Below, in pieces: positions 1 to 64,000 of a stretch of DNA of 64,000 nucleotides. The notes beneath the pieces are model-generated. The model saw only the letters and a program-made list of their open reading frames with translations, was not told the origin of the DNA and searched no databases. The stretch is from contig NZ_JAHYBZ010000006.1 of the NCBI RefSeq assembly GCF_019430885.1, forward strand, positions 1 to 64,000, read 5' to 3'. Every line of letters begins with the position of its first letter. Positions within the stretch are counted from its first letter, which is position 1. A program made the translations under genes and the position numbers. Source of the DNA: Roseomonas alba (GTDB taxonomy: Bacteria; Pseudomonadota; Alphaproteobacteria; Acetobacterales; Acetobacteraceae).

Positions 1-447
1 CTGCGCCGCGGGCGCGGGGGCCGGCCTGGCGGGCGGCGCGGCCGGCCGCGGCGCGGGCTGTGCGGCCGGCGCCACCGGATCGACCGGATCCCAGGTGATT
101 CGCGGCGCACGGGCCAGGGCGGGCGGCGTAGGCGCGCGCATGGGCATGCTGCGGTCGCCCTCGGTGCCCGCGGAGCGCGGCTCGACAGGCCGCATCTCGG
201 CATCGAGGGGATTGCGGCTGCGCTGGCGTTCCTCGGCCAAGGCGGCCGTCAGGGCGTCCCGCACCGCGATGTCGGGCACGGTCGGCCGCGGCGGAATCGT
301 GCCGAGATTGGGAAATTCCGCGTCGGCATGCGGCGGCGCGTCCCGGCCTTCGAAGGCCGGACCCCAGAGATGGCTCCATAATGGGCCGATCTGTTCGGGC
401 CCCTGCCCACCCGTGCAGCCGGCAAGCGCCACCAGCGCGCCGGCCAT
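1..447 (-). CDS. Lipoprotein, C-terminal part cut by window edge
   Basis: The frame is open without a stop from 447 to base 1, so the gene continues beyond the window; 149 codons are visible. The N-terminus (MAGALVALAGC) reads as a very short lipoprotein signal with a lipobox ending in Cys 11, which predicts a lipid-anchored envelope protein. After the Cys there is a Gly/Pro-rich stretch, then a FPNLGTIPPRPT segment (residues 48-59) of a kind I recall from alphaproteobacterial envelope lipoproteins, some of which carry a C-terminal OmpA domain. The visible 3' end becomes very rich in Ala and Pro, like a linker. No earlier ATG, GTG or TTG was seen just upstream in frame, although the arginine-rich codons there would make a better signal peptide. 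It is divergent from phaC. Function unknown; the real domain probably lies outside the window. Confidence 0.6.
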   Translation of the reverse strand, partial: MAGALVALAGCTGGQGPEQIGPLWSHLWGPAFEGRDAPPHADAEFPNLGTIPPRPTVPDIAVRDALTAALAEERQRSRNPLDAEMRPVEPRSAGTEGDRSMPMRAPTPPALARAPRITWDPVDPVAPAAQPAPRPAAPPARPAPAPAAQ

Positions 448-617
448 GCCGAGGCGCCGCGCTTGATTGGCCGCTGCCCGGCCCCTACCGTGACGGGGTC
501 TTGCCCCGCGGTCCTTCCGACCGGTCATGCCGCTTCTGTCGCCATTGCGGCCCAGCGGTACCCCGAATCGGGCGGCACGCGAAGGCCGGGTCGCCAGTCC
601 TCGCACCGGAAAGCCTG

Positions 618-2420
618 ATGGCCGAAAAAGAAAATCCGAATGGTACGTCGTTCCGCCTGCCGGACCCGGCAGTGGTCAGCCGCACCATGGCCGACGTGGC
701 GGAGCGCGGGCAGCGCATCGTCTCGGACTTCCTGAAGCGCCAGGCGGGTACGCCCACCGATCCGGACCCGCTGAAGATCGGCCATGCGTTCCTTGAAATG
801 ACCACGCGGCTGATGGCCAACCCGTCGCGGCTGGTCCAGGCGCAGCTTGGCTTCTGGCACGATTATCTCACCCTCTGGCAGAACACGGCGCGGCGCATGC
901 TGGGCGACGAGCCCAAGCCGGTGATCGCCGAGGACGACAAGGACCGCCGCTTCAAGGACGACGCCTGGCGCGAACACGAGGTCTTCGACTTCATCCGCCA
1001 ATCCTACCTGCTCTCCGCCCGCTATTTCCGTTGCGTGGTCGAGGGGGCCGAGGGCCTCGAACCCCATACCGCGCAGAAGGTCGATTTCTACACGCGGCAA
1101 TTCGTGGATGCGATGAGCCCCACGAACTTCCTGATGACCAACCCCGAGGTGCTGCGCCGCACCGCCGAATCGGGCGGCGAGAACCTGCTGCGCGGCCTGT
1201 CGAACCTGCTGTCGGACCTCGAACGCGGGCGCGGCAAGCTGCGCATCCGCATGACCGACGACACCAAGTTCAAGGTGGGCGACAACATCGCCGTCACCCC
1301 GGGCAAGGTCGTCTATCAGAACGACCTGATGCAGCTCATCCAGTATGCGCCGACCACGGAGCAGGTGCTGAAGCGGCCACTGCTGATCATTCCGCCCTGG
1401 ATCAACAAGTTCTACATCCTCGACCTGCGGCCGAAGAACAGCTTCATTCGCTGGGCAGTGGCGCAGGGCCACACCGTCTTCGTCATCTCCTGGGTGAACC
1501 CAGACGAGAAGCTCGCCGAGAAGGGCTTCGAGGACTACATGCGCGAAGGCCCCTACGCCGCGCTCGACGCCATCGAGAAGGCGACCGGCGAGAAGGGGGC
1601 CAACGTCATCGGCTATTGCCTGGGCGGCACCCTGCTCGCCTCGACGCTCGCGCATATGGCATCGAAGCGCGACAGCCGCGTGAAGTCCGCGACCTTCTTC
1701 ACGACCATGGTCGATTTCGAGGAGGCCGGCGAGCTCGGCGTCTTCATCGACGAGGAACAGCTCTCCTCGCTCGAGGAGAAGATGAACAAGGTCGGCTACC
1801 TCGAAGGCCGCGAGATGGCGACGACCTTCAACATGCTGCGCGCGAACGACCTCATCTGGTCCTTCGTGGTCAACAACTACCTGATGGGCCAGGAGCCCTT
1901 CCCCTTCGACCTGCTCTACTGGAACGACGATTCCACCCGGATGCCGGCGAAGATGCACAGCTTCTACCTGCGCCGGATGTACCAGCAGAACGACCTGGTG
2001 AAGCCGGGCGAGATCGAACTCGACGGCGTGAAGCTGGACCTGCGCAAGATCAAGCTTCCGACCTACATCCTGTCCACGCGCGAGGACCATATCGCACCGT
2101 GGAAATCGACCTATCGGGCGACGCAGATCTACAAGGGGCCGGTGCGCTTCGTGCTTGCCGCCTCGGGCCATATCGCGGGCGTGGCCAACCCGCCCGATGC
2201 CGGCAAGTACAGCCACTGGGTCGGCGACGAGATGCCGGCCGATCCCGAAGCCTGGTTCAAGGGCGCGACGGAACTCGCCGGGTCCTGGTGGCCGGACTGG
2301 CATCGTTGGGTGTCGGGGCTGGACAAGGCGACGGTGCCCGCCCGCATCCCTGGCGACGGCGGCCTGCCGGCGATCGAGGACGCGCCGGGCGCCTATGTGA
2401 AGGTGCTCGCGACGGATTGA
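618..2420 (+). CDS. phaC: Class I poly(R)-hydroxyalkanoate synthase
   Basis: Polymerises (R)-3-hydroxyacyl-CoA into PHA storage granules in the cytoplasm. The 600-residue length fits class I PhaC. An N-terminal PhaC domain is followed by an alpha/beta-hydrolase domain with the lipase-like box GYCLGG carrying the nucleophile Cys 334. Asp 490 (in TREDHIAPW) and His 518 (in ASGHIAG) complete the triad. I chose the ATG at 618 because GGAAAG lies 4 bases upstream and the protein then starts MAEKENPNG; the longer in-frame extension to 381 is low-complexity and unlikely. No phasin, phaA, phaB or depolymerase is adjacent. It is convergent with galE, with a GC-rich hairpin (2475-2493) between them. 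Confidence 0.95.
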   Translation: MAEKENPNGTSFRLPDPAVVSRTMADVAERGQRIVSDFLKRQAGTPTDPDPLKIGHAFLEMTTRLMANPSRLVQAQLGFWHDYLTLWQNTARRMLGDEPKPVIAEDDKDRRFKDDAWREHEVFDFIRQSYLLSARYFRCVVEGAEGLEPHTAQKVDFYTRQFVDAMSPTNFLMTNPEVLRRTAESGGENLLRGLSNLLSDLERGRGKLRIRMTDDTKFKVGDNIAVTPGKVVYQNDLMQLIQYAPTTEQVLKRPLLIIPPWINKFYILDLRPKNSFIRWAVAQGHTVFVISWVNPDEKLAEKGFEDYMREGPYAALDAIEKATGEKGANVIGYCLGGTLLASTLAHMASKRDSRVKSATFFTTMVDFEEAGELGVFIDEEQLSSLEEKMNKVGYLEGREMATTFNMLRANDLIWSFVVNNYLMGQEPFPFDLLYWNDDSTRMPAKMHSFYLRRMYQQNDLVKPGEIELDGVKLDLRKIKLPTYILSTREDHIAPWKSTYRATQIYKGPVRFVLAASGHIAGVANPPDAGKYSHWVGDEMPADPEAWFKGATELAGSWWPDWHRWVSGLDKATVPARIPGDGGLPAIEDAPGAYVKVLATD

Positions 2421-2474
2421 GGGGCCCCGCGGACGGCGGGGATCCTTCGTCAGGGACCGAGGCCCGTGGAATAC

Positions 2475-2493
2475 GGAGGGGCCTCGCCCCTCC
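2475..2493. terminator. Perfect GC hairpin between convergent phaC and galE
   Basis: GGAGGGGC, a 3-base loop CTC, then GCCCCTCC: an 8-bp perfect stem in the 79-bp gap between two convergent stop codons. There is no U-tract. The same stem sequence appears at the ends of the large dispersed elements described elsewhere in this window, so this is either a bidirectional 3'-end structure or a solo piece of that family. Confidence 0.5.
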
Positions 2494-2499
2494 AGGCCC

Positions 2500-3492
2500 T
2501 CACCGATCGTCATATCCCTTGGGGTGCGCTTCCCGCCACGCCCAGGCGGTGCGCACGATATCGTCCAGGCTGCCGAGCTTCGGCTCCCATCCGGTCTCCG
2601 CCCGCAGCCGGTCGGACGCCGCCACCAGCACCGCCGGATCGCCCGCCCGGCGCGGCCCGATGCTATGCGGCACCGGTCGCCCGCCCACGCGCTCGACCGC
2701 GGCGATGACCTCCTTCACCGAGGCCCCGTTGCCGCTGCCGATATTGTAGCGGCAGGACCCATGCGTCTCGAGCCGCGTCAGCGCCGCGAGATGCGCCGTC
2801 GCGAGATCGGTCACATGCACGTAGTCGCGGATGCAGGTGCCGTCAGGCGTCGCGTAGTCGTCACCGAACACCGTCAATGCCGGCCGCCGGCCGAGCGCCG
2901 CGTCGATGGCGAGCGGCACGAGATGCGTCTCGGGGTCATGGTCCTCTCCGGCGCGTCCCTGTGGGTCCGACCCGGCGGCATTGAAGTAGCGCAGCGCGGC
3001 ATAGCGCAGCCCATGGATGCGCGCGGCCCAGTCCAGCCCTTCCTCGACCATGCGCTTGCTGTCGCCGTAGGGGTTGGACGGCGCGACGCGGCACGCCTCG
3101 TCGATCGGCACGCGTTCGGGTTCGCCGAACAGCGCGGCGGTGGAGGACAGCACGAAGCGCAGGCAGCCGGCCTTGATGGCCGCCTCGGCCAGGCGCAGCG
3201 AATGCCCGACATTCTCGGCGATGTAGTGCAGCGGCTCACGCATCGATGCGCCGACCAGCGACAGCGCGGCGAAATGCAGCACGGCATCGAAGCGCCAGGA
3301 GGCGAAGACCTCGGCGAGGCGCTTCGTGTCCGCGAGTTCGGCCTCGACCAGCGTAACGCCGGCAGGCACGGCTGCGCGATGGCCCTGGGAGAGATTGTCG
3401 AGCACCACCACCTCATCCCCGCGGTCGAGCAGGGCGAGCACGGCATGGCTGCCGACGAAGCCGGCACCGCCGGTCACCAGGTATCGGGACAA
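2500..3492 (-). CDS. galE: UDP-glucose 4-epimerase
   Basis: Interconverts UDP-glucose and UDP-galactose for cell-surface polysaccharide. It is a 330-residue extended SDR with the NAD-binding motif TGGAGFVGS (residues 7-15), catalytic SST at 116-118, and Tyr 142/Lys 146 in NPYGDSK. The segment ALRYFNAAG and the later VFGDDYATPDGTCIRDYVHV are strongly GalE-like. It is convergent with phaC and divergent from mepA. Family assignment is firm; specificity for glucose/galactose versus N-acetyl sugars cannot be read directly. Confidence 0.93.
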   Translation of the reverse strand: MSRYLVTGGAGFVGSHAVLALLDRGDEVVVLDNLSQGHRAAVPAGVTLVEAELADTKRLAEVFASWRFDAVLHFAALSLVGASMREPLHYIAENVGHSLRLAEAAIKAGCLRFVLSSTAALFGEPERVPIDEACRVAPSNPYGDSKRMVEEGLDWAARIHGLRYAALRYFNAAGSDPQGRAGEDHDPETHLVPLAIDAALGRRPALTVFGDDYATPDGTCIRDYVHVTDLATAHLAALTRLETHGSCRYNIGSGNGASVKEVIAAVERVGGRPVPHSIGPRRAGDPAVLVAASDRLRAETGWEPKLGSLDDIVRTAWAWREAHPKGYDDR

Positions 3493-3565
3493 GACAATCC
3501 TCCGGCAGGCATAGTCATCGAACGGGGCGTTTCCGTCCGGGTCAGATGTGCTTTAGCAATCGGGC

Positions 3566-4402
3566 ATGGGCAAGGCAGTTCTCGGCGCGCTGGTCGCGCT
3601 GCTCGCACCCGTCGTCGCGGCGGCACAAGGCATCTCGCGCGCGGAATCCTGGGGCGCGGTGGCGACGGCCGCGCCGGGGCCGGTCCGCATCATCGGCAGC
3701 ACGGGACTTGGCTGCATCGCCGGCGCCGTCGAACTGCCCGATGAGGGGCCGGGCTGGCAGTCGGTCCGCGTCTCCCGCAATCGTCATTGGGGCCACCCGG
3801 CCATGGTCGCCTGGGTAGAGGCCTTCGCCGGACGCGCGCATGCCCGCGGCTTCCCGGATCTGTGGATCGGCGACCTATCCCAGCCGCGCGGCGGGCCCAT
3901 GACCTTCGGCCATGCCAGCCACCAGGCCGGGATCGACGCCGACATCTGGCTCGACCTGAACCCCAAGCCCTTCGTGCCGGCGGCGCAGCGGGAACGCATC
4001 CCCGAGGTCTCGCTGGTGCTGCCCGACGGTTCAGGCGTCGACCCGGCGCGCTTCACCGACCGGCATGCGGCGCTGATCCGGCTGGCGGCGGAAATGCCGG
4101 GGCTCGACCGGCTACTGGTGAACCCGGCGATCAAGCGCGAATTGTGCCGCCGGCATGGCGGCGAGGCCTGGCTGCGCCGCGTGCGTCCCTGGCGCGGTCA
4201 CGATTCGCACATGCATATCCGCCTGCCCTGCCCGGCCGGCCAGTCGGAATGCCGGGGCATTGCGCCGCCACCGGCCGGGGATGGCTGCGACGCGACGCTC
4301 GACTGGTGGTTCACACCGGAGGCCCGGCGCCCGCCGCCACGGCGGCCCGGGCCTGCGCCGGTGATGCCCGCGGCCTGTGCGGGCGTGCTTTCGGCGCCTT
4401 AG
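3566..4402 (+). CDS. mepA: Penicillin-insensitive murein endopeptidase (M74)
   Basis: A periplasmic zinc metallopeptidase that would cleave D-Ala-meso-DAP cross-links in peptidoglycan. A Sec signal peptide occupies about residues 1-20 (hydrophobic core, cleavage near VAAAQG). The metal-binding signature GHASHQAGIDAD lies at 115-126 and the second His cluster HDSHMH at 212-217. Multiple Cys residues (50, 194, 222, 229) suggest periplasmic disulfides. At 278 residues it matches the family. The start ATG at 3566 follows a divergent region with galE. The Pro/Arg-rich C-terminal tail (about 250-278) is probably disordered. Confidence 0.9.
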   Translation: MGKAVLGALVALLAPVVAAAQGISRAESWGAVATAAPGPVRIIGSTGLGCIAGAVELPDEGPGWQSVRVSRNRHWGHPAMVAWVEAFAGRAHARGFPDLWIGDLSQPRGGPMTFGHASHQAGIDADIWLDLNPKPFVPAAQRERIPEVSLVLPDGSGVDPARFTDRHAALIRLAAEMPGLDRLLVNPAIKRELCRRHGGEAWLRRVRPWRGHDSHMHIRLPCPAGQSECRGIAPPPAGDGCDATLDWWFTPEARRPPPRRPGPAPVMPAACAGVLSAP

Positions 4403-4523
4403 AGCATTTTTCGCTCACGCCCGAACGGCACCGGCCACCACCACCCGGCCAGCCATCCAGGACACTGCCGCCGGGTGGCCGGTGGGGGTGCGGGCCGGTG
4501 CCGTTCGGTCGAAAGATGCTCTA
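4400..4523. repeat. Family-2 long palindrome, copy A
   Basis: The outer arms TAGAGCAT and ATGCTCTA overlap the mepA stop codon. Inside them a long imperfect stem forms between AACGGCACCGGCC and GGCCGGTGCCGTT, and then between CACCCGGCCA and its partner GGGTGGCCGGTG, closing on a loop near CCAGGACACTG. Related palindromes occur at 20063, 33781 and 40880, each between two + strand genes. The gap to the next start (4603) is otherwise featureless. Confidence 0.65.
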
Positions 4524-4602
4524 GATCAAGGCCGCGTCATGACTCTGAACTGACGTCGTTCCGTCACATCATCATCACGATCGCGGGGCTACAGGCAGCA
4601 TC

Positions 4603-5733
4603 ATGCCCGCCTCGGCCCCCGACACCATGCTGCCCGAGCGGTACAGCGGCTACGGCCCGCCGCCGGCGCCGCATCTGGAACTGCGCGATATCGGCAAGCA
4701 GTTCGGCAGCTTCGTCGCGCTGCATCGCATCAACCTTGCCGTGCAGGCGGGCGAGCTCGTCACGCTGCTCGGCCCCTCGGGCTGCGGCAAGACGACGCTG
4801 CTGCGCGCCATCGCCGGGCTCGACCCGCCGAGCAGCGGCCGCATCCTGATGGCCGGACGCGACGTGACCGAGCTGCCGCCGGCCGCGCGGGACATCGGCA
4901 TCGTCTTCCAGTCCTATGCGCTGTTTCCCAACCTGACCGTCGCGCAGAACGTCTCCTATGGGCTGCGCGGACCGGCTTGGCCCAAGGTCCGCGCGCGGGA
5001 ACGCACCGCCGAGCTCCTCGCCCTCGTCGGCCTGGCCGACCAGGCGGCCAAGCATCCCGGCGCGCTGTCCGGCGGCCAGCAGCAGCGCGTGGCGCTGGCC
5101 CGGGCCCTCGCGCGCGAGCCCGGCCTGCTGCTGCTGGACGAGCCGCTTTCCGCCATCGACCCGCTGGTGCGGGATCATCTGCGGCAGGAGATCCGATCCC
5201 TCCAGCAACGCCTCGGCGTCACCACACTCCTGGTGACGCATGATCAGGAGGAAGCGCTCGGCATCTCCGACCGCGTGGTGGTGATGAGCCGCGGGCGCAT
5301 CGCCCAGGTCGGCACCCCGGCCGAGATCTACGACAGCCCGGCCGATCCTTTCGTCGCCGGCTTCGTCGGCCGCGCCAGCCGCATCGAGGCCGTGGTCGAC
5401 TCCCCGCCGGGCATGCTGCAGGCCGGCCCGCACCGCCTGATGGCCGAGGCGGCCCGCCCGCTGCTGTTCGGCACGCGCGTGCTCTGCTTCCTGCGCCCGG
5501 AGCATCTGCGCCTGCACAAGCGGGACGCGGCGCCGGCCGGATCGCTGCCGGCGATGGTCACGGGCGTGGAATTCCTCGGCCCGATCTGCCGCATCGCGCT
5601 GGAGGCACGGCCGCTGCGCCTGCTCGCCACGGTGACACCGGAGGTGCTGGCCTCGCTCGAGGCGCAGCCGGGCGCAACATTGGCGGCCAGCCTCCCGGCG
5701 GAGCACCTGATGGTCTTTCCTGACGAGATCTGA
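4603..5733 (+). CDS. ABC transporter ATPase, PotA/PhnT-like
   Basis: A cytoplasmic ATPase subunit of an importer for polyamines, 2-aminoethylphosphonate, iron(III) or similar. Walker A GPSGCGKTT at 57-65, Q-loop FQSYALFPN near 102-110, signature LSGGQ at 155-159, Walker B LLLLDE at 175-180, and a switch His in VTHDQEEAL. The C-terminal about 120 residues look like the TOBE regulatory domain of the CUT1/PotA class. No permease or binding protein is adjacent, so the partner subunits must be encoded elsewhere. An alternative start is Met 9. Substrate not assignable. Confidence 0.85.
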   Translation: MPASAPDTMLPERYSGYGPPPAPHLELRDIGKQFGSFVALHRINLAVQAGELVTLLGPSGCGKTTLLRAIAGLDPPSSGRILMAGRDVTELPPAARDIGIVFQSYALFPNLTVAQNVSYGLRGPAWPKVRARERTAELLALVGLADQAAKHPGALSGGQQQRVALARALAREPGLLLLDEPLSAIDPLVRDHLRQEIRSLQQRLGVTTLLVTHDQEEALGISDRVVVMSRGRIAQVGTPAEIYDSPADPFVAGFVGRASRIEAVVDSPPGMLQAGPHRLMAEAARPLLFGTRVLCFLRPEHLRLHKRDAAPAGSLPAMVTGVEFLGPICRIALEARPLRLLATVTPEVLASLEAQPGATLAASLPAEHLMVFPDEI

Positions 5734-5755
5734 GGCCTCGGCGGGGGAATCGGGC

Positions 5756-6032
5756 GGGGCTCTGCCCCAATCGCGCGAAGATCAGGCGCAGCAAGGGATT
5801 GGAGCACCTGGAACGCCATCTGTTGGCACTGGGCGCGCCAGACATGCTGCCTCCCTCCCAGCGCGTTTCGGGCACAGAAGTGGGTCTCGGCGCCATTCCG
5901 ACCGGCGCGCCCGGAGCCAAGTCGAGATTTCCAAAGGCCTTTCGGCCTTTGGCGGGTGGGGGTTCGGGGGAGGGCAGAGCGCTTCCCCGATCCGCCATCG
6001 TCACAGTCTTCGCGCGCATGGGGCGGAGCCCC
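5756..6032 (-). repeat. Family-1 structured intergenic element, copy 1
   Basis: Fills the 312-bp gap between two convergent genes. On the minus strand it starts just after the PHP gene stop with a GGGGC/GCCCC hairpin (6020-6032). It continues with a degenerate GC hairpin (about 5966-5988), then the conserved CCAAAGGCC-4-GGCCTTTGG stem (5931-5952), a segment resembling GCGCCGAGACCC, CCAACAGATGGCG, and a decayed distal hairpin. It ends in another GGGGC/GCCCC hairpin (5756-5768). No open frame in it looks like a gene. Confidence 0.7.
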
Positions 6033-6045
6033 TACAATCGCCCTT

Positions 6046-6951
6046 TCAGCCCTGAAAGAACACCGGGTTCGACCAGGCCCGCCGCCCCAACGCGTCAGCC
6101 ACCACAATGCGCGCAAAGCCGCCGGGACGGAGCTTTTCCAGCGGCAGGCTGGCCCGCGTCGTGCCCGGCTCCACGCATTGCGTCGCGCGCGACCCGCGCC
6201 CGAGCACCATGACCGAGGCCGCCGGCGAGCAGGTCACCGTGACGCTGTCCTCGCCCCAGGCGATGTCGTGAATGGTCGGGCCCTGCGTCGCGTAATAGGC
6301 GCCCGCTTTCAGCGCGGCGAGCAGCGCCTCGGGCTCGTTCGCCACGGCCTTCACCATCAGCCAGCCGCCGAAGGCGTCAGGGCAGGCGAAATGGGCATCA
6401 TCCACCGCGATCAGTCCGATCCGCCGCCCACCAGCCAGCAGCGCATCGGCGTATTGCACGCTATCCCCACGCTCGGTGCGGAGCTGGGCAGTGTGGTTGT
6501 AGATCTCGACCGCATGGGCGTCCGGGATCGCCGCGGCGTCGTCGACTGTCAGCCCATACCAGCAGGGATGGGGAATGGCGACGAAGGCCCCCGCCTGCAG
6601 AGCGCGGGCAGCGAGGGCCGCCCCGCCCTCGCCATCCGCCAGCGGCGCGAAATCGAGCGGCAACCCCACCGCCAGGATGTGCCAAGTCTCCCCCAGGGCG
6701 GTGGCCGGTGCATGGAGTTCCGCGCCCAGGATCGTGGTGAAGCCTTCCGTGCGGAAGGGACGGGTATCCACGATCGGATAGCCGTACTTCGCCATGAAAT
6801 GGTCGGTCAGGGCGAGGAAGTCGTACCCTGCCTCCCGATAGGTCGCGCAGACCGCTTCCGGGGTCCGCATCCCGTCCGAGAGATCGGAATGGGTATGGAT
6901 ATTGCCCTTCCAGAAGCGGCCGGGCGAAGCGAAGGCGGGGTCGGTCAGCAT
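6046..6951 (-). CDS. PHP-domain metal-dependent hydrolase
   Basis: A PHP-superfamily protein (301 residues), probably a trinuclear-metal phosphoesterase. Motif I is GNIHTHSDLSDG with His 19 and His 21, motif II is LTDH (Asp 50, His 51), and further motifs are IPHPCWYG and AVDDAHF. No DNA polymerase domain and no signal peptide. Substrate unknown; cytoplasmic by default. It ends against the repeat element on its 3' side and is the last gene before a 309-bp gap. Confidence 0.75.
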   Translation of the reverse strand: MLTDPAFASPGRFWKGNIHTHSDLSDGMRTPEAVCATYREAGYDFLALTDHFMAKYGYPIVDTRPFRTEGFTTILGAELHAPATALGETWHILAVGLPLDFAPLADGEGGAALAARALQAGAFVAIPHPCWYGLTVDDAAAIPDAHAVEIYNHTAQLRTERGDSVQYADALLAGGRRIGLIAVDDAHFACPDAFGGWLMVKAVANEPEALLAALKAGAYYATQGPTIHDIAWGEDSVTVTCSPAASVMVLGRGSRATQCVEPGTTRASLPLEKLRPGGFARIVVADALGRRAWSNPVFFQG

Positions 6952-7260
6952 GCGGGAATCCGTTTCAAGACGGCGTGCATGATCGGGCGCGCCCGGGATG
7001 GCGTCATCGGCGGCAAGATGACCGGATGATGGCGTTTCAGGGAAAGCCGGCCGGCAAAGGGGAACATTGCCTGCCTCGGTCCATCAGATGGACGCGTCAT
7101 CCCCGGGGAGGCCGGATCACGGCGACGGACAGACCGCGCGACCGGTCCGATGATTCGGTGTCGATCCGACTGGAACACCACGCATCGGACCGAAGCTTGG
7201 CCCCGGGCCTTCGCCGAGGTCGAGCCCCGGAACGGCGGCACCCGTCCCGGGTCCCGCACG
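6952..7260. other. 309-bp gap with one long-range inverted repeat
   Basis: No convincing gene. The one structure is a perfect 10-bp inverted repeat, CGGTCCGATG (7143-7152) and CATCGGACCG (7183-7192), with a 30-base spacer, about 70 bases downstream of the DUF882 gene stop on the minus strand. It lacks a U-tract. It could be a Rho-independent-like 3' structure or an operator; nothing else supports either. Confidence 0.35.
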
Positions 7261-7854
7261 TCACCAGCGCCGGGCCGGCCCGCAATCCAGATGCACGAAG
7301 CCGTCGCGGCGATACAGCCCGACGCCCCCGATCTGCATATTCGCCGCGATGCGCGCGATGCCCATCGCCTGCTGCCCGGGCAGCCGCACATCCGCGGCCA
7401 TCCCCGACATGTGCAGCGAGACGCGCGACACCCGCCGCGACTGGCGGGCGCGGGCCGCATTGGTCTCCGGCGCGCGATAGCCGCTGATCACCTCATAAGC
7501 CTCGTCCCCGGCGCCGAGGCGCTGGGCGACGGTGAACAGCACGTCAAACAGACGCGGGTCCATGGGCGTCGTCTCGTCGAGCGACGGATCGCGCAGCACC
7601 ACGTCCAGCTTGCGCAGCGCCTCGCGATCATAGCGACCGTCGCGCCAGTAGATGCCCTCGAAGGAATCGCCGGTCTGCACCCTATGGATGCGCACGACGC
7701 GGGCGCCGCCGGCGGCCACCGCCTGCGCCTGGGCTGCAACCGGCATGGCGGCCAGCCCGAGCAGACCTCCGAGGCCGGCGCGGATCACCTCCCGCCGCCG
7801 CGCCACCACAGGGTCGCAGCAGGGGCAATCGAATCGATGGAACAGCCGCGCCAT
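7261..7854 (-). CDS. DUF882 / YcbK-like peptidase (M15 fold)
   Basis: A 197-residue exported protein of the YcbK/DUF882 family, related to zinc D-Ala-D-Ala carboxypeptidases. The metal ligands are recognisable: His 148 and Asp 155 in SLHMSGMAADVRL, and His 188 in FVHLDCG. The N-terminus contains RRREVIRAGLGG followed by a hydrophobic stretch and AQA, which resembles a Tat signal. A Cys-rich segment (DCPCC, residues 9-13) precedes it. The start is 2 bases past the stop of the upstream L,D-transpeptidase gene, so the two form an operon and probably act together on peptidoglycan. Confidence 0.85.
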   Translation of the reverse strand: MARLFHRFDCPCCDPVVARRREVIRAGLGGLLGLAAMPVAAQAQAVAAGGARVVRIHRVQTGDSFEGIYWRDGRYDREALRKLDVVLRDPSLDETTPMDPRLFDVLFTVAQRLGAGDEAYEVISGYRAPETNAARARQSRRVSRVSLHMSGMAADVRLPGQQAMGIARIAANMQIGGVGLYRRDGFVHLDCGPARRW

Positions 7855-7856
7855 GG

Positions 7857-9401
7857 TCAGCGCGACCCGGTTCCGCGTGTCGCCCCCCCTTCCGCGGAAG
7901 CGACGCGCTGGCCGGTCGCACGGTCCAGGGCACGGGCGTATTCGGCATCCAGGCCATAGATGTCAGGGCGCATGGTCACTCGGCCTCCATCCACAATCAC
8001 GGTGCTGTAGTGCAGCCGCACCGGGATGCTGCGCGCGAGGGGCGCGCTGCGGGTGGCACGGCTGGCGAGGACGCGGTCGACCTGCGTCCTGTCCCACGAC
8101 GTGCCCGAGAGTGTCGCGGAAAGCAACTCCATGGGACGTTCGAGCCGGATGCAGCCCGAGGAGAAGGCCCGCGCCCCGCGGGTGAACAGGTGCCGGTCCG
8201 GCGTATCGTGCATGTAGATGTCGTCGCCATTCGGCATCACGAACTTGATGCGGCCGAGCGCGTTGCGATCCCCCGCATCCTGCCGGATGTAGTAGGGGAA
8301 GTTGTTCCGATTGTAGGCACTGAAATCGACGGTGGAGGGATCGACCTCGACAGTTTCGCCCTCGATGCGCTGGTAGAGGCGGAAGCCGCCGGCCTGCATG
8401 GCCGCCGGATTGCGCTGGAACCGCGGAAGCAGGTCCTCGCGCGCGTTGCGCTCCGGCACGCCCCATTGCGGATTGAACTGCACCGTCGTCATGCGGACGT
8501 TGAGCATCGGCGTCTGCCGGTCGCGCCGCCCGACGATGACCGCCATGTCGAGCAGCACACGGTCCCCTTCCAGCAGGTGCAGCCGGTAGAAGGGGATGTT
8601 CACCTCGATGCGGCGTTCGGTCGGGCGCGGCCCCTGGGCGCGGCGCATGTCGAGCGCGACGCGGAGCTGGTTGACCTTCGCCTCGATCGGAATGTTCAGT
8701 GCCGTCCAGGTGATGGAACCGACGCGGCCATCGGCCTCGAGCCCCTGATCGGCCTGGAAGCGCTTCGCCGCCTCGACCAGCGCGGTGTCATAGACCGGGC
8801 TGGCGAGGTCGGTCACCGCCGCATCCGTGGCGGCGAGGCGCGCGCGGAGCTGCGGCACGCGCTCGGCATCGGTGCTGCCGGGTTCGAGCGTGCGGCGCGT
8901 GTCGGCGGTGATGCGCGGCCAGCCGCCGGCGGCGGCCGCGGCGCGGTAGCGGGCGAGTTCGGCCTTGAGCGCGCGGGCATCGGGTGGCAGGTCGGCGGCG
9001 CGGTCGATCACCTGGACCGGATCGGAGGCCGAGCCGAGTTCCGCGACCCAGGCCGGGTAGTTCACCGACGCCGCGTCGCGCCGCAGATCCACCCGCCCGC
9101 GCAGGGCGGCAACGCGGCCGAGCAGCAGGTCGGACAGGGCGAGCTCGGCCGCCCGCATTGTTTCGGCGCGATAGCGCGCCGGGTCGGCGGTGGCGAGTTC
9201 CGGCGCCGGGACGCCGTAGAAGCGGGGGTCCAGGCCATCCTCGTCGAGCCGCGCGAGGCGCGCGGCCAGGCGCTGGACGGCCTGCTCCGAGGCATTCTGT
9301 CCGACCATGGCGGCGGCATCGGTGCCGCGGGCATAGGCCGGCTGGGACGGCAGGGCGAAGGCGGTGGCCGCCAGCAGCGGCAGGACGATGAGGGCGCGCA
9401 T
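7857..9401 (-). CDS. L,D-transpeptidase, YcbB/LdtD type
   Basis: A periplasmic enzyme that forms 3-3 cross-links in peptidoglycan. Signal peptide at about residues 1-24 (MRALIVLPLL through AYA). A peptidoglycan-binding-like segment lies around 206-236 (RFQADQGLEADGRVG) and the YkuD catalytic domain around 265-425, with His 398 (MHD) and the nucleophile Cys 417 in SSGCIRLE. The 514-residue length fits the YcbB class rather than the short Ykud proteins. I chose the Met at 9401 because it begins a clean signal peptide; the upstream extension is Arg-rich and runs into the next gene's 3' end. First gene of the operon with the YcbK-like peptidase. Confidence 0.9.
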   Translation of the reverse strand: MRALIVLPLLAATAFALPSQPAYARGTDAAAMVGQNASEQAVQRLAARLARLDEDGLDPRFYGVPAPELATADPARYRAETMRAAELALSDLLLGRVAALRGRVDLRRDAASVNYPAWVAELGSASDPVQVIDRAADLPPDARALKAELARYRAAAAAGGWPRITADTRRTLEPGSTDAERVPQLRARLAATDAAVTDLASPVYDTALVEAAKRFQADQGLEADGRVGSITWTALNIPIEAKVNQLRVALDMRRAQGPRPTERRIEVNIPFYRLHLLEGDRVLLDMAVIVGRRDRQTPMLNVRMTTVQFNPQWGVPERNAREDLLPRFQRNPAAMQAGGFRLYQRIEGETVEVDPSTVDFSAYNRNNFPYYIRQDAGDRNALGRIKFVMPNGDDIYMHDTPDRHLFTRGARAFSSGCIRLERPMELLSATLSGTSWDRTQVDRVLASRATRSAPLARSIPVRLHYSTVIVDGGRVTMRPDIYGLDAEYARALDRATGQRVASAEGGATRGTGSR

Positions 9402-9459
9402 GATCGACAGGTAGCCCCCGATGTCATGAAAGCCAATGATCCGATGCGCTTGCGGTGCG

Positions 9460-10833
9460 TTATTCGCGCCCCTGTTGCATCGATTCCGCAGTCGCAGCGA
9501 GCATCCCGACACTGATCGGCTTGTAGGGCGCGCGTGGGCGCAGGGGCGGCACGTCTTCCGGCGCGACACCGCGGGCCTCGGCGATCAGGGCGGTTGTCAC
9601 CGGGGCGCAGATGCGCCCCTGGCACGGCCCCATGCCGCAGCGGAGATAGGCCTTGAGCTGATTCGGGCCCGTCGCACCCATCCGCGCGGCGGCGCGCACG
9701 GCCCCGGCCGTCACCTCCTCGCACCGGCAGGCGATGGTGTCGTCGGGCGGCGTCAACAGGTCCGGCGCCGGGGCATAGAGGGCATCGAGGAAGGGCCGCA
9801 GCGCCAGTGCCTGCGCGCGTTGACCGAGCCATCCCGACACGCGGGCGCCGAAGGCGTCCTCCGACAGGCGGCCGAGACGCCGCGCGGCATCCAGCGCGGC
9901 CAGGCGGCCGGAGGCCTCGGCCACCTGCCATCCGCCGATCCCGGCGCCGTCGCCGGCCACCGCCACGCGATCCAGCGACGACGCCCCGAAGGCATCCACC
10001 ACCGGCCGCCAGCAGCGCTGCGGCGCATCCCAGGCATGGTCGAGGCCGAGGGCGCGCGAGATCTGGGTCGCCGGGATCACGCCTTCATGCACCAGCAGCG
10101 TGTCGCAGGGGGCGGAACCGCCGTCCCAGGACACGCGCTCGACCTGCGTGCCGCCTTCCGCACGCAAGCCACGAACGCCGGTGACGACCTTCACACCAAG
10201 GCGCCGTGCCTCGGCGATCAGTGCGAGGCCCTTGGCCAGCATCGCCCGCCCGCGCCACAGGTCGAAGCCGGCCTGCATTGCCGCGGCCAGCGGGCTGCCG
10301 CGCCGCGTTTCCAACACCAGCGGCGGCGCGCCGGCACGGGCGAGCTGCACGGCGAGCAGCCAGATCAGCGGTCCCTGCCCCGCCAGCACCAGCGGACCCG
10401 CCGGCACGATGCCAGCCGACTTCAACAGGATCTGCGCCGCCCCCGCGCCCATGACCCCGGGCAGCGTCCAGCCCGGGATCGGAACAGGTCGTTCCTGCGC
10501 ACCGGTCGCCAACAGGATGCGCCGCGCGGTCACGGCATCCGCGCCGTCGGCGGCGGACAGGCTCAGCACGCCCTCCTCCGGGTCGCAGTGCCAGAGCGTC
10601 GTCGCCGGACGGTAGTCCGCGCCGCTCGCCCGGAAGGCGGCGATCAGCGGCAGACCCGGCGCGATGTCGGGTGCCACCGCCGGATCGGAGGCGGCTGCCT
10701 CGGCGGCGCGGAAGACCTGGCCGCCGGGGGCGGCATTCTCGTCCGCGACCAGGACCGACAGGCCCAGCGCGCACGCCTCGACGGCCGCGGCCATGCCGGC
10801 CGGGCCGACACCGATGATGGCAAGGTCAAACAT
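9460..10833 (-). CDS. FAD oxidoreductase, opine oxidase subunit A-like
   Basis: Resembles the large, FAD-binding subunit of opine/octopine oxidase and HcnB. The N-terminal dinucleotide fold IIGVGPAGMAAA (6-17) is followed by an ATGAQERPVP motif and a second NAD(P)-binding fold. The C-terminus carries a BFD-like [2Fe-2S] segment with Cys at 369, 371, 399, 404 and 409 (CRCEE ... CGMGPCQGRIC). In this family subunit A works with a small ferredoxin-like protein and a DAO-type subunit B, and both are found just upstream (11407-12793). It is separated from them by a gene on the opposite strand. The natural substrate (opine, hydroxyproline, other secondary amine) cannot be told from sequence. Confidence 0.85.
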   Translation of the reverse strand: MFDLAIIGVGPAGMAAAVEACALGLSVLVADENAAPGGQVFRAAEAAASDPAVAPDIAPGLPLIAAFRASGADYRPATTLWHCDPEEGVLSLSAADGADAVTARRILLATGAQERPVPIPGWTLPGVMGAGAAQILLKSAGIVPAGPLVLAGQGPLIWLLAVQLARAGAPPLVLETRRGSPLAAAMQAGFDLWRGRAMLAKGLALIAEARRLGVKVVTGVRGLRAEGGTQVERVSWDGGSAPCDTLLVHEGVIPATQISRALGLDHAWDAPQRCWRPVVDAFGASSLDRVAVAGDGAGIGGWQVAEASGRLAALDAARRLGRLSEDAFGARVSGWLGQRAQALALRPFLDALYAPAPDLLTPPDDTIACRCEEVTAGAVRAAARMGATGPNQLKAYLRCGMGPCQGRICAPVTTALIAEARGVAPEDVPPLRPRAPYKPISVGMLAATAESMQQGRE

Positions 10834-10912
10834 CAGTCTTCACACCGAAGAGCATTGTCTGACGCCGGGCGCGCGGGCAGGCTGCCGTTACGCCACCGGG
10901 ATACATGCCACC

Positions 10913-11395
10913 ATGATCTTCGACGTCACGACGCTCGTCGGGTTCCATACGGTCGTCAGCCTCATCGCCCTGGTGGCCGGTGTCATCGTGGTGTTCGGCA
11001 TGGTGGGCAACGCCGCCATGCCGGGGCTGAGCGCCCTGTTCATCGCGACCGCGGTGATCACCAGCGCGACCGGCTTCCTGTTCCCGGTGGACCGGATCCT
11101 GCCCTCGCATATCTTCGGCGTGGTGTCGCTGATCGCGCTCGCCGCTGCGATGCTCGGGCGCTACGCCTATGGCTTCGCGGGCAAGTGGCGCGTGACCTAT
11201 GTGCTCTGCGTGGTACTCGCGACCTATCTCGATGCCTTCGTGGCGGTGGTGCAGACCTTCCTGAAGGTGCCGGCGGTGAACGCCCTGGCGCCGACGCAGT
11301 CCGAACCGCCCTTCGCGATCGCGCAGGGCGCGCTGCTGGTGGTGTTCATCGTGCTGGCGGTGCTGGCGTCGCGGCGCTTCCGCCCGCTGGGCTGA
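10913..11395 (+). CDS. Small integral membrane protein, four TM segments
   Basis: 160 residues, almost entirely hydrophobic, with about four transmembrane helices (roughly 8-28, 32-52, 59-80 and 134-154) and short polar loops. It resembles a widespread unnamed alphaproteobacterial membrane protein starting with a FHTVVSLIALVAG-type helix. The ATG at 10913 precedes the first helix directly; the next upstream ATG (10905) is out of frame and closes at once. It sits on the + strand inside an otherwise minus-strand oxidase set and is divergent from the subunit A-like gene. Function unknown. Confidence 0.65.
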   Translation: MIFDVTTLVGFHTVVSLIALVAGVIVVFGMVGNAAMPGLSALFIATAVITSATGFLFPVDRILPSHIFGVVSLIALAAAMLGRYAYGFAGKWRVTYVLCVVLATYLDAFVAVVQTFLKVPAVNALAPTQSEPPFAIAQGALLVVFIVLAVLASRRFRPLG

Positions 11396-11406
11396 CCCCG
11401 CCCGCA

Positions 11407-11703
11407 TCACGGCCGCGCCGCCCGCGCGCCGTGCTGGCGCGCGATGCGCATGCCCGGCGCGACCGTCACCATGCAGGCTTGGCGGTTCGGCACGCCGTCG
11501 ATCTCGGCCAGGCAGTCGAAGCACACGCCCATCAGGCAGAGCGGCAGGCGCGGGCTGCCGGTGACCGGCGTCTCGCGGATGGACGGCAGGCCGGACAGCA
11601 GCACGGCCGCCGCGGCGGTCGCGCCTTCCGGCACCAGCACCAGATTGCCCTCGACGAGGACCTCGACAGTCGCCGGACGGATGTCAGGCCGCGTTCTGAA
11701 CAT
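11407..11703 (-). CDS. (2Fe-2S)-binding subunit, opine oxidase-like
   Basis: A 98-residue plant-ferredoxin-like small subunit with Cys 56, 61, 64 and 77 (pattern CLMGVCFDC ... C). This matches the short 2Fe-2S component of sarcosine/opine oxidase-like heteromers, which relays electrons between the FAD subunits. Its start overlaps the end of the DAO gene by 20 bases, indicating translational coupling. It probably belongs to one complex with the products of 11684-12793 and 9460-10833. Confidence 0.85.
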   Translation of the reverse strand: MFRTRPDIRPATVEVLVEGNLVLVPEGATAAAAVLLSGLPSIRETPVTGSPRLPLCLMGVCFDCLAEIDGVPNRQACMVTVAPGMRIARQHGARAARP

Positions 11704-12793
11704 CGAAGCGCTTCGCCGTAAAAGGGTCGAGGACAGGATCGAGCGCCCCGCGCGCGATCATCGGCGCCAGCACCCGCGCATGTGCGCCGGCGAGCGTGAC
11801 ACCCGAATGGCAGTTCGCCGTGAAGGCACCCGGAAAGCGTTCGGACTGGTCGTAGATCGGCAGCCCGTCCGGCGCCATGACGCGCAGCGCCGACCAGGCG
11901 CGCACGATGCTGAGCTCGCCGATCCAGGGAAATGCCTTCACCGCGCGCACCGCGATCTTCGCCATGACCGGCGGGGCCTGGGAGAGGTCGAAACCGACTT
12001 CCTCATTGCTCTCGCCGAGCAGCAGGCTGCCCTCCGCGGTCTGGCGGATGCTGGTCATGGGCATCGGCAGGATGGTCTGCGCGCGTTCCGTCACCAGCAC
12101 CTGCCCCTTCTGCGGCCGCACCGGCGCGTTCAACCCGAATTGCGGCGCGAGCTCCGCATTGCCGAGCCCCGCCGCCAGCACGACCTTCGGCGCGGCGAAG
12201 GTCCCGGCCGCCGTCTCCACGCGGAAATCGTTCGGCGCCGCGGTCGCGCCGGTGACCTTGGCGTTGGGCACATAGCGACCGCCTGCATCGGTGAAGGCCT
12301 TGTGCAGTGCCCGCAGGAGCGGCAGCGGACCCGCATGCCCGTCATAGGGCGTGAAGGACCCACCCACCACCGAGGGACCGAGCCCCGGCAGGATCTCGCG
12401 CAGCTCATCCGGGCGCATCATGCGGTAGTCGAAGCCGAAATTGCCGGCCTCCTCGCGCATCTGCGCCATCCGGCGGGCGCGATCCTCGAACTCGGCCTCG
12501 GACAGGCACAGGCTGATCCCGCCCGGCTGCTGCAAGGCCGTGTCGATGCCCGTCCGCGTGGCGAGATCGTCGGCGAGCGCCGGCCACTCCGATGCCGAGC
12601 CGCGCGTCCATCGCTGATACCACGGCGCACCGAGGCCCTTCGACTGCACCCAGACCAGGCCGAAATTGCCGCGCGACGCCCGGAAGGCGATGTCGCCCTC
12701 ATCCAGCAGCACGGTGTCGAGGCCCTGGTCACGCAGGCCGAGCGCGATCGCCGCACCGACCAGGCCGCCGCCGATGACGATGGCGTCCGTCAT
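11684..12793 (-). CDS. FAD-dependent oxidoreductase (DAO family), opine oxidase subunit B-like
   Basis: A 369-residue DAO-family flavoprotein with the Rossmann motif IVIGGGLVGAAIA at the very N-terminus and the C-terminal TANCHSGVTLAGAHA segment typical of glycine/sarcosine/opine oxidases. It likely oxidises a secondary amine and passes electrons through the co-encoded 2Fe-2S protein. I chose the ATG at 12793 (MTDAIVIGGG), with GGAG about 10 bases upstream. The 5' leader contains a perfect 12-bp GC hairpin (12815-12841) that is one end of a family-1 element, so expression could be affected by it. Confidence 0.88.
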   Translation of the reverse strand: MTDAIVIGGGLVGAAIALGLRDQGLDTVLLDEGDIAFRASRGNFGLVWVQSKGLGAPWYQRWTRGSASEWPALADDLATRTGIDTALQQPGGISLCLSEAEFEDRARRMAQMREEAGNFGFDYRMMRPDELREILPGLGPSVVGGSFTPYDGHAGPLPLLRALHKAFTDAGGRYVPNAKVTGATAAPNDFRVETAAGTFAAPKVVLAAGLGNAELAPQFGLNAPVRPQKGQVLVTERAQTILPMPMTSIRQTAEGSLLLGESNEEVGFDLSQAPPVMAKIAVRAVKAFPWIGELSIVRAWSALRVMAPDGLPIYDQSERFPGAFTANCHSGVTLAGAHARVLAPMIARGALDPVLDPFTAKRFDVQNAA

Positions 12794-12814
12794 GGGGCGG
12801 GGTGCTCCGGTACA

Positions 12815-13193
12815 TTGGAGAGGGGCTTTGCCCCTCTCCAAACCTCACCCCACCAAAGGCCGAAAGGCCTTTGGAAACCTCGACCTGGTGCTGGGCGCCG
12901 CCGGTGCGCCAAAGCGTTCATGGCATTCGCGGTGCGCGGCAGGACGTCATGGCCATCCTTTGCGACAGATGCGCCAAGCGCCAAGGGAAAGCGATCCAAG
13001 GGACCTCGCCCTTCGGGTCCGCAGAACATGATCACGGGCGACAGCCGCCCACCGCGCCCCCGCAACACGCATCCCGCACCAACGCGCGTCTCGGCACTGC
13101 GCCCGACCGCCACGCCCGGCGCCAGGTATCGGTTTCCAAAGGCCCTGTGGCCTTTGGTGGGGTGGGGTCCGGGGAGGGGCAAAGCCCCTCTCC
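12815..13193. repeat. Family-1 structured intergenic element, copy 2 (double-ended)
   Basis: Occupies most of the 415-bp gap between two minus-strand genes. The left end has a perfect stem TTGGAGAGGGGC/GCCCCTCTCCAA (12815-12841) followed by CCAAAGGCC-GAAA-GGCCTTTGG (12853-12874). The right end, read on the minus strand, has the same order: a GGAGAGGGGC-type hairpin (13171-13193) and CCAAAGGCC/GGCCTTTGG (13136-13157). The two roughly 75-bp ends are about 80% inverted copies of each other by eye, with about 260 bp between the stems. The minus-oriented end lies 16 bases after the GST stop. Confidence 0.7.
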
Positions 13194-13208
13194 GCGTCCG
13201 ACCGCCAT

Positions 13209-13817
13209 TCACGCGCGCCTCGGCAGGCAAACGATCCCCGGCAGTGCCGCGACCCGTGCGACCCAGGCTTTCACTCCCGGCCAGCGCGCGAGGTCGAACC
13301 CCCCTTCATCCGCCACATGCGTGTAGGCGAACAGCGCCAGGTCCGCGATGGTCGGCCCGGCATCCGTCAGCCAGTCATGCGTCGCGAGCCGGTGTTCCAT
13401 CGCATCCAGCGCCTTCGCCCCGCCTTCGTCGCAGCGCGCCAGCCGATCGGCGTTCTCCGCCGCCGTGCCGAGATAGGCGCGGATGTTGCGAGCCACGGCG
13501 ATGTTGGGTTCGTGGCTGTACTGTTCGAAGAACAGCCATTCGAAGACACGGGTGCGTGGCAGGCCCGGCGGGGGCAGCCAGGGCGTGCCTTCGGCGACGT
13601 GGGCCAGGATGGCGTTGGATTCCACCAGCACGGTGCCGTCGTCGAGTTCCAGGACCGGAACCTTGCCGAAGGGATTGCGGCGGAGGAAGTCGGGGCGGCG
13701 CGTCTCGCCGCCATTGGTGTCCACCTCGACCCAGGTGAAGGGCTGGCCGGTGAGGCGCAGGATCTGCGCGACCTTCCAGCAATTGCCGGACGGCGCCATG
13801 CCGTAGACGGTTGCCAT
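13209..13817 (-). CDS. Glutathione S-transferase
   Basis: A 202-residue cytoplasmic GST. The N-terminal thioredoxin-like domain begins MATVYGMAPSGNCWKV, with NPFGKVPVLELDDG (the conserved cis-Pro segment) and an LVESNAILAH motif (GSH-binding Glu-Ser), followed by the all-helical C-terminal domain including the GPTIADLALFAY capping motif. It is convergent-independent of its neighbours, and its 3' side is the family-1 element. Substrate unknown. Confidence 0.9.
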   Translation of the reverse strand: MATVYGMAPSGNCWKVAQILRLTGQPFTWVEVDTNGGETRRPDFLRRNPFGKVPVLELDDGTVLVESNAILAHVAEGTPWLPPPGLPRTRVFEWLFFEQYSHEPNIAVARNIRAYLGTAAENADRLARCDEGGAKALDAMEHRLATHDWLTDAGPTIADLALFAYTHVADEGGFDLARWPGVKAWVARVAALPGIVCLPRRA

Positions 13818-13858
13818 GACGGGAGCCTAGGCGCGCTGCGGTGCGGCGCGAAGCCCCT

Positions 13859-14758
13859 TCATGAGTCCTCGCCTGCCAGATGACGGATGCGGCGGATCAG
13901 TTCGCGGGTTGCCGGCGCGCCCTCCCCGCGGCGGAAGGCGGCGACGATGTCGGCGAGGATCGGCGCGCCGCGCAGCGGGCGATAGGTCACACCCGGCAGG
14001 GCGAGCGTCCGGGTCAGGCTTTCCGGCACCACCGCCACGCCGAGGCCAAGGGCGACCATCGTCGCCACCGCGATCAGGTCGCGGCCGCGATGGGCGAGAC
14101 GCGGCGCGAAGCCGCCGCGCTGCGCGACAGCCATGGTGTGGTGGTGGAAGCTGGTGCCGGCCTCCTGGTCCGGGATGACGAAGGGCTCGCCGGCCAGGGA
14201 TGCGGCGGCGATGCTGTCCTCCTCGATCAGCGGATGGTCGGGCGGCAGGGCGATGAAGACCGGCTCGCGCCGCAGCCGGGCCGTGACGATGCCGGGCGGG
14301 GTGACGACCGGCGCGCGGACGAAGCCGATATCGAGGCGGCCCTCCGCCAGGGCCTCGATCTGCGGGGCGGATTCCATCTCGTGGAGGTGGAGTTCGACAT
14401 CCTTGTGCTCGCGCCGCCAGGCGGCGACGGCCTGGGCGAGCACGCCAGACAGCGCGGCGGATCCGGCGAAGCCGATTTCGATGATGCCGCGCGCACCGCG
14501 CCCGGCGAGTTTCGCGACGCGTTCCGCGCGGTCGAGCTGATCGAGCGCCGGGCGCAGTTCCTCGAGGAACAGCTTTCCGGCGTCGCTCAACGCCACCGAC
14601 CGCTTCGACCGCACGAAGAGCCGCGCCCCGAGCCGGCGTTCCAGTTCCTGGATCTGCTCGGTCAGGGAGGGCGGCGAGATGCCGAGGCTCTCGGCCGCGC
14701 GGGCGAAATGCAGGGTTTCGGCGACGGCGATGAAGGCGCGGAGAAGACGGAGCTCCAT
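13859..14758 (-). CDS. LysR-family transcriptional regulator
   Basis: A 299-residue regulator with the N-terminal winged helix-turn-helix (about 1-60, FARAAESLGISPPSLTEQIQELERRLG) and a type-2 periplasmic-binding-fold effector domain. It is divergent from an MFS transporter gene, the classical arrangement for a LysR regulator controlling the neighbour. I chose the Met at 14758 (MELRLLRAF) over 14791 because an ATTCGGTG/CACCGAAT dyad at 14780-14796 would lie inside the longer version. Effector unknown. Confidence 0.9.
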   Translation of the reverse strand: MELRLLRAFIAVAETLHFARAAESLGISPPSLTEQIQELERRLGARLFVRSKRSVALSDAGKLFLEELRPALDQLDRAERVAKLAGRGARGIIEIGFAGSAALSGVLAQAVAAWRREHKDVELHLHEMESAPQIEALAEGRLDIGFVRAPVVTPPGIVTARLRREPVFIALPPDHPLIEEDSIAAASLAGEPFVIPDQEAGTSFHHHTMAVAQRGGFAPRLAHRGRDLIAVATMVALGLGVAVVPESLTRTLALPGVTYRPLRGAPILADIVAAFRRGEGAPATRELIRRIRHLAGEDS

Positions 14759-14779
14759 GGCCGGGACATTACGCTGATT

Positions 14780-14796
14780 ATTCGGTGTCACCGAAT
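14780..14796. promoter_or_regulatory. LysR-type dyad in divergent intergenic region
   Basis: A perfect palindrome, ATTCGGTG-T-CACCGAAT. It contains the T-N11-A pattern (T 14782, A 14794) expected of LysR operators and lies 22 bases upstream of the LysR start in the gap shared with the MFS gene. It is followed by a run of seven T, so a terminator reading cannot be fully excluded, but the position between divergent starts favours an autoregulatory operator. Confidence 0.55.
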
Positions 14797-14921
14797 TTTT
14801 TTGCGCCGCAGCATGAATGACAGCGTCATGAATGCTGACCTATTTTGCATCACGCGGCGGATGCGACCGCGGAAACTGCCCAAGGGAGCAGCGTTCAGCA
14901 CAAATCAGGATCACCCGCTCC

Positions 14922-16172
14922 ATGAGCAGCACTGTCGCCGGTTCCGCCATTCCCGCCTCCGCCGCCGCGGAGACACCCTTCATCGAGCGGGGATCGGCCG
15001 ACTTTGTCCGCACCAGCATCGCGCTGTTCTGCGCGGGGATCGCGACCTTCACGCTGCTCTACTTCGCCCAGCCGCTGCTGCCCATCTTCTCGCGCGATTT
15101 CGGGATCAGCGCGGCGACCGCCTCGCTCGCTGTCTCCCTGCCCTGCATCGCGCTCGCCATCGGCACACTGGTCGCGGGGTCGCTGTCGGAACGCTTCGGC
15201 CGCAAGCCGCTGATGGTTGGGGCGGTATTCGGCTCGGCGGGACTGACCGTGCTGTCGGCCCTGGCGCCGAACTGGGAGATCTTCCTGCTGCTGCGCACCC
15301 TGCAGGGCGTAGCACTTGCCGGCCTGCCGGCGGCGGCGATGGCCTACCTCGCCGAGGAAGTGCATCCGCGCGCCATCGGCCTGTCGATGGGCCTCTACAT
15401 CAGCGGCAATGCCCTCGGCGGCATGGCGGCGCGCGTCGGCGCCGGCCTGCTGAGCGAGGTGATGCCCTGGCATGCGGCGGTGGGCGCGATGGGCGTGCTC
15501 GGCCTCGTCATGGCGGTGGTCTTCGCGCTGGCGCTGAAGCCGTCGCGCCACTTCACCCCGCGCCGGCTGCGCCTGGGCAATCTCGCGGGCGGCTTCGTGG
15601 TGCATCTGCGGGAGAAGGGGTTGCGCGCGCTGTTCCTGACCGGCGCGCTGCTGATGGGCGGCTTCGTCTGCATGTACAACTACATCGGCTACCGGCTGAT
15701 GGCGCCCGAGATCGGCCTGTCGCCGGGCACGGCAGGGCTGGTCTATTCGGTGTTCCTGGTCGGCATCATCGCCTCGACCATCATCGGTTCGCTGGCCGAC
15801 CGGCTGGGCCGGGCGCGCATCTTCTGGATGAACCTGGTTGTCGTGCTGACCGGGCTGGCCGTGTCGCTGATCCCCACTGTCTTCGCGGCAGTGGCGGGGC
15901 TTGCGCTGCTGACGCTCGGCTTCTTCGGGGCGCACGCGATCGCCAGCGCCTGGGTCGGGCGGCGTGCCTTGCAGGCGAAGGGGCAGGCCGCCTCGCTCTA
16001 TGTCTTCGGCACCTATGGCGGGTCCGCGGTGATCGGCACGCTCGGCGGATGGGCCCTGGAAGCCTGGGGATGGTCCGGCGTGGTCGGAACCATCGCCGCC
16101 TGCATGATCGTCGCGCTGGCCATGGCGCTGTGGCTCGCGCGGCTGAAGCCGCTCGCCGCGCCGGTGGGGTGA
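14922..16172 (+). CDS. MFS transporter, YnfM/YybF-like
   Basis: A 416-residue inner-membrane transporter with twelve predicted TM helices and the MFS loop motif GSLSERFGRKPLMVG between TM2 and TM3, repeated in degenerate form as GSLADRLGRARIF in the second half. It resembles drug/metabolite proton antiporters of the YnfM type. I chose the ATG at 14922 (MSSTVAGS) because the upstream frame is not hydrophobic or conserved-looking. Likely controlled by the divergent LysR regulator. Substrate unknown. Confidence 0.88.
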   Translation: MSSTVAGSAIPASAAAETPFIERGSADFVRTSIALFCAGIATFTLLYFAQPLLPIFSRDFGISAATASLAVSLPCIALAIGTLVAGSLSERFGRKPLMVGAVFGSAGLTVLSALAPNWEIFLLLRTLQGVALAGLPAAAMAYLAEEVHPRAIGLSMGLYISGNALGGMAARVGAGLLSEVMPWHAAVGAMGVLGLVMAVVFALALKPSRHFTPRRLRLGNLAGGFVVHLREKGLRALFLTGALLMGGFVCMYNYIGYRLMAPEIGLSPGTAGLVYSVFLVGIIASTIIGSLADRLGRARIFWMNLVVVLTGLAVSLIPTVFAAVAGLALLTLGFFGAHAIASAWVGRRALQAKGQAASLYVFGTYGGSAVIGTLGGWALEAWGWSGVVGTIAACMIVALAMALWLARLKPLAAPVG

Positions 16173-16175
16173 TCA

Positions 16176-16409
16176 GAGGGGGCCTTGCCCCCTCCGAACC
16201 TCCCCCACCAAAGGCCGAAAGGCCTTTGGAAACCTCGACCTGGCACCGTGCGCCGAGGGCACGCACATCCCCTGGCAGCACGCACGGTGCGCAAGAGCGG
16301 GCTGCGGGGCTGATGCTGAACAGCGGTGCCCCTCGCCAACAGATTGCGGTCCAGGGGCTCCAAGCCCCTGGCGGGGCAAGGTCCGGAGAGGGGCGGCGCC
16401 CCTCTCCGG
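16176..16409 (+). repeat. Family-1 structured intergenic element, copy 3
   Basis: Begins 3 bases after the MFS stop codon. In order: GAGGGGGC/GCCCCCTC hairpin (16176-16194), CCAAAGGCC-GAAA-GGCCTTTGG (16208-16229), CCTGGCACCGTGCGCC, a variable middle, then CCAACAGATTGCGGT leading into CCAGGGGCT-CCA-AGCCCCTGG (16351-16371). It ends with a 12-bp CCGGAGAGGGGC/GCCCCTCTCCGG hairpin (16383-16409). This is one of the two most complete copies. Confidence 0.75.
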
Positions 16410-16465
16410 TTGACCCCCGCCGCAGTTGGCGCGAGCCTCCCCCGGACCAGCCGGAGACTATGACC

Positions 16466-17803
16466 ATGAGCCCCCTCGACGCCCCGCGTGATGCGCGCAA
16501 CAGCGACCTCGAAGCCGCGCTGATCGAAGCGCGCGAGGCCTATGTCGCCGCCCGCCCGAAGAGTGCCGAGATCCACACCCAGGCGCGCGAGGTCATGCCC
16601 GGCGGCAATACCCGCACCGTGCTGTTCTACACCCCCTTCCCCACCGCCATGCAGCGCGGCGAAGGCTGCACCCTGTGGGATGCGGATGGGCGTGAATATC
16701 TCGACCTCTGCGGCGAATACACCGCCGGCCTCTTCGGTCATTCCGAACAGCGCATCATCGCGGCCGTCGCGGCCGCTATGGCAAAGGGCCTCAACCTCGC
16801 CGCGGTGGGGGAGAATGAGGGCAAGCTCGCCGCGCTGATCTGCGGGCGGTTTCCCTCGGTGGACCAGGTGCGCTTCACCAATTCGGGCACCGAGGCAAAC
16901 ATCATGGCGCTGGCCGGCGCACGCGGCTTCACCGGGCGCACCGAGATCCTGGCCTTCCGCGGCGGCTATCACGGCGGGGTCTTCACCTTCCCCTTCGGCG
17001 CGCCGATTTCCCCGGTGAACCTGCCCATCCCCATGCGCTTCGCCGACTACAACGACCCGGCGGGCGCGGCGGCAGCGATTCGTGAGGCGGGCGACGCGCT
17101 CGCCGCGGTGATCGTCGAGCCGATGCAGGGGTCGGGCGGCTGCATCCCCGCGACGCGCGAGTTCCTCCAGGCGCTGCGTGATGCCACGACGGAGACCGGC
17201 GCACTGCTGATCTTCGACGAGGTGATGACCTCCCGCCATTCCTATGGCGGCATGCAGAAGCGGCTCGGCATCATGCCGGACATGACGACCTTCGGGAAAT
17301 ACATGGCGGGCGGCATGTCCTTTGGCGCCTTCGGCGGGCGCGCCGAGGTCATGGCGGTGTTCGATGGCCACAAGCCCGGCGCGATGCCGCATGCCGGCAC
17401 CTTCAACAACAACGTGCTGTCCATGGCCGCGGGCAATGTCGCGCTCGGCGAGATCTTCGGCGAGGCCGAGGCCGAGGCGCTGTTCCAGCGCGGCGAGACG
17501 CTGCGCGAGGCGTGCAACGCCATCGCGCAGAAGCATGGGCTCGCGATGCACTTCACCGGGCTCGGGTCCATGTTGAACCCGCATTTCCGGGCCGGCCCCA
17601 TCACCGCCCCCTACAAGGCGACGGTGGAGGAGGAGCAGATGCGCGAGTTGTTCTTCTTCGACATGCTCGCGGCCGGCATCTACCTCGCGCGACGCGGGAT
17701 GGTCGCACTCAGCCTGCCGGTGGGGGATGCGGAATGCGACCGCTTCCTTGCGGCAGTCGAGGAGTTCTGCGCCGCGCGCAAGCCCGTGCTCGCGCCGGCC
17801 TGA
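16466..17803 (+). CDS. Class III aminotransferase, glutamate-1-semialdehyde aminomutase-like
   Basis: A 445-residue PLP enzyme of the aminotransferase class III fold, closest in feel to the HemL-like group. Visible features are the NSGTEANIMALAGAR phosphate-binding segment, the GGYHGG motif, LIFDEVMTSRHSYGG before the cofactor Asp, and the Schiff-base Lys 278 in TFGKYMAGGMSFGAFGG. GGAG at 16453-16456 gives 9-base spacing to the ATG at 16466, against 3 bases to the ATG at 16460, so the former is preferred. It probably acts on an amino acid in catabolism rather than tetrapyrrole synthesis, since no heme gene is near. Confidence 0.85.
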   Translation: MSPLDAPRDARNSDLEAALIEAREAYVAARPKSAEIHTQAREVMPGGNTRTVLFYTPFPTAMQRGEGCTLWDADGREYLDLCGEYTAGLFGHSEQRIIAAVAAAMAKGLNLAAVGENEGKLAALICGRFPSVDQVRFTNSGTEANIMALAGARGFTGRTEILAFRGGYHGGVFTFPFGAPISPVNLPIPMRFADYNDPAGAAAAIREAGDALAAVIVEPMQGSGGCIPATREFLQALRDATTETGALLIFDEVMTSRHSYGGMQKRLGIMPDMTTFGKYMAGGMSFGAFGGRAEVMAVFDGHKPGAMPHAGTFNNNVLSMAAGNVALGEIFGEAEAEALFQRGETLREACNAIAQKHGLAMHFTGLGSMLNPHFRAGPITAPYKATVEEEQMRELFFFDMLAAGIYLARRGMVALSLPVGDAECDRFLAAVEEFCAARKPVLAPA

Positions 17804-18553
17804 TCAGCGCCCGCCGCCCACAGGCAGTAGCGCGCCGTTCACGTAGGATGCGGCATCGGAGGCGAGGAACAGGATCGCCTCCGCCACTTCCTCGGCCGTG
17901 CCGCCGCGGCCCATCGGGACGCCGGACGACATCTTCGCCACGCGGTCCGGCATACCGGCGGCGGCGTGGATCTCGGTATCGATCAGCCCGGGGTTCACCG
18001 CGTTGACGCGGATGCCCTCGGCGCCGACTTCGCGCGCCAGGCCGACGGTCAGCGTGTCCACCGCGCCCTTGCTCGCGCCGTAGTGCAGCCATTCGCCGCC
18101 GCCGCCGATTTCCGAGGCGCGGGAGGAGACGTTCACGATCGCACCCCCCTTGCCGCCGAAGGCGGTGGACATGCGGCGCACCGCCTCGCGGCAATGCACC
18201 GCGAGGCCGATCACGTTCGGCATGAAGACCGATGACCAATCGTCGAAGGTCGCGTCGGCGAGGCGCTTGCGCGGACCGGTGATGCCGGCATTGTTCACCA
18301 GCGCATCAATGCGGCCGAAGACCTCGTCGCAGCGGGTGAAGGCGGCGAGGATGTCGCTTTCGTCTCCCGCATCGCCCTGCATCAGCACGACCTTCGCACC
18401 GGCGGCCTCGCAGGCCGCGGCAGTTTCCTCCGCGCGCGCGGCGGCGCTGCGATAGGTCAGGACCAGATCGTAGCCGCGCTGCGCCGCGAGCCGCGCCGTG
18501 GCCGCGCCGATACCGCGCGTCCCGCCTGTCACCATCATCACGCGCCGTGTCAT
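17804..18553 (-). CDS. SDR family oxidoreductase
   Basis: A 249-residue classical short-chain dehydrogenase: cofactor motif TGGTRGIG (9-16), NNAG (87-90), Ser 143-144, and Tyr 158/Lys 162 in HYGASK, with the C-terminal FLASDAASYVNGALLPVGGG. It resembles glucose/3-oxoacyl-type SDRs, and the Arg after the glycine-rich motif hints at NADP(H). It is convergent with the aminotransferase (adjacent stops) and divergent from the amidase. Substrate unknown. Confidence 0.88.
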   Translation of the reverse strand: MTRRVMMVTGGTRGIGAATARLAAQRGYDLVLTYRSAAARAEETAAACEAAGAKVVLMQGDAGDESDILAAFTRCDEVFGRIDALVNNAGITGPRKRLADATFDDWSSVFMPNVIGLAVHCREAVRRMSTAFGGKGGAIVNVSSRASEIGGGGEWLHYGASKGAVDTLTVGLAREVGAEGIRVNAVNPGLIDTEIHAAAGMPDRVAKMSSGVPMGRGGTAEEVAEAILFLASDAASYVNGALLPVGGGR

Positions 18554-18637
18554 GCCGTTCCTCCTCGTTCCGCCTGTCGCCATCTTGCCCCTCTGCCGGG
18601 CACGGGCAAGCATGCGCGCCACGACGGAGAGTCCCCC

Positions 18638-20047
18638 ATGCCCCTGCCCGCCCCGCAATCCTACGCGCCAGGCACCTTCCAGCCGCTGACCTTCCATGAC
18701 GCCGTGCCACGCTTCCGCGACGGCAGCGACACGCCGCGCGCCTATCTCGAACGTTGCCTGGAGACGATCGCGGAACTCGAGCCGCAGGTGATGGCCTTCG
18801 CGCATCGCAACGAGGCCGGCGCGCGCGAGGCCGCCGATGCATCCACCGCGCGCTACAAGGCGGGCGGGGCGCTGTCGGCGATCGACGGCATGCCGATCGG
18901 CATCAAGGACCTGATCGAGACGCGCGACATGCCCACCGAAATGGGCAGTGCCTTCTACAAGGGGAACAGCCCGGGCCGCGATTCCGCGCTGGTTCAGGCG
19001 CTGCGCGCGGCGGGCGCCGTGGTGCTGGGCAAGATGGTGACGACCGAGCTCGGCATGTCGCATCCCGGGCCGACGCGGAATCCCTTCGACCTGCGGCGCA
19101 CGCCGGGCGGGTCGTCTTCTGGGTCGGGGGCCGCGATCGGCGCGCGCATGCTGCCGGCGGCGGTCGGCACGCAAGTGCTGGGCAGCGTGATCCGTCCTGC
19201 CTCCTTCAACGCGAACTGGGCGCTGAAGCCGACACAGGGCGGCATCAACCGCGGCGAGCGCCAGGGCTACAGCCAATCGACCGTCGGCATCCATGCCGGC
19301 AGCGCCGAGGACATGTGGTCCGTCGCCATCGAGATCGTGAAGCGCGTCGGCGGCGACCCGGGCGCGCCGGGCCTCTACTGGACCGGCGACGACTTGCCGC
19401 CCGCCTTCAAACCACGCCGCCTCGCCGTGCTGGAAACGGAAGGCTGGGCCTTCGCCGAACCGGCGGCCAAGGCGGCCTTTGAGAAGGCTCTCGACGCCCT
19501 GAACGGGCAGGGCGTGACCATCCTGCGCCGCGGCGACCACCCGCTGCTGGAGACGCTGGAACAGCGTATCCTCGGCGCGATGGAACTCGCCCGCGACGTC
19601 TGCGCCTATGAGAGCGCCTGGTCGGTCGCGAACATGATGGCGAAGAACCCCGATGCGCTGTCGGACAGCCTGAAGGCGCGCTTCGAGCTCGGCTGTTCCA
19701 TCACCCTGCCGGAATATCGCGGGCGGCTGCTGCAGCGCGAGGAGATGCGCCTCGCCCAGGCCGCCCTGGCCGGCGAGGTGGACGGCTTCATCGGCCTGCC
19801 CGCCTGCGGCCCGGCGCCGCTGCCGGGCGATACCGGCGGGTCGTCCAACCGCATCGTGCACACGACGGGCAATCCGATCATGAATACGGCGAGTTCCGCC
19901 CTTGGCTGCCCGGTGGTCACGGTGCCGGTGATGGCGGTGGACGGCATGCCGCTCGGCCTGTCGGTGACGACGCAGCCGCACCAGGACGAACGCGCCGCCG
20001 CGATTGGCCGCTGGATCGCGGACGCCATTCCGCCGATCATCGTCTGA
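18638..20047 (+). CDS. Amidase-signature family hydrolase
   Basis: A 469-residue member of the amidase signature family, cytoplasmic. The Ser-cisSer-Lys triad is recognisable: Lys 90 in IGIKDLIET, the GGSSSGSGAA loop (157-166) and Ser 183 in GTQVLGSVIRPAS. That last motif lacks the usual second Gly before Ser, a mild deviation. C-terminal segment ALGCPVVTVPV is typical. It could hydrolyse an aliphatic or aryl amide in catabolism; it is not GatA, since no gatB or gatC is present. Confidence 0.87.
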   Translation: MPLPAPQSYAPGTFQPLTFHDAVPRFRDGSDTPRAYLERCLETIAELEPQVMAFAHRNEAGAREAADASTARYKAGGALSAIDGMPIGIKDLIETRDMPTEMGSAFYKGNSPGRDSALVQALRAAGAVVLGKMVTTELGMSHPGPTRNPFDLRRTPGGSSSGSGAAIGARMLPAAVGTQVLGSVIRPASFNANWALKPTQGGINRGERQGYSQSTVGIHAGSAEDMWSVAIEIVKRVGGDPGAPGLYWTGDDLPPAFKPRRLAVLETEGWAFAEPAAKAAFEKALDALNGQGVTILRRGDHPLLETLEQRILGAMELARDVCAYESAWSVANMMAKNPDALSDSLKARFELGCSITLPEYRGRLLQREEMRLAQAALAGEVDGFIGLPACGPAPLPGDTGGSSNRIVHTTGNPIMNTASSALGCPVVTVPVMAVDGMPLGLSVTTQPHQDERAAAIGRWIADAIPPIIV

Positions 20048-20062
20048 GAAACCGTCTGGAAG

Positions 20063-20127
20063 GTCCGGCGCCTGGTTCTACCCGGCCACCCATCCGGGAC
20101 ACTGTCTTCGAATAGCCGGCGCCGGGC
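20063..20127. repeat. Family-2 palindrome, copy B
   Basis: Lies in the 106-bp gap between amidase and enoyl-CoA hydratase genes. The outer stem is CCGGCGCC (20065-20072) with GGCGCCGG (20118-20125). The interior ACCCGGCCACCCATCCGGGA, followed by CACTGTC, closely matches the loop side of copy A (ACCCGGCCAGCCATCCAGGA, then CACTGCC). The inner right arm is degenerate in this copy. Confidence 0.55.
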
Positions 20128-20153
20128 ACGGATCCGCGCCGAGGGAGGAAGCG

Positions 20154-20936
20154 ATGACCGAAATCGAAATGACCGACCATGATGGGCTGCGGACCATCCG
20201 CATCGCCCGTCCCGAGAAGAAGAACGCCCTGACCCGGGCCATGTACGCCACCATGGCCGAGGCGCTGCGTGACGCCGCGACCGCGCCCACCGTGCGCGTG
20301 GTGATGATCACCGGCGGATCGTCCTGCTTCACCTCCGGCAACGACGTGTCGGACTTCAAGGCACGGGGCGAGCAGCAGGCGGAGGTACCCTCGCCGGCAC
20401 GGGAATTCCTCGCGGCGCTGCGCGCCTGCCCGAAGCCGGTGGTCGCCGCCGTGGCGGGCTATGCCATCGGCATCGGCACCACGCTGCTGCTGCATTGCGA
20501 CTTCGTCTATGCGGCGGACAGCGCGGTGTTCCGCATGCCCTTCGTCGATCTGGGCCTGTGCCCGGAAGGCGGCTCGTCGCTCGTCGTGCCGCAGCGCGCC
20601 GGGCAGTTGCTGGCGAATGAATTGCTGATGCTGGGCGACGCCTTCAACGGCGAGACCGCCGTGCGCGCCGGCATCGCCAATGCGGTGGTGCCGATCGCAG
20701 AGCTGTTCTCGGTCGCGGAAGGTGTCGCGCGCAAGCTCGCCGCCAAGCCGCCGACCGCAATGCAGACCACCAAGCGCCTGCTGCGCCAGGCGGAGGAAGC
20801 GCGCCTCACCACCCACATGGTCGAGGAGTTCGCCCATTTCGGCGCCCTGCTGCGCGGGCCAGAGGCGGCCGAGGCCGTCGCCGCCTTCCAGGAGAAGCGC
20901 AAGCCCGACTTCACCCGCTTCCTGGCCGCGGAATAG
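20154..20936 (+). CDS. Enoyl-CoA hydratase/isomerase family protein
   Basis: A 260-residue crotonase-fold protein. It shows the CoA-binding/oxyanion segment CFTSGNDVSDF near 55-66, the helix PKPVVAAVAGYAIGIGTTLLLHCD, and the Glu of LGLCPEGGSSLVVP at the position used for catalysis in hydratases. Likely acts in fatty-acid or aromatic acyl-CoA degradation. An RBS GAGGGAGGAAG lies just before the ATG at 20154. No acyl-CoA dehydrogenase or ligase is adjacent. Confidence 0.88.
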   Translation: MTEIEMTDHDGLRTIRIARPEKKNALTRAMYATMAEALRDAATAPTVRVVMITGGSSCFTSGNDVSDFKARGEQQAEVPSPAREFLAALRACPKPVVAAVAGYAIGIGTTLLLHCDFVYAADSAVFRMPFVDLGLCPEGGSSLVVPQRAGQLLANELLMLGDAFNGETAVRAGIANAVVPIAELFSVAEGVARKLAAKPPTAMQTTKRLLRQAEEARLTTHMVEEFAHFGALLRGPEAAEAVAAFQEKRKPDFTRFLAAE

Positions 20937-21010
20937 CGCGCGGCCGAGGCAGGACTAAACTGCTGATCAGGCCGGCACCTGACCCTTCGCCGGCCCATGG
21001 AGGAACGACC

Positions 21011-22036
21011 ATGAATGTCACACGATGGATCGCGGCGGCTGCCGCGGGACTGGCCCTTGCCTATGGCGCGCCGGCAATGGCCGGTGCCACGCTCGACGGC
21101 GTGAAGAGCCGCGGCGTCCTTGCCTGCGGCGTGAATGTCGGTGTCGCCGGCTTCTCCCTGCCCGACAGCCAGGGCGTCTGGCAGGGCATGGATGCCGATC
21201 TGTGCCGCGGCCTGGCCGCGGCGGTGCTGGGCGATCCCAGCAAGGTGCGCTTCGTGCCGCTCACCGCGGTGCAGCGCTTCACCGCCCTGCAATCCGGCGA
21301 GATCGACGTGCTGATCCGCCAGACCACCCTGTCGATGACGCGCGACACATCCATCGGCCTGCGGCTGACCGCCGCGAACCTGTATGATGGCCACGGCTTC
21401 ATGGTGCGCCGCGACGCCAACATCCAGGACCCGAAGGAGATGGACGGCATGACCATCTGCCTCTCCCCGGGCACGACGAACGAGCTGGTGACGACCGACT
21501 GGTTCCGCACCAACAATCTGCACTTCACCCCGGTGCTACAGGAACGCATGCAGGACAATGCGATCTCGCTCCAGGCCGGGCGGTGCGACGCGATCGGCAC
21601 GGATGCCACGCAGCTCGCTGCGCTGCGCAGCCAGTTCACCAATCCGAACGACTTCGTGATCCTGCCGCAGCGCTTCTCGAAGGAGCCTTATGGTCCCGTC
21701 GTGCGGCGCGACGACCCCGAATGGTTCGACGTGGTGCGCTGGACGGTCTTCGCGCTGATCAACGCGGAAGAACTCGGCGTGACCAGCCAGAATGCCGAGG
21801 AGATGCGCCGCACGAGCACCAACCCCGAGATCCGCCGCCTGCTGGGCGCCGATCCGCTGCTGGGCAATGCGCTGCACCTCGACCCGGCCTGGGCCTACAA
21901 CGCGATCCGCGCCATCGGGAATTACGGGGAGCTGTTCGAGCGCACCCTCGGCCCCAACACGCCGATTGGGCTGGAGCGCGGGCTGAACCGGCTCTGGACC
22001 AATGGCGGGCTGATGTATTCCTGGCCCATGCGCTGA
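21011..22036 (+). CDS. Amino-acid ABC transporter periplasmic binding protein (AapJ/BztA-like)
   Basis: A 341-residue exported binding protein with a signal peptide at about 1-24 (cleavage after AMA). It carries features of the general L-amino acid/glutamate-glutamine group: VKSRGVLACGVN, FVPLTAVQRFTALQSGEIDVLIR and GMTICLSPGTTNELVTTDWF. In that system it delivers amino acids to AapQ/M/P. Here no permease or ATPase gene follows, so it is an orphan receptor or uses subunits encoded elsewhere. Confidence 0.87.
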   Translation: MNVTRWIAAAAAGLALAYGAPAMAGATLDGVKSRGVLACGVNVGVAGFSLPDSQGVWQGMDADLCRGLAAAVLGDPSKVRFVPLTAVQRFTALQSGEIDVLIRQTTLSMTRDTSIGLRLTAANLYDGHGFMVRRDANIQDPKEMDGMTICLSPGTTNELVTTDWFRTNNLHFTPVLQERMQDNAISLQAGRCDAIGTDATQLAALRSQFTNPNDFVILPQRFSKEPYGPVVRRDDPEWFDVVRWTVFALINAEELGVTSQNAEEMRRTSTNPEIRRLLGADPLLGNALHLDPAWAYNAIRAIGNYGELFERTLGPNTPIGLERGLNRLWTNGGLMYSWPMR

Positions 22037-22117
22037 TACCGACAGCCCGGTTTCCTGACCTATGGAGCCGGGAGGGACTTAGGCCCAGGCGCGCGAAGGC
22101 AGGGCATGGACGGAGAT

Positions 22118-22240
22118 GGGGAGGGGCAAGGCCCCTCCCCGCAGTGCCGCGACGGGAACTCCATCTTCGCGCAGATGAGGCAGAGCCCCGCCAACTCCGC
22201 CCGTCCGGGGCCGGGCGCCCACATTCGAGAGAGTGAAGAA
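22118..22240. repeat. Family-1 element fragment, copy 4
   Basis: In the 296-bp gap between two + strand genes. A 10-bp hairpin GGGGAGGGGC/GCCCCTCCCC (22118-22140) is followed by ATCTTCGCGCAGATGAGGCAGAGCCCCGCC-like sequence, which matches both outer ends of copy 1 (CTTCGCGCGCATGGGGC...GCCCC). The AAAGGCC stem is missing, so this is a partial or divergent copy. The rest of the gap holds nothing I recognise apart from a plausible RBS (AAGGAGGAAG) before 22333. Confidence 0.5.
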
Positions 22241-22332
22241 AAAAGACGTCGCTTCGCGGTTGCGCCTCGCCCCGGGCTGGGCTGATGATCTCCGGCAATC
22301 GGCAAAGACCGAGGTGAAGGAGGAAGCAACCG

Positions 22333-23445
22333 ATGGAATTCGGCTATTTTACCATGCCGTCCCATCCGCCTGAGCGCGGCCTGAAGGCAGGCCATGACTG
22401 GGACCTGCAAGTGATCCGCTGGCTCGATGAGATGGGCTACAGCGAGGCCTGGATCGGCGAGCACCACACCGCTCCCTGGGAGCCGCATCCCTCGCCCGAC
22501 CTGCTGGTCGCGCAGGCGCTGATGCAGACGAAGCGTATCCGCCTCGGCCCCGGCGGCTTCCTGCTGCCCTATCACCATCCGGCCGAGCTCGCGAACCGTG
22601 TCGCCATGCTCGACCACCTGTCGGAAGGACGTTTGAACTTCGGCGTCGCGGCGTCGGGCCTGCCCTCCGACTGGGCGATGTTCAACGTCGACGGCATGTC
22701 CGGACAGAACCGCGACATGACGCGCGAGGCGCTCGACATCATCCTGAAGATGTGGACCGAGGACGGGCCCTGGCATGTCGACGGCAAGTACTGGAAGGTC
22801 GACAAGCCGGACACGATGTTCGGTTTCCTCAAGCCGCACATCAAGCCATTGCAGGCGCCGCATCCGCCGATCGGCGTCGCCGGCCTGTCGAAGAATTCCG
22901 ACACGCTGAAGCTTGCCGGCGAACGCGGCTTCCTGCCCATGTCGCTCAACCTCAACCCGGCCTATGTCGCCTCCCACTGGGACAGCGTCGAGGCCGGTGC
23001 GCGCAAGTCCGGCCGCACCCCCTGGCGCGGCGACTGGCGCCTGGTGCGGGAGGTCTTCGTCGCCGAGACGGACGAGGAAGCCTGGCGGCTTTCGGTCGGC
23101 AACATGATGGGGCGGATGATGGGGGAATACTTCCTCCAGCTCCTCGCCCAGTTCGGCTTCAAGGACTACCTGAAGCACGATCCGTCCGTGCCGGATTCCG
23201 ACGTGACAGTGGAATACTGCGCGAAGCGCAACTGGATCGTCGGCAGCCCGAAGACGGTCGCCGAGAAGATCGAGCGCATCTACCACGAAGTCGGCGGCTT
23301 CGGTCAGCTCCTCGTCTTCGGCTTCGACTATGTCGAGAACCCGGAGGCATGGAAGACCTCGCTCGGCCTGTTGCAGACCGAGGTGCTGCCGAAGGTGAAG
23401 CACCTGACGCCGCCACGTGCGACGAGCCAGGTCGCCGCGCAATGA
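22333..23445 (+). CDS. LLM-class flavin-dependent monooxygenase (luciferase-like)
   Basis: A 370-residue bacterial luciferase-like TIM-barrel flavoprotein using FMN supplied by a reductase. Family features: GYFTMPSHPPERG at the start, EAWIGEHHT with the paired His, IRLGPGGFLLPYHHPAELANRVAMLDHLSEGRLNFG split across adjacent helices, and a C-terminal PETVAEKI-like GSPKTVAEKIERIY. AAGGAGGAAG lies 6 bases before the ATG. The family oxidises alkanes, sulfonates, terpenes and similar; the substrate here is not evident. Confidence 0.88.
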   Translation: MEFGYFTMPSHPPERGLKAGHDWDLQVIRWLDEMGYSEAWIGEHHTAPWEPHPSPDLLVAQALMQTKRIRLGPGGFLLPYHHPAELANRVAMLDHLSEGRLNFGVAASGLPSDWAMFNVDGMSGQNRDMTREALDIILKMWTEDGPWHVDGKYWKVDKPDTMFGFLKPHIKPLQAPHPPIGVAGLSKNSDTLKLAGERGFLPMSLNLNPAYVASHWDSVEAGARKSGRTPWRGDWRLVREVFVAETDEEAWRLSVGNMMGRMMGEYFLQLLAQFGFKDYLKHDPSVPDSDVTVEYCAKRNWIVGSPKTVAEKIERIYHEVGGFGQLLVFGFDYVENPEAWKTSLGLLQTEVLPKVKHLTPPRATSQVAAQ

Positions 23446-23482
23446 TGCGGTCCGGGGCGCGGCGCACGCGCCCCGGTCGCGC

Positions 23483-24145
23483 TCAGCGGCCGAATTCGAA
23501 GAGGCTGTAGCCTTTGATGTTCAGCCCATGGGTCGCGGTGTAGAATTGGGTGAGCTTCGCCATGACCTCGGCGCCGATCTGGCCAGGATCGTCGATGGTG
23601 TAGAAGCCGGTGTTCGGGTCGAAGAAGCGCGGGCGCATGCCGCTCTGCCCGTAGCACCAGGACAGGCCGACGACATGGCCCCAGACGCCGTGCGCCTCGC
23701 CGGTCGCGCCATCGCCGTCGCCGTCAATCAGCAGCATCAGCACCTCGCCCGCCGTCATGGCCTGCAGGCGCTGCCGGCACATCAGGGCCGAGGGCGTGTC
23801 GAGCACGGGCTTGACCGTCATCCCTACCCGCCTGCCCGCCTGCGGGATGAAGCTGGCCGACGCCTTGCCGATGGTCTGGTGGAAGTCGGCATAGGTCTGG
23901 TGCCGCCCCACATCGAACCAAGTGTAGTCATAGGCCCGCTGGAAGGAGAGCATGTGCTGCCAGCCCGGCCCTTCCTGGTCGAACAGGGACCCCAGCAGGT
24001 TCTGCGGATCGCCGCCGTTCACGTACCCCTTGGCCCATTCGAAGACCAGCGCCATGCAGATGCCACCGCTCAACAGGCGGTCGATGACAGGCTCGAGCCA
24101 GAAATCCTGGCCGATGCCCTCGCCGAAGCCGATATCGGGTTGCAT
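23483..24145 (-). CDS. YopT/C58-like cysteine protease domain protein
   Basis: A 220-residue protein that I read as a papain-fold cysteine protease of the YopT/C58 type. The three catalytic positions occur in the right order and local context: Cys 30 in GGICMALVFEWAKG, His 157 in WGHVVGLSW, and Asp 176 in RFFDPNTGFY. The FFDPN(T)G turn is particularly characteristic. There is no signal peptide or lipobox, which would fit a cytoplasmic protein or a type III/VI-style effector. It stands alone on the minus strand, divergent from the iron-type alcohol dehydrogenase, with no obvious immunity or chaperone gene. Family call is by motif only. Confidence 0.55.
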   Translation of the reverse strand: MQPDIGFGEGIGQDFWLEPVIDRLLSGGICMALVFEWAKGYVNGGDPQNLLGSLFDQEGPGWQHMLSFQRAYDYTWFDVGRHQTYADFHQTIGKASASFIPQAGRRVGMTVKPVLDTPSALMCRQRLQAMTAGEVLMLLIDGDGDGATGEAHGVWGHVVGLSWCYGQSGMRPRFFDPNTGFYTIDDPGQIGAEVMAKLTQFYTATHGLNIKGYSLFEFGR

Positions 24146-24258
24146 GTCGTGAGTACTCCTCCACGCCCGATAGATGCCCGCCGACTGTCACTCAAGCAGT
24201 CGCCGGGGCCGGGATGCAAGCACGCCATGACGTACAACACCGGGAGATCGGACCACGC

Positions 24259-25410
24259 ATGACCGGCTCGCATCTGCATCAATGGCCCGCCCAGGGCCGC
24301 GTCCATCATGGCGCCCCGCTCGCCGAGGCCCTGCCGCGCGAGGTTGCCGACGCCGCCCGCGTCGTCCTGGTTACCACGCGGTCGCTGGCGCAGGGGGCGC
24401 TCGTCGCCGCGGCGCGCGAGGCGATCGGCGACCGGCTCGTTGGCGTGTTCGGCGCGATGCGCGCGCACAGCCCGGTGGAGGATGTCCTCGCCCTCGCCGC
24501 CCTGTTACGGGCGGAGGAAGCGGATCTCGTCGTCGCCCTCGGCGGCGGGTCGGTGATCGACGGGTCGAAGGTCGCGTGCCTCGCCGTCTGGCGCGGCATC
24601 GCCGAGGCGGGATCGCTGATCGCGGCGGCCGCCTCGCGCGGCGCGGCGCCGTCCTTCTGGGATGGTGCGGCGCCCTCGCCGCGCATGGTGGCAGTGCCGA
24701 CGACGCTCTCGGCTGCGGAGTTCGCGCCGCATGCGGGCTTCACCGACCTCGCAGCCGGGCGGAAATACCGCGCGCTCGATCCCTGGATGGTGCCGCGCGC
24801 CGTGGTGCTCGATCCCGCGGCGACGATGAATACGCCGGCGGCGCTGTTCCTGTCCTCCGGCATCCGCGCGCTCGACCATGCGGCGGAGCGCTGGTGCGCG
24901 CTGGAACCGCTGCCCTTCTCAGACGCCGTCTCGCGCCAGGCCATGATCATGCTGGCGGAGAACCTGCCGCGCGTGCATCGCCATCCGGATGACCTCGCCG
25001 CGCGCAGCGCCTGCCAGCAGGCGGCCTGGCTGTCGGTGATGGGCGGCTGGGCCGGCGTCGCGGTCGGGGCGAGCCATGGGCTGGGCTATATCCTGGGGGC
25101 GGCGCGGGGCGTGCCGCACGGCATCACCTCCTGCCTCATGCTGCATGCGGTGATGCGCTGGAATGCGCCGGTGAACGAGCATCGCCAGAAGGAGCTGGCG
25201 CATATCCTTGGCGGCGAGGAAGCCGGCCCCGCCATCGAGGATTTCGTCCGTGGGCTCGGCCTGCCGACGCGGCTGTCGGAACAGGGGATCACGGAAGCGG
25301 AGATCCCGGGCCTCGCCGCGCGCTGGACCGGCGATGCGCCGATCGCGACCAACCCCCGGCCGATCCGCAGCGCGGCGGATCTGGAGGCGATCCTTGCCAT
25401 CGCCTTCTGA
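24259..25410 (+). CDS. Iron-containing alcohol dehydrogenase / maleylacetate reductase-like
   Basis: A 383-residue group III dehydrogenase. NAD-binding segment LVVALGGGSVIDGSKVA near 85-100, a PTTLSAAEFA segment, and metal ligands in GIRALDHAAE, GASHGLGYILGA and GVPHGITS. The NAD fold and AAEFAPHAG resemble maleylacetate reductases as much as alcohol dehydrogenases. ATG at 24259 is preferred because the protein then begins close to the first conserved strand. It lies between two cysteine-protease-like genes, with no clear link to either. Confidence 0.83.
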   Translation: MTGSHLHQWPAQGRVHHGAPLAEALPREVADAARVVLVTTRSLAQGALVAAAREAIGDRLVGVFGAMRAHSPVEDVLALAALLRAEEADLVVALGGGSVIDGSKVACLAVWRGIAEAGSLIAAAASRGAAPSFWDGAAPSPRMVAVPTTLSAAEFAPHAGFTDLAAGRKYRALDPWMVPRAVVLDPAATMNTPAALFLSSGIRALDHAAERWCALEPLPFSDAVSRQAMIMLAENLPRVHRHPDDLAARSACQQAAWLSVMGGWAGVAVGASHGLGYILGAARGVPHGITSCLMLHAVMRWNAPVNEHRQKELAHILGGEEAGPAIEDFVRGLGLPTRLSEQGITEAEIPGLAARWTGDAPIATNPRPIRSAADLEAILAIAF

Positions 25411-25501
25411 CGGGAGATGATGCGATCTGCTTCACAGCAGATCACGCGGACAGGGCGCAGTGTCGCCTCGGCCATCATGGCCGACCCTGAAAGGCCGCGC
25501 G

Positions 25502-26035
25502 ATGACCGCGATGACCAGTTTCACCGACCGGCACAATCGGACCTACAAGACCTATCAGCAGAAAACGCAGGTCACCTGCGGGCCGGCCTGCTGCCTGATC
25601 ATGTGGGCCAATGTCTACCACGCCGATCCGATCGCCGATGAAGGCGGGGTGATCGGCCTGTCCAAGGCGTATCCCAAGCCGTGGAACGCCTCGACCGGGG
25701 CAGAGATCAACAACCTCTCCGGCGTGCTGCGCAGCATGGCCGTGCCGAACCAGGTCGAGACCTATTCAGCCACGGGCGACCTGCGGGCGGCGCTGCATCA
25801 GCGGGTGCATTACGGCAAGCCGGCGCTCGCCTTCGCGGAATGGGAAGTCGATGCCGCAGTGGTCGGGCACTTCGTCGTGGTCGGCTACGCCGATGCCCGC
25901 GCCGATCAGTGGACGATCCTTGACCCGATGAACGGGCCGCAGGAGACGACGGGGATCCCGGCCTACTATCCCATCACGGATGACGCGGATCCCCCGGTGC
26001 TGCGGTTCACAGGGGCGGTGGCGTTCGTGATCTGA
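25502..26035 (+). CDS. C39-like/papain-like cysteine peptidase domain protein
   Basis: A 177-residue protein with the order Cys 26 (QVTCGPACCLIMW), His 123 (VVGHFVVVGYA) and Asp 141 (TILDPMNG), the arrangement of the C39-like papain fold. There is no transporter, no signal peptide and no leader-peptide substrate gene next to it, so it is not a standard bacteriocin-processing ABC peptidase. GAAAGG lies about 6 bases before the ATG at 25502; a second ATG is at 25511. Together with the C58-like gene 1.4 kb away it makes an unusual local pair. Role unknown. Confidence 0.6.
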   Translation: MTAMTSFTDRHNRTYKTYQQKTQVTCGPACCLIMWANVYHADPIADEGGVIGLSKAYPKPWNASTGAEINNLSGVLRSMAVPNQVETYSATGDLRAALHQRVHYGKPALAFAEWEVDAAVVGHFVVVGYADARADQWTILDPMNGPQETTGIPAYYPITDDADPPVLRFTGAVAFVI

Positions 26036-26050
26036 GCCGGCAAGGGCCCT

Positions 26051-26333
26051 GGAGCGGGGCTTCGCCCCTCTCCGCACCTTAGTGCAGTGCCGCCAAGCCC
26101 ACCAAAGGCCACAGGGTCTTTGGAAACCTTGACCTGGTGCCAGACACGGTTGTCCGTCGCACCTACAGAGCGGCCTGCCGCGTCCGGCGATTGGAAGCCA
26201 TCAGCCTGTTGGGCGCGAGAGCCTGATGGGACGCTCAGCACGCCAGCGATGCTCGGTGCCAAGTAACGGTTTCCAAAGGCCCTGTGGCCTTTGGTGGGGT
26301 GGGGCTCCGGGGAGGGGCAAGGCCCCTCCCCGG
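26051..26333. repeat. Family-1 structured intergenic element, copy 5 (double-ended)
   Basis: Fills the 325-bp gap between two convergent genes. The left module reads + from 16 bases after the C39-like gene stop: GGAGCGGGGC/GCCCCTCTCC hairpin with one mismatch (26051-26073), then CCAAAGGCC-ACAG-GGTCTTTGG (26102-26123, one G-U pair). The right module reads minus from 28 bases after the DadA-like stop: CCGGGGAGGGGC/GCCCCTCCCCGG (26307-26333) and CCAAAGGCC/GGCCTTTGG (26273-26294). Each convergent gene thus has its own copy of the same module. Confidence 0.7.
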
Positions 26334-26360
26334 TCCGCCCGCGCCGCGTCTGCGCGCGCG

Positions 26361-27620
26361 TCAGAACCGCTCTGCCCGGAACGGCGCGAAGTCGAAGTTC
26401 GGCCGTTCCCCAGCCATCGCCGATGCGATCAGCGCCCCGGTCGGTGCCGACCCGGTCAGGCCGAGATGCCCGTGCCCGAAGGCGCACCACACCCCCTGCC
26501 AGTCGCGCAGCGGGCCGAGCACCGGCACGCTGTCCGGCAGACACGGGCGGTGGCCCATCCAGCTCGTCGCGCCGTCGGTACGCACATCGGGGAAGACGGC
26601 GCGCAGATCGCCGAGCAGCAGTTGCGCACGCGCCTCGTTGGGCGGCGCGTCGAGGCCGGCGATCTCGACCGACCCGGCGACGCGCAGCCCGTCCTCCATC
26701 GGGGAGATGAACACCTTGCGGTCGGCGGGCGACAGCACGCGGCCCGGCGTCACGCCGGCGTCCGGCAGCATCATGTGGTAACCGCGCTGGGTCTCCAGCG
26801 GCACTTTCACGCCGAGGGACGCCAGCAGCCGCGCGGACCAGGCGCCGGCGGCGAGCACGACCTGGTCGGCGGGGATCACGCCGGCCCCGGTTTCCACGCC
26901 GGTCACGCGACGGCCATCGGTGCGGATGGCGCGGACCTCGGCGGCGCGAACCTCGCCGCCCTGGCGCTGCACGCCGCGGGCGACGACCTCGGCGAAGCGG
27001 GCGGGGTTCACGCTCGATCCGTGGTCGGGGAGGTACACGCCGCGGGTGTAGGCAGGCGAGACCGCCGGTTCCAGGGCGGCCAGCGCGGCGCGGTCCAGCA
27101 CCTCCATGCGCAGGCCATGGCGGCGGCGCAGGTCGAGACCCGCCTTGTCCTTCGCCATCTGCGCGTCGTCGCGATAGAGGTAGATCTGGCCCGCCTCGCG
27201 GATCAGTTCGGGCGCGCCCTCGGCGGTGACGATCTCCTTGTGCCGTTCCAGCGTGCCGAAGAACAGCGAGGCCAGCGCCGTCGCGGCCGCCTCCACCTGC
27301 GGGGTACGCGCCGAGGCCACGAAGCGCAGCAGCCAGGGGGCGGCCTTCAGCCAGTAGCGCATCGGGATGTGCAGGGCGCCAGCCGGGTCCATCATCATCC
27401 CCGGCACCTGCTTCAGGATGCCCGGCATGGCGAGCGGCGCGACCGAGCCGTGGCTGATCGCTCCGGCGTTGCCCGACGAGGCCGCGCCGGCCTTGCCCGC
27501 CTCCAGCACCAGGGGTCGCAGCCCGCGCTTCGCCAGGTGCCAGGCCACGCAGAGCCCGACGATGCCGCCGCCGATCACGACGATGCGCGGCGAGTCCGAT
27601 GCTGAATCCATGCGCGCCAT
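26361..27620 (-). CDS. D-amino-acid dehydrogenase-like FAD oxidoreductase
   Basis: A 419-residue DAO-family flavoprotein similar to DadA: IVVIGGGIVGLCVAWHLAKRG near the N-terminus, SSGNAGAISHGSVAP, and the C-terminal FGHGHLGLTGSAPTGALIA. In DadA-type enzymes electrons from D-amino acid oxidation enter the quinone pool. Two Met codons (27620 and 27611) are equally reasonable starts; the longer in-frame extension to 27776 would be Arg/Pro-rich and is rejected. It is divergent from a SnoaL-like gene. Confidence 0.85.
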   Translation of the reverse strand: MARMDSASDSPRIVVIGGGIVGLCVAWHLAKRGLRPLVLEAGKAGAASSGNAGAISHGSVAPLAMPGILKQVPGMMMDPAGALHIPMRYWLKAAPWLLRFVASARTPQVEAAATALASLFFGTLERHKEIVTAEGAPELIREAGQIYLYRDDAQMAKDKAGLDLRRRHGLRMEVLDRAALAALEPAVSPAYTRGVYLPDHGSSVNPARFAEVVARGVQRQGGEVRAAEVRAIRTDGRRVTGVETGAGVIPADQVVLAAGAWSARLLASLGVKVPLETQRGYHMMLPDAGVTPGRVLSPADRKVFISPMEDGLRVAGSVEIAGLDAPPNEARAQLLLGDLRAVFPDVRTDGATSWMGHRPCLPDSVPVLGPLRDWQGVWCAFGHGHLGLTGSAPTGALIASAMAGERPNFDFAPFRAERF

Positions 27621-27750
27621 GCTGCCCCGGCGCGGCCCGGCGCGGAAGGCCACGCGGCGAGGGATGGTCCCACCTGCCCGACGAATTGGCTTGATCCCCG
27701 GCCTTGGTCCGCTCGATCTTCCGATAACGAAACAACGGGAGGGCAGACCG

Positions 27751-28164
27751 ATGGCCGAGGACGCGACGGGGCGCAACCGCGCCCGGGTGGAGGCACTCTA
27801 TGCCGCCTATCTGGCCGGCGACATGCCGGTCGTGCTGGAGGCGATGGACCACGATGTCCGCTGGATCTCCGGCGAGCCGAATTCCGCTGCGCCCTGGTCC
27901 GGCGAGCGACACGGGCGGGAGGGCGTGCGCGCCTTCTTCGACACGCTCCGCGCCGAATGCCGCATCCTCGACTATCGCATCGGCGCCATGATCGTCGATG
28001 GCGACCGGGCGGCCGTAACCGCCACCGTGCGCGCCCGCTTCCATCGCAATGGCGAGGAGCTGGAAGTCGACAAGGTGGATGTCATGCGCCTGCGCGACGG
28101 CCAGATCGTCGAGTTCCGCGAGTACTACGACACCAGCGTCATCGCCGCGGCGTGTGCGGCATAA
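27751..28164 (+). CDS. SnoaL-like/NTF2-fold protein
   Basis: A 137-residue protein with the alpha+beta barrel pattern of the NTF2/SnoaL-like superfamily: an N-terminal helix pair ending VEALYAAYLAGDMPVVLEAM, HDVRWISGEP, a GREGVRAFFDTL helix, and a C-terminal GQIVEFREYYDTS strand. Such proteins are small hydrolases/isomerases or of unknown role. An excellent RBS (CGGGAGGG) precedes the ATG at 27751. Confidence 0.8.
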   Translation: MAEDATGRNRARVEALYAAYLAGDMPVVLEAMDHDVRWISGEPNSAAPWSGERHGREGVRAFFDTLRAECRILDYRIGAMIVDGDRAAVTATVRARFHRNGEELEVDKVDVMRLRDGQIVEFREYYDTSVIAAACAA

Positions 28165-28261
28165 GGCATTTCCGCACGCCCGCAGACGGATGGACGCTTG
28201 CGCACCGGCATCGCCGACGCTTCTGCTCTGTCCGATTCATCAGACGGGGCGGACGCAGCCC

Positions 28262-28935
28262 ATGGATGAGGTAGCCAGGATCAATCGCGAGGGCTGGGAC
28301 CGGCGCTGGCCGCGGCCGGCGCCCATGTGACGGTGTTCGACGCATCGCCCCGGCAACTGGCCCAGGACGACATGGTCGCCCACCGGGACGGCTTGGCCCT
28401 GACCACCCGGGAGGGGCCGATGCACGATCTGTCCTGTTTCCCGGATGGCCGCTTCGACCTCGTCTTCCATCCCACCTCGAACTGTTACGCGCCGGAGGTC
28501 GAGCCGGTCTGGCGGGAGTGCTTCAGGGTTCTCCGGCCCGGCGGAGCACTGCTCGCCGGATTCATGAACCCGGATGTCTACATCTTCGATGACGGGGCGC
28601 AGGAACGGGGCAGCCTCGTCGTGCGGCATCCCCTGCCCTATGCCGATGTCATCGATCTGCCGACGGAGGAGTTGCAGCGCCTGCTCGAGCGAACGCATCT
28701 CATGGAGTTCAGCCACTCGCTGGAGACGCAGATCGGAGGGCAACTCAAGGCCGGCTTCCTGCTGACCCACCTGTTCGAGGACCGGGATTGCGGGCCGCCC
28801 GGCACCGGGCGATCCCGCTACATGCCGCCCCACATCGCCCGGGGCCGTGAAACCCAGAGGCTAGAGCCGCTGTCGCGATCCAAGGCGGGCGGAAGCGCCT
28901 CTAGTCCCGGATATCCGTGCGGAACACCTTGCTGA
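28262..28935 (+). pseudogene. SAM-dependent methyltransferase, broken by internal deletion and frameshift
   Basis: The start (ATG 28262, MDEVARINREGWDRR) and the body (ALAAAGAHVTVFDASP onward) both look like one family of class I SAM-dependent methyltransferases, but they lie in different frames and are joined near 28300-28305. From memory of the family roughly 70 residues should lie between them, including motif I with the Gly-rich SAM-binding loop; these are missing. The first frame stops at 28330. The second has no start except a GTG at 28327 inside the Rossmann strand. The remaining C-terminal part (RVLRPGGALLAGFMNP, IGGQLKAGFLLTHLFEDR) is well preserved, so decay looks recent. Confidence 0.75.
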
Positions 28936-29278
28936 CGATCTTCCAGCCCTGCTGCGTCTTCAGCAGCACCAGGTAGTCGGTGAAGTAGCGCGGCGGGATC
29001 TGGCAGGCGACCTTGGCGAGCGCCGTCTCCGGTCCCGACTGGTCGATCATCAGGATGCGATCCTCCCGCGCCAGGCCCTTGGCCTTCGGGTTTTCGCGGG
29101 AGCGCACCCAGGCGAACCACTCCTCGCGCGGCAGGTCCTGCACCACGCCATCCTTGTCGGAATAAAGATGCGCACAGGGGTGGAAGGCGACGTCGAGCTT
29201 CGCCGCGTCGCCCTCATACAGCCCGTCGAAATAGGTGTGCAGCACGTCCTCGATGGCGGCGATGTCGGTGGTCGTCAT
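28901..29278 (-). CDS. Lumazine-binding-like NTF2-fold protein
   Basis: A 125-residue protein resembling the 'putative lumazine-binding' (NTF2-like) family: IEDVLHTYFDGLYEGDAAKLDVAFHP, a short WVRSRENPK segment and the C-terminal FTDYLVLLKTQQGWKIVSKVF. The real start is the ATG at 29278, since the longer frame to 29506 runs through the divergent gene's start. Its 3' end overlaps the tail of the methyltransferase pseudogene by 35 bases. Biochemical role unknown. Divergent from the Bug receptor gene. Confidence 0.75.
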   Translation of the reverse strand: MTTTDIAAIEDVLHTYFDGLYEGDAAKLDVAFHPCAHLYSDKDGVVQDLPREEWFAWVRSRENPKAKGLAREDRILMIDQSGPETALAKVACQIPPRYFTDYLVLLKTQQGWKIVSKVFRTDIRD

Positions 29279-29385
29279 GGCATTCCCTCCTGGCTCCGGC
29301 CCCATGATCGCGCGGATCGACACCGGTTTACAGGCACTCTGCGACGAGGGAATGTCATGGTCAAAAGCCCAGGGAACGAAACGCC

Positions 29386-30354
29386 ATGCCCTTCGCCCGC
29401 AGAACGCTTCTGCAATCGGCCGCACTTTTGGCCGTGCCCACGCCGCTTCTCGCGCAGGGAAGCTGGCCGTCGCGCCCTGTCCGAATCGTCGTGCCCTACG
29501 CGGCATCGGGCGGCACGGACCTGCTCTCCCGCGCCATCGCGGATGCGATGCGCACCTACCTCCCGCAACCCTTCGTGGTCGAGAACCGCGCCGGCGCGGC
29601 CGGGGTGGTCGGCTCGGAAGCCGTCATGCGCGCCGAGCCCGATGGCTACACGCTGCTGGTGGTGGTCTCGACCCATGTGATGAACCGCTACTACCTGGCC
29701 TCCCTGCCCTTCGACCCGATCCGCGACTTCACGCCGATCGCCATGCTGTCGCGCAACAGCATGGTGCTGGTTGCCGGCAGCGGGCAGCCCTTCGACAGCC
29801 TGCGCGCCATGATTGACTATGCGAAGGCGCATCCCGGCCGCGTCGGCACCGGCAGCACCGAGGCGCTGTCCTCCTTCATCGGCCAGGAGCTCGCCCGCCG
29901 CGCGGGAGCGGAAATGCCCGACATCGCCTATCGCTCCGGCGGGCAGCTGATGAACGACATCGTCGCCGGCCACCTGCCCACCGGCTGGACCAGCACGGTC
30001 AGCGCCGGTCCGCACATGCAGACTGGCAAGGTGCGCGTGCTGGCCGTGGCCAACGCCGAACGCGCCGCGGCTGTCCCGGACGTGCCGACGGCACAGGAAC
30101 AGGGCATCGCCGAATTCGATTTCTCCGGCTGGGTCGCCATGCTCGCCCCGCCCCGCATGGACCCCGCCCTGGCCCGGACCATCTCGGCCGCCGTGCAGAA
30201 GGTCTTCGAAGACCCGGCCTTCCAGCAGCGCATCCTTGCCATGGGCGTGGAACGCGACTTCCGTCCTGCTCCCGCGCTGCTCGATGCCATGCAGCGCGAC
30301 GACCGCATCTGGGCCGCCGCCGCTGAGGCCGGCCACATCCGTCCGCAGCAATAG
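29386..30354 (+). CDS. Bug-family tripartite tricarboxylate transporter receptor (1)
   Basis: A 322-residue periplasmic solute receptor of the TctC/Bug family. N-terminal signal MPFARRTLLQSAALLAVPTPLLAQG (twin Arg, cleavage near LLAQ). Family features: WPSRPVRIVVPYAASGGTD, VENRAGAAGVVGSEAV and a DGYTLLVV turn. It normally feeds TctA/TctB, but neither is in this window. It is the first gene of a run with the PEP-mutase-family and haloacid-dehalogenase genes, implying uptake of an organic acid that these process. Confidence 0.9.
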   Translation: MPFARRTLLQSAALLAVPTPLLAQGSWPSRPVRIVVPYAASGGTDLLSRAIADAMRTYLPQPFVVENRAGAAGVVGSEAVMRAEPDGYTLLVVVSTHVMNRYYLASLPFDPIRDFTPIAMLSRNSMVLVAGSGQPFDSLRAMIDYAKAHPGRVGTGSTEALSSFIGQELARRAGAEMPDIAYRSGGQLMNDIVAGHLPTGWTSTVSAGPHMQTGKVRVLAVANAERAAAVPDVPTAQEQGIAEFDFSGWVAMLAPPRMDPALARTISAAVQKVFEDPAFQQRILAMGVERDFRPAPALLDAMQRDDRIWAAAAEAGHIRPQQ

Positions 30355-30365
30355 GATCCGCCACC

Positions 30366-31244
30366 ATGGCCAATCCCGCCCTTCGCCAAACCTTCGCGCA
30401 GAAGAAGTTCGTCGTCGCCCCCGGCATCTTCGACATGATCTCGGCCAAGGTCGCAGACGGCATGGGCTTCGACTGCCTCTACGGCACCGGCTTCGGCACC
30501 GTCGCCTCCTCGCTCGGCGTCGCCGATGCCGGCATCGCGACCTATACCGACATGGTCGCCCGCATGGGGCAGATGGCGCGCGGGGTGAGGACGCCGGTGA
30601 TCGCCGATGCCGATACCGGCTATGGCGGGCTGCTGAACGTGCGCCACACGGTGATGGGGTATGAGGCAGCCGGTATCTCGGGCATCCAGCTCGAGGATCA
30701 GGAGATGCCGAAGAAATGCGGCCACACCCCCGGCCGCCGCGTCATCCCCGCCGAGGAGATGGTGCTGAAGATCAAGGTCGCCGCCGAAGCCCGCCAGAGC
30801 CCCGACTTCCTGATCGTCGCGCGGACCGATGCACGCACAACCCTCGGCCTCGAGGAAGCGATCCGGCGCGGCCGCATGATGGGCGATGCCGGCGCCGACA
30901 TCGTCTTCATCGAGAGCCCCGAGAGTGAGGCCGAGATGCGCGCGATCGGCAAGGCGATCGACAAGCCGCTGCTGGCCAATATGGTCGAAGGCGGTCGCAC
31001 CCCGATCCTGCCTGCCGCCACGCTCAAGGAGATCGGCTACGCCATGGCCATCTATCCGGCGATCGGCTTCCTGGCCGTCGCGGCGGCGCTGGAACGCGTC
31101 TATGGCCACCTGAAGACGGAAGGAGACAGCCTTGCAATCGGTGAATCCTATGGCTTCAAGCGCATGACGGAGTTGATGGGCTTCCCGGAGGTCTGGGACT
31201 TCGAGACCCGCTGGGCGCAACAGCCGGCGAGGGCCGCGGAATGA
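30366..31244 (+). CDS. Isocitrate lyase/PEP mutase family protein
   Basis: A 292-residue TIM-barrel enzyme of the isocitrate lyase/phosphoenolpyruvate mutase superfamily, 11 bases downstream of the Bug receptor. The catalytic loop reads EDQEMPKKCGH (KKCGH as in 2-methylisocitrate lyase and related C-C lyases rather than phosphonate mutases). Mg-binding context is VIADADTGYGG. Likely cleaves a 2-hydroxy- or dicarboxylate to pyruvate or oxaloacetate derivatives. Its end overlaps the next gene by 4 bases (ATGA). Confidence 0.87.
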   Translation: MANPALRQTFAQKKFVVAPGIFDMISAKVADGMGFDCLYGTGFGTVASSLGVADAGIATYTDMVARMGQMARGVRTPVIADADTGYGGLLNVRHTVMGYEAAGISGIQLEDQEMPKKCGHTPGRRVIPAEEMVLKIKVAAEARQSPDFLIVARTDARTTLGLEEAIRRGRMMGDAGADIVFIESPESEAEMRAIGKAIDKPLLANMVEGGRTPILPAATLKEIGYAMAIYPAIGFLAVAAALERVYGHLKTEGDSLAIGESYGFKRMTELMGFPEVWDFETRWAQQPARAAE

Positions 31245-31966
31245 CCGCCCTTCCCGGCGTCAAGGCGCTCGTCTTCGACACCTTCGGCACCGTCGTCGAC
31301 TGGCGCAGCGGAATCGCGCGCGATGCCAGGACCTTCCTCGCGCGCCATGGCCGCGGCGATGCCGATCCGGTCGCCTTCGCCGATGCCTGGCGCAAGCGCT
31401 ACCAGCCGGCGATGGAGGCGGTGCGCTCCGGACGCCGTCCCTTCACGCGCCTCGACGTGCTGCACCGGGAGAACCTGGACGGCGTTCTCACGGATCATGG
31501 CCTCGACCCGGCCGGCATCGCGGCGGAGGAGCTCGACTGGCTGAACCGCGCCTGGCACCGGCTCGATCCCTGGCCGGACGCCATTCCGGGCCTGCTGCGG
31601 CTGCGCGCGAAGCACTTCCTCGCGCCGCTGTCGAACGGAAACATCCTGCTGCTCGCCAACATGGCCAAGCGCGCGGGCATTCCCTGGGATGCGGTGCTCG
31701 GGGCCGAGGCGGCCCAGGCCTACAAGCCGCAACCCGAGGCGTATCTGCGCACGGCCGAGATCCTCGGCCTGCAGCCGGGCGAGGTAGCGCTGGTCGCCGC
31801 GCATAATGGCGACCTCGCCGCGGCGCGCCGGTCGGGGCTGAAGACCGCCTTCGTCCTGCGCCCCACCGAGCACGGCCCGAACCAGACCACCGACCTCGGC
31901 GCCGCGCAGGAGTGGGAGGTCGTGACGGACTCCTTCGAGGATCTGGCCGACCGCCTCGGCTGCTGA
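31241..31966 (+). CDS. Haloacid dehalogenase type II (HAD superfamily)
   Basis: A 241-residue HAD hydrolase with nucleophile Asp 13 (VFDTFGTVVDW), motif II Ser in PLSNGN, Lys in AYKPQPEAYL and acidic motif AAHNGDLAAA. The pattern fits L-2-haloacid dehalogenases, which replace a halogen on 2-haloalkanoic acids with hydroxyl. It starts inside the previous stop (ATGA overlap), so it is translationally coupled to the PEP-mutase-family gene. It ends 10 bases before the convergent Bug gene. Confidence 0.85.
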   Translation: MTALPGVKALVFDTFGTVVDWRSGIARDARTFLARHGRGDADPVAFADAWRKRYQPAMEAVRSGRRPFTRLDVLHRENLDGVLTDHGLDPAGIAAEELDWLNRAWHRLDPWPDAIPGLLRLRAKHFLAPLSNGNILLLANMAKRAGIPWDAVLGAEAAQAYKPQPEAYLRTAEILGLQPGEVALVAAHNGDLAAARRSGLKTAFVLRPTEHGPNQTTDLGAAQEWEVVTDSFEDLADRLGC

Positions 31967-31976
31967 CCGGGCCTGC

Positions 31977-32957
31977 CTACTCCGCGCGGATGTTCCCCTC
32001 GCGGATGACGGGCTCCCATTTCGCGGCCTCGGCGCGGATGAAGCTCGCGAAATCCTCCGGCGTGCCGGCGACGATCTGCGCCGCCTGCACGCGCTCGGTC
32101 TGTTCCTTCACCGACGGCGTGGTGATGATCGCGCGCAGCGCCCGGTTGGCGGCGAGCACGATGTCCTGCGGCATCCCCGCCGGCCCGACCACGCCATGCC
32201 AGGTGGCGGAGGAGAATCCGTCATAGGTCGCCGCGATGGTCGGCACGCCCGGCAAGGCGGGCACGACGTCGGCGGTGCTGACCGCGATGGCGCGCACCTT
32301 GTCCTCCCGGATGAAGGGCATGGCGGTCGAGACGGATGGGATGGTCCAGTCGGTCTCGCCGGCGATCACGCTGCGCATCACATCCGCGCCGCTGCGGTAA
32401 TGCACCGCCTGCCAGCGGATGCCGGCCCGCCGCGCCAGCAATTCGGCGCTCAGATGGCTGGCGTGGCCGACGCCGGGCGAGGCGTAGGTCATCTCCCCGT
32501 TCCGCCGCTTCGCGAGGTCGATCAGTTCCGGCACCGTTGCCGTCCCGAGACCCGGCCGCGTGACGATGACGAGCGGCAGGTTCACCAGGTGGATAATGGG
32601 GGAGAAGGCCGTCAGCGGATCGTAGCCCAGCCCCGGCTGCAGCATCTTGCCGATCGCATTGGCGCCGAGGTCCGCCATCATCAGCGTGTAGCCATCGGCC
32701 CGGCTGGTCGCGACGACGCCGCCCGCGATGGTGCCGCCGGCGCCTGAGCGGTTCTCCACCACCATGGGCTGGCCATTGGCCTGCTGGGGGAAGGCATTGG
32801 CGACGGTACGCGACAGCGTATCGACCGCGCCGCCGGCGCCGAAGGGCACCACCAGCCGCACCGGCCGGTCGGGCCAGGCGGATTGCGCCCGCACCGCGGC
32901 CGGCATGCCGGCCAGCGCCAGGGCAGACAGTGAGCGACGCGATAGGAGCAGGGTCAT
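31977..32957 (-). CDS. Bug-family tripartite tricarboxylate transporter receptor (2)
   Basis: A 326-residue Bug/TctC receptor: signal peptide through VRAQSAWP, then RPVRLVVPFGAGGAVDT, VVENRSGAGGTIAG, ADGYTLMMADLGAN and GVPTIAATYDGF. I chose the ATG at 32957 because it begins the signal peptide; the longer frame runs backwards through the divergent DUF1028 gene. No TctA/TctB partner is present. Ligand unknown. Confidence 0.9.
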   Translation of the reverse strand: MTLLLSRRSLSALALAGMPAAVRAQSAWPDRPVRLVVPFGAGGAVDTLSRTVANAFPQQANGQPMVVENRSGAGGTIAGGVVATSRADGYTLMMADLGANAIGKMLQPGLGYDPLTAFSPIIHLVNLPLVIVTRPGLGTATVPELIDLAKRRNGEMTYASPGVGHASHLSAELLARRAGIRWQAVHYRSGADVMRSVIAGETDWTIPSVSTAMPFIREDKVRAIAVSTADVVPALPGVPTIAATYDGFSSATWHGVVGPAGMPQDIVLAANRALRAIITTPSVKEQTERVQAAQIVAGTPEDFASFIRAEAAKWEPVIREGNIRAE

Positions 32958-33044
32958 GGCGGTGTACCTCCCGATTGATTTTCGTCCACATCGACGGCGC
33001 GGCGCGGCGCTGTCAACCTGAACCTGTTCCACGGAGCCCTTGCC

Positions 33045-33764
33045 ATGACCTGGTCCATCGTCGCGCGCGACCCCACCACCGGCGCCTTCGCCGTCGCCGT
33101 CACCACCTGCAATCTCGCGGTCGGCGCCTCCTGCCCCTTCCTGCGGACGGGCGTCGGCGCGGTGTCCACCCAGTCGATGAGCAACCGCTATCTCGGCCCC
33201 GCGGTGCTGGACGCGCTGGCGCGCGGGCTGCCGGCGGATCTGGCCCTGCGCTCCGCCCTGGCGGGCGATGAGGGCGAAGGGCTCCGGCAGATTCATGTGG
33301 TGGATGCGCAGGGCCGGGTCGCGGCGCATACCGGGGCGAATTGCGTGGAATGGTGCGGCAGCATCGCCGGCGAGAACTTCAGCGTCGCCGGCAACATGCT
33401 GGCGAATGGCCAGGTCGTCGCCGATAGCGCGGCGGTCTTCGCGCGGCGCAGCGACCTGCCCCTGCCCGAGCGCCTGATGGAAGCGCTGCATGCCGGCCAG
33501 GCCGCCGGTGGCGACCGACGCGGAAAGCAATCCGCCGCCCTGATGCTGACCACCACCGAGGACTTCCCCGACATCAACCTGCGCGTCGACGATCATCCCG
33601 AGCCGCTGGAAGAACTGTCCCGCCTGCTCGCGTTGTGGCGCGTCCAGGCTGAACCGTCCCAGCACACGCGCCCGTCCCGCGCCAACCCGGCCGGGTTGAT
33701 CGACCTCGACGCCATCGAGGCCGGCTGGCACGCACGGGGCATGGATCTGCGCTTCCGCCGCTGA
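33045..33764 (+). CDS. DUF1028 family protein
   Basis: A 239-residue DUF1028 protein, a family with an Ntn-hydrolase-like fold sometimes fused to peptidoglycan-binding domains. Features: TWSIVARDPTTGAFAVAVTT at the start, AVGASCPFLRTGVGAVSTQS, and VAGNMLANGQVV. In several proteobacteria these genes sit beside Bug receptors or amidases. The hydrolytic activity is unproven. It is divergent from the Bug gene and its stop is followed by a family-2 palindrome. Confidence 0.85.
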   Translation: MTWSIVARDPTTGAFAVAVTTCNLAVGASCPFLRTGVGAVSTQSMSNRYLGPAVLDALARGLPADLALRSALAGDEGEGLRQIHVVDAQGRVAAHTGANCVEWCGSIAGENFSVAGNMLANGQVVADSAAVFARRSDLPLPERLMEALHAGQAAGGDRRGKQSAALMLTTTEDFPDINLRVDDHPEPLEELSRLLALWRVQAEPSQHTRPSRANPAGLIDLDAIEAGWHARGMDLRFRR

Positions 33765-33780
33765 GAGACGCTTCGGGACG

Positions 33781-33867
33781 TCCGGCTCCGGCCCGCAGCC
33801 CCACCCGGCCACCCAGCGACAGTTTGCTGAATTGGGTGGACAGGTTGGGGCGCGGGCTGGTGCCGGA
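33781..33867. repeat. Family-2 long palindrome, copy C
   Basis: A clear long stem. The left arm from 33781 (TCCGGCTCCGGCCCGC, then the CCCCACCCGGCCACCCA part) pairs with the right arm ending at 33867 (TGGGTGG through GGTTGGGGC to CGGGCTGGTGCCGGA), about 35 bp with a few mismatches and a loop of about 17 bases (GCGACAGTTTGCTGAAT). A separate smaller stem, GGAAACGC/GCGTTTCC, follows at about 33872-33897. It lies between two + strand genes. Confidence 0.65.
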
Positions 33868-33967
33868 TACGGAAACGCGCCGTACAGGGCGTTTCCAGAC
33901 AGGCTCTTCGCCCCTTGCGCGCCGCGCGTCGCGGCGGCAGGGAAGGACGACACAGGAGGAACGCCGC

Positions 33968-35044
33968 ATGCGTCAGCACAGGATCGCCGCCATCGGGGGC
34001 GACGGGATCGGACCGGAAGTGATCGCGGCGGGCTGCCGCGTGCTGGATGCCGTGGCCGCGGCGCAGGGCGGCTTCTCCTTCGCTTTCCGGACCTTCGATT
34101 GGGGCAGCGACATGTATCGCCGCACCGGCAAGATGATGCCGGATGACGGCCTCAACCAGCTCAAGGGCTTCGACGCGATCTTCTTCGGCGCGGTCGGCGC
34201 GCCCGACATCCCCGATCACATCACGCTGTGGGAGTTGCGCCTGGCGATCTGCCAGGGCTTCGATCAATACGCCAATGTCCGACCGACCAAGCTGCTGCCT
34301 GGCGTGCGCGGCCCACTGCGCGAAGACCTCGGCAAGCAGATCGACTGGGTCATCGTGCGCGAGAATTCCGAAGGCGAATATGCCGGTGTCGGCGGCCGCG
34401 CCCATCGCGGCCTGCCGATCGAGGTCGCGATGGATGTCGCGGTCTTCACCCGCGAGGGCGTCGCGCGCATCTGCCGCCATGCCTGCGAGATCGCCATGTC
34501 CCGCCCGCGCAAGCATCTGACAGTCGTCACCAAGTCCAACGCCCAGCGCCACGGCATGGTCATGTGGGACGAGATCTGCGCCGACATCACCGCGCAATAC
34601 CCCGACCTCACCGTCGAGAAGATGCTGGTCGACGCCATGACGGCGCGCATGGTGATGAAGCCCGGCACGATCGACACCATCGTCGCGACCAATCTGCATG
34701 CGGATATCCTGTCGGATCTCGCTTCGGCGCTGGCCGGGTCACTCGGGATCGGCGCGACGGGCAACATCGATCCGCAGCGGCGCCGGCCGTCGATGTTCGA
34801 GCCGATCCACGGCTCGGCCTTCGACATCACCGGCAAGGGCATCGCGAACCCGCTGGGGTCCTTCTGGACGGCGTCGATGATGCTGGAGCATCTGGGCGAG
34901 CCCGCCGCCGCACAGCGGCTGATGCGCGCGGTCGAAGCCGTGACCGCGCGCGGCGATGTCCTGACGCCCGACCTCGGCGGAACGGCGACGACCGAGCAGG
35001 TGACGGAGGCCGTGATCGCCGCGCTGAAGGGTGCCAACATCTAG
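33968..35044 (+). CDS. Tartrate dehydrogenase/decarboxylase-type beta-decarboxylating dehydrogenase
   Basis: A 358-residue member of the isocitrate/isopropylmalate dehydrogenase family, most like tartrate/D-malate dehydrogenases: IGGDGIGPEVIAAG, GAVGAPDIPDHITLW, QYANVRPTKLLPG, IVRENSEGEYAG and the metal/NAD segment FEPIHGSAFDITGKGIANP. It oxidises and decarboxylates a malate-type acid using NAD and a divalent metal. Lying among Bug receptors, it fits organic-acid catabolism rather than leucine synthesis (no leuCD nearby). An AGGAGGAA RBS precedes the ATG. Confidence 0.88.
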   Translation: MRQHRIAAIGGDGIGPEVIAAGCRVLDAVAAAQGGFSFAFRTFDWGSDMYRRTGKMMPDDGLNQLKGFDAIFFGAVGAPDIPDHITLWELRLAICQGFDQYANVRPTKLLPGVRGPLREDLGKQIDWVIVRENSEGEYAGVGGRAHRGLPIEVAMDVAVFTREGVARICRHACEIAMSRPRKHLTVVTKSNAQRHGMVMWDEICADITAQYPDLTVEKMLVDAMTARMVMKPGTIDTIVATNLHADILSDLASALAGSLGIGATGNIDPQRRRPSMFEPIHGSAFDITGKGIANPLGSFWTASMMLEHLGEPAAAQRLMRAVEAVTARGDVLTPDLGGTATTEQVTEAVIAALKGANI

Positions 35045-35070
35045 GCTTCAGCAAGCGGAGCCCCCCCGGC

Positions 35071-36579
35071 ATGGCGGAGATCGAACACGGCGTCACCCTG
35101 ATCCGCGGCGGGCGCCTCGCCGATCCCGCAAGGCGCCGCGCGGAACCGGCCGATATCCTGATCGAGGACGGCGTGATCCGCGCGGTCGGCGCCGGCCTCT
35201 CCGCGCCGGAGGATGCGCGCATCGTCGAGGCCGCGGGCTTCCTGCTCCACCCCGGCCTGATCAATGCACACACCCATGGGCATGGCGCGCTGGCACGCGG
35301 CAGCGCGGATCGCTGGACGCTCGAGATGTCGCTCACCGCCGCGCCCTGGCTGGTGGGCTCGCGCGGGCTGCAGGACAAGAAGCTGTCCGCGACGATCAAC
35401 GCGGCGGAGCTGGTGCTGAAGGGCTGCACCGCCGCCTATGACCTGTTCTCCGAGATCCCGCTGCCGACGGTGGATGGCCTCGACGCGACGGCCGAGGCCT
35501 ACGCAACGGTTGGCATGCGCGCCGTCATCGCGCCCATGGTCGCCGACACCACGCTGTATGACGCCATCCCCGGCCTGCGCGACGCGCTGCCCGAGGCGCT
35601 GCGCGCCGAGGTCGATCGCGCGCGCCTCGCGCCCCATGAGCAGACGCTGGCGGCGATGCGCGCGGCGCTGGCAGGCTGGCGCTGGAACGCCAAGGACATC
35701 CGCGCCGCCGTCGCGCCGACCATCCCGCATCACTGCACGGACGCCTTCCTCTGCGGCTGCCGCGACCTGGCGCGCGACTTCGGCGTCGGCATCCATACGC
35801 ATCTCGGCGAGAGCAAGGTCCAGGCCCTCACCGGCATGCGCCGCTATGGCAAGACGCTGCTCGCGCATATGGACGCGTTGGGTCTCGTCGGGCCCGGCTT
35901 CACCGCCGCGCATGGCATCTGGATGGATGATGACGACCTGAAGCGGCTGCGCGATGCGGGCGGCGCGCTCGCGCATAATCCGGGCAGCAACATGAAGCTC
36001 GGCAACGGGATGTTCGGGCTGCGCCGTGCGCTCGATCTCGGTGTCACGGTGGGCGTCGGGACGGATGGGTCGTCCTCCTCCGACCACCAGAATATGTATG
36101 AGGCGATGCGTGTCGCCTCGACCCTCTCGAAGGTGCTGACCCCCGATCCGCGCGGCTGGGCTTCCGTCGAGGAAGTCTATGACGCCGCCACGCGCGGCTC
36201 CGCCAAGTCGCTCGGCTTCACCGACATCGGCGCCATCGCGCCGGGCTTCAAGGCGGATATCGTCTTCCTCGACCTCGCCGCCATCAACTGGATCCCGCAT
36301 CGCTGGACGGTGAACCAGATGGTGCATGTCGAGGACGGATCGAGCCTGCGCCACGTCATGATCGGCGGCCGCTTCGTGGTGAAGGACCGCAGGCTGCTGA
36401 CCGTCGATCTCGCGAGGCTGGCGGCCGAAGCCGAGGAAGCGCACGAGCGGCTCGATGCGCTGAACGCCGATCGCCGGGCGCTGTTCGAACGCCTGGCACC
36501 CGTCGTCGCGTCCTACTGCCCGGCCTTCGCGGCGCAGCCCTATCACATCCGCCGCTACCTCTGCGACGCGCCGGCATAG
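35071..36579 (+). CDS. Metal-dependent amidohydrolase (cytosine deaminase/TrzN-like)
   Basis: A 502-residue amidohydrolase-superfamily enzyme: N-terminal small beta domain, metal ligands His 67 and His 69 in NAHTHGHG, further ligands in GIHTHLGES and TAAHGIW, and the metal Asp in GVGTDGSSSSDH. The C-terminal part carries GFKADIVFLDL. This organisation is that of the SsnA/atrazine chlorohydrolase/guanine deaminase group, acting on N-heterocycles or related amidines. It starts 26 bases after the dehydrogenase stop, so it is probably co-transcribed. Confidence 0.83.
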   Translation: MAEIEHGVTLIRGGRLADPARRRAEPADILIEDGVIRAVGAGLSAPEDARIVEAAGFLLHPGLINAHTHGHGALARGSADRWTLEMSLTAAPWLVGSRGLQDKKLSATINAAELVLKGCTAAYDLFSEIPLPTVDGLDATAEAYATVGMRAVIAPMVADTTLYDAIPGLRDALPEALRAEVDRARLAPHEQTLAAMRAALAGWRWNAKDIRAAVAPTIPHHCTDAFLCGCRDLARDFGVGIHTHLGESKVQALTGMRRYGKTLLAHMDALGLVGPGFTAAHGIWMDDDDLKRLRDAGGALAHNPGSNMKLGNGMFGLRRALDLGVTVGVGTDGSSSSDHQNMYEAMRVASTLSKVLTPDPRGWASVEEVYDAATRGSAKSLGFTDIGAIAPGFKADIVFLDLAAINWIPHRWTVNQMVHVEDGSSLRHVMIGGRFVVKDRRLLTVDLARLAAEAEEAHERLDALNADRRALFERLAPVVASYCPAFAAQPYHIRRYLCDAPA

Positions 36580-36647
36580 GCTCCCCGCGGCTGGACCGAT
36601 CGCCCGCTGCGCCGCATCCTGCTGCGGCGCAGCAACAGGAGCGCATC

Positions 36648-37337
36648 ATGGAATTCGTCGATCTCAGCCGCGAGATCTTCCATCGCACCCAGACCCATCC
36701 GAGCCATCCGCCCGTGGTCATGACCGTCTGGAACGACCATTCCGAGAAGAAGCACGCCGGCAACACCGTCTTCAGCAGCAAGGCGATGTCGATCGCCTTC
36801 TCCGACCACGCCGGCACGCATGTCGATGCGCCCGTGCATTTCGACCCGCGTCCCGAGGCGCTGTCGATCGACCAGGTGCCGCTCGAGAAATTCTACACCA
36901 GCGCCTTCTGCATCGACCTCTCGCACGTCCCGCTGAAGACCGCCGCGACGCTCGAGGAAGTGCAGGCAGCCGTCGCGACATCCGGCGAGACGATCAGGCC
37001 CGGCGACACGCTGCTGATCTGGATGGCGACGAATGAGCGCCTGCTCGGCAAGCCCGGCTATCTGCACGACTTCCCGGGCCTGTCGCTGCCGGCGATCCAC
37101 TGGCTCGCCGACCAGGGCATCGGCATGTTCGGCGTCGAGGCCATTAGCCCCGCCCCCGAAGGCGAGCCGAACTTCCAGGCACACATGGCCTGCGCGGAAC
37201 GTGGCATCACCCACATGGAATGCCTCGCCAACCTCGACAGGCTGGTCGGGCGCGGACGGTTCCGCTTTGTCGGCTTCCCGCTGAAGATCCGCGGCGGCAC
37301 GGCGAGCCCGATCCGGGCGGTGGCGATCTTCGAGTAG
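36648..37337 (+). CDS. Cyclase family protein (kynurenine formamidase-like)
   Basis: A 229-residue 'cyclase' family metal hydrolase. The signature HAGTHVDAPVHF gives His 54, His 58, Asp 60 and His 64, the metal-binding set of KynB-type formamidases and isatin hydrolases. It begins VDLSREIFHRTQTHP, typical of the family. GGAGCG precedes the ATG at 36648. It follows the amidohydrolase by 68 bases, so the two may act in sequence on a ring-opened amide. Exact substrate unknown. Confidence 0.85.
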   Translation: MEFVDLSREIFHRTQTHPSHPPVVMTVWNDHSEKKHAGNTVFSSKAMSIAFSDHAGTHVDAPVHFDPRPEALSIDQVPLEKFYTSAFCIDLSHVPLKTAATLEEVQAAVATSGETIRPGDTLLIWMATNERLLGKPGYLHDFPGLSLPAIHWLADQGIGMFGVEAISPAPEGEPNFQAHMACAERGITHMECLANLDRLVGRGRFRFVGFPLKIRGGTASPIRAVAIFE

Positions 37338-37480
37338 AATGCCGGAGAGGGCCTCTCGGGATCATCCCGCAGAAGCTCTTCCCGACGATCCGCAGGCAGC
37401 AATCGGGAGGGTTCTGCACCTCCGAACCACCCTGCCATCGGCGGTTCCATTGACATTGCCGTACGACGACAATGGGTGCC

Positions 37481-37673
37481 CCTGGTGCTTGGAGCACCTC
37501 TACCGCAGTCTGTTAGACCAGGCAGGACAGACATGCTGCGCCCGCCCAGCACGCTTCGTGCGCAAATGCGGGTCCCGGTGCTGATCCTGCCGGCGGCGCC
37601 CAGCGCCAAGCGAAGGTTTCCAAAGGCCTTTCGGCCTTTGGTGGGCTGGCTTGGAGGGGCAAAGCCCCTCCAA
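37481..37673 (-). repeat. Family-1 structured intergenic element, copy 6
   Basis: Fills most of the 341-bp gap between convergent genes. Read on the minus strand it begins 5 bases after the Bug gene stop: TTGGAGGGGC/GCCCCTCCAA hairpin (37651-37673), CCAAAGGCC-4-GGCCTTTGG (37620-37641), CACCGGGACCCGCATTTGCG, GCAGCATGTCTG, CAGACTGCGG and a distal GGTGCT/AGCACC stem (37484-37498). The 140 bases to its left hold only a small CCGGAGAGG/CCTCTCGG hairpin just after the cyclase stop. Confidence 0.72.
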
Positions 37674-37678
37674 CCTTC

Positions 37679-38644
37679 TCACTGCTGCTCCAGCCCCGCT
37701 TCCCGCGCCCGTTCCGACAGCACCGCGATCTGATTGCGCAGGAAGTCCTGGAACTCTGCCGGCCTGCTGCCGCGCGGCGTATAGCCCAGCCGCGCCAGCC
37801 GTTCCTTCAGCTCGCTGCCTTCCAGCACCTTGTTCATCGCCGCATTGGCGCGGGTAACGATCGGCGCGGGCGTGCCGGCCGGCACCGCCATGCCGAACCA
37901 GACATCGAAATCGAAGCCCGGCAGCACGGACTTCACCGTCGGGATCTCCGGTGCCAGCGCGAAGGGCTGCGGCGAGGTCACCGCGATCGCCCGCACCTTG
38001 CCCTCGCGCACCTGCGGCATGCCCGCGGCGAAATCGGTGAAAGTGCTGTCGATGCGCCCGGCGATGACATCGGTCAGCGCCTCCGGCCCGCCGCGATAGG
38101 GCACGCCGGTCATCTCCACCCCGGCCAGCCGCGCCAGCGTCATCGACGCGATCAGCGCGGAGGAATTGCCATGGCTGAAGGTCAGCGGCGTGCGCGACGC
38201 CTTGGCATGCTCGATGAACCCGCGCAGGTCGCGCGCCGGCGAGGATGCCGGCACCACCAGCAGGTAGGCGGTCTCCGCAATGAAGCCGATCGGCGCGAAA
38301 TCCTTGATCGGATCATAGGACAGGCGCCGCACGGTGTAGGTGTTCAGCGCGCCGTTGGTCACCGACAGCACCACCCATGTGTGGCCGTCGGGGGCCGAGC
38401 GCGCCGCGCTTTCCGTGCCCACCACGCCATTGCCGCCGGGCCGGTTGTCGACGATCACCGGCTGGCCGAGTTCCCGCGTCAGCGGCTCGGCCAGATGGCG
38501 GATGAGCGTGTCCGTCACGCTGCCCGCCGGGAAGGCGACAACCAGGCGGATCGGCCGGTCAGGCCAAGTCCCCTGCGCCACCGCCGGCACGGCGAGCAAC
38601 CCGGACCCGGCGCCGAGCAGCGCGCGTCGGTTCAACGATACCAT
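37679..38644 (-). CDS. Bug-family tripartite tricarboxylate transporter receptor (3)
   Basis: A 321-residue Bug/TctC receptor: signal peptide RRALLGAGSGLLAVPAVAQG, then WPDRPIRLVVAFPAGSVTDT, VDNRPGGNGVVGTESA, and MAVPAGTPAPIV. Two starts compete. ATG 38644 has AAGGA at 9-base spacing. ATG 38653 overlaps the upstream stop as ATGA, which would suggest coupling but leaves AAGGA almost touching the start. Either way it follows the 3-hydroxyisobutyrate dehydrogenase gene in one operon. Confidence 0.88.
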   Translation of the reverse strand: MVSLNRRALLGAGSGLLAVPAVAQGTWPDRPIRLVVAFPAGSVTDTLIRHLAEPLTRELGQPVIVDNRPGGNGVVGTESAARSAPDGHTWVVLSVTNGALNTYTVRRLSYDPIKDFAPIGFIAETAYLLVVPASSPARDLRGFIEHAKASRTPLTFSHGNSSALIASMTLARLAGVEMTGVPYRGGPEALTDVIAGRIDSTFTDFAAGMPQVREGKVRAIAVTSPQPFALAPEIPTVKSVLPGFDFDVWFGMAVPAGTPAPIVTRANAAMNKVLEGSELKERLARLGYTPRGSRPAEFQDFLRNQIAVLSERAREAGLEQQ

Positions 38645-38649
38645 GATGG

Positions 38650-39555
38650 TCATTCCTTGGACGTGGTGCTTCCGATGAAGCGGTGGATCTCCGTATTGTC
38701 CACCGTGGGGCCGAGCGCAGCGACCGCCCCGGCCCAGCGTTCGCGGCACAGCGCGAGCATGGCGGCGGGATACCCGGTCTCCGCCGCGATGCTGCCCGCC
38801 GTGTCCAAGTCCTTGCGCATTAGCCCGAGCTGGAAGCCGCCGGCGTAGCGGCCGGAGATGATTTCCTGCCGCGACTTCGTCTCCGTCGCGATGTTGCGGC
38901 CCGAGGAGGCATTCATCACATCCGTCAGGATGCCGAGGTCGAGGCCCAGCGCCTCGCCCATCCGCAGTGCCTCGGCCGTCGCGAGCAGTCCCGCCGCATA
39001 GACGTAGTTGTTCAGCGCCTTCATCGCATGGGCGCTGCCGACGGCGCCGGTGCGGATGATGGCCTCCCCCATGCCCTTCAGCACCGGCTCGGCCTGGGCG
39101 AAGGCCGCATCGTCACCGCCCACCATGATGGCGAGCGTCCCGGTCTTCGCCTTGGCCACCGATCCCGACACCGGCGCATCGACGAAACGCGCGCCCTTCG
39201 CCGCGACCAGCGCGGCCAGCCGCCGGCTCTCCCCGGGTTCCGAGGAGGACATGTCGATCACCAGCATCCCCGGCCGCAGCGCCGCGAGCAGACCGTTCGG
39301 CCCTTCCATCACCTGCGCGACGACCCGGCTGTTAGGCAGCATCAGCACGACGGTATCGGCGCCGGCGGCGACCGCAGAAGGATCAGGCGCGAAGCTTACC
39401 GCACCCTCCGGCGCACCCTCCGCCACCGCGGCGCGCGCGGCCTCGGACGGGTCGCACCCCAGCACGCGGAAACCGCGCGCCACCAAGCTGCGCGCCATGG
39501 GCAGCCCCATCATGCCGAGTCCGATGAACCCCACGGGTCCGGCTGTCGCCGCCAT
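38650..39555 (-). CDS. 3-hydroxyisobutyrate dehydrogenase family protein
   Basis: A 301-residue beta-hydroxyacid dehydrogenase: NAD(P) motif GFIGLGMMGLPMA at 9-21, substrate motif DAPVSGSVAKAKTGTL and the catalytic Lys in HAMKALNNY. It oxidises a 3-hydroxy acid (hydroxyisobutyrate, tartronate semialdehyde or similar) to a semialdehyde. I chose ATG 39555; the extension upstream is not family-like. First gene of an operon with the Bug receptor, suggesting that the receptor's ligand or its derivative is the substrate. Confidence 0.9.
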   Translation of the reverse strand: MAATAGPVGFIGLGMMGLPMARSLVARGFRVLGCDPSEAARAAVAEGAPEGAVSFAPDPSAVAAGADTVVLMLPNSRVVAQVMEGPNGLLAALRPGMLVIDMSSSEPGESRRLAALVAAKGARFVDAPVSGSVAKAKTGTLAIMVGGDDAAFAQAEPVLKGMGEAIIRTGAVGSAHAMKALNNYVYAAGLLATAEALRMGEALGLDLGILTDVMNASSGRNIATETKSRQEIISGRYAGGFQLGLMRKDLDTAGSIAAETGYPAAMLALCRERWAGAVAALGPTVDNTEIHRFIGSTTSKE

Positions 39556-39665
39556 GGTCGCTTCCTTCCGCTGTGTGGTTGCGCACCATGCTTGACCGTG
39601 CAGAAAGCGATGGCAAGGCGCCAACCGCTCTTAACGGCCGGGCATGGCGCGCATAGGCTTCCGGC

Positions 39666-40874
39666 ATGGCACCCTGGATCGCGGCCCTGTCGGCGACGCT
39701 GCTGATGCAGTCGGTTGCCTCCTTCATGACGCAGAGCCTGCCCGTCGTGGCACCGCTCATCACCGCCAGTGCCGGCCTGGCGCCGGAACGGGTCGGCAAT
39801 CTCTCCTCCCTGACCGCCCTCGGAACCGTGCTGTTCCTGCTGCTGGGCGGGCCTTACCTCGCCCGGCTGGGCCCGGTGCGCACGTTGCAGGCCGGTGCGG
39901 CGCTTTCCGCCACCGCGCTGCTGGCGGCCGGCTTCGGCACGGTGGCGGCGCTGGGCTTCGCGGCACTGCTGCTCGGTATCGGCTATGGCCCCTCGCCGCC
40001 CGCCGGCAGCCGGATTCTCGCCGCGACCGCGCCCAAGGAACATCGGACACTGATCTTCTCGGTGAAGCAGGCGGGGGCACCGCTGGGTGGGGCGCTGGCA
40101 GGGCTGGTCTCTGCGCCCATTGCCGCCTCGGCAGGATGGCCGGCCGCGCTGATGGTCGCGGTCGTCACGGCGCTCGTCTCAGCCGCGCTCATCCAGCCGC
40201 TGCGCACCGCCCTCGACGCCGAACGCGACCCGGCCCGACCGATCGGTCTGCGCGACGTGCTATCCCCCCACACCGTATCCGCGCCGGTGACCTCGCTGCG
40301 CATCGACCCGCTGCTCCCGCGGCTGACGGCCCTGTCGGTCGCCTTCTCCCTCGTCCAGGGCTGCCTGTTCTCCCTGACCGTGACCTGGCTCGTGGAAACG
40401 CGCGGCTACAGCCTCATCGAAGCCGGCGGCATCTTCGCCGTGATGCAGGCAGCGGGCGTCGTCGCGCGCATCTTCCTCGGCTGGATCGCCGACCGCACGG
40501 GCAATGCCACGCGCAACCTCGCAATCCAGGCGCTGGTGGCCTCGGCGACGGTAGTGGCCCTCGCGCTGCTGCCGACCGACACGCCGCGCATCCTGCTCAC
40601 CATGCTCTGCGGTCTCGCCGGCTTCGTGGGGGCGTCCTGGAACGGCATCTCGCTCGCCGAGGTCGCGCGCGTCTCGCCGCCGGACCGGGTCAGCGACGTT
40701 ACCGCGGGCAGCACGCTGTTCATCTTCCTCGGCTACGTCGCGGGTCCCTCGCTGTTCTCGGTGCTGGTCACGCTCAGCGGTGGCTGGGTACTGCCGATGC
40801 TCGTCGTCGGCATCCAGCTTGCCGTGGTCGCGCTGGCGGTCGGGTTCTCGCTGCGCCGCCGAGAGCCTGTCTGA
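39666..40874 (+). CDS. MFS transporter, CynX/NimT-like
   Basis: A 402-residue, roughly twelve-TM major facilitator with GYGPSPPAGSRILAATAPKEHR and SVKQAGAPLGGALAG around TM4-TM5, reminiscent of CynX/NimT/YcaD-type carriers. The second half includes ARIFLGWIADRTGNATRN, the loop motif. It is divergent from the dehydrogenase-Bug operon. Probable organic-anion or small-molecule transporter; substrate unknown. Confidence 0.85.
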   Translation: MAPWIAALSATLLMQSVASFMTQSLPVVAPLITASAGLAPERVGNLSSLTALGTVLFLLLGGPYLARLGPVRTLQAGAALSATALLAAGFGTVAALGFAALLLGIGYGPSPPAGSRILAATAPKEHRTLIFSVKQAGAPLGGALAGLVSAPIAASAGWPAALMVAVVTALVSAALIQPLRTALDAERDPARPIGLRDVLSPHTVSAPVTSLRIDPLLPRLTALSVAFSLVQGCLFSLTVTWLVETRGYSLIEAGGIFAVMQAAGVVARIFLGWIADRTGNATRNLAIQALVASATVVALALLPTDTPRILLTMLCGLAGFVGASWNGISLAEVARVSPPDRVSDVTAGSTLFIFLGYVAGPSLFSVLVTLSGGWVLPMLVVGIQLAVVALAVGFSLRRREPV

Positions 40875-40879
40875 CAAGT

Positions 40880-40947
40880 CCGGCGCCGGTCCGCACCATT
40901 CAACGATATCGACATGGGTAACCGGATGGGGGTGCGGGCCGGTGCCC
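40880..40947. repeat. Family-2 palindrome, copy D
   Basis: Between two + strand genes. The left arm GGCGCCGGTCCGCACC (from 40882) pairs with the right arm GGTGCGGGCCGGTGCC (40931-40946), with the outer sequence matching the same arm in copies A and C. The interior differs from the other copies. A short inner match (GGGTAACCGG region) is weak. Confidence 0.55.
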
Positions 40948-41045
40948 GCGAGCCGCATGGCGCGTTTCCATTCAGCCTCTGACCGGGATGGACCGGAGCC
41001 GCACAAGCGGCGATACCGGCCGCCGGATCGGAAAGGAACACGGCG

Positions 41046-42023
41046 ATGGTGGAACGGATCGGCCTCGGCATCATCGGCTTCGGCATCATGGGCGAACGCC
41101 TGGCGCGCTTCGGCGCCGGCCATGACCAGGTGCGCCTGACCGGCGTATGGGACCCCTCGCCCGAGGCCGCGACGCGCCTTGCCGAGGCAGCACCCGGCGT
41201 GCCGATGCTGGCGAGCCCCGAAGCAGTCATCGCCGGCTGCGACTGCCTCTACATCGCCGCCCCGCCCGCCTTCCACCTGGTCCACGCCAAGGCCGCCTTC
41301 GCCGCCGGCAAGGCGGTGTTCCTGGAAAAGCCGCTCTCGGTCGACACGGCGGAGGCGCAGGCCTTCGTCGATGCCGCGGAAGCGGCCGGGGCGCGTGGTG
41401 CGGTGAACTTCCCCATGGCCTCCTCCCCCGCCGTGGCCCAGTTGAATGCCTGGCGCGCGGGGGGCGCGGTCGGCGATCCGCGCGAACTCGCCATCACCAT
41501 CGCCTTCGCGAATTGGCCGCGCTCCTGGCAGCGCGGCGCGCATACCTGGCTCGACAGACCGCAACAGGGCGGCTTCACGCGGGAGGTGGTGTCGCATTTC
41601 CTCTTCCTGACCCGCCGCCAGCTCGGCGCGCTGGTGCTGGAACAGGGGCGCACAACCTTCGCCGCGCCGGAACGGTCCGAGACGGCCATCGCCGCGAAGC
41701 TGACTGCCGGCGGCGTGCCCGTCACGCTGTCGGGCGGCGTCGGCACGACCCTCGCCGATGACCACAACAGCTGGGTGCTGGAAGGTTCGGACGGCGCGAT
41801 CCGCCTGCGCGACTGGTCCTACGCCGAGCGCCGCGGCGCGGACGGCGTCTGGTCCGCGGCGCCCGACGCCCTGCCCAATGAACGCATGCGGCCGATGGTG
41901 CTGCAGCGGCAGCTCGACGGTGTCGCGGCAATGACGCGCGGGGAAGCGCACCACCTCGCCACGCTGCGCGAGGCGCTTGAGGTCCAGCAGACCGTCGAGG
42001 GCATCCTCGCTCAGAAGGCGTAA
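41046..42023 (+). CDS. Gfo/Idh/MocA family oxidoreductase
   Basis: A 325-residue NAD(P)-dependent oxidoreductase with N-terminal Rossmann motif GIIGFGIMGERLA (8-20) and EKPLS near 94-98, followed by the alpha/beta C-terminal domain. Members act on sugars, inositols or related cyclic substrates. Its last 13 bases overlap the convergent end of pobA. The catalytic Lys of EKP is present; the usual downstream His is not obvious to me. Confidence 0.85.
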   Translation: MVERIGLGIIGFGIMGERLARFGAGHDQVRLTGVWDPSPEAATRLAEAAPGVPMLASPEAVIAGCDCLYIAAPPAFHLVHAKAAFAAGKAVFLEKPLSVDTAEAQAFVDAAEAAGARGAVNFPMASSPAVAQLNAWRAGGAVGDPRELAITIAFANWPRSWQRGAHTWLDRPQQGGFTREVVSHFLFLTRRQLGALVLEQGRTTFAAPERSETAIAAKLTAGGVPVTLSGGVGTTLADDHNSWVLEGSDGAIRLRDWSYAERRGADGVWSAAPDALPNERMRPMVLQRQLDGVAAMTRGEAHHLATLREALEVQQTVEGILAQKA

Positions 42024-43177
42024 GGCAGCCCGACATAGTTCTCCGCGAGCGTGGTCAGCGCCGCGCGCGAGCCCGCCAGATAGTCGAGCTCCGCGAGGCG
42101 CACCCGTTCCTCGAAGGCGTCGTGATCGTCGTAGCGGTGGAGCAACTGCGTCATCCACCAGGAGAAACGCTGCACCTTCCACACGCGATCGAGGCAGGTG
42201 GCGGAGTAGCTGTCCATCAGCGCTTCCCCCTTCCCGGCGAAGAAGGCTTCGAGCGCACGCACCAGCACGCGCACATCCGCGATGGCGAGGTTCATCCCCT
42301 TCGCCCCGGTGGGCGGCACGATATGCGCGGCATCGCCGGCGAGGAACAGGCGCCCGAAGCGCATCGGCTCCGCGACGAAGGACCGCATGGCGGTGACGCC
42401 CTTCTGCAGGATCGGCCCGTCTTCCAGCGTCCCGCCCAGCCTTTCGCGCAGCGTCGACCAGATGCGGTCGTCGGACCATCGCGCGAGATCATCATCCGGC
42501 GCGCATTGCAGGTAGAGCCGGCTGAGCGTCGTGCTGCGCATCGTCGCCAGCGCGAAGCCATCCGCATGGCGCGCATAGACCAGCTCCTCCGACATCGGCC
42601 GCGAGCGGGACAGGATGCCGAGCCAGGCAAATGGATAGACGCGGTCGAAGATCGTCAGCGCCCCGGCCGGAATGGAGGGCCGGCAGATGCCGTGGAAACC
42701 ATCGCAGCCGGCGATGACATCGCAGTCGATGCGCCGGTCGCGCCCGTCATAGCGAAAAGTGATGTAGGGCCGCGCAGAGTCCAGGTCGTGCACCGCCACC
42801 CCTGTCGCCTCGAACAGCAGCGGCAGGCCGGAGGCGAGCCGCGCCGCGACCATATCCTTCACTGCCTCCTGCTGACCGTAGATCGTCACGGCCTTGCCCC
42901 CGGTCAGCTCCGACAGGTCCACGCGATGCGACCGCCCACCGAAACGCAGCGCCAAGCCGTGATGGACCAGCCCTTCGCGATGCAGGCGATCGGCGATGCC
43001 GGCCTCGGTCAGCGTGTCGACCGAGCCCTGTTCCAGCAGCCCCGCGCGGATCCGGCCCTCGATGTGCTCGCGCGATCGGTCCTCGACCACCACGCTGTCG
43101 ATGCCGCGCAGATGCAGCATCTGCGCCAGCAACAGCCCCGCCGGCCCGGCGCCGATGATGCCCACCTGGGTCCGCAT
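42011..43177 (-). CDS. pobA: 4-hydroxybenzoate 3-monooxygenase
   Basis: A 388-residue single-component FAD aromatic hydroxylase converting 4-hydroxybenzoate to protocatechuate with NADPH and O2. FAD motif GIIGAGPAGLLLAQML near the N-terminus, the NAD(P)-linked DG region CDVIAGCDGFHG, and FLAGDAAHIVPPTGAKGMNLA. The length and the text of conserved segments (RIRAGLLEQGSVDTL, IYGQQEAVKDM) match PobA closely. No pobR or protocatechuate ring-cleavage genes are adjacent. I chose ATG 43177; the upstream extension is basic and unrelated. Confidence 0.92.
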   Translation of the reverse strand: MRTQVGIIGAGPAGLLLAQMLHLRGIDSVVVEDRSREHIEGRIRAGLLEQGSVDTLTEAGIADRLHREGLVHHGLALRFGGRSHRVDLSELTGGKAVTIYGQQEAVKDMVAARLASGLPLLFEATGVAVHDLDSARPYITFRYDGRDRRIDCDVIAGCDGFHGICRPSIPAGALTIFDRVYPFAWLGILSRSRPMSEELVYARHADGFALATMRSTTLSRLYLQCAPDDDLARWSDDRIWSTLRERLGGTLEDGPILQKGVTAMRSFVAEPMRFGRLFLAGDAAHIVPPTGAKGMNLAIADVRVLVRALEAFFAGKGEALMDSYSATCLDRVWKVQRFSWWMTQLLHRYDDHDAFEERVRLAELDYLAGSRAALTTLAENYVGLPYAF

Positions 43178-43291
43178 CCGTTTCGCCTCCCTGTCTGGCG
43201 ATTTGGCGACGACACGTCGGCGGAGGCAAGCGGACTTGCCGGCCCGGCGATCCATTCCCTAGGCTCCCCCATCACCAAGGAGGCTGGGACC

Positions 43292-44839
43292 ATGACAATC
43301 GGACGACGGAGGCTGGGCCAGGGCATCGCGGCGACGGCGGGCGGGCTCGCCCTGCCTGGACTGATCGCCGGGCCCGCCGAGGCGCAGCGCAGCGCCAATA
43401 CGCTCCGCATCGCCTTCCGCGACGCGGTGCCCAACATCGACCCCTATTTCAACAGCCAGCGCACCGGCCTGATCATCGCGCACCAGGCCTTCGACGGGCT
43501 GGTGCATCGCGATCCCGGCACCTTCCGCATCGTGCCCGCGCTCGCGACCGAATGGACCTGGGTCGACGCCAAGACCATCGACTTCACGCTGCGCCAGGGC
43601 GTGAAGTTCCACGACGGCAGCGACTTCACCGCCGATGACGTCGTCTACACCATCACTACGGTGTCGAAGCCCGAGACACGCGTCGCGACCCCGTCCAACT
43701 ACGCCTGGATCGAGGGCTGCGAGAAAACCGGCCCGAACACCGTTCGGCTGACCATGAAGCGCCCGACGCCGGCGGCGCTCGAATACCTCGCCATGGTCAC
43801 GCCGATCTGGCCCAAAGCCTACCGCGAGCGCGTCGGACCCGACGGCTTCTCCCGCATGCCGATCGGCACCGGCCCCTATCGCTTCACGAAGGTCGACGTG
43901 GCGGCCGGCGTCGAATACGAACGCTTCGACGGCTACTACCAGGGTGGCCCCAAGGGCCGGCCGGCCATCCAGAAGCTGACGGCGCGCTTCATCGGCGATG
44001 CCGCGACCGAACTGACCGAACTGCTCGGCCAGCGCGTCGACTGGATCTGGAACATGAACCCGGACCAGATGGCCAATGTGAACCGCCTACCCTTCCTGCA
44101 GGCGACGCAGCAGGAATCCATGCGCGTGGCCTTCCTGAGCCTCGACGCCGCCGGCCGCAGCGGGGCCGACAATCCGATGACGAAGCTGAAGGCGCGCCAA
44201 GCCGTCTGGCATGCCATCGACCGCAACGCCATCGCGACACGCCTGGTCGGCGGCGGGTCCCGCGTGCCGGCCGCGCCCTGCTTCCCCTCCCAGTTCGGCT
44301 GCAACGCCGATGCGGCGGTGAAGTACGACTACGATCCCAACAAGGCGAAGGCGCTGCTGGCCGAGGCCGGCTACCCCAACGGCTTCGAGATCGAGTTCAC
44401 ATCCTACATCCAGCCGCGCCAGTGGTCCGAGGCGGTGCAGAACTACCTCCAGGCCGCCGGCATCCGCGCCCGGCTGAACCTGATGCAGGTCGCCGCGCAG
44501 ATCCAGCGGTCCCAGCGCGGCGAACTCGCCATGCAGATGGGATCCTGGGGATCGTATTCGATCAACGACGTCTCGGCCATCCTGCCGAACTACTTCGCCG
44601 GCAGCGCCGACGACTACGCGCGCGACGAGGAACTGACGGCCCTCGTCAACGCCGGCGGCAACACCGCCGACGAGGCCGCCCGCAAGGCCGCCTATGACGC
44701 CGCGATCAAGCGCGCGACGGAGAACGCGTACTGGCTGCCGCTGTTCACCTACGTCAGCACCTACGCCTTCCAGAAGCAGCTCGAATTCCCGACCTTCGCG
44801 GATGAGCTGCCGCGGTTCTACCTCGCGAAGTGGAAGTGA
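43292..44839 (+). CDS. ABC transporter substrate-binding protein, family 5 (peptide/glutathione type)
   Basis: A 515-residue exported receptor of the DppA/GsiB class. The N-terminus MTIGRRRLGQGIAATAGGLALPG looks like a Tat-type signal, with cleavage near AEAQ. Then come LRIAFRDAVPNIDPY, the family signature FTLRQGVKFHDGSDFTADDV split over the 110-130 region, and YDPNKAKALLAEAGYPNGF. AAGGAGG lies 8 bases before the ATG. The matching permeases and ATPases are encoded convergently downstream (45148-48849), so it is their likely receptor although on the opposite strand. Confidence 0.9.
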   Translation: MTIGRRRLGQGIAATAGGLALPGLIAGPAEAQRSANTLRIAFRDAVPNIDPYFNSQRTGLIIAHQAFDGLVHRDPGTFRIVPALATEWTWVDAKTIDFTLRQGVKFHDGSDFTADDVVYTITTVSKPETRVATPSNYAWIEGCEKTGPNTVRLTMKRPTPAALEYLAMVTPIWPKAYRERVGPDGFSRMPIGTGPYRFTKVDVAAGVEYERFDGYYQGGPKGRPAIQKLTARFIGDAATELTELLGQRVDWIWNMNPDQMANVNRLPFLQATQQESMRVAFLSLDAAGRSGADNPMTKLKARQAVWHAIDRNAIATRLVGGGSRVPAAPCFPSQFGCNADAAVKYDYDPNKAKALLAEAGYPNGFEIEFTSYIQPRQWSEAVQNYLQAAGIRARLNLMQVAAQIQRSQRGELAMQMGSWGSYSINDVSAILPNYFAGSADDYARDEELTALVNAGGNTADEAARKAAYDAAIKRATENAYWLPLFTYVSTYAFQKQLEFPTFADELPRFYLAKWK

Positions 44840-44875
44840 CAGCGGGGCGGCGCTTCTTCCTGCTGCGCTGTGGAA

Positions 44876-45104
44876 CCGAGAGGGGCTTTGCCCCTCTCGG
44901 GCTCACCCCACCAAAGGCCACAGGGCCTTTGGAAACCGTCACCTGGCACCGTGCACCAGCGGCAGGAAGGGCGCCGAAACCCGCTCTTGTGCCCATTTGT
45001 CGCTACAGGGGAGCGGCGTGACCGCTCTGCCCAGCGCCAGGTTCCTGCGTTCCAAGTGCTCCAAGCACTTGGCGGGGTGGTCCGGAGGGGCGGCGCCCCT
45101 CCGG
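44876..45104 (+). repeat. Family-1 structured intergenic element, copy 7
   Basis: The most complete copy, in the 308-bp gap between the convergent binding-protein and ATPase genes. In order: 11-bp CCGAGAGGGGC/GCCCCTCTCGG (44876-44900), CCAAAGGCC-ACAG-GGCCTTTGG (44911-44932), CCTGGCACCGTGCACC, GCGCCGAAACCCGCTCTTGTG, CCAAGTGCT-CCA-AGCACTTGG (45052-45072), and CCGGAGGGGC/GCCCCTCCGG (45082-45104). The third stem has the same shape but different bases from copy 3. Confidence 0.78.
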
Positions 45105-45147
45105 TCTCGGCCCGTGGAAGCACCCAGGACGACCTACGCCCCGACGC

Positions 45148-46094
45148 TCACGCCAGATGGCACTCCACGAGCCCGCGCCCATCCGCGATCACCTTCGGCG
45201 TCTCCGTCGCGCAACGCGGGATCGCCACCGGGCAACGCGGATGGAACCGGCATCCCGGCGGGATGTTCGCCGGGTCCGGCATCACATCACCCAGCCCCAC
45301 ATCCGGCACGCCGAGCCCCGGTTCCGGCGTCAGCACCGAGGCCAGCAGCGCACGCGTATAGGGATGGCGCGGCGCGGCGAACAGCGCCTCGCTCCCCGCG
45401 CGCTCCACGATGCGACCGAGATACATCACCGCGACCTCGCTCGCGATGTGCTCGACGACCGCGAGGTTGTGGCTGATGAACAGATAGGTCAGGCCGAGGT
45501 CCCGCCGCAGCTCCGCCAGCAGGTTCAGGATCTGCGCCTGCACCGACACGTCCAGGGCCGAGGTCGGTTCGTCGCACACCACGATGCGCGGCCGCAGCAC
45601 CAGCGCGCGCGCGATTGCCACGCGCTGCCGCTGCCCGCCCGAAAGCTGGGCCGGAAAGCGCATGCCCTGTTCGCGCGACAGGCCGACGCGCTCCAGCGCC
45701 TCGGCGACGCGCCGGTCGCGTTCGGCGCCGCCAATGTCGCCCTGGGCGATCAACGGCATGGCGACGATGTCGCGGATGCGCCGCTTCGGGTTCAGCGAGG
45801 CGAAGGGGTCCTGGAACACCGGCTGGATCAGCCGCGCCCGCGCGCGCCGGTCCATGCCGGACAGGCGCTGGCCATCGACCAGCACCTCCCCCGCCGTGGG
45901 TTCCAGCAGGCCGAGGATCAGCCGCGCCAGGGTGGACTTGCCGCAGCCGCTCTCGCCCACCACGCCGAGCACGCTGCCCGCCGGCACCTCGAAGGAGACA
46001 TCGCCCACCGCGATCACCTGCTTCGGCGCGGCGAACATGCCCTGGCGCACGCGGAATTCGCGGCGCAGGCCGCGCAGTTCGATCGCCGGCGCGC

Positions 46095-46098
<4 letters not shown>
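45148..46098 (-). CDS. Peptide ABC transporter ATPase (DppF/GsiA-C-like)
   Basis: A 316-residue ATPase: Walker A GESGCGKST, Q-loop FQDPFASLNP, signature LSGGQRQR, Walker B VVCDEPTSALD, and the C-terminal oligopeptide/dipeptide extension with clustered Cys (CRFHPRCP ... C) typical of DppF. It overlaps the preceding ATPase gene by 4 bases. Last gene of a four-gene transporter operon. Confidence 0.9.
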
Positions 46099-47068
<970 letters not shown>

Positions 47069-47072
<4 letters not shown>

Positions 47073-47935
47073 CGCGACAGATCCGTGCCCATCATGTCGC
47101 GCAGCGCATCGCCGAGGAAATTCACCCCGAGCACCAGCACGAACAGCGCCGCGCCAGGGATGACGATCACCCATGCGTCGAAGAACATGTATTCCTTGGC
47201 CTCGCTGATCATCAGCCCCCAGGAGGGCAAGGGCGGCGGTACGCCGAGGCCGAGGAAGGACAGCGCCGCCTCCAGCAGGATCGCCAGCGCCATCTCGAGC
47301 GTCGCGACGACGGCGAGATGCGTCGCGATGTTCGGCAGCACCTCCCGCGACAGCACCCACCAGCGCGACGCGCCGGCGCACCAGGCGGCCGAGACATAGT
47401 CGAGGTTGCGGATCTGCATGGTCGTCGATCGCGCGACCACGGCGAAGCGGTCCCACAGCAGGAAGCCGAGCACCAGCACGACCAGCAGGAAGGATGATCC
47501 GCGCAGGGCGGCGACGGCCAGCGCGACGAGCACGGCCGGGATGGACAGCCGCGTGGTGATGGCGAAGACCACCGCGTCATCCACCTTGCCGCCATAGAAG
47601 CCGCCCAGCACCCCCAGGGTGATGCCAATCAGCCCGGAGGTGATGACGGTCAGCACCCCGATCACCATCGAGATGCGCGTGCCGTAGATCAGCCGCGAGA
47701 AATAGTCGCGCCCGAGCTGATCCGTGCCGAGGAAGTTCCGCGGATCGCCCCCTTCCATGAAGGAGGGCGGCACCAGCCGCCGGTCGAGGTCGATCGCGAA
47801 GGGATCATAGGGCACGATCCAGGGAGCGAGGATCGCGATGATCGCCGCGAAGCCCACGATGGCGACGCCGACCATGAAGCCCCAGTTGCGCAGCAGCCGC
47901 GAGGCGCGGCCGGCGGGAAGCACCGCGCCGCTCAT
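47069..47935 (-). CDS. Peptide ABC transporter permease (DppC-like)
   Basis: A 288-residue inner-membrane permease with about six TM helices, the N-terminal OppC-type helix, NFLGTDQLGRDYFSRLIYG, and the EAA-loop region VSAAWCAGASRWWVLSREVLPN that contacts the ATPase. It overlaps the upstream DppB-like gene by 4 bases. Confidence 0.92.
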
Positions 47936-48849
47936 GCCGACCGCAGCCGCGGATCGAGCACCGCGTTGAACAGGTCCGCGAGCAGCGTCAGCCCGATATA
48001 GATCAGCGCCAGCACCAGCACGACCGCCTGCACCACAGGGAAGTCGTTCTTGGAGATGCTCTCCCAGGCCAGGTAGCCGACGCCGTGCAGGGCGAAGACC
48101 GTCTCGATCACCACCGACCCACCCAGCATGAACCCAAGTTGCACCGCCGCGATCGCGACCACCGGGATCGCCGCGTTGCGGAAGCCGTGCTTCACCAGGA
48201 TGGACAACCGCGTGAGCCCCTTGGCCCGCGCGGTGCGGATGTAGTCCGAGGCCAGCGCCTCGATCATGCCCGACCGCGTCAGCCGCGTCAGCGACGGAAT
48301 GGCGGAAAAGGCCAGCACGACGCCCGGCAGGATGAATCCTTCCCAGGTATCGGCGCCGGAGATCGGCAGCCAGGCCAGTTGCAGCCCGAACACGACCATC
48401 AGCATCAGCCCGAGCCAGAAGGACGGCATGGCCTGCCCGATCATCGCGAATAGCCCGACCAGCCGGTCGACCCAGCTTCCTTCCCGCACCGCGGCCAGGA
48501 TGCCGAGCGGCAGCGACACCACCAGCGCCAGCACCAGCCCCACCAGCCCCAGCGTCACCGTCACCGGCATGCGGGAGGCGATGAGATTCGACACGCGATC
48601 GCGGAAGAAATAGCTCTCGCCGAAATCCCCACGCAGCGCATTGCCCAGCCAGTCGAAGTACTGGACCGTGAGCGGCCGATCCAAGCCATAGACGCGGCGG
48701 ACGGTCTCGACATCCTCCGCCGTGGCGTTCGGCCCGGCGATGGACACGGCGAGATCACCCGACAGGCGGGTCAGCATGAAGGCGAGCGTCAGCACCGTCA
48801 GTGCGACGAGCACCGCGACCGCGAAGCGGCGGAGAAAGAAGCGAAGCAT
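47932..48849 (-). CDS. Peptide ABC transporter permease (DppB-like)
   Basis: A 305-residue permease with about six TM helices: N-terminal LRFFLRRFAVAVLVALTVLT helix, YFFRDRVSNLIASRMPVTVTL, and the EAA loop DYIRTARAKGLTRLSILVKHGFRN. First transporter gene of the operon, 50 bases downstream of the gamma-glutamyltransferase gene on the same strand. In the GsiC/DppB group; ligand not evident. Confidence 0.92.
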   Translation of the reverse strand: MLRFFLRRFAVAVLVALTVLTLAFMLTRLSGDLAVSIAGPNATAEDVETVRRVYGLDRPLTVQYFDWLGNALRGDFGESYFFRDRVSNLIASRMPVTVTLGLVGLVLALVVSLPLGILAAVREGSWVDRLVGLFAMIGQAMPSFWLGLMLMVVFGLQLAWLPISGADTWEGFILPGVVLAFSAIPSLTRLTRSGMIEALASDYIRTARAKGLTRLSILVKHGFRNAAIPVVAIAAVQLGFMLGGSVVIETVFALHGVGYLAWESISKNDFPVVQAVVLVLALIYIGLTLLADLFNAVLDPRLRSA

Positions 48850-48899
48850 CCCGCCGCGAGCCTAGGCGGCCCTTGTGCGCCGCCGCAACCCCTCGCGGA

Positions 48900-50507
48900 T
48901 CAATAGGCTGCCGCCCAGCCGTCCCGGCGCGGGTCGGAGGCGGCCATGCGCACGCCATTGTCGAGCACGCGGATCGCTTCGACGCTACAGGCGCCTTCCA
49001 GGTCGCCGACCACCTTCACCTCATGCCCGCGCTCGCGCAGACCCGCGATGGCGGCCTCGCCGAAGCCGCGCTCGATGGTCAGCACGTCGCCGCCGCCATG
49101 CGGGTAGTTGGATTCCTGTCCGGGCTGGGAGGAGGTCCAGCGCGGCGCTTCCAGCGCCTGCTGCGGGTCGAAGCCGAAGATGGCGCAGGACACCAGCACC
49201 TGGAAATTCACCTGCACCTGGTTGTCGGCCCCCGGCGTGCCGAAGGTCATCCAGGGCTTGCCATCCTTCATCACCATCGGCGCGTTCATGGTGTGGCGCA
49301 CGCGCCGCCCCGGCGCGAGCTCGTTCGCGTGCCCGGCATCGAGATGCCAGTAGGTCATGCGGTTGTTGAACAGGATGCCCGTCCGCGCGCCCGTCACGCC
49401 CGACCCGAAGGCCCCGTTGATCGACTGGATGGCGGAGACCGTGTTGCCCTCCGCATCGACCACGCAGAAATAGGTGGTGTCGGCCTCGGCCATGGCCCGC
49501 ACCGGCAGGGATGCGGCACGCTCGCCGATCGCCTTGGCGTGCGCCGCCGTCCGCGCATCCGACAGCAGCGATGCGAAATCCGGCTGCTCGCGTCCGGCCT
49601 CGGCCTCGCGGTCGAGGAAGGCGCGCTTCTTCGCCTCGATCATCAGATGCAGCAGTTCGGCGCTGCCCCAGCCCATGGCGGCGAGGTCGAAGCCCTCGAC
49701 GATGCGAAGCATCTGCAACAGCGCGAACCCCATGGAAGGCTGCGGGGTCTGCCGCACCTCGAAGCCGCGCCAGGCGATGCCGATCGGCGGGGCCAGCAAC
49801 GGGCGCACCGCGGCGAGGTCGCCCTCGGCCGGCAACGCGCCCATCGTCGCGCAATCGGCGGCGATGTCGCGGGCCAGGGCGCCGCGGTAGAAATCCTCGG
49901 GGCCTGCGGCCGCGAGCCGCTGCAAAGTCGCGGCGAGCGCGGGCTGGGTCACCAACGCACCCACCGCCAGCGGCGCCCCGCCGGGCAGGAATATCGCGGC
50001 ACTGGTCGGATCGGCACCGATGCGCCTGCGGTTCTCCCCGCAGAAATGGCGCAGGGCGTGGGTTGCGGCAAAGCCGTCCCGCGCCGCTTCGACTGCCGGC
50101 CCGAACACCGCGCCCCAGGCCTTCGTGCCATGGGCCGCGTGCAGCGCGGCCAGCCCGGCGACCTTGCCCGGCGTCTGCACCGAGAGCGGCCCGTCGATCG
50201 GGATGCCGCCCTCGGCGCGATATCGCGCCACCGTGGCCGCGGCCGGCGCCTGGCCCGTGCCGGCGAAGGTCTCGGCCTTTCCCGTCTTCGCCGACCAGTG
50301 GTGATAGAAGCCGTCGCCCCCCAGCCCGGACATGTGCGGTTCGACCACGCCGAGGGTCAGCGAGATCGCCACCGCCGCATCCGCCGCCGATCCCCCGGCC
50401 CGCAGGATGTCGAGTCCCGCCGCCGTGGCGACCGGGTGATTGGTCGCGACCGCCCCACGGCGACCCATGATGAGCGGGCGATGCGCCCGGAGTCCTTCGT
50501 AAGCCAA
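48900..50507 (-). CDS. ggt: Gamma-glutamyltransferase family protein
   Basis: A 535-residue Ntn-hydrolase that transfers or hydrolyses gamma-glutamyl groups. The autocatalytic nucleophile is Thr 344 in DTTYFCVVD, followed by GNTVSAIQSING; further family motifs are GGSAADAAVAISL, SGLGGDGF and the C-terminal GGGDVLTIERGFGEAAI. Unlike E. coli Ggt it shows no signal peptide (MAYEGLRAHRPLIMGRRGAV), so it should be cytoplasmic. It lies 50 bases upstream of the dppBCDF-like operon on the same strand, suggesting that imported gamma-glutamyl peptides are its substrates. Confidence 0.88.
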   Translation of the reverse strand: MAYEGLRAHRPLIMGRRGAVATNHPVATAAGLDILRAGGSAADAAVAISLTLGVVEPHMSGLGGDGFYHHWSAKTGKAETFAGTGQAPAAATVARYRAEGGIPIDGPLSVQTPGKVAGLAALHAAHGTKAWGAVFGPAVEAARDGFAATHALRHFCGENRRRIGADPTSAAIFLPGGAPLAVGALVTQPALAATLQRLAAAGPEDFYRGALARDIAADCATMGALPAEGDLAAVRPLLAPPIGIAWRGFEVRQTPQPSMGFALLQMLRIVEGFDLAAMGWGSAELLHLMIEAKKRAFLDREAEAGREQPDFASLLSDARTAAHAKAIGERAASLPVRAMAEADTTYFCVVDAEGNTVSAIQSINGAFGSGVTGARTGILFNNRMTYWHLDAGHANELAPGRRVRHTMNAPMVMKDGKPWMTFGTPGADNQVQVNFQVLVSCAIFGFDPQQALEAPRWTSSQPGQESNYPHGGGDVLTIERGFGEAAIAGLRERGHEVKVVGDLEGACSVEAIRVLDNGVRMAASDPRRDGWAAAY

Positions 50508-50619
50508 GGGTCAACCCCTTCCGTGGCAAAGCGTTACAATGCTGGATCGCGCCGGACGGCACATCCATGTAAACCCATCATGCCGGGCGTTGGGCCGGCG
50601 CCAACCCTGGAAGGCAAGA

Positions 50620-51465
50620 ATGTCCCGCCGGCAGCTTCTTCCGCCCGATCGCACCCAGGCCTTCACCGACTTCCTGGCCCGGCGCCTGTTGCGCGTCCCG
50701 GCACGTCCCGGCCAGCCGGCGGAGCCGCCTCCCGGCGCCCTGCGCATCGCCTCCTACAACCTCCACAAATGCGTCGGCACGGATAACCGTTTCGATCCGG
50801 GCCGGATCGCAACCGTCATCCACGAGTTGGATGCCGACATTCTCGCCCTGCAGGAGGCCGACCGCCGATTCGGCCGGCGCGAGGGCCTGCTCGACATGGC
50901 GGAGCTGCAACGCCACACCGGGCTCGCCATGATGCCCCTCGCCATGGCCCGCGGCGGCCATGGCTGGCACGGCAATGCGCTGCTCGCCCGCAATGCCCGC
51001 ATGATCGAGGCACGCCGCCTGCGCCTGCCCGGTGGCGAGCCCCGCGGCGCGGTGATGGTCGAGCTCGAATTCGCCAGCGGCCGGGTGCGGGTTGTCGCCG
51101 CCCATCTCGGCCTGCTGCGCCGCCATCGCGCGCAGCAGGTCAACGCCCTGCTCGAAAGCATCGCCGAGGCGGACGATACGCCCATCCTTCTGCTCGGCGA
51201 CCTCAACGAATGGCGCCCCGGACCGCGTTCCTCCCTGCGCGCTCTCGAACGCGACTTCGGCCCGGTCGATGCCGGCCCGCCCACCTTCCCCTCACGCCTG
51301 CCGGTGTTCAGCCTCGACCGCATCCTGTGCCGGCCGACCGGGCTGCTGGGCGGCCTTGCCACCCATGAAACGCCGCTGTCGCGCGTCGCCTCGGACCATC
51401 TGCCGCTGACGGCCCATCTCGACCTCGCGGCCGCCCGCCCAGCGGCCCTCGCCGCGGCCGCCTGA
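50620..51465 (+). CDS. Endonuclease/exonuclease/phosphatase family protein
   Basis: A 281-residue EEP-fold metal-dependent phosphodiesterase: RIASYNLHKCVG, ILALQEADRR (metal Glu), VVAAHLGLLRRHRAQQ, LLGDLNEWR and the catalytic SDHLPLTAHLDL. GGAAGG sits just upstream of the ATG at 50620. It is followed 15 bases later by a phospholipase-D-family gene; such EEP-PLD pairs act on membrane phospholipid or DNA, and I favour a lipid role. Confidence 0.85.
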   Translation: MSRRQLLPPDRTQAFTDFLARRLLRVPARPGQPAEPPPGALRIASYNLHKCVGTDNRFDPGRIATVIHELDADILALQEADRRFGRREGLLDMAELQRHTGLAMMPLAMARGGHGWHGNALLARNARMIEARRLRLPGGEPRGAVMVELEFASGRVRVVAAHLGLLRRHRAQQVNALLESIAEADDTPILLLGDLNEWRPGPRSSLRALERDFGPVDAGPPTFPSRLPVFSLDRILCRPTGLLGGLATHETPLSRVASDHLPLTAHLDLAAARPAALAAAA

Positions 51466-51479
51466 GCCGCGCCCGTGCC

Positions 51480-52907
51480 ATGTCGGCCGCAACGCAGGCT
51501 GCCATCGGGACGGGTCCTTCGGCGGCACCGGCCGGCGTCGCGCTGGTCCCGGATGGGCTGACCGCCTTTGCCGCCCGCGTCGCTTCCCTGCGCGCGGCGA
51601 CCGATACGGCCGATCTGCAATACTACGCTTGGCATGGCGACCTGACCGGCACGCTGCTGGCGCGGGAGGTCATCCACGCCGCCGACCGTGGTGTCGCCGT
51701 GCGGCTGCTGCTCGACGACATGTACGCGATCGGCGCGGAACGCGTGCTGGCCGCCATGGATTCCCATCCGCGCATCCAGGTTCGGCTGTTCAACGCCACA
51801 TCCTGGCGCCGCTTCGGCCCGCCAGGCCTGGTGCTGGAGATGCTGTTCGGCGGCTGGCATCTCGACCGCCGCATGCACAACAAGGCCTGGATCGTGGACG
51901 GCGCCTGCGCCATCGCTGGCGGGCGCAACATCGGCGACGAGTATTTCGACGCCTCCGGTCATTTCAACTTCCGCGACCTCGATCTGATCCTGCGCGGTCC
52001 GCCGGTGCAGGCCATGCGCGGCGAGTTCGAGAATTACTGGTCGCACCACCTCGCCCGGCCGCTGCGTCGCATCAGCCGCGCCGCCTATCGCCGCCGTGCG
52101 TTGCGCAAGTTGACGCGGCGGCTCGATGCGGCCTGGTCCTCGCCGGCCGCGCGTCCCTATTTCGAGCGCCTGGCCGAAGCGCCGCTCGTCACGCACCTGC
52201 TCAATGGCGGCGCCGGCAGCCCCTTCCTCGCGGTGCCCAGCGAGGCCATCCGTGTCGTCGCCGATCCGCCGGACAAGGCGAAGGCGGCGATCCCGGCGCT
52301 GCATTGCCTCGCCTCCGCGATCCACGGTGCCCTCCGGGCGGCGCAGCATGAGGCGCTGATCATCTCCCCCTACTTCGTGCCGGGCACGCAAGGGGCGGCG
52401 ATGATCGAGGCGCTGCTCGCGCGTGGCGTGCGCGTGTCCGTCGTGACCAATTCCCTCGCCGCGACGGATGTCGCCGCGGTCCATGGCGGCTATGCGCGCT
52501 ATCGCGACAGGCTGCTCGCCGCCGGCGTGACGCTGCACGAGCTGAAGCCGAGCGGCGAGGAAGGCATGAGCGTCTTCGGATCGCGCGGCGCCAGCCTGCA
52601 CACCAAGGCGCTCGTCATCGACGGCCGGGTCAGCTTCGTCGGGTCCTTCAATCTCGACCAGCGTTCCATCGCGCTGAACACGGAGATGGGCACCTTCGTC
52701 GACGACGCCCGCGTCGCCGCGCAGCTCCGCGCCGAATACGACCGGCTGGTCAGCCCGGGATGCAGCTGGCGCGTCAGCCTGGCCGCCGACGGCGCGCTGC
52801 AATGGACGGATGGCGTGACGACGCTGCGGCGGGAACCCTTCGCCTCGCTCGGGTTGCGGATGCTGGCGCGGGTGCTGCGCTGGCTGCCGATCGAATCGAA
52901 ACTGTGA
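51480..52907 (+). CDS. Phospholipase D-family protein, cardiolipin synthase-like
   Basis: A 475-residue protein with two HKD motifs, His 133/Lys 135/Asp 140 (HNKAWIVD) and His 374/Lys 376/Asp 381 (HTKALVID), each followed by the expected GGRN or GSFN. This is the ClsC-like soluble or peripheral type without the N-terminal TM pair of ClsA. It could transfer phosphatidyl groups to form cardiolipin. It follows the EEP gene by 15 bases, likely an operon. A strong hairpin with a T-run lies 90 bases after its stop. Confidence 0.87.
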   Translation: MSAATQAAIGTGPSAAPAGVALVPDGLTAFAARVASLRAATDTADLQYYAWHGDLTGTLLAREVIHAADRGVAVRLLLDDMYAIGAERVLAAMDSHPRIQVRLFNATSWRRFGPPGLVLEMLFGGWHLDRRMHNKAWIVDGACAIAGGRNIGDEYFDASGHFNFRDLDLILRGPPVQAMRGEFENYWSHHLARPLRRISRAAYRRRALRKLTRRLDAAWSSPAARPYFERLAEAPLVTHLLNGGAGSPFLAVPSEAIRVVADPPDKAKAAIPALHCLASAIHGALRAAQHEALIISPYFVPGTQGAAMIEALLARGVRVSVVTNSLAATDVAAVHGGYARYRDRLLAAGVTLHELKPSGEEGMSVFGSRGASLHTKALVIDGRVSFVGSFNLDQRSIALNTEMGTFVDDARVAAQLRAEYDRLVSPGCSWRVSLAADGALQWTDGVTTLRREPFASLGLRMLARVLRWLPIESKL

Positions 52908-52996
52908 ACCGCCGCTTCCGGGTTGCCAATCAGTCCGCCGCCGCGTAAACGCCCGCGCAGCCGGATTGCCCCGGCCGTAAGCGTTCGACGTCAACC

Positions 52997-53037
52997 AACG
53001 CACTCAACGATCCTCGCGGGTCGGAGTGCGTTTTTTT
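52997..53037 (+). terminator. Rho-independent terminator
   Basis: Stem AACGCACT (52997-53004) with AGTGCGTT (53025-53032), a 20-base loop, and a run of seven T (53031-53037). It lies between the cardiolipin-synthase-like gene and the MFS gene on the same strand and is the only textbook intrinsic terminator I see in the window. Confidence 0.75.
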
Positions 53038-53072
53038 GCGCCCCGCCTCCGAGGATAGCCAGGGATCCCCTC

Positions 53073-54269
53073 ATGGCTTTCCATTCGATGCGAGAGCCGG
53101 CGCCGCGCAACCTCATTCGCCTCGTCGGCATTCTCTTCCTCTCCTACCTCTGCATCGCCATGTCGCTGCCGGTGGTGCCGGTCTTCGTCACGGACCGGCT
53201 CGGCCTCGGCAATGTCGCGGCGGGCCTCGGCGTGGGCATGGTCTTCCTCGCCACGATCGCGAGCCGCGCGCGGGCCGGCGGCATCTCCGACCGCCGCGGG
53301 CCGAAGACGGCACTCGGCCAGGGGCTGCTTCTCTACATCGCCGGCGCGCTGGTCTCGGCCTTGTCGGGCGCGATGCCGGACATGCCCGCCGCGGCCTATG
53401 CGGTGCTGCTGGCCGGGCGCGTGGTGCTCGGCATCGGCGAGAGCCTCGTCACCGTCGGCGTCGTCGCCTGGGCCATCGGCATTGGCGGGCCCGCACGGTC
53501 GGGCGGCGTGCTCGCCCTGATCGGGGCGGCCATGTACGGCGCCTTCGCCGTCGGCGGGCCGGTCGGGCTCGCGCTGCTCGGCAGCGTCGGCTTCGCCGGC
53601 ACGATGCTGGTGGGCGCCATCCTGCCCTGTCTCGGCCTGCTCGCGATCCGCGGCATCCCGGGCATCGAGGCGCATCCGGCGGGACCGCGCACGGCGCTGC
53701 GCCAGGTGCTCGGTGCCATCTGGCCGCACGGGTCCATCGTCTGCCTCCAGGGCATCGGCTTCGCGGCCATCGGTGCCTTCTTCGCCCTGCTCTTCCTCGA
53801 TCGCGGCTGGGCCCATGCAGGGCTCGGGCTGACCGCCTTCGGCGGCGGCTTCGTGGTGGTCCGGCTGCTGCTGGGGCATCTGCCGGACCGGCTCGGCGGG
53901 CTGCGCGTCGCGATGATCTCGCTCGGCGTCGAGGCCGTCGGCCAGGCGCTGATCTGGAGCGCGGGGCATGCGCTGCCGGCGATGGTCGGCGCCTTCATGA
54001 CGGGGCTCGGCTGCTCGCTGGTCTTCCCCTCGATGGGACGCGAGGTCGTGCGCCTGGTCGACCCGCGCCTGCGCGGCACGGCGATGGGCAGCTTCGCGGC
54101 GTTCCAGGACCTGGCCTACGGGCTCACCGGACCGCTTGCGGGATTCCTCGCGGATCGCGCCGGCTATGGCAGCGTGTTCCTGATCGGGGCGGTCGCCGCG
54201 GGAACGGGGCTCGTCGTGGCGGCGCTGCTGCGCGCCCGGGAAAGCCGCCGGGTCGAAGAGCCCCTGTGA
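53073..54269 (+). CDS. MFS transporter, YhhS-like
   Basis: A 398-residue, twelve-TM major facilitator: LIRLVGILFLSYLCIAMSLPVVPVF at TM1, SRARAGGISDRRGPKTALGQG between TM2 and TM3, and FPSMGREVVRLVDPRLRGTAMG in the second half. This pattern resembles the YhhS/YfcJ family of putative drug/sugar efflux carriers. I chose the ATG at 53073 because the frame upstream crosses the terminator. Substrate unknown. Confidence 0.86.
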   Translation: MAFHSMREPAPRNLIRLVGILFLSYLCIAMSLPVVPVFVTDRLGLGNVAAGLGVGMVFLATIASRARAGGISDRRGPKTALGQGLLLYIAGALVSALSGAMPDMPAAAYAVLLAGRVVLGIGESLVTVGVVAWAIGIGGPARSGGVLALIGAAMYGAFAVGGPVGLALLGSVGFAGTMLVGAILPCLGLLAIRGIPGIEAHPAGPRTALRQVLGAIWPHGSIVCLQGIGFAAIGAFFALLFLDRGWAHAGLGLTAFGGGFVVVRLLLGHLPDRLGGLRVAMISLGVEAVGQALIWSAGHALPAMVGAFMTGLGCSLVFPSMGREVVRLVDPRLRGTAMGSFAAFQDLAYGLTGPLAGFLADRAGYGSVFLIGAVAAGTGLVVAALLRARESRRVEEPL

Positions 54270-54294
54270 TGGCCCGGCGATCTCGGCTGTTGCA

Positions 54295-54503
54295 TTGGAG
54301 GGGCCTTGCCCCTCCAAGCCACCCCACCAAAGGCCCGAGGCCTTTGGAAACCATCACGTGGCGTCGTGCGCCACGGCCAGAATGGCACCGAGACCCGCTC
54401 TTGCGCACGAAGGGCGCTTGAAGGGGCTCCTGCACGACCGTCGTGCCGGGCACCAAAAATGGCCTGGCAGGCCGTGGTGCGGAGAGGGGCAGAGCCCCTC
54501 TCC
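54295..54503 (+). repeat. Family-1 structured intergenic element, copy 8
   Basis: In the 272-bp gap between the convergent MFS and minE genes, starting 25 bases after the MFS stop: TTGGAGGGGC/GCCCCTCCAA (54295-54317), CCAAAGGCC-CGA-GGCCTTTGG (54327-54347), TGGCACCGAGACCCGCTC then TTGCGCACGAAGGGCG, a reworked distal stem GCACCA/TGGTGC with inner GGCC/GGCC (54450-54480), and GGAGAGGGGC/GCCCCTCTCC (54481-54503). Confidence 0.72.
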
Positions 54504-54541
54504 ATTCCTGCCAGCGTCTGAGTGGGCCGAACCCCCGCGCC

Positions 54542-54832
54542 TCACCGCGCGTTGACGGCCATCCGCATCGCCGCCGGTGCCGGCAGTTCGATCTCGATCG
54601 CGAGCGTCGACATGTCGCCCCCACGGTCGAGGTTCACATTCACCTTCCCCGGGTCGATCGCGACATAGCGCGCGACGACCGCGACGAGTTCCTGCTGCAG
54701 CTTCGGCAGGAAATCCTCCCGCGTGCGGCCGATGCGCTCATGCGCCAGGACGATCTGCAGCCTCTCCTTGGCGGCGGAGGCGCTCTGCGGCGCCTCGGCG
54801 CGCTTGCCGCGGAAGAAGTCGATCCATGACAT
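54542..54832 (-). CDS. minE: Cell division topological specificity factor MinE
   Basis: A 96-residue protein beginning MSWIDFFRG (membrane-targeting N-terminus), the MinD-stimulating anti-MinCD segment AAKERLQIVLAHER and the C-terminal dimerisation domain with LPKLQQELVAVVARYVAIDPGKV. It releases MinD from the membrane and drives the pole-to-pole pattern. Its start overlaps the minD stop by 1 base (54832). The C-terminal tail is slightly extended. Confidence 0.95.
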   Translation of the reverse strand: MSWIDFFRGKRAEAPQSASAAKERLQIVLAHERIGRTREDFLPKLQQELVAVVARYVAIDPGKVNVNLDRGGDMSTLAIEIELPAPAAMRMAVNAR

Positions 54833-55650
54833 CAGGCGGCCCTCCCCCCGAACAGGCGCTTGAACAGGCCCTTCTTCTCGGCCTCGATGAAGCGGTGCGG
54901 CCGATCCTCGCCGAGGAAGCGCGCGACAGCGTCGGCATAGGCCTGGCCGGCCAGGCTCTCCGCATCCATGATCACCGGCGTGCCGGTGTTGGACGCCTTC
55001 AGCACGCTCTCGCTTTCCGGAATCACGCCAAGCAGCGGGATCGACAGGATCTCCTGGATGTCCTCGAGCTTCAGCATCTCGCCGCGCTCGACGCGGGCGG
55101 GGTCGAAGCGGGTGACGAGCAGATGCTCCTTCACCGGATCCTTCTTCTCCTCCGCGCGCTTGGACCGCGATTGCAGGACGCCGAGGATGCGGTCGGAGTC
55201 GCGGACGCTCGACACCTCGGGATTCGTCACCACGATCGCCTGGTCGGCGAAATACAGCGCGAGCAGCGCGCCCTTCTCGATGCCGGCGGGGCTGTCGCAG
55301 AGGATGTAGTCGAACTCCTTCGACAGTTCCTCAATGATCTTCGCCACACCGTCCCTGGTCAGCGCATCCTTGTCGCGCGTCTGCGATGCCGGAAGGATCG
55401 ACAGGGAATCCACGCGCTTGTCGCGGATCAGCGCCTGGTTCAGCCGCGCCTCACCCTGAATGACGTTGACGATGTCGAAGACGACCCGCCGCTCGACACC
55501 CATGATGAGGTCGAGGTTGCGCAAACCGACGTCGAAATCGATGACGACGGTCTTCTTGCCCCGCTGCGCGAGGCCGGTCGCGAAGGCGGCGGAGGATGTG
55601 GTCTTACCCACGCCTCCCTTGCCCGAAGTGACGACGACGACCTGTGCCAT
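54832..55650 (-). CDS. minD: Septum site-determining ATPase MinD
   Basis: A 272-residue deviant-Walker ATPase: GKGGVGKTT at 10-18, IDFDVGLRNLDLIMG, a CDSPAGIEKGA Walker B region, and a C-terminal amphipathic membrane helix (KKGLFKRLFGG). It carries MinC to the membrane and is turned over by MinE. Middle gene of minC-minD-minE, 39 bases downstream of minC. Confidence 0.96.
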   Translation of the reverse strand: MAQVVVVTSGKGGVGKTTSSAAFATGLAQRGKKTVVIDFDVGLRNLDLIMGVERRVVFDIVNVIQGEARLNQALIRDKRVDSLSILPASQTRDKDALTRDGVAKIIEELSKEFDYILCDSPAGIEKGALLALYFADQAIVVTNPEVSSVRDSDRILGVLQSRSKRAEEKKDPVKEHLLVTRFDPARVERGEMLKLEDIQEILSIPLLGVIPESESVLKASNTGTPVIMDAESLAGQAYADAVARFLGEDRPHRFIEAEKKGLFKRLFGGRAA

Positions 55651-55689
55651 GTTCCCCTGCCTCCTCGTTCAATCCCCTGTGGCGCTGCG

Positions 55690-56454
55690 TCAGATGGGGT
55701 CGAAGCGCATGCGCTCGCCCGTCAGCCGCACCTGCACCGCCTTGCCGATCGGCGCCCCCGTCAGCCCCTCGCGCACCGCGTAATAGCCGGCGATCGAGAT
55801 GAGCTCGGGGTCAAAGTTCTGTGCGAAAACACGTGCCTCGGCATTGTTCCCGCCCCCGGCGATGGCGCGTCCCCGCAGCGCGCCATAGACGTGGATATTG
55901 CCGTCGGCGATTACCTCGCCCCCCGCATTCACCGTCGCGGTGACGATCAGGTCGCCGCCGGCGGCATAGACGCGCTGCCCGGCGCGCACCGGCTGCTCGA
56001 CGATCATGGTCGGGCGCGCCATGCCGGGCGGCGGCGGTGGCGGCGCCGCAGGTTCGGGGGCAACGGGCGCCGCGGCGGCGGCGGCCGCGAGCGGCGCCTC
56101 CTCCTCCCGCCCACCCACCGAGCGCACCGGCGGCAGGCCAAGCGCCATGGCCGCGTTGCGCAGTTCCGGCGATCCGCCGGTGGTGCCGATGGGCACGATG
56201 GTCAGCTCGCGCAGCCCGGCGATCAGCCCGGCGAAATCCACCTCATGCGCCGGCAGCGCGATGTCATCGAGGCCGAGCACGACCGGCGCGAAGCGCAGGA
56301 AGCCCGGCGCGCGGCGGAACTGGTCGCCGATCGCCGGCACCACCGCCTCGGGGCGCGGGTCGAGCAGGCGCAGCACGAGCAGGTTGAAATTCGCACCGCG
56401 CAGGCGGAACGGTTCCATTCGGGGCGACGTTTCGGGCCTGGGCGCGGCGGACAT
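55690..56454 (-). CDS. minC: Septum site-determining protein MinC
   Basis: A 254-residue FtsZ antagonist. The N-terminal domain (about 10-110) is followed by an Ala/Pro-rich linker (about 125-150, with poly-Ala and poly-Pro runs) and the C-terminal beta-helix domain: VEQPVRAGQRVYAAGGDLIVTA, the GGEVIADGNIHVYGALRGRAIAG turns. I chose ATG 56454, preceded by GGGAG at 4-5 bases; longer options at 56490 and beyond lack an RBS. First gene of the min operon. Confidence 0.93.
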   Translation of the reverse strand: MSAAPRPETSPRMEPFRLRGANFNLLVLRLLDPRPEAVVPAIGDQFRRAPGFLRFAPVVLGLDDIALPAHEVDFAGLIAGLRELTIVPIGTTGGSPELRNAAMALGLPPVRSVGGREEEAPLAAAAAAAPVAPEPAAPPPPPPGMARPTMIVEQPVRAGQRVYAAGGDLIVTATVNAGGEVIADGNIHVYGALRGRAIAGGGNNAEARVFAQNFDPELISIAGYYAVREGLTGAPIGKAVQVRLTGERMRFDPI

Positions 56455-56748
56455 GGATCTCCCGAGCGGGTCGTCTGGGGCGGAGACCATACGGATTGTG
56501 TCCGTCAGCCCCACTGAGCCACCAGATATAGCGTTGAGGGTCGTCCCGGCGAAGGGCGCCGTTCGGCGCCCGTGTCGGGGCAACAGGTTATGGCGCGAAG
56601 TTCGCAGGCCGCGCCAGGGGCGAATCGGCGGGGTTACGAATCCGTGCGTCCTGCCGCAGGATGGCGTGCCGCGCGGAGGTCGCTTCACACCAATGCCGAA
56701 CCCCTCACCAGCCTCCCGCGGGTCCCATCACCGATCCCGGAGGCCCCT

Positions 56749-57186
56749 GTGGCGAAGGACCGCGGCACGCGTGCCGATTACCGCTTCTTCCTGACCATCC
56801 CGACACGCTGGATGGACAACGACGTCTACGGCCACGTCAACAACGTCACCTACTATTCCTGGTTCGACACGGTGGTCGCGCGGTTCCTGATGGATACGGG
56901 CTTCCTGCACATCGCGACTGCCCCGGTGATCGGCCTCGTGGTCGAAACCCAGTGCCGGTATTTCGCGCCCATCGCCTTCCCCGACAGCGTGACCGCGGGC
57001 CTGCGCTGCGGGCGCGCGGGCAATACCTCGGTGCGCTACGAGATCGGCATTTTCCGCAACGAGGAGGATGAGGCGAGCGCCGAAGGCCATTTCGTCCATG
57101 TCTATGTGGACCGCGCGACGCAGAAGCAGCCGACACCGCTGCCCGCGCCGCTGCGCGCCTCGCTCGCCGGCATCAGCCTGCCCTGA
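56749..57186 (+). CDS. Acyl-CoA thioesterase, 4-hydroxybenzoyl-CoA type (hotdog fold)
   Basis: A 145-residue hotdog-fold thioesterase: RWMDNDVYGHVNNVTYYSWFDTVV, with the catalytic Asp and the NN pair, and LVVETQCRYFAPIAFPD. I chose the GTG at 56749 because GGAGG lies 5 bases upstream and the longer frame is low-complexity. Its stop overlaps the next ATG by 1 base. The 294-bp divergent gap to minC holds nothing recognisable. Confidence 0.85.
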   Translation: MAKDRGTRADYRFFLTIPTRWMDNDVYGHVNNVTYYSWFDTVVARFLMDTGFLHIATAPVIGLVVETQCRYFAPIAFPDSVTAGLRCGRAGNTSVRYEIGIFRNEEDEASAEGHFVHVYVDRATQKQPTPLPAPLRASLAGISLP

Positions 57187-59036
57187 TGGAAACCGATGCG
57201 CGCGAGCGCATGCTGCTGCTCGGCATCGCCGCGGCGGGGCTGACGGCGGGGTTGCTCGCGGTCCTGCTCGGCCACGCCGCGGCGACCTGGCTGTTCGGCC
57301 TCGCCACCCTGCCGGTGCTGGCGGCGCTGCTGCGCGATCTGTGGATCGGCTTCCGCCAGGGCGAGTTCGGCCTCGACCTGATCGCGGCGCTGTCCATGGC
57401 GGGCGCGCTGGTGCTGGGGGAGACCCTCGCCGCCGCCGTCGTCGCACTGATGTATGCGGGCGGCGAGTTCCTCGAATCCCGCGCCCGCCAGCGCGCGCGA
57501 CAGGAGATGACGGCGCTGCTCGCCCGCGTGCCGCGCAGTGCGATGCGCCATGGCGCGCAGGGGCTGGAGGAGGTGCCGCTCGACGCCATCGCGCCCGGTG
57601 ATCGCTTGCTGATCGCGCGCGGCGCGGCGCTGCCGGTGGACGGCACCATCGCCGACCATGCCGCCGTGCTGGACCTCTCCGCCCTGACCGGCGAGCCCCT
57701 GCCGCAGCGCCTCGCCCCCGGTGCGGCGGCGCCCTCGGGCGGCGTCAATGCGGGCGACAGCTTCGACCTGGTCGCGACCCACCGCGCGGCCGAAAGCACC
57801 TATGCCGGCATCGTCCGCCTGGTCGAGGCCGCGCAGGCCAGCAAGGCACCGATGGCGCGCCTCGCCGATCGCTGGTCGCTGTGGTTCCTCGGCGCTACCC
57901 TGCTGCTGGCGGGCGGCGCCTGGGCGATGACGGGCGACCCGGTGCGGGCGCTGGCCGTGCTGGTGGTCGCGACCCCCTGCCCGCTCATCCTGGCCGTGCC
58001 GGTCGCGATCATCGCCGGCCTGTCGCGGGCGGCGGGCATCGGCGTGCTGGTGAAGAGCGGCGGCACGCTCGAGACCATGGCCCGCGCGCGCATCCTGATG
58101 CTCGACAAGACAGGGACGCTGACGATCGGGCGCGCGCGCCTCGCCGCCATCCTGCCGGAGAACGGCACGCCCGAGGAGGAAGCGCTGCGCCTCGCCGCCT
58201 CGCTCGACCAGGCTTCGCGCCATGTGCTGGCCGAAGCCCTGGTCGAGGCGGCGACGGCGCGCGGCCTGATGCTCTCCACCCCCGTCGCGGTCGAGGAAGC
58301 GCCCGGCGAGGGCATTGCCGGCCTGGTCGACGGCCGGCGCGTCGCGATCGGTAGCGCGCGCTTCGTCGCCGCGGCGATCGGCGGCCCCACCCCGGCCGCG
58401 CCGCCCGGTCAGCCGCCCGGCGCCGCGCTGGTCTTCCTCGGCATCGACGGCACCCCCGGGGGCGTGCTGGTCTTCGAGGACCCGATCCGCCCGGACGCCC
58501 CCGCCATGCTCGCCGCCATGCGCCGCGGCGGCATTCCGCGCATCGTGCTGCTCTCGGGCGATGCCGAGGCGCCGGCCCGGGCGGTGGGCGAGGCGCTCGG
58601 CCTCGACGCGGTGATCGCGGGCCAGACGCCGCAGGGCAAGGTCGCGGCCGTGCTGGCCGAAAGCGCGGCCGGACCCGTCATGATGATCGGCGACGGGGTG
58701 AACGACGCGCCGGCGCTCGCCGCTGCCGCCGTCGGCATCGCCATGGGCGCGCGCGGTGCGGCGGCGTCCAGCGAGGCGGCGGACGCCGTGCTGCTGGTCG
58801 ATCGGCTCGACCGTCTGGTGCGCGCCATCCGTATCGCCCGGCGCAGCCTGCGCATCGCGCGGCAGAGTGTGGCGGCCGGCATCGGCCTCTCAGCCCTCGG
58901 CATGGTCGCGGCCGCCTTCGGCTATCTCACCCCCGTCCAGGGCGCGCTGTTGCAGGAGGCGATCGACGTCGCCGTCATCCTCAACGCCCTGCGCGCCTTG
59001 CGCGAGGATGAGGAGGGAGCGATCAAGGCGCCATAA
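57186..59036 (+). CDS. P1B-type heavy-metal-translocating ATPase
   Basis: A 616-residue inner-membrane pump. Phosphorylation motif DKTGT with Asp 307, actuator TGE (LSALTGEPLP), the transmembrane metal motif TPCPL with Cys 265 (in ATPCPLILAVPVAII), and the hinge GDGVNDAPALA. It lacks an N-terminal metal-binding HMA domain, and its CPx box is TPCPL instead of the CPC or SPC of the best-known copper and cobalt classes, so the metal is unclear. The start overlaps the thioesterase stop by 1 base. Confidence 0.88.
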   Translation: METDARERMLLLGIAAAGLTAGLLAVLLGHAAATWLFGLATLPVLAALLRDLWIGFRQGEFGLDLIAALSMAGALVLGETLAAAVVALMYAGGEFLESRARQRARQEMTALLARVPRSAMRHGAQGLEEVPLDAIAPGDRLLIARGAALPVDGTIADHAAVLDLSALTGEPLPQRLAPGAAAPSGGVNAGDSFDLVATHRAAESTYAGIVRLVEAAQASKAPMARLADRWSLWFLGATLLLAGGAWAMTGDPVRALAVLVVATPCPLILAVPVAIIAGLSRAAGIGVLVKSGGTLETMARARILMLDKTGTLTIGRARLAAILPENGTPEEEALRLAASLDQASRHVLAEALVEAATARGLMLSTPVAVEEAPGEGIAGLVDGRRVAIGSARFVAAAIGGPTPAAPPGQPPGAALVFLGIDGTPGGVLVFEDPIRPDAPAMLAAMRRGGIPRIVLLSGDAEAPARAVGEALGLDAVIAGQTPQGKVAAVLAESAAGPVMMIGDGVNDAPALAAAAVGIAMGARGAAASSEAADAVLLVDRLDRLVRAIRIARRSLRIARQSVAAGIGLSALGMVAAAFGYLTPVQGALLQEAIDVAVILNALRALREDEEGAIKAP

Positions 59037-59050
59037 CCGGAGATCGTCTG

Positions 59051-60022
59051 ATGACCCAGCCCGCCGTGCCCCTGAAGCGCCTCGCCATCCTCGACGACTA
59101 TCAGGGGGCCGCCACGCAGATGGGCCCCTTTGACCGGCTGAAGGGCCTGGAGATCACCCATTTCCGCGACACGGTGAAGGATCAGGACGCGCTGGTTGCG
59201 CGACTCGAACCCTTCGACGGCATCCTGGGGATCCGCGAGCGCACCCCCTTCCCGCGCGCGCTGATCGAGCGCCTGCCCAATCTGCGCCTGCTGGTCACCA
59301 CCGGGGCGCGCAACCGCGGGGTGGATGCCGCGGCGCTGGCCGAACGCGGCATCACCTTCTGCGGCACGCCCTCCTACGGCGATCCGACGACCGACATCAC
59401 CTGGGGGCTGATCCTGAACCTGATGCGCGACCTGCCGGCGCAGCAGGCCTCGCTGCGCGCCGGCGGCTGGCAAACCGTCGTGGGCATGGGGACCGAGGGC
59501 AAGACGCTCGGCGTCGTCGGCCTCGGCAAGCTCGGCGCGCGGGCGGCGAAGGTGGGCCTCGCCCTCGGCATGAAGGTCGTCGCCTGGAGCCAGAACCTGA
59601 CCGAGGAACGCGCCGCCGAAATCGGCGCGACGCGGGTGGACAAGGCGACGCTGCTCGCCACCTCGGACGTGGTGACGATGCACCTGATCCTGTCCGACCG
59701 GTCGCGGGGCATCATCGGCGCGGCGGATCTCGCGCAGATGAAGCCCACGGCCTACATCGTGAACACGTCTCGCGGGCCGCTGATCGACCAGGACGCGCTG
59801 ATCGCCGCGCTGAAGGCGGGCACCATCGCCGGCGCCGGCCTCGACGTCTATGACACCGAGCCGCTGCCGCCGAACCATCCGATCCTGTCGGCGCCCAACA
59901 CCATGCTGACGCCGCATCTGGGCTACGTCTCGCAGCAGAACTACAGCGCCTATTTCAACGGCGCGGTGGAAGCCATCGAGGCCTTCAACGCCGGCGCCCC
60001 GATCCGGGTGATCGCGCCATGA
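59051..60022 (+). CDS. D-2-hydroxyacid dehydrogenase family protein
   Basis: A 323-residue NAD-dependent dehydrogenase (phosphoglycerate/glyoxylate/formate dehydrogenase fold): GVVGLGKLGARAAKVGLALGM as the Rossmann motif, VNTSRGPLIDQDAL and the catalytic His in TPHLGYVS. Acts on a 2-keto/2-hydroxy acid pair; specificity cannot be set. It follows the metal pump by 14 bases and overlaps the hydrolase by 4. Confidence 0.87.
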   Translation: MTQPAVPLKRLAILDDYQGAATQMGPFDRLKGLEITHFRDTVKDQDALVARLEPFDGILGIRERTPFPRALIERLPNLRLLVTTGARNRGVDAAALAERGITFCGTPSYGDPTTDITWGLILNLMRDLPAQQASLRAGGWQTVVGMGTEGKTLGVVGLGKLGARAAKVGLALGMKVVAWSQNLTEERAAEIGATRVDKATLLATSDVVTMHLILSDRSRGIIGAADLAQMKPTAYIVNTSRGPLIDQDALIAALKAGTIAGAGLDVYDTEPLPPNHPILSAPNTMLTPHLGYVSQQNYSAYFNGAVEAIEAFNAGAPIRVIAP

Positions 60023-60858
60023 CCTCGCCCTACGCCCCACCTGAAGGCTGGTCGTCCTGGCCGCAGAAGCAGCGGGACGACGCCTACAACAACACCGACA
60101 TGGTGCCCGACAGCGCGCAGCAGGTCGCCGCGCGCAACGCGGCGTCGGCCACCTTCCGCGCGGCCCATACGGGGCATCTCGACCTCGCCTATGGCGAGGC
60201 CGAACGGGAGAAGTGGGACCTCTTCCCCGGCGCGGATGCGGGCGCGCCCTGCCTCGTCTTCATCCATGGCGGCTACTGGCAGCGTAACCGGCGGGAGGAT
60301 TTCGCGATCCTCGCGCAAGGCGCGCTGGCCATGGGCTGGTCGGCGGCCCTGCCCGGCTACACGCTGGCGCCCGAGGCGTCGCTCACCGCCATCACTTGGC
60401 AGATCAGCCGCGCGCTGGACTGGCTGGCGGCGGAAGGGCCACAGCATGGCATCGTCGGGCCGATCGTGGTCTCCGGCTGGTCGGCGGGCGGGCACCTCGC
60501 CGCGCTGGCGGCCGAGCATCCGGCGGTGACGGCGGCGGTCGCCATGTCGGGCATCTATGAACTCGGCCCGATCCGCGACACCTATCTGAACGCGAAGCTG
60601 GCGCTGACGGATGCCGAGATCGCCGATCTCTCCCCCATCCGCCGCCCCGTCGTGCAGAAGCCGATCGCGGTGGTCTATGGCGGGGCGGAACTGCCGGAGT
60701 TGCGCCGCCAGTCCCGTGTCTTCCACCGCCTGCGCGCCGAGGCCCAGGCCCCGGGGCCGCTGATCCCCATCCCCGGCGCGGACCATTTCCGCGTGCTGGA
60801 ATCGCTGTGGTCGCCGGACGGCGCGCTGACCCGCGCGGCGGCCGAACTGCTGCGGTGA
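60019..60858 (+). CDS. Alpha/beta hydrolase, arylformamidase-like
   Basis: A 279-residue alpha/beta hydrolase. The HGGYW oxyanion motif (His 83) and the nucleophile Ser 155 in GWSAGG are of the kynurenine-formamidase/esterase type, with the catalytic His in GADHFRV near the C-terminus. Start overlaps the dehydrogenase stop (ATGA). The stop codon is shared with the start of the MOSC gene. Substrate uncertain: N-formylkynurenine or a small ester. Confidence 0.85.
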   Translation: MTSPYAPPEGWSSWPQKQRDDAYNNTDMVPDSAQQVAARNAASATFRAAHTGHLDLAYGEAEREKWDLFPGADAGAPCLVFIHGGYWQRNRREDFAILAQGALAMGWSAALPGYTLAPEASLTAITWQISRALDWLAAEGPQHGIVGPIVVSGWSAGGHLAALAAEHPAVTAAVAMSGIYELGPIRDTYLNAKLALTDAEIADLSPIRRPVVQKPIAVVYGGAELPELRRQSRVFHRLRAEAQAPGPLIPIPGADHFRVLESLWSPDGALTRAAAELLR

Positions 60859-60880
60859 GCGGAATTGCTGCGGTGAGCGG
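60841..60880 (+). repeat. 18-bp tandem duplication across a stop/start junction
   Basis: GAACTGCTGCGGTGAGCG is followed directly by GAATTGCTGCGGTGAGCG, 17 of 18 bases identical. The first copy carries the hydrolase stop overlapping the first possible GTG start (60855) of the MOSC gene; the second carries an in-frame GTG at 60873. Confidence 0.7.
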
Positions 60881-61349
60881 CCACGACTTCACCGGCGTGC
60901 TGCTGGCGATCCACATCGCGCCGGCAGCCTCCGCGCCCATGGTGGAACTCGACGCGGCGCGGCTGGTCGAGGGTGTGGGTATCGCGGGCGACCGCTATGC
61001 CACCGGCCTCGGCACCTACAGCCACAAGCCGGCGCCGGACCGCCAGGTGACGCTGATCGAGATGGAGACGCTCGACGCCCTCGCCCGCGACCACCGCATC
61101 GACCTGCCGCCGCACGAGACGCGGCGCAACCTGACGACTGCCGGCGTGCCGCTGAATCACCTGGTCGGGCGGGAATTTCGCGTCGGCGATGTTGTCCTCT
61201 ATGGCGGGCGGCTGAACGTGCCCTGCCAGTATCTCGAAGACCTCCTCGGCAAGAAGGTCTTCAAGCCGCTGATCAACCGCAGCGGGCTGAACTGCCTGAT
61301 CCGCAAAGGCGGGACCATCCGGCCGGGGGACATGATCCGGCCGGCGTGA
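60855..61349 (+). CDS. MOSC domain-containing protein
   Basis: A 164-residue (from 60855) MOSC-domain protein, the sulfur-carrier fold related to the molybdenum cofactor sulfurase C-terminus and YiiM/YuaD. Conserved text: GVGIAGDRYATGLGTYSHK, RRNLTTAGVPLNHLVG and the invariant Cys 124 in NVPCQYLEDLLGKKVFKPL. GTG at 60855 overlaps the upstream TGA; a second GTG at 60873 comes from a local 18-bp duplication. Likely a pterin- or sulfur-transfer enzyme. Confidence 0.85.
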   Translation: MSGIAAVSGHDFTGVLLAIHIAPAASAPMVELDAARLVEGVGIAGDRYATGLGTYSHKPAPDRQVTLIEMETLDALARDHRIDLPPHETRRNLTTAGVPLNHLVGREFRVGDVVLYGGRLNVPCQYLEDLLGKKVFKPLINRSGLNCLIRKGGTIRPGDMIRPA

Positions 61350-61355
61350 CGGCCG

Positions 61356-63365
61356 TCAGGTCAGCCCCGCCTTGTGCAGCCCGGCAAGGTAGTGGGCGAG
61401 GTCGTGCGTCTCCTGCAGCGGCGCCCGCTCCCGTGCCTTGGCCAGGTCGAAATCGGGCTCGATCCCCATCAGGTGGCGGCGAACCTCCTCCGCCTCCTTC
61501 ATCCGGCCGAGATGGCCGAGCGCCGAAAGCCATATCTTGTAGGGGAAGGTGAATCCCGCATGCAGCGCGGTCACCTGCCGGGCGGCAGCGTCAACCTCCT
61601 CGTGCCGTCGCATCATCAGCAGCGGCACCAGCCGCGCGGCGTCGAAGAAGAAGGCATGCGGATGCAGCGGCGCGAGACGCTTGTACCGATCCCAGCGCTT
61701 CAGTGCTTCTTCATGTTTTCCATGATAGGACAGCGCCAGCGCGGAGAAGACCCAGGCCATGGGCAGGTTCGGGTTCAATGCGAGGGCACGCTCATAGAGC
61801 GTGACCGCCTCCGCCACACGGTGGTGGAGGAAGGCCCGAACATGGCCGAGGATAGCCAGCGCCTGCGCGTCCGACGGATCAAGCGCCACTGCCCGGGTGG
61901 CGAGCTCCTCACTCTTGGCGAGCACATCCGCCCCATTGGGCGCCCAGCCCTGGCCGACCAGGAACAGATGCCAATAGGCATGCCATGCGAAGGCCGGCGC
62001 GTAGTCGGGCTCGAGCCTCGTCGCCTCCGTCAGCATGGCCCCGGCAAGTTCGTAGGATTGCCGATCGAGCCGGTAGATCGCCGGAATCGCGCGCAGCAGC
62101 AGGTCATAGGCCGTCGCCATGACCGTATGCCGGGCAGCGGCGCGATTGGCTTCGATCAGCAGAATCTCGGGGTCGACGCGGGCGACGACCTCGGCCGCGA
62201 TCTCATCCTGCAGGGCGAGCAGGTCGCCGGCATCGCGATCGAATCGCTCGGCCCAGACCACGGCTTCGGGGGGACGATGGTCCGTCAGACGCAGGGTGAC
62301 GCGCACCCGCCCACCCGCACGCTGGACCGTGCCCGACAGGGTGAAGTCGAGATCGAGCGCCCCTTCGCCCGACTGCTGACGCTCCGCGGCGGCGACCGAG
62401 GCCGAATCGACCAGCACCAGCCAGCGGAACCGCGCCAGCGCGGCGGTGATTTCACCGGCCAGGCCGAGCGAGACCTCGGCGTCCGCCTCATCCCCCAGCA
62501 CCTTGAAAGGCAGCACGCCAAGCCGCGCGCCGCGCACCACGGCGCGCCGAATCGGCTGGGGCTGCATCACCGTCGCCTCGCCCCGCAGCGATTCCGCCAA
62601 TGCGGCGGTCTCCGGGGAAGGCGCGCTGCGGAACCGCTCGGCGAAGACACGCCGGCATTCCTCCCAGGCGGCGAAGGCGGCACCGCGGTCGCCGCGCTCG
62701 GCCTCGGCACGGATCATGATGCGCCAGACCGGTTCCTGGGCCGGATCGATGATGAGAACGCGCCGCGCTTCCTGGGCACGCGACTCGGCCGTCGTGGCGG
62801 CGGCAAGGCGAGCCGTGGCGGCCTCTAGCGCGACCTCACGCAGCCGGCGGCGCTGCTCCGCAAGCCAAGCATCGAAGGCCGCATCGAGTCCGTCGAGATC
62901 GGACAGCAATTCGGCCTGAAGAAGGTTCAGCGCCTCGACCCGGTCGCGCGCCAGGGCGGGTAAGGCACGGGCATCCGTCCACACGCCTTCGTCATTCAGC
63001 GACACCGTTTCGCGGGTCGCCGAGATCAGGCCGCGCCCGTCGGCGCCCAGCGTCTCCTGCAATTCGTGCAGGGCTTGGCGCAAGGACCCGCGGGCCTGTT
63101 CCTCCCCCCGGCGACTCCAGAGCAGGTCGGCCAGCCGCTGCCGGGACACCAGTCCGGGCGATTCGAGCGCGAGCACAGCGAGCACGGCTCGCGTCTTGCG
63201 CGAACGGGGCAGGAGCGGCTCGCCTGTGACCGCGCGCACATCCATCCGGCCAAGCATGGTGATTCGCAACCGGATGGCAGGGGCCGCAGCCATGGGGACC
63301 GCCGACAGGTCGGGGGCCTCGGAAGGTCTGCTGTCCTTGCTGGGACGGACGGCGAAATCTGACAT
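61356..63365 (-). CDS. SARP/HilA-like transcriptional regulator with BTAD and TPR domains
   Basis: A 669-residue cytoplasmic regulator. In order: an OmpR/SARP-type winged helix (about 30-108: LRITMLGRMDVRA ... RKTRAVLAVLALESPG ... GSLRQALHELQETLG), a bacterial transcriptional activator domain with helical repeats (about 130-265), a TolB-like/adenylyl-cyclase-associated domain (about 285-420: LGVLPFKVLGDEADAEVSLGLAGEI), and C-terminal TPR repeats (about 430-640). This arrangement is known in HilA-like and pH6-type activators. ATG 63365 is preferred over the GTG at 63371 by spacing to AAGAGAG. It is divergent from the tandem-repeat gene, the first candidate target. Confidence 0.85.
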   Translation of the reverse strand: MSDFAVRPSKDSRPSEAPDLSAVPMAAAPAIRLRITMLGRMDVRAVTGEPLLPRSRKTRAVLAVLALESPGLVSRQRLADLLWSRRGEEQARGSLRQALHELQETLGADGRGLISATRETVSLNDEGVWTDARALPALARDRVEALNLLQAELLSDLDGLDAAFDAWLAEQRRRLREVALEAATARLAAATTAESRAQEARRVLIIDPAQEPVWRIMIRAEAERGDRGAAFAAWEECRRVFAERFRSAPSPETAALAESLRGEATVMQPQPIRRAVVRGARLGVLPFKVLGDEADAEVSLGLAGEITAALARFRWLVLVDSASVAAAERQQSGEGALDLDFTLSGTVQRAGGRVRVTLRLTDHRPPEAVVWAERFDRDAGDLLALQDEIAAEVVARVDPEILLIEANRAAARHTVMATAYDLLLRAIPAIYRLDRQSYELAGAMLTEATRLEPDYAPAFAWHAYWHLFLVGQGWAPNGADVLAKSEELATRAVALDPSDAQALAILGHVRAFLHHRVAEAVTLYERALALNPNLPMAWVFSALALSYHGKHEEALKRWDRYKRLAPLHPHAFFFDAARLVPLLMMRRHEEVDAAARQVTALHAGFTFPYKIWLSALGHLGRMKEAEEVRRHLMGIEPDFDLAKARERAPLQETHDLAHYLAGLHKAGLT

Positions 63366-63782
63366 GATCACGCTCTCTTAACGTGCTGCCAGGCTTTCAC
63401 CAACCGTCGCAATCGGCTTTGGTCCTGAGTCACAGCGTTGCGGAGCGGCGTCATCGTGCCCGCGCCCGGCGAGGCGGATCGCGACCCCAACCGGATAGGC
63501 AAGTATTGCGGGTGAAAATTAACCAAATAGTTGTATGCCCGCTCCGTTAATTGCGCGTTAACGACGTTAGCCGCGCATGAATCTCCCGTTCGCCTGAGTC
63601 ATGGTCAAGGCCTTTAAGCAGCTCATCAACAAATCACCCTGACCAATTTCCTATCTCATTAGTCTACCTAGAAGAAAAAACCTGACAAGTAGGAATGTTT
63701 ACTTGTTCTCCAGGGAAATCAACGCCAAGTTGAGGGGGTCTGGCGCTGCCAGGCCGTTCAAAGAACCCCTGGAGAACTCACC
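63366..63782. promoter_or_regulatory. AT-rich divergent leader with several inverted repeats
   Basis: A 417-bp intergenic region, much more AT-rich than the rest of the window, between the SARP-like regulator and the tandem-repeat gene. It contains GTTAA-7-TTAAC (63546-63562), ACAAGTA-8-TACTTGT (63685-63706), and near the gene a hairpin GGTCTGGC-GCT-GCCAGGCC (63737-63755). The start is preceded by GGAG (63771-63774). I could not place promoters with confidence. Confidence 0.6.
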
Positions 63783-64000
63783 GTGACCACCACTTCCAAG
63801 ATCGTTGACTCTGGCAGCGTCCGCATCGGCGCCGGCATCCGCGCCCCGAAGGCCTCCGTCGCCGACCAGGGCACCGTCCGCATCGGCGCCGGCATCCGCG
63901 CCCCGAAGGCCTCCGTCGCCGACCAGGGCAGCGTCCGCATCGGCGCCGGCATCCGCGCCCCGAAGGCCTCCGTCGCCGACCAGGGCACCGTCCGCACCGG
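63783..64000 (+). CDS. Tandem 19-residue repeat protein, 3' part cut by window edge
   Basis: Starts with GTG at 63783, 8 bases after GGAG, and reads open to the window end (72 codons). After a short N-terminus (VTTTSKIVDSG) it consists of units of 19 residues (57 bp), xVRIGAGIRAPKASVADQG, where x is Ser or Thr. Three complete units (at 63816, 63873, 63930) and the start of a fourth are visible. They are identical at the DNA level except that the first codon alternates AGC, ACC, AGC, ACC; the fourth also changes an Ile to Thr. Each unit has net positive charge (2 Arg, 1 Lys, 1 Asp). No signal peptide is seen. I do not recognise the family. A shadow frame on the minus strand is also open but its start lies beyond the window. 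Confidence 0.65.
   Translation, partial: MTTTSKIVDSGSVRIGAGIRAPKASVADQGTVRIGAGIRAPKASVADQGSVRIGAGIRAPKASVADQGTVRT

Follow-up and report, generated by a model that had tools for sequence, protein, structure and literature searches.

Cyanobactin precursors are multi-core RiPPs with repeated core cassettes, and repeat proteins of another kind cluster Rubisco. The peptide described here, from Roseomonas alba, resembles the multi-core RiPP precursors: it is likewise short and gene-encoded and made of near-identical units, each combining a constant part with a core specific to the lineage, and its gene likewise sits beside one conserved partner gene with a regulator nearby. We regard the system as putatively RiPP-like in architecture and do not class it as a RiPP. 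The explanation we prefer, to which we give somewhat less than an even chance, is that the repeat peptide would be a many-unit substrate for the product of the next gene, a DUF6065 protein with a predicted dUTPase fold.

The window, the 64,000-nucleotide stretch that we analyzed (G000:C25:1-64000), is part of a 448,945-base contig. It holds the first 218 bases of the repeat-peptide gene; the first-pass annotation had expected most of the gene to lie beyond the edge, and only 250 bp do. Read on the extended contig, the complete frame begins with a GTG codon and encodes 155 amino acids, with eight VRxGAG motifs at a spacing of exactly 19 residues and the C-terminal end GAGIRRA. Within the window, a single open frame on the + strand contains three complete 57-bp units followed by part of a fourth, and Tandem Repeats Finder gave a period of 57, 7.5 copies, 96% matches and a score of 781 for the extended contig. 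The near-identical repeats in one frame noted from the window are real, and the frame closes at C25:64250. On the extended sequence the frame proved long, its coding strand unchanged and its family not that of the RTX proteins; lack of a long frame, an RTX family and opposite-strand coding were the outcomes that the annotation had named as fatal to its proposal.

Table 1. Features of the repeat-peptide locus, in window positions unless a contig (C25) or locus (L004) is named.
Feature	Position	Strand	Basis or remark
BTAD/TPR transcriptional regulator, 671 aa	61356..63371	-	BTAD E 3.5e-9 and TPR_11, both over cut-offs
Inverted repeat ACAAGTA-8-TACTTGT, candidate operator	63685..63706		Located in promoter DNA conserved among the five closest relatives
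GGAG, probable ribosome-binding site for the repeat peptide	63771..63774	+	Sequence; 8 nt before GTG
Repeat-peptide gene	63783..64000, continuing to G000:C25:64250	+	Frame, repeats, family motif
Gap with possible hairpin	C25:64251-64325 (75 bp, beyond the edge)		Between the peptide and DUF6065 genes
DUF6065 gene	C25:64326-65138 (beyond the edge)	Same as peptide gene	Pfam match
DUF169 gene	L004:4257-5063 on G000:C25 (beyond the window)		After the DUF6065 gene

The seven full units of this array (locus L004) have a mean pairwise DNA identity of 97.0%, vs. 90.4% when compared with those of L005, the nearest relative, which supports recent homogenisation of the units at the DNA level, as the annotation had supposed. 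Its statement that the units differ only at one Ser/Thr codon (AGC/ACC) is correct for the first three full units and fails for the partial fourth, where an Ile codon is also changed (ATC to ACC). Over the seven full units, four bases vary in three codons and every change is non-synonymous; read along the array, the Ser/Thr codon gives S T S T S S T and the Ile/Thr codon gives I I I T I T T. Mean mismatches between units at lag 1, 2, 3 and 4 are 1.67, 1.20, 1.50 and 2.00, respectively, and the minimum at lag 2 is due only to the first five units. Neither the unit order nor the lag mismatches support growth of the array as 114-bp pairs, which the alternating codon had suggested. The N-terminal SKIVDSG, previously read as a decayed unit, makes up the D-x-G half of unit 1 and has counterparts in relatives (ILDSG in L005, VLDTR in L069 and ILDAA in L070). 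The predicted variation in copy number is borne out between species, with 8, 9, 18, 6 and 13 units in L004, L005, L068, L069 and L070, respectively; it is at this level only that we see it.

The gene was also correctly called unrecognised. The 155-aa peptide had no match above the curated cut-off in Pfam or NCBIfam, none in PADLOC at E 0.01 and none in the PDB by sequence at E 1, and PHROG gave two weak matches (E 0.0025 and 0.0029). A known repeat family was thereby set aside, none lying above the curated cut-off, as was a defence system, PADLOC having no match for the peptide, its partner, the regulator or the Rhizobium partner described below. When twelve family peptides were scanned against the libraries, each matched model was hit by one member only (lowest E: CysA_C_terminal 3.5e-8, a guanyltransferase model 3.5e-6 and PBSX_XtrA 1.5e-5), and no library family was matched by two of the twelve; we take these single-member matches as effects of repetitive sequence. 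The term DUF6065 was not found in the open-licence literature searched (listings and abstract starts), nor was anything matching the peptide. The repeat-peptide family is apparently new, and the system apparently undescribed as first proposed, as far as family libraries and literature listings reach.

Across the family, the motif D-x-G-x-[VI]-R-x-G-[AG] is present in 1 to 18 copies per peptide. Among 54 peptides, each given a weight of one, the letters that stay constant are D(-4), G(-2), V/I(0), R(+1), G(+3) and A/G(+4), and position +7 is most often R or P. Counted by regular expression, 7 of these peptides have one copy, 22 have two, 9 have three, 7 have four and 9 have five to 18; among the threes, L094 and L096 are counted too high, and contig ends, N runs or the choice of start truncate some peptides. 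The single-unit peptides include those of five loci of the viral_contigs collection (L137, L139, L142, L144 and L145). Cores are alike within one peptide and unlike between lineages, and in Rhizobium, L111 and L268 an H or a K takes the place of the motif's R.

The peptide gene is closely associated with a DUF6065 gene. At E 0.01, 55 of 249 Acetobacteraceae genomes have repeat-peptide matches, of which many are weak, and DUF6065 of any type is present in 93 of the 249 at E 0.001. At E 1e-3, 27 of 40 peptide loci have a DUF6065 gene at most 1.5 kb downstream on the same strand; among the 13 that do not, six meet a contig end downstream and one (L015, at G090:C473) looks like a CRISPR array, so the weak peptide matches include noise. 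We then considered 42 neighbourhoods, 40 picked from DUF6065 matches, mostly beside peptide matches, plus L004 and L005; leaving out one distant DUF6065 (L106) gives 41 subfamily loci. A peptide unit lies at most 900 bp upstream of DUF6065 in 40 of the 41, L100 being the sole exception, and at least two units do so in 39. The peptide is also present in 8 of the 9 loci that were picked without a peptide match (L067, L071 and L099-L105). With the same pattern, which was composed after the peptides had been seen and served for positives and controls alike, two units were found upstream in none of 45 canonical or distant DUF6065 loci and in none of 36 control stretches downstream of subfamily genes; single units occurred in 5 of the 45, where the frames resemble noise, and in 4 of the 36. 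The repeat peptide was found only with this subfamily among the DUF6065 loci compared.

A second cassette is present in the same genome on G000:C1 (L067), where three LRLGGLSPLF-type units precede another DUF6065. In a quick DUF6065 tree of 61 rows, which has two long branches (L153 and L268) and near-copies that inflate clustering, the core type of the peptide clusters: the SP-type requires 6 changes vs. a mean of 14.9 after shuffling, with 0 of 500 shuffles as low. The exception is L067, an SP-type among GAGxR-type partners. In a sample of the class, 30 of 289 genomes match the subfamily profile at E 0.001, and E values below 1e-100 are confined to the genome itself, three genomes of one alphaproteobacterial family (L108, L109 and L110) and one genome of another (L111). 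The peptides of these four loci have 2, 4, 4 and about ten units, respectively, with cores GNMSPAF and GMMAPAF. The subfamily looks narrow, since the genome itself was the only match at E 1e-15 in a phylum sample of 398 genomes. On a Rhizobium plasmid (NZ_CP104036.1), three [D]DGxVHIANKSPxF-like units occur in a hypothetical protein, whose gene is followed by those for a DUF6065 and then an MFS transporter. The phage contig L268 has four V[KR][LV]G[AG]-type units and a DUF6065 sharing 32% identity with its L005 counterpart; there, the repeat peptide and DUF6065 (L268:2700-3741) lie between portal and head genes that look T4-type by eye.

The partner gene, 75 bp downstream of the peptide gene on the same strand, encodes a 270-aa protein that matches DUF6065 (PF19541) with an E value of 4.3e-13 and a score of 49.7 bits, vs. 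a Pfam cut-off of 26.6. The viral_contigs collection contributed 88 DUF6065 relatives, of which 80 were kept. C41, G51 and N145 of the partner are common to 73 of these relatives and L005 (74 rows). The subfamily of the partner is nonetheless distinct, L005 being 14-23% identical to canonical phage members; a tblastn search with one canonical DUF6065 against the phage record collection gave no match. The predicted structure has a pLDDT of 89.8, and the best 50 matches listed in a PDB structure search were all dUTPases. A preliminary model built on 16 sequences had lower confidence (pLDDT 66.7), yet matched dUTPases already, and in a viral-structure search made with that model only, unnamed phage proteins came first and then mostly dUTPases. 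These models predict a dUTPase-like fold for the DUF6065 partner. At the sequence level, the partner had no PF00692 match in the Pfam scan and no PDB match (best E 0.14), and an hhalign profile comparison of DUF6065 with dUTPase was not significant (probability under 1%). The genome carries a true dUTPase separately, on C22.

The BTAD/TPR regulator gene is divergent from, and upstream of, the peptide gene. A homologue is present in 34 of the 42 loci: in 31 it is upstream and divergent, and in the other 3 it lies elsewhere in the neighbourhood. An all-against-all comparison of the 42 found no gene family in more than 8 apart from the peptide and the regulator. In the wider L111 locus (L282), a BTAD-like gene, recognised by eye, lies upstream on the same strand, and no BTAD-like regulator is visible in the wider loci of L108, L109 and L110. 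A BTAD domain is also present in SARP-kind antibiotic regulators. The inverted repeat in the promoter stretch is perfect in L004 and L070 and imperfect in L005, L068 and L069.

The gaps between the peptide and DUF6065 genes tend to fold stably. In the 27 of 37 gaps that were folded (those of 40-160 bp without N), the median folding z is -2.0 and 13 fall below -2, vs. a median of +0.29 and 0 of 28 below -2 for an inside-gene control (Mann-Whitney p 3.9e-7, with loci that are related) and a median of -0.35 and 6 of 28 below -2 for an after-gene control. Taken alone, the L004 gap has a z of 0.34 and does not stand out. Among the gaps of the five closest relatives, 3 of the 13 pairs in the hairpin stem are altered on both sides with pairing kept, but covariation as a whole is unfavourable (net term +1.08), and most pairs are lost in L070. 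A terminator-like site was sought and none was found. In other peptide operons, hairpins raise the precursor over the enzyme.

Some further neighbours should be mentioned. The DUF169 gene is common to the five closest loci (L004, L005, L068, L069 and L070) and absent from the others of the 42, and it is followed by genes that, on reading their sequences, resemble a branched-chain amino acid ABC transporter. Terminase and portal genes come after the cassette in 15 of the 16 viral (IMG/VR) contigs L137-L152 (by eye; PHROG-checked in L137). A related terminase, mostly in one copy, is found in 98 of the 249 Acetobacteraceae genomes; it lies at most 1.5 kb from a DUF6065 match in three genomes and 8.6 kb away in one (terminase-bearing places noted: G051:C146, G129:C36, G007:C152 and G078:C119), and possibly marks a gene transfer agent. 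As a constant part of the cassette the terminase was rejected, being absent from the 42 isolate neighbourhoods. Canonical phage DUF6065 genes often adjoin 2-oxoglutarate/Fe(II) oxygenase-like genes by eye (L180, L181, L194, L201, L216-L219 and others), forming clusters that comprise 11 and 9 of the 80 loci, with several near-identical contigs among them. The distant DUF6065 of L106 is downstream of what looks like an RTX-like calcium-binding repeat protein.

The gene pair, the 1 to 18 motif copies, the position of the regulator and the excess of stable gaps are direct observations. On the substrate explanation, the BTAD/TPR regulator would turn on the cassette operon, the hairpin downstream of the peptide gene would keep the peptide in excess over DUF6065, and DUF6065 would recognise D-x-G-x-[VI]-R-x-G in each unit and act unit by unit, one peptide presumably yielding several copies of the product, as in multi-core RiPP precursors. 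A many-unit substrate would account for one unit being enough in some lineages and 18 being present in others, and for units that are alike within a peptide with a core type that tracks the partner. Recurrence of the pair in two other families, in Rhizobium and on a phage contig also speaks for it. Against it, the loci share no protease or exporter, an MFS transporter following in Rhizobium only, and the usual targets of modification are Cys, Ser and Thr, whereas the most constant letters of the unit are D, R and G. The replacement of R by H or K in some members, the peptide-less DUF6065 of L100, the position of L067 in the tree, the stable folds in the after-gene control and the unfavourable covariation term count against it as well.

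The main rival to a substrate role is binding: unmodified units would dock on DUF6065, switching, inhibiting or completing it as an effector. In the boldest form of this proposal, the Gly-rich repeats would replace in trans the C-terminal arm (motif 5) of a dUTPase and may in this way complete the partner's active site. The Gly-rich arm is indeed absent at the DUF6065 C-terminus, and the conserved pair, the predicted fold and the protein partners that dUTPases have, such as Stl (PDB titles), fit docking too; a switch, however, needs no copy number of up to 18, and we consider docking rather unlikely. Another rival is a multivalent scaffold that would cluster oligomeric DUF6065, for which regular near-identical motifs, up to 18 per chain, would be suited. 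EPYC1/CsoS2-like scaffolds carry several partner-binding motifs on one chain; the repeats here might serve in that way, but single-unit members exist, and the five single-unit viral_contigs peptides would be unable to cross-link. A scaffold seems very unlikely to us.

That the peptide is itself an active antimicrobial, toxin or signal, with DUF6065 as its immunity, antitoxin or export partner, appears quite unlikely to us. It is small and basic, in an operon with one partner and under a dedicated regulator, but no signal peptide or transporter was recognised, PADLOC gave no match, and the motif is conserved over families, whereas most bacteriocins do not keep one motif in this manner. The remaining proposal, a neutral minisatellite with an accidental open frame, we disfavour as close to negligible in probability. 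Tandem DNA repeats expand easily, the L004 array has only non-synonymous differences, and dN/dS between species consensus units is not low (0.56-1.63 in three pairs with few changes; undefined in a fourth pair that has no synonymous change). However, the protein motif is kept across families despite different DNA and unit spacing, the array is linked to one gene, DUF6065, and pooled within-array pN/pS is 0.26, 0.16, 0.37 and 0.14 in L005, L068, L069 and L070, respectively, from non-independent pairs and few sites. These low values in four relatives point to selection on the protein.

Returning to the substrate explanation, a dUTPase-fold DUF6065 acting on every unit of a precursor would constitute a new class of peptide maturation giving many product copies; we know of no dUTPase-fold enzyme that acts on peptides. 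We advance this tentatively, as possible rather than probable, and to the same joint degree its range, which would span many Acetobacteraceae as well as some further Alphaproteobacteria and one or more phages. If true, a fold known for nucleotide hydrolysis would have a peptide-handling class, the two-gene signature of VRxG-type repeats and DUF6065 could be mined in genomes, and DUF6065, a family of bacteria and phages, would have a substrate or ligand open to testing. Should the peptide be a ligand only, repeat peptides linked to a single enzyme-like partner and governed by their own regulator would still pose a directly testable question.

Compared with RTX and other secreted repeat proteins, the peptide has tandem repeats of similar length, but lacks GGxGxD / GGxGxDxxx nonapeptides in its 155 aa and has no library match over the cut-off. 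The partner is predicted in the same fold as the trimeric dUTPases (PF00692), and along the best profile path its E160 aligns with the Asp of motif 3; judged by eye against 18 dUTPases, it has only a motif-3-like GIVExD of the five motifs, and motifs 1, 2 and 5 are not preserved. To our knowledge, this fold is unlike that of any RiPP enzyme, and no modifying enzyme was recognised among the gene families shared within the 42 loci, a subset of genes having been scanned against Pfam. The arrangement by which RiPP systems are known, a short precursor beside a conserved partner, is found in 40 of the 41 subfamily loci, and DUF6065 could itself be a new RiPP modifying enzyme.
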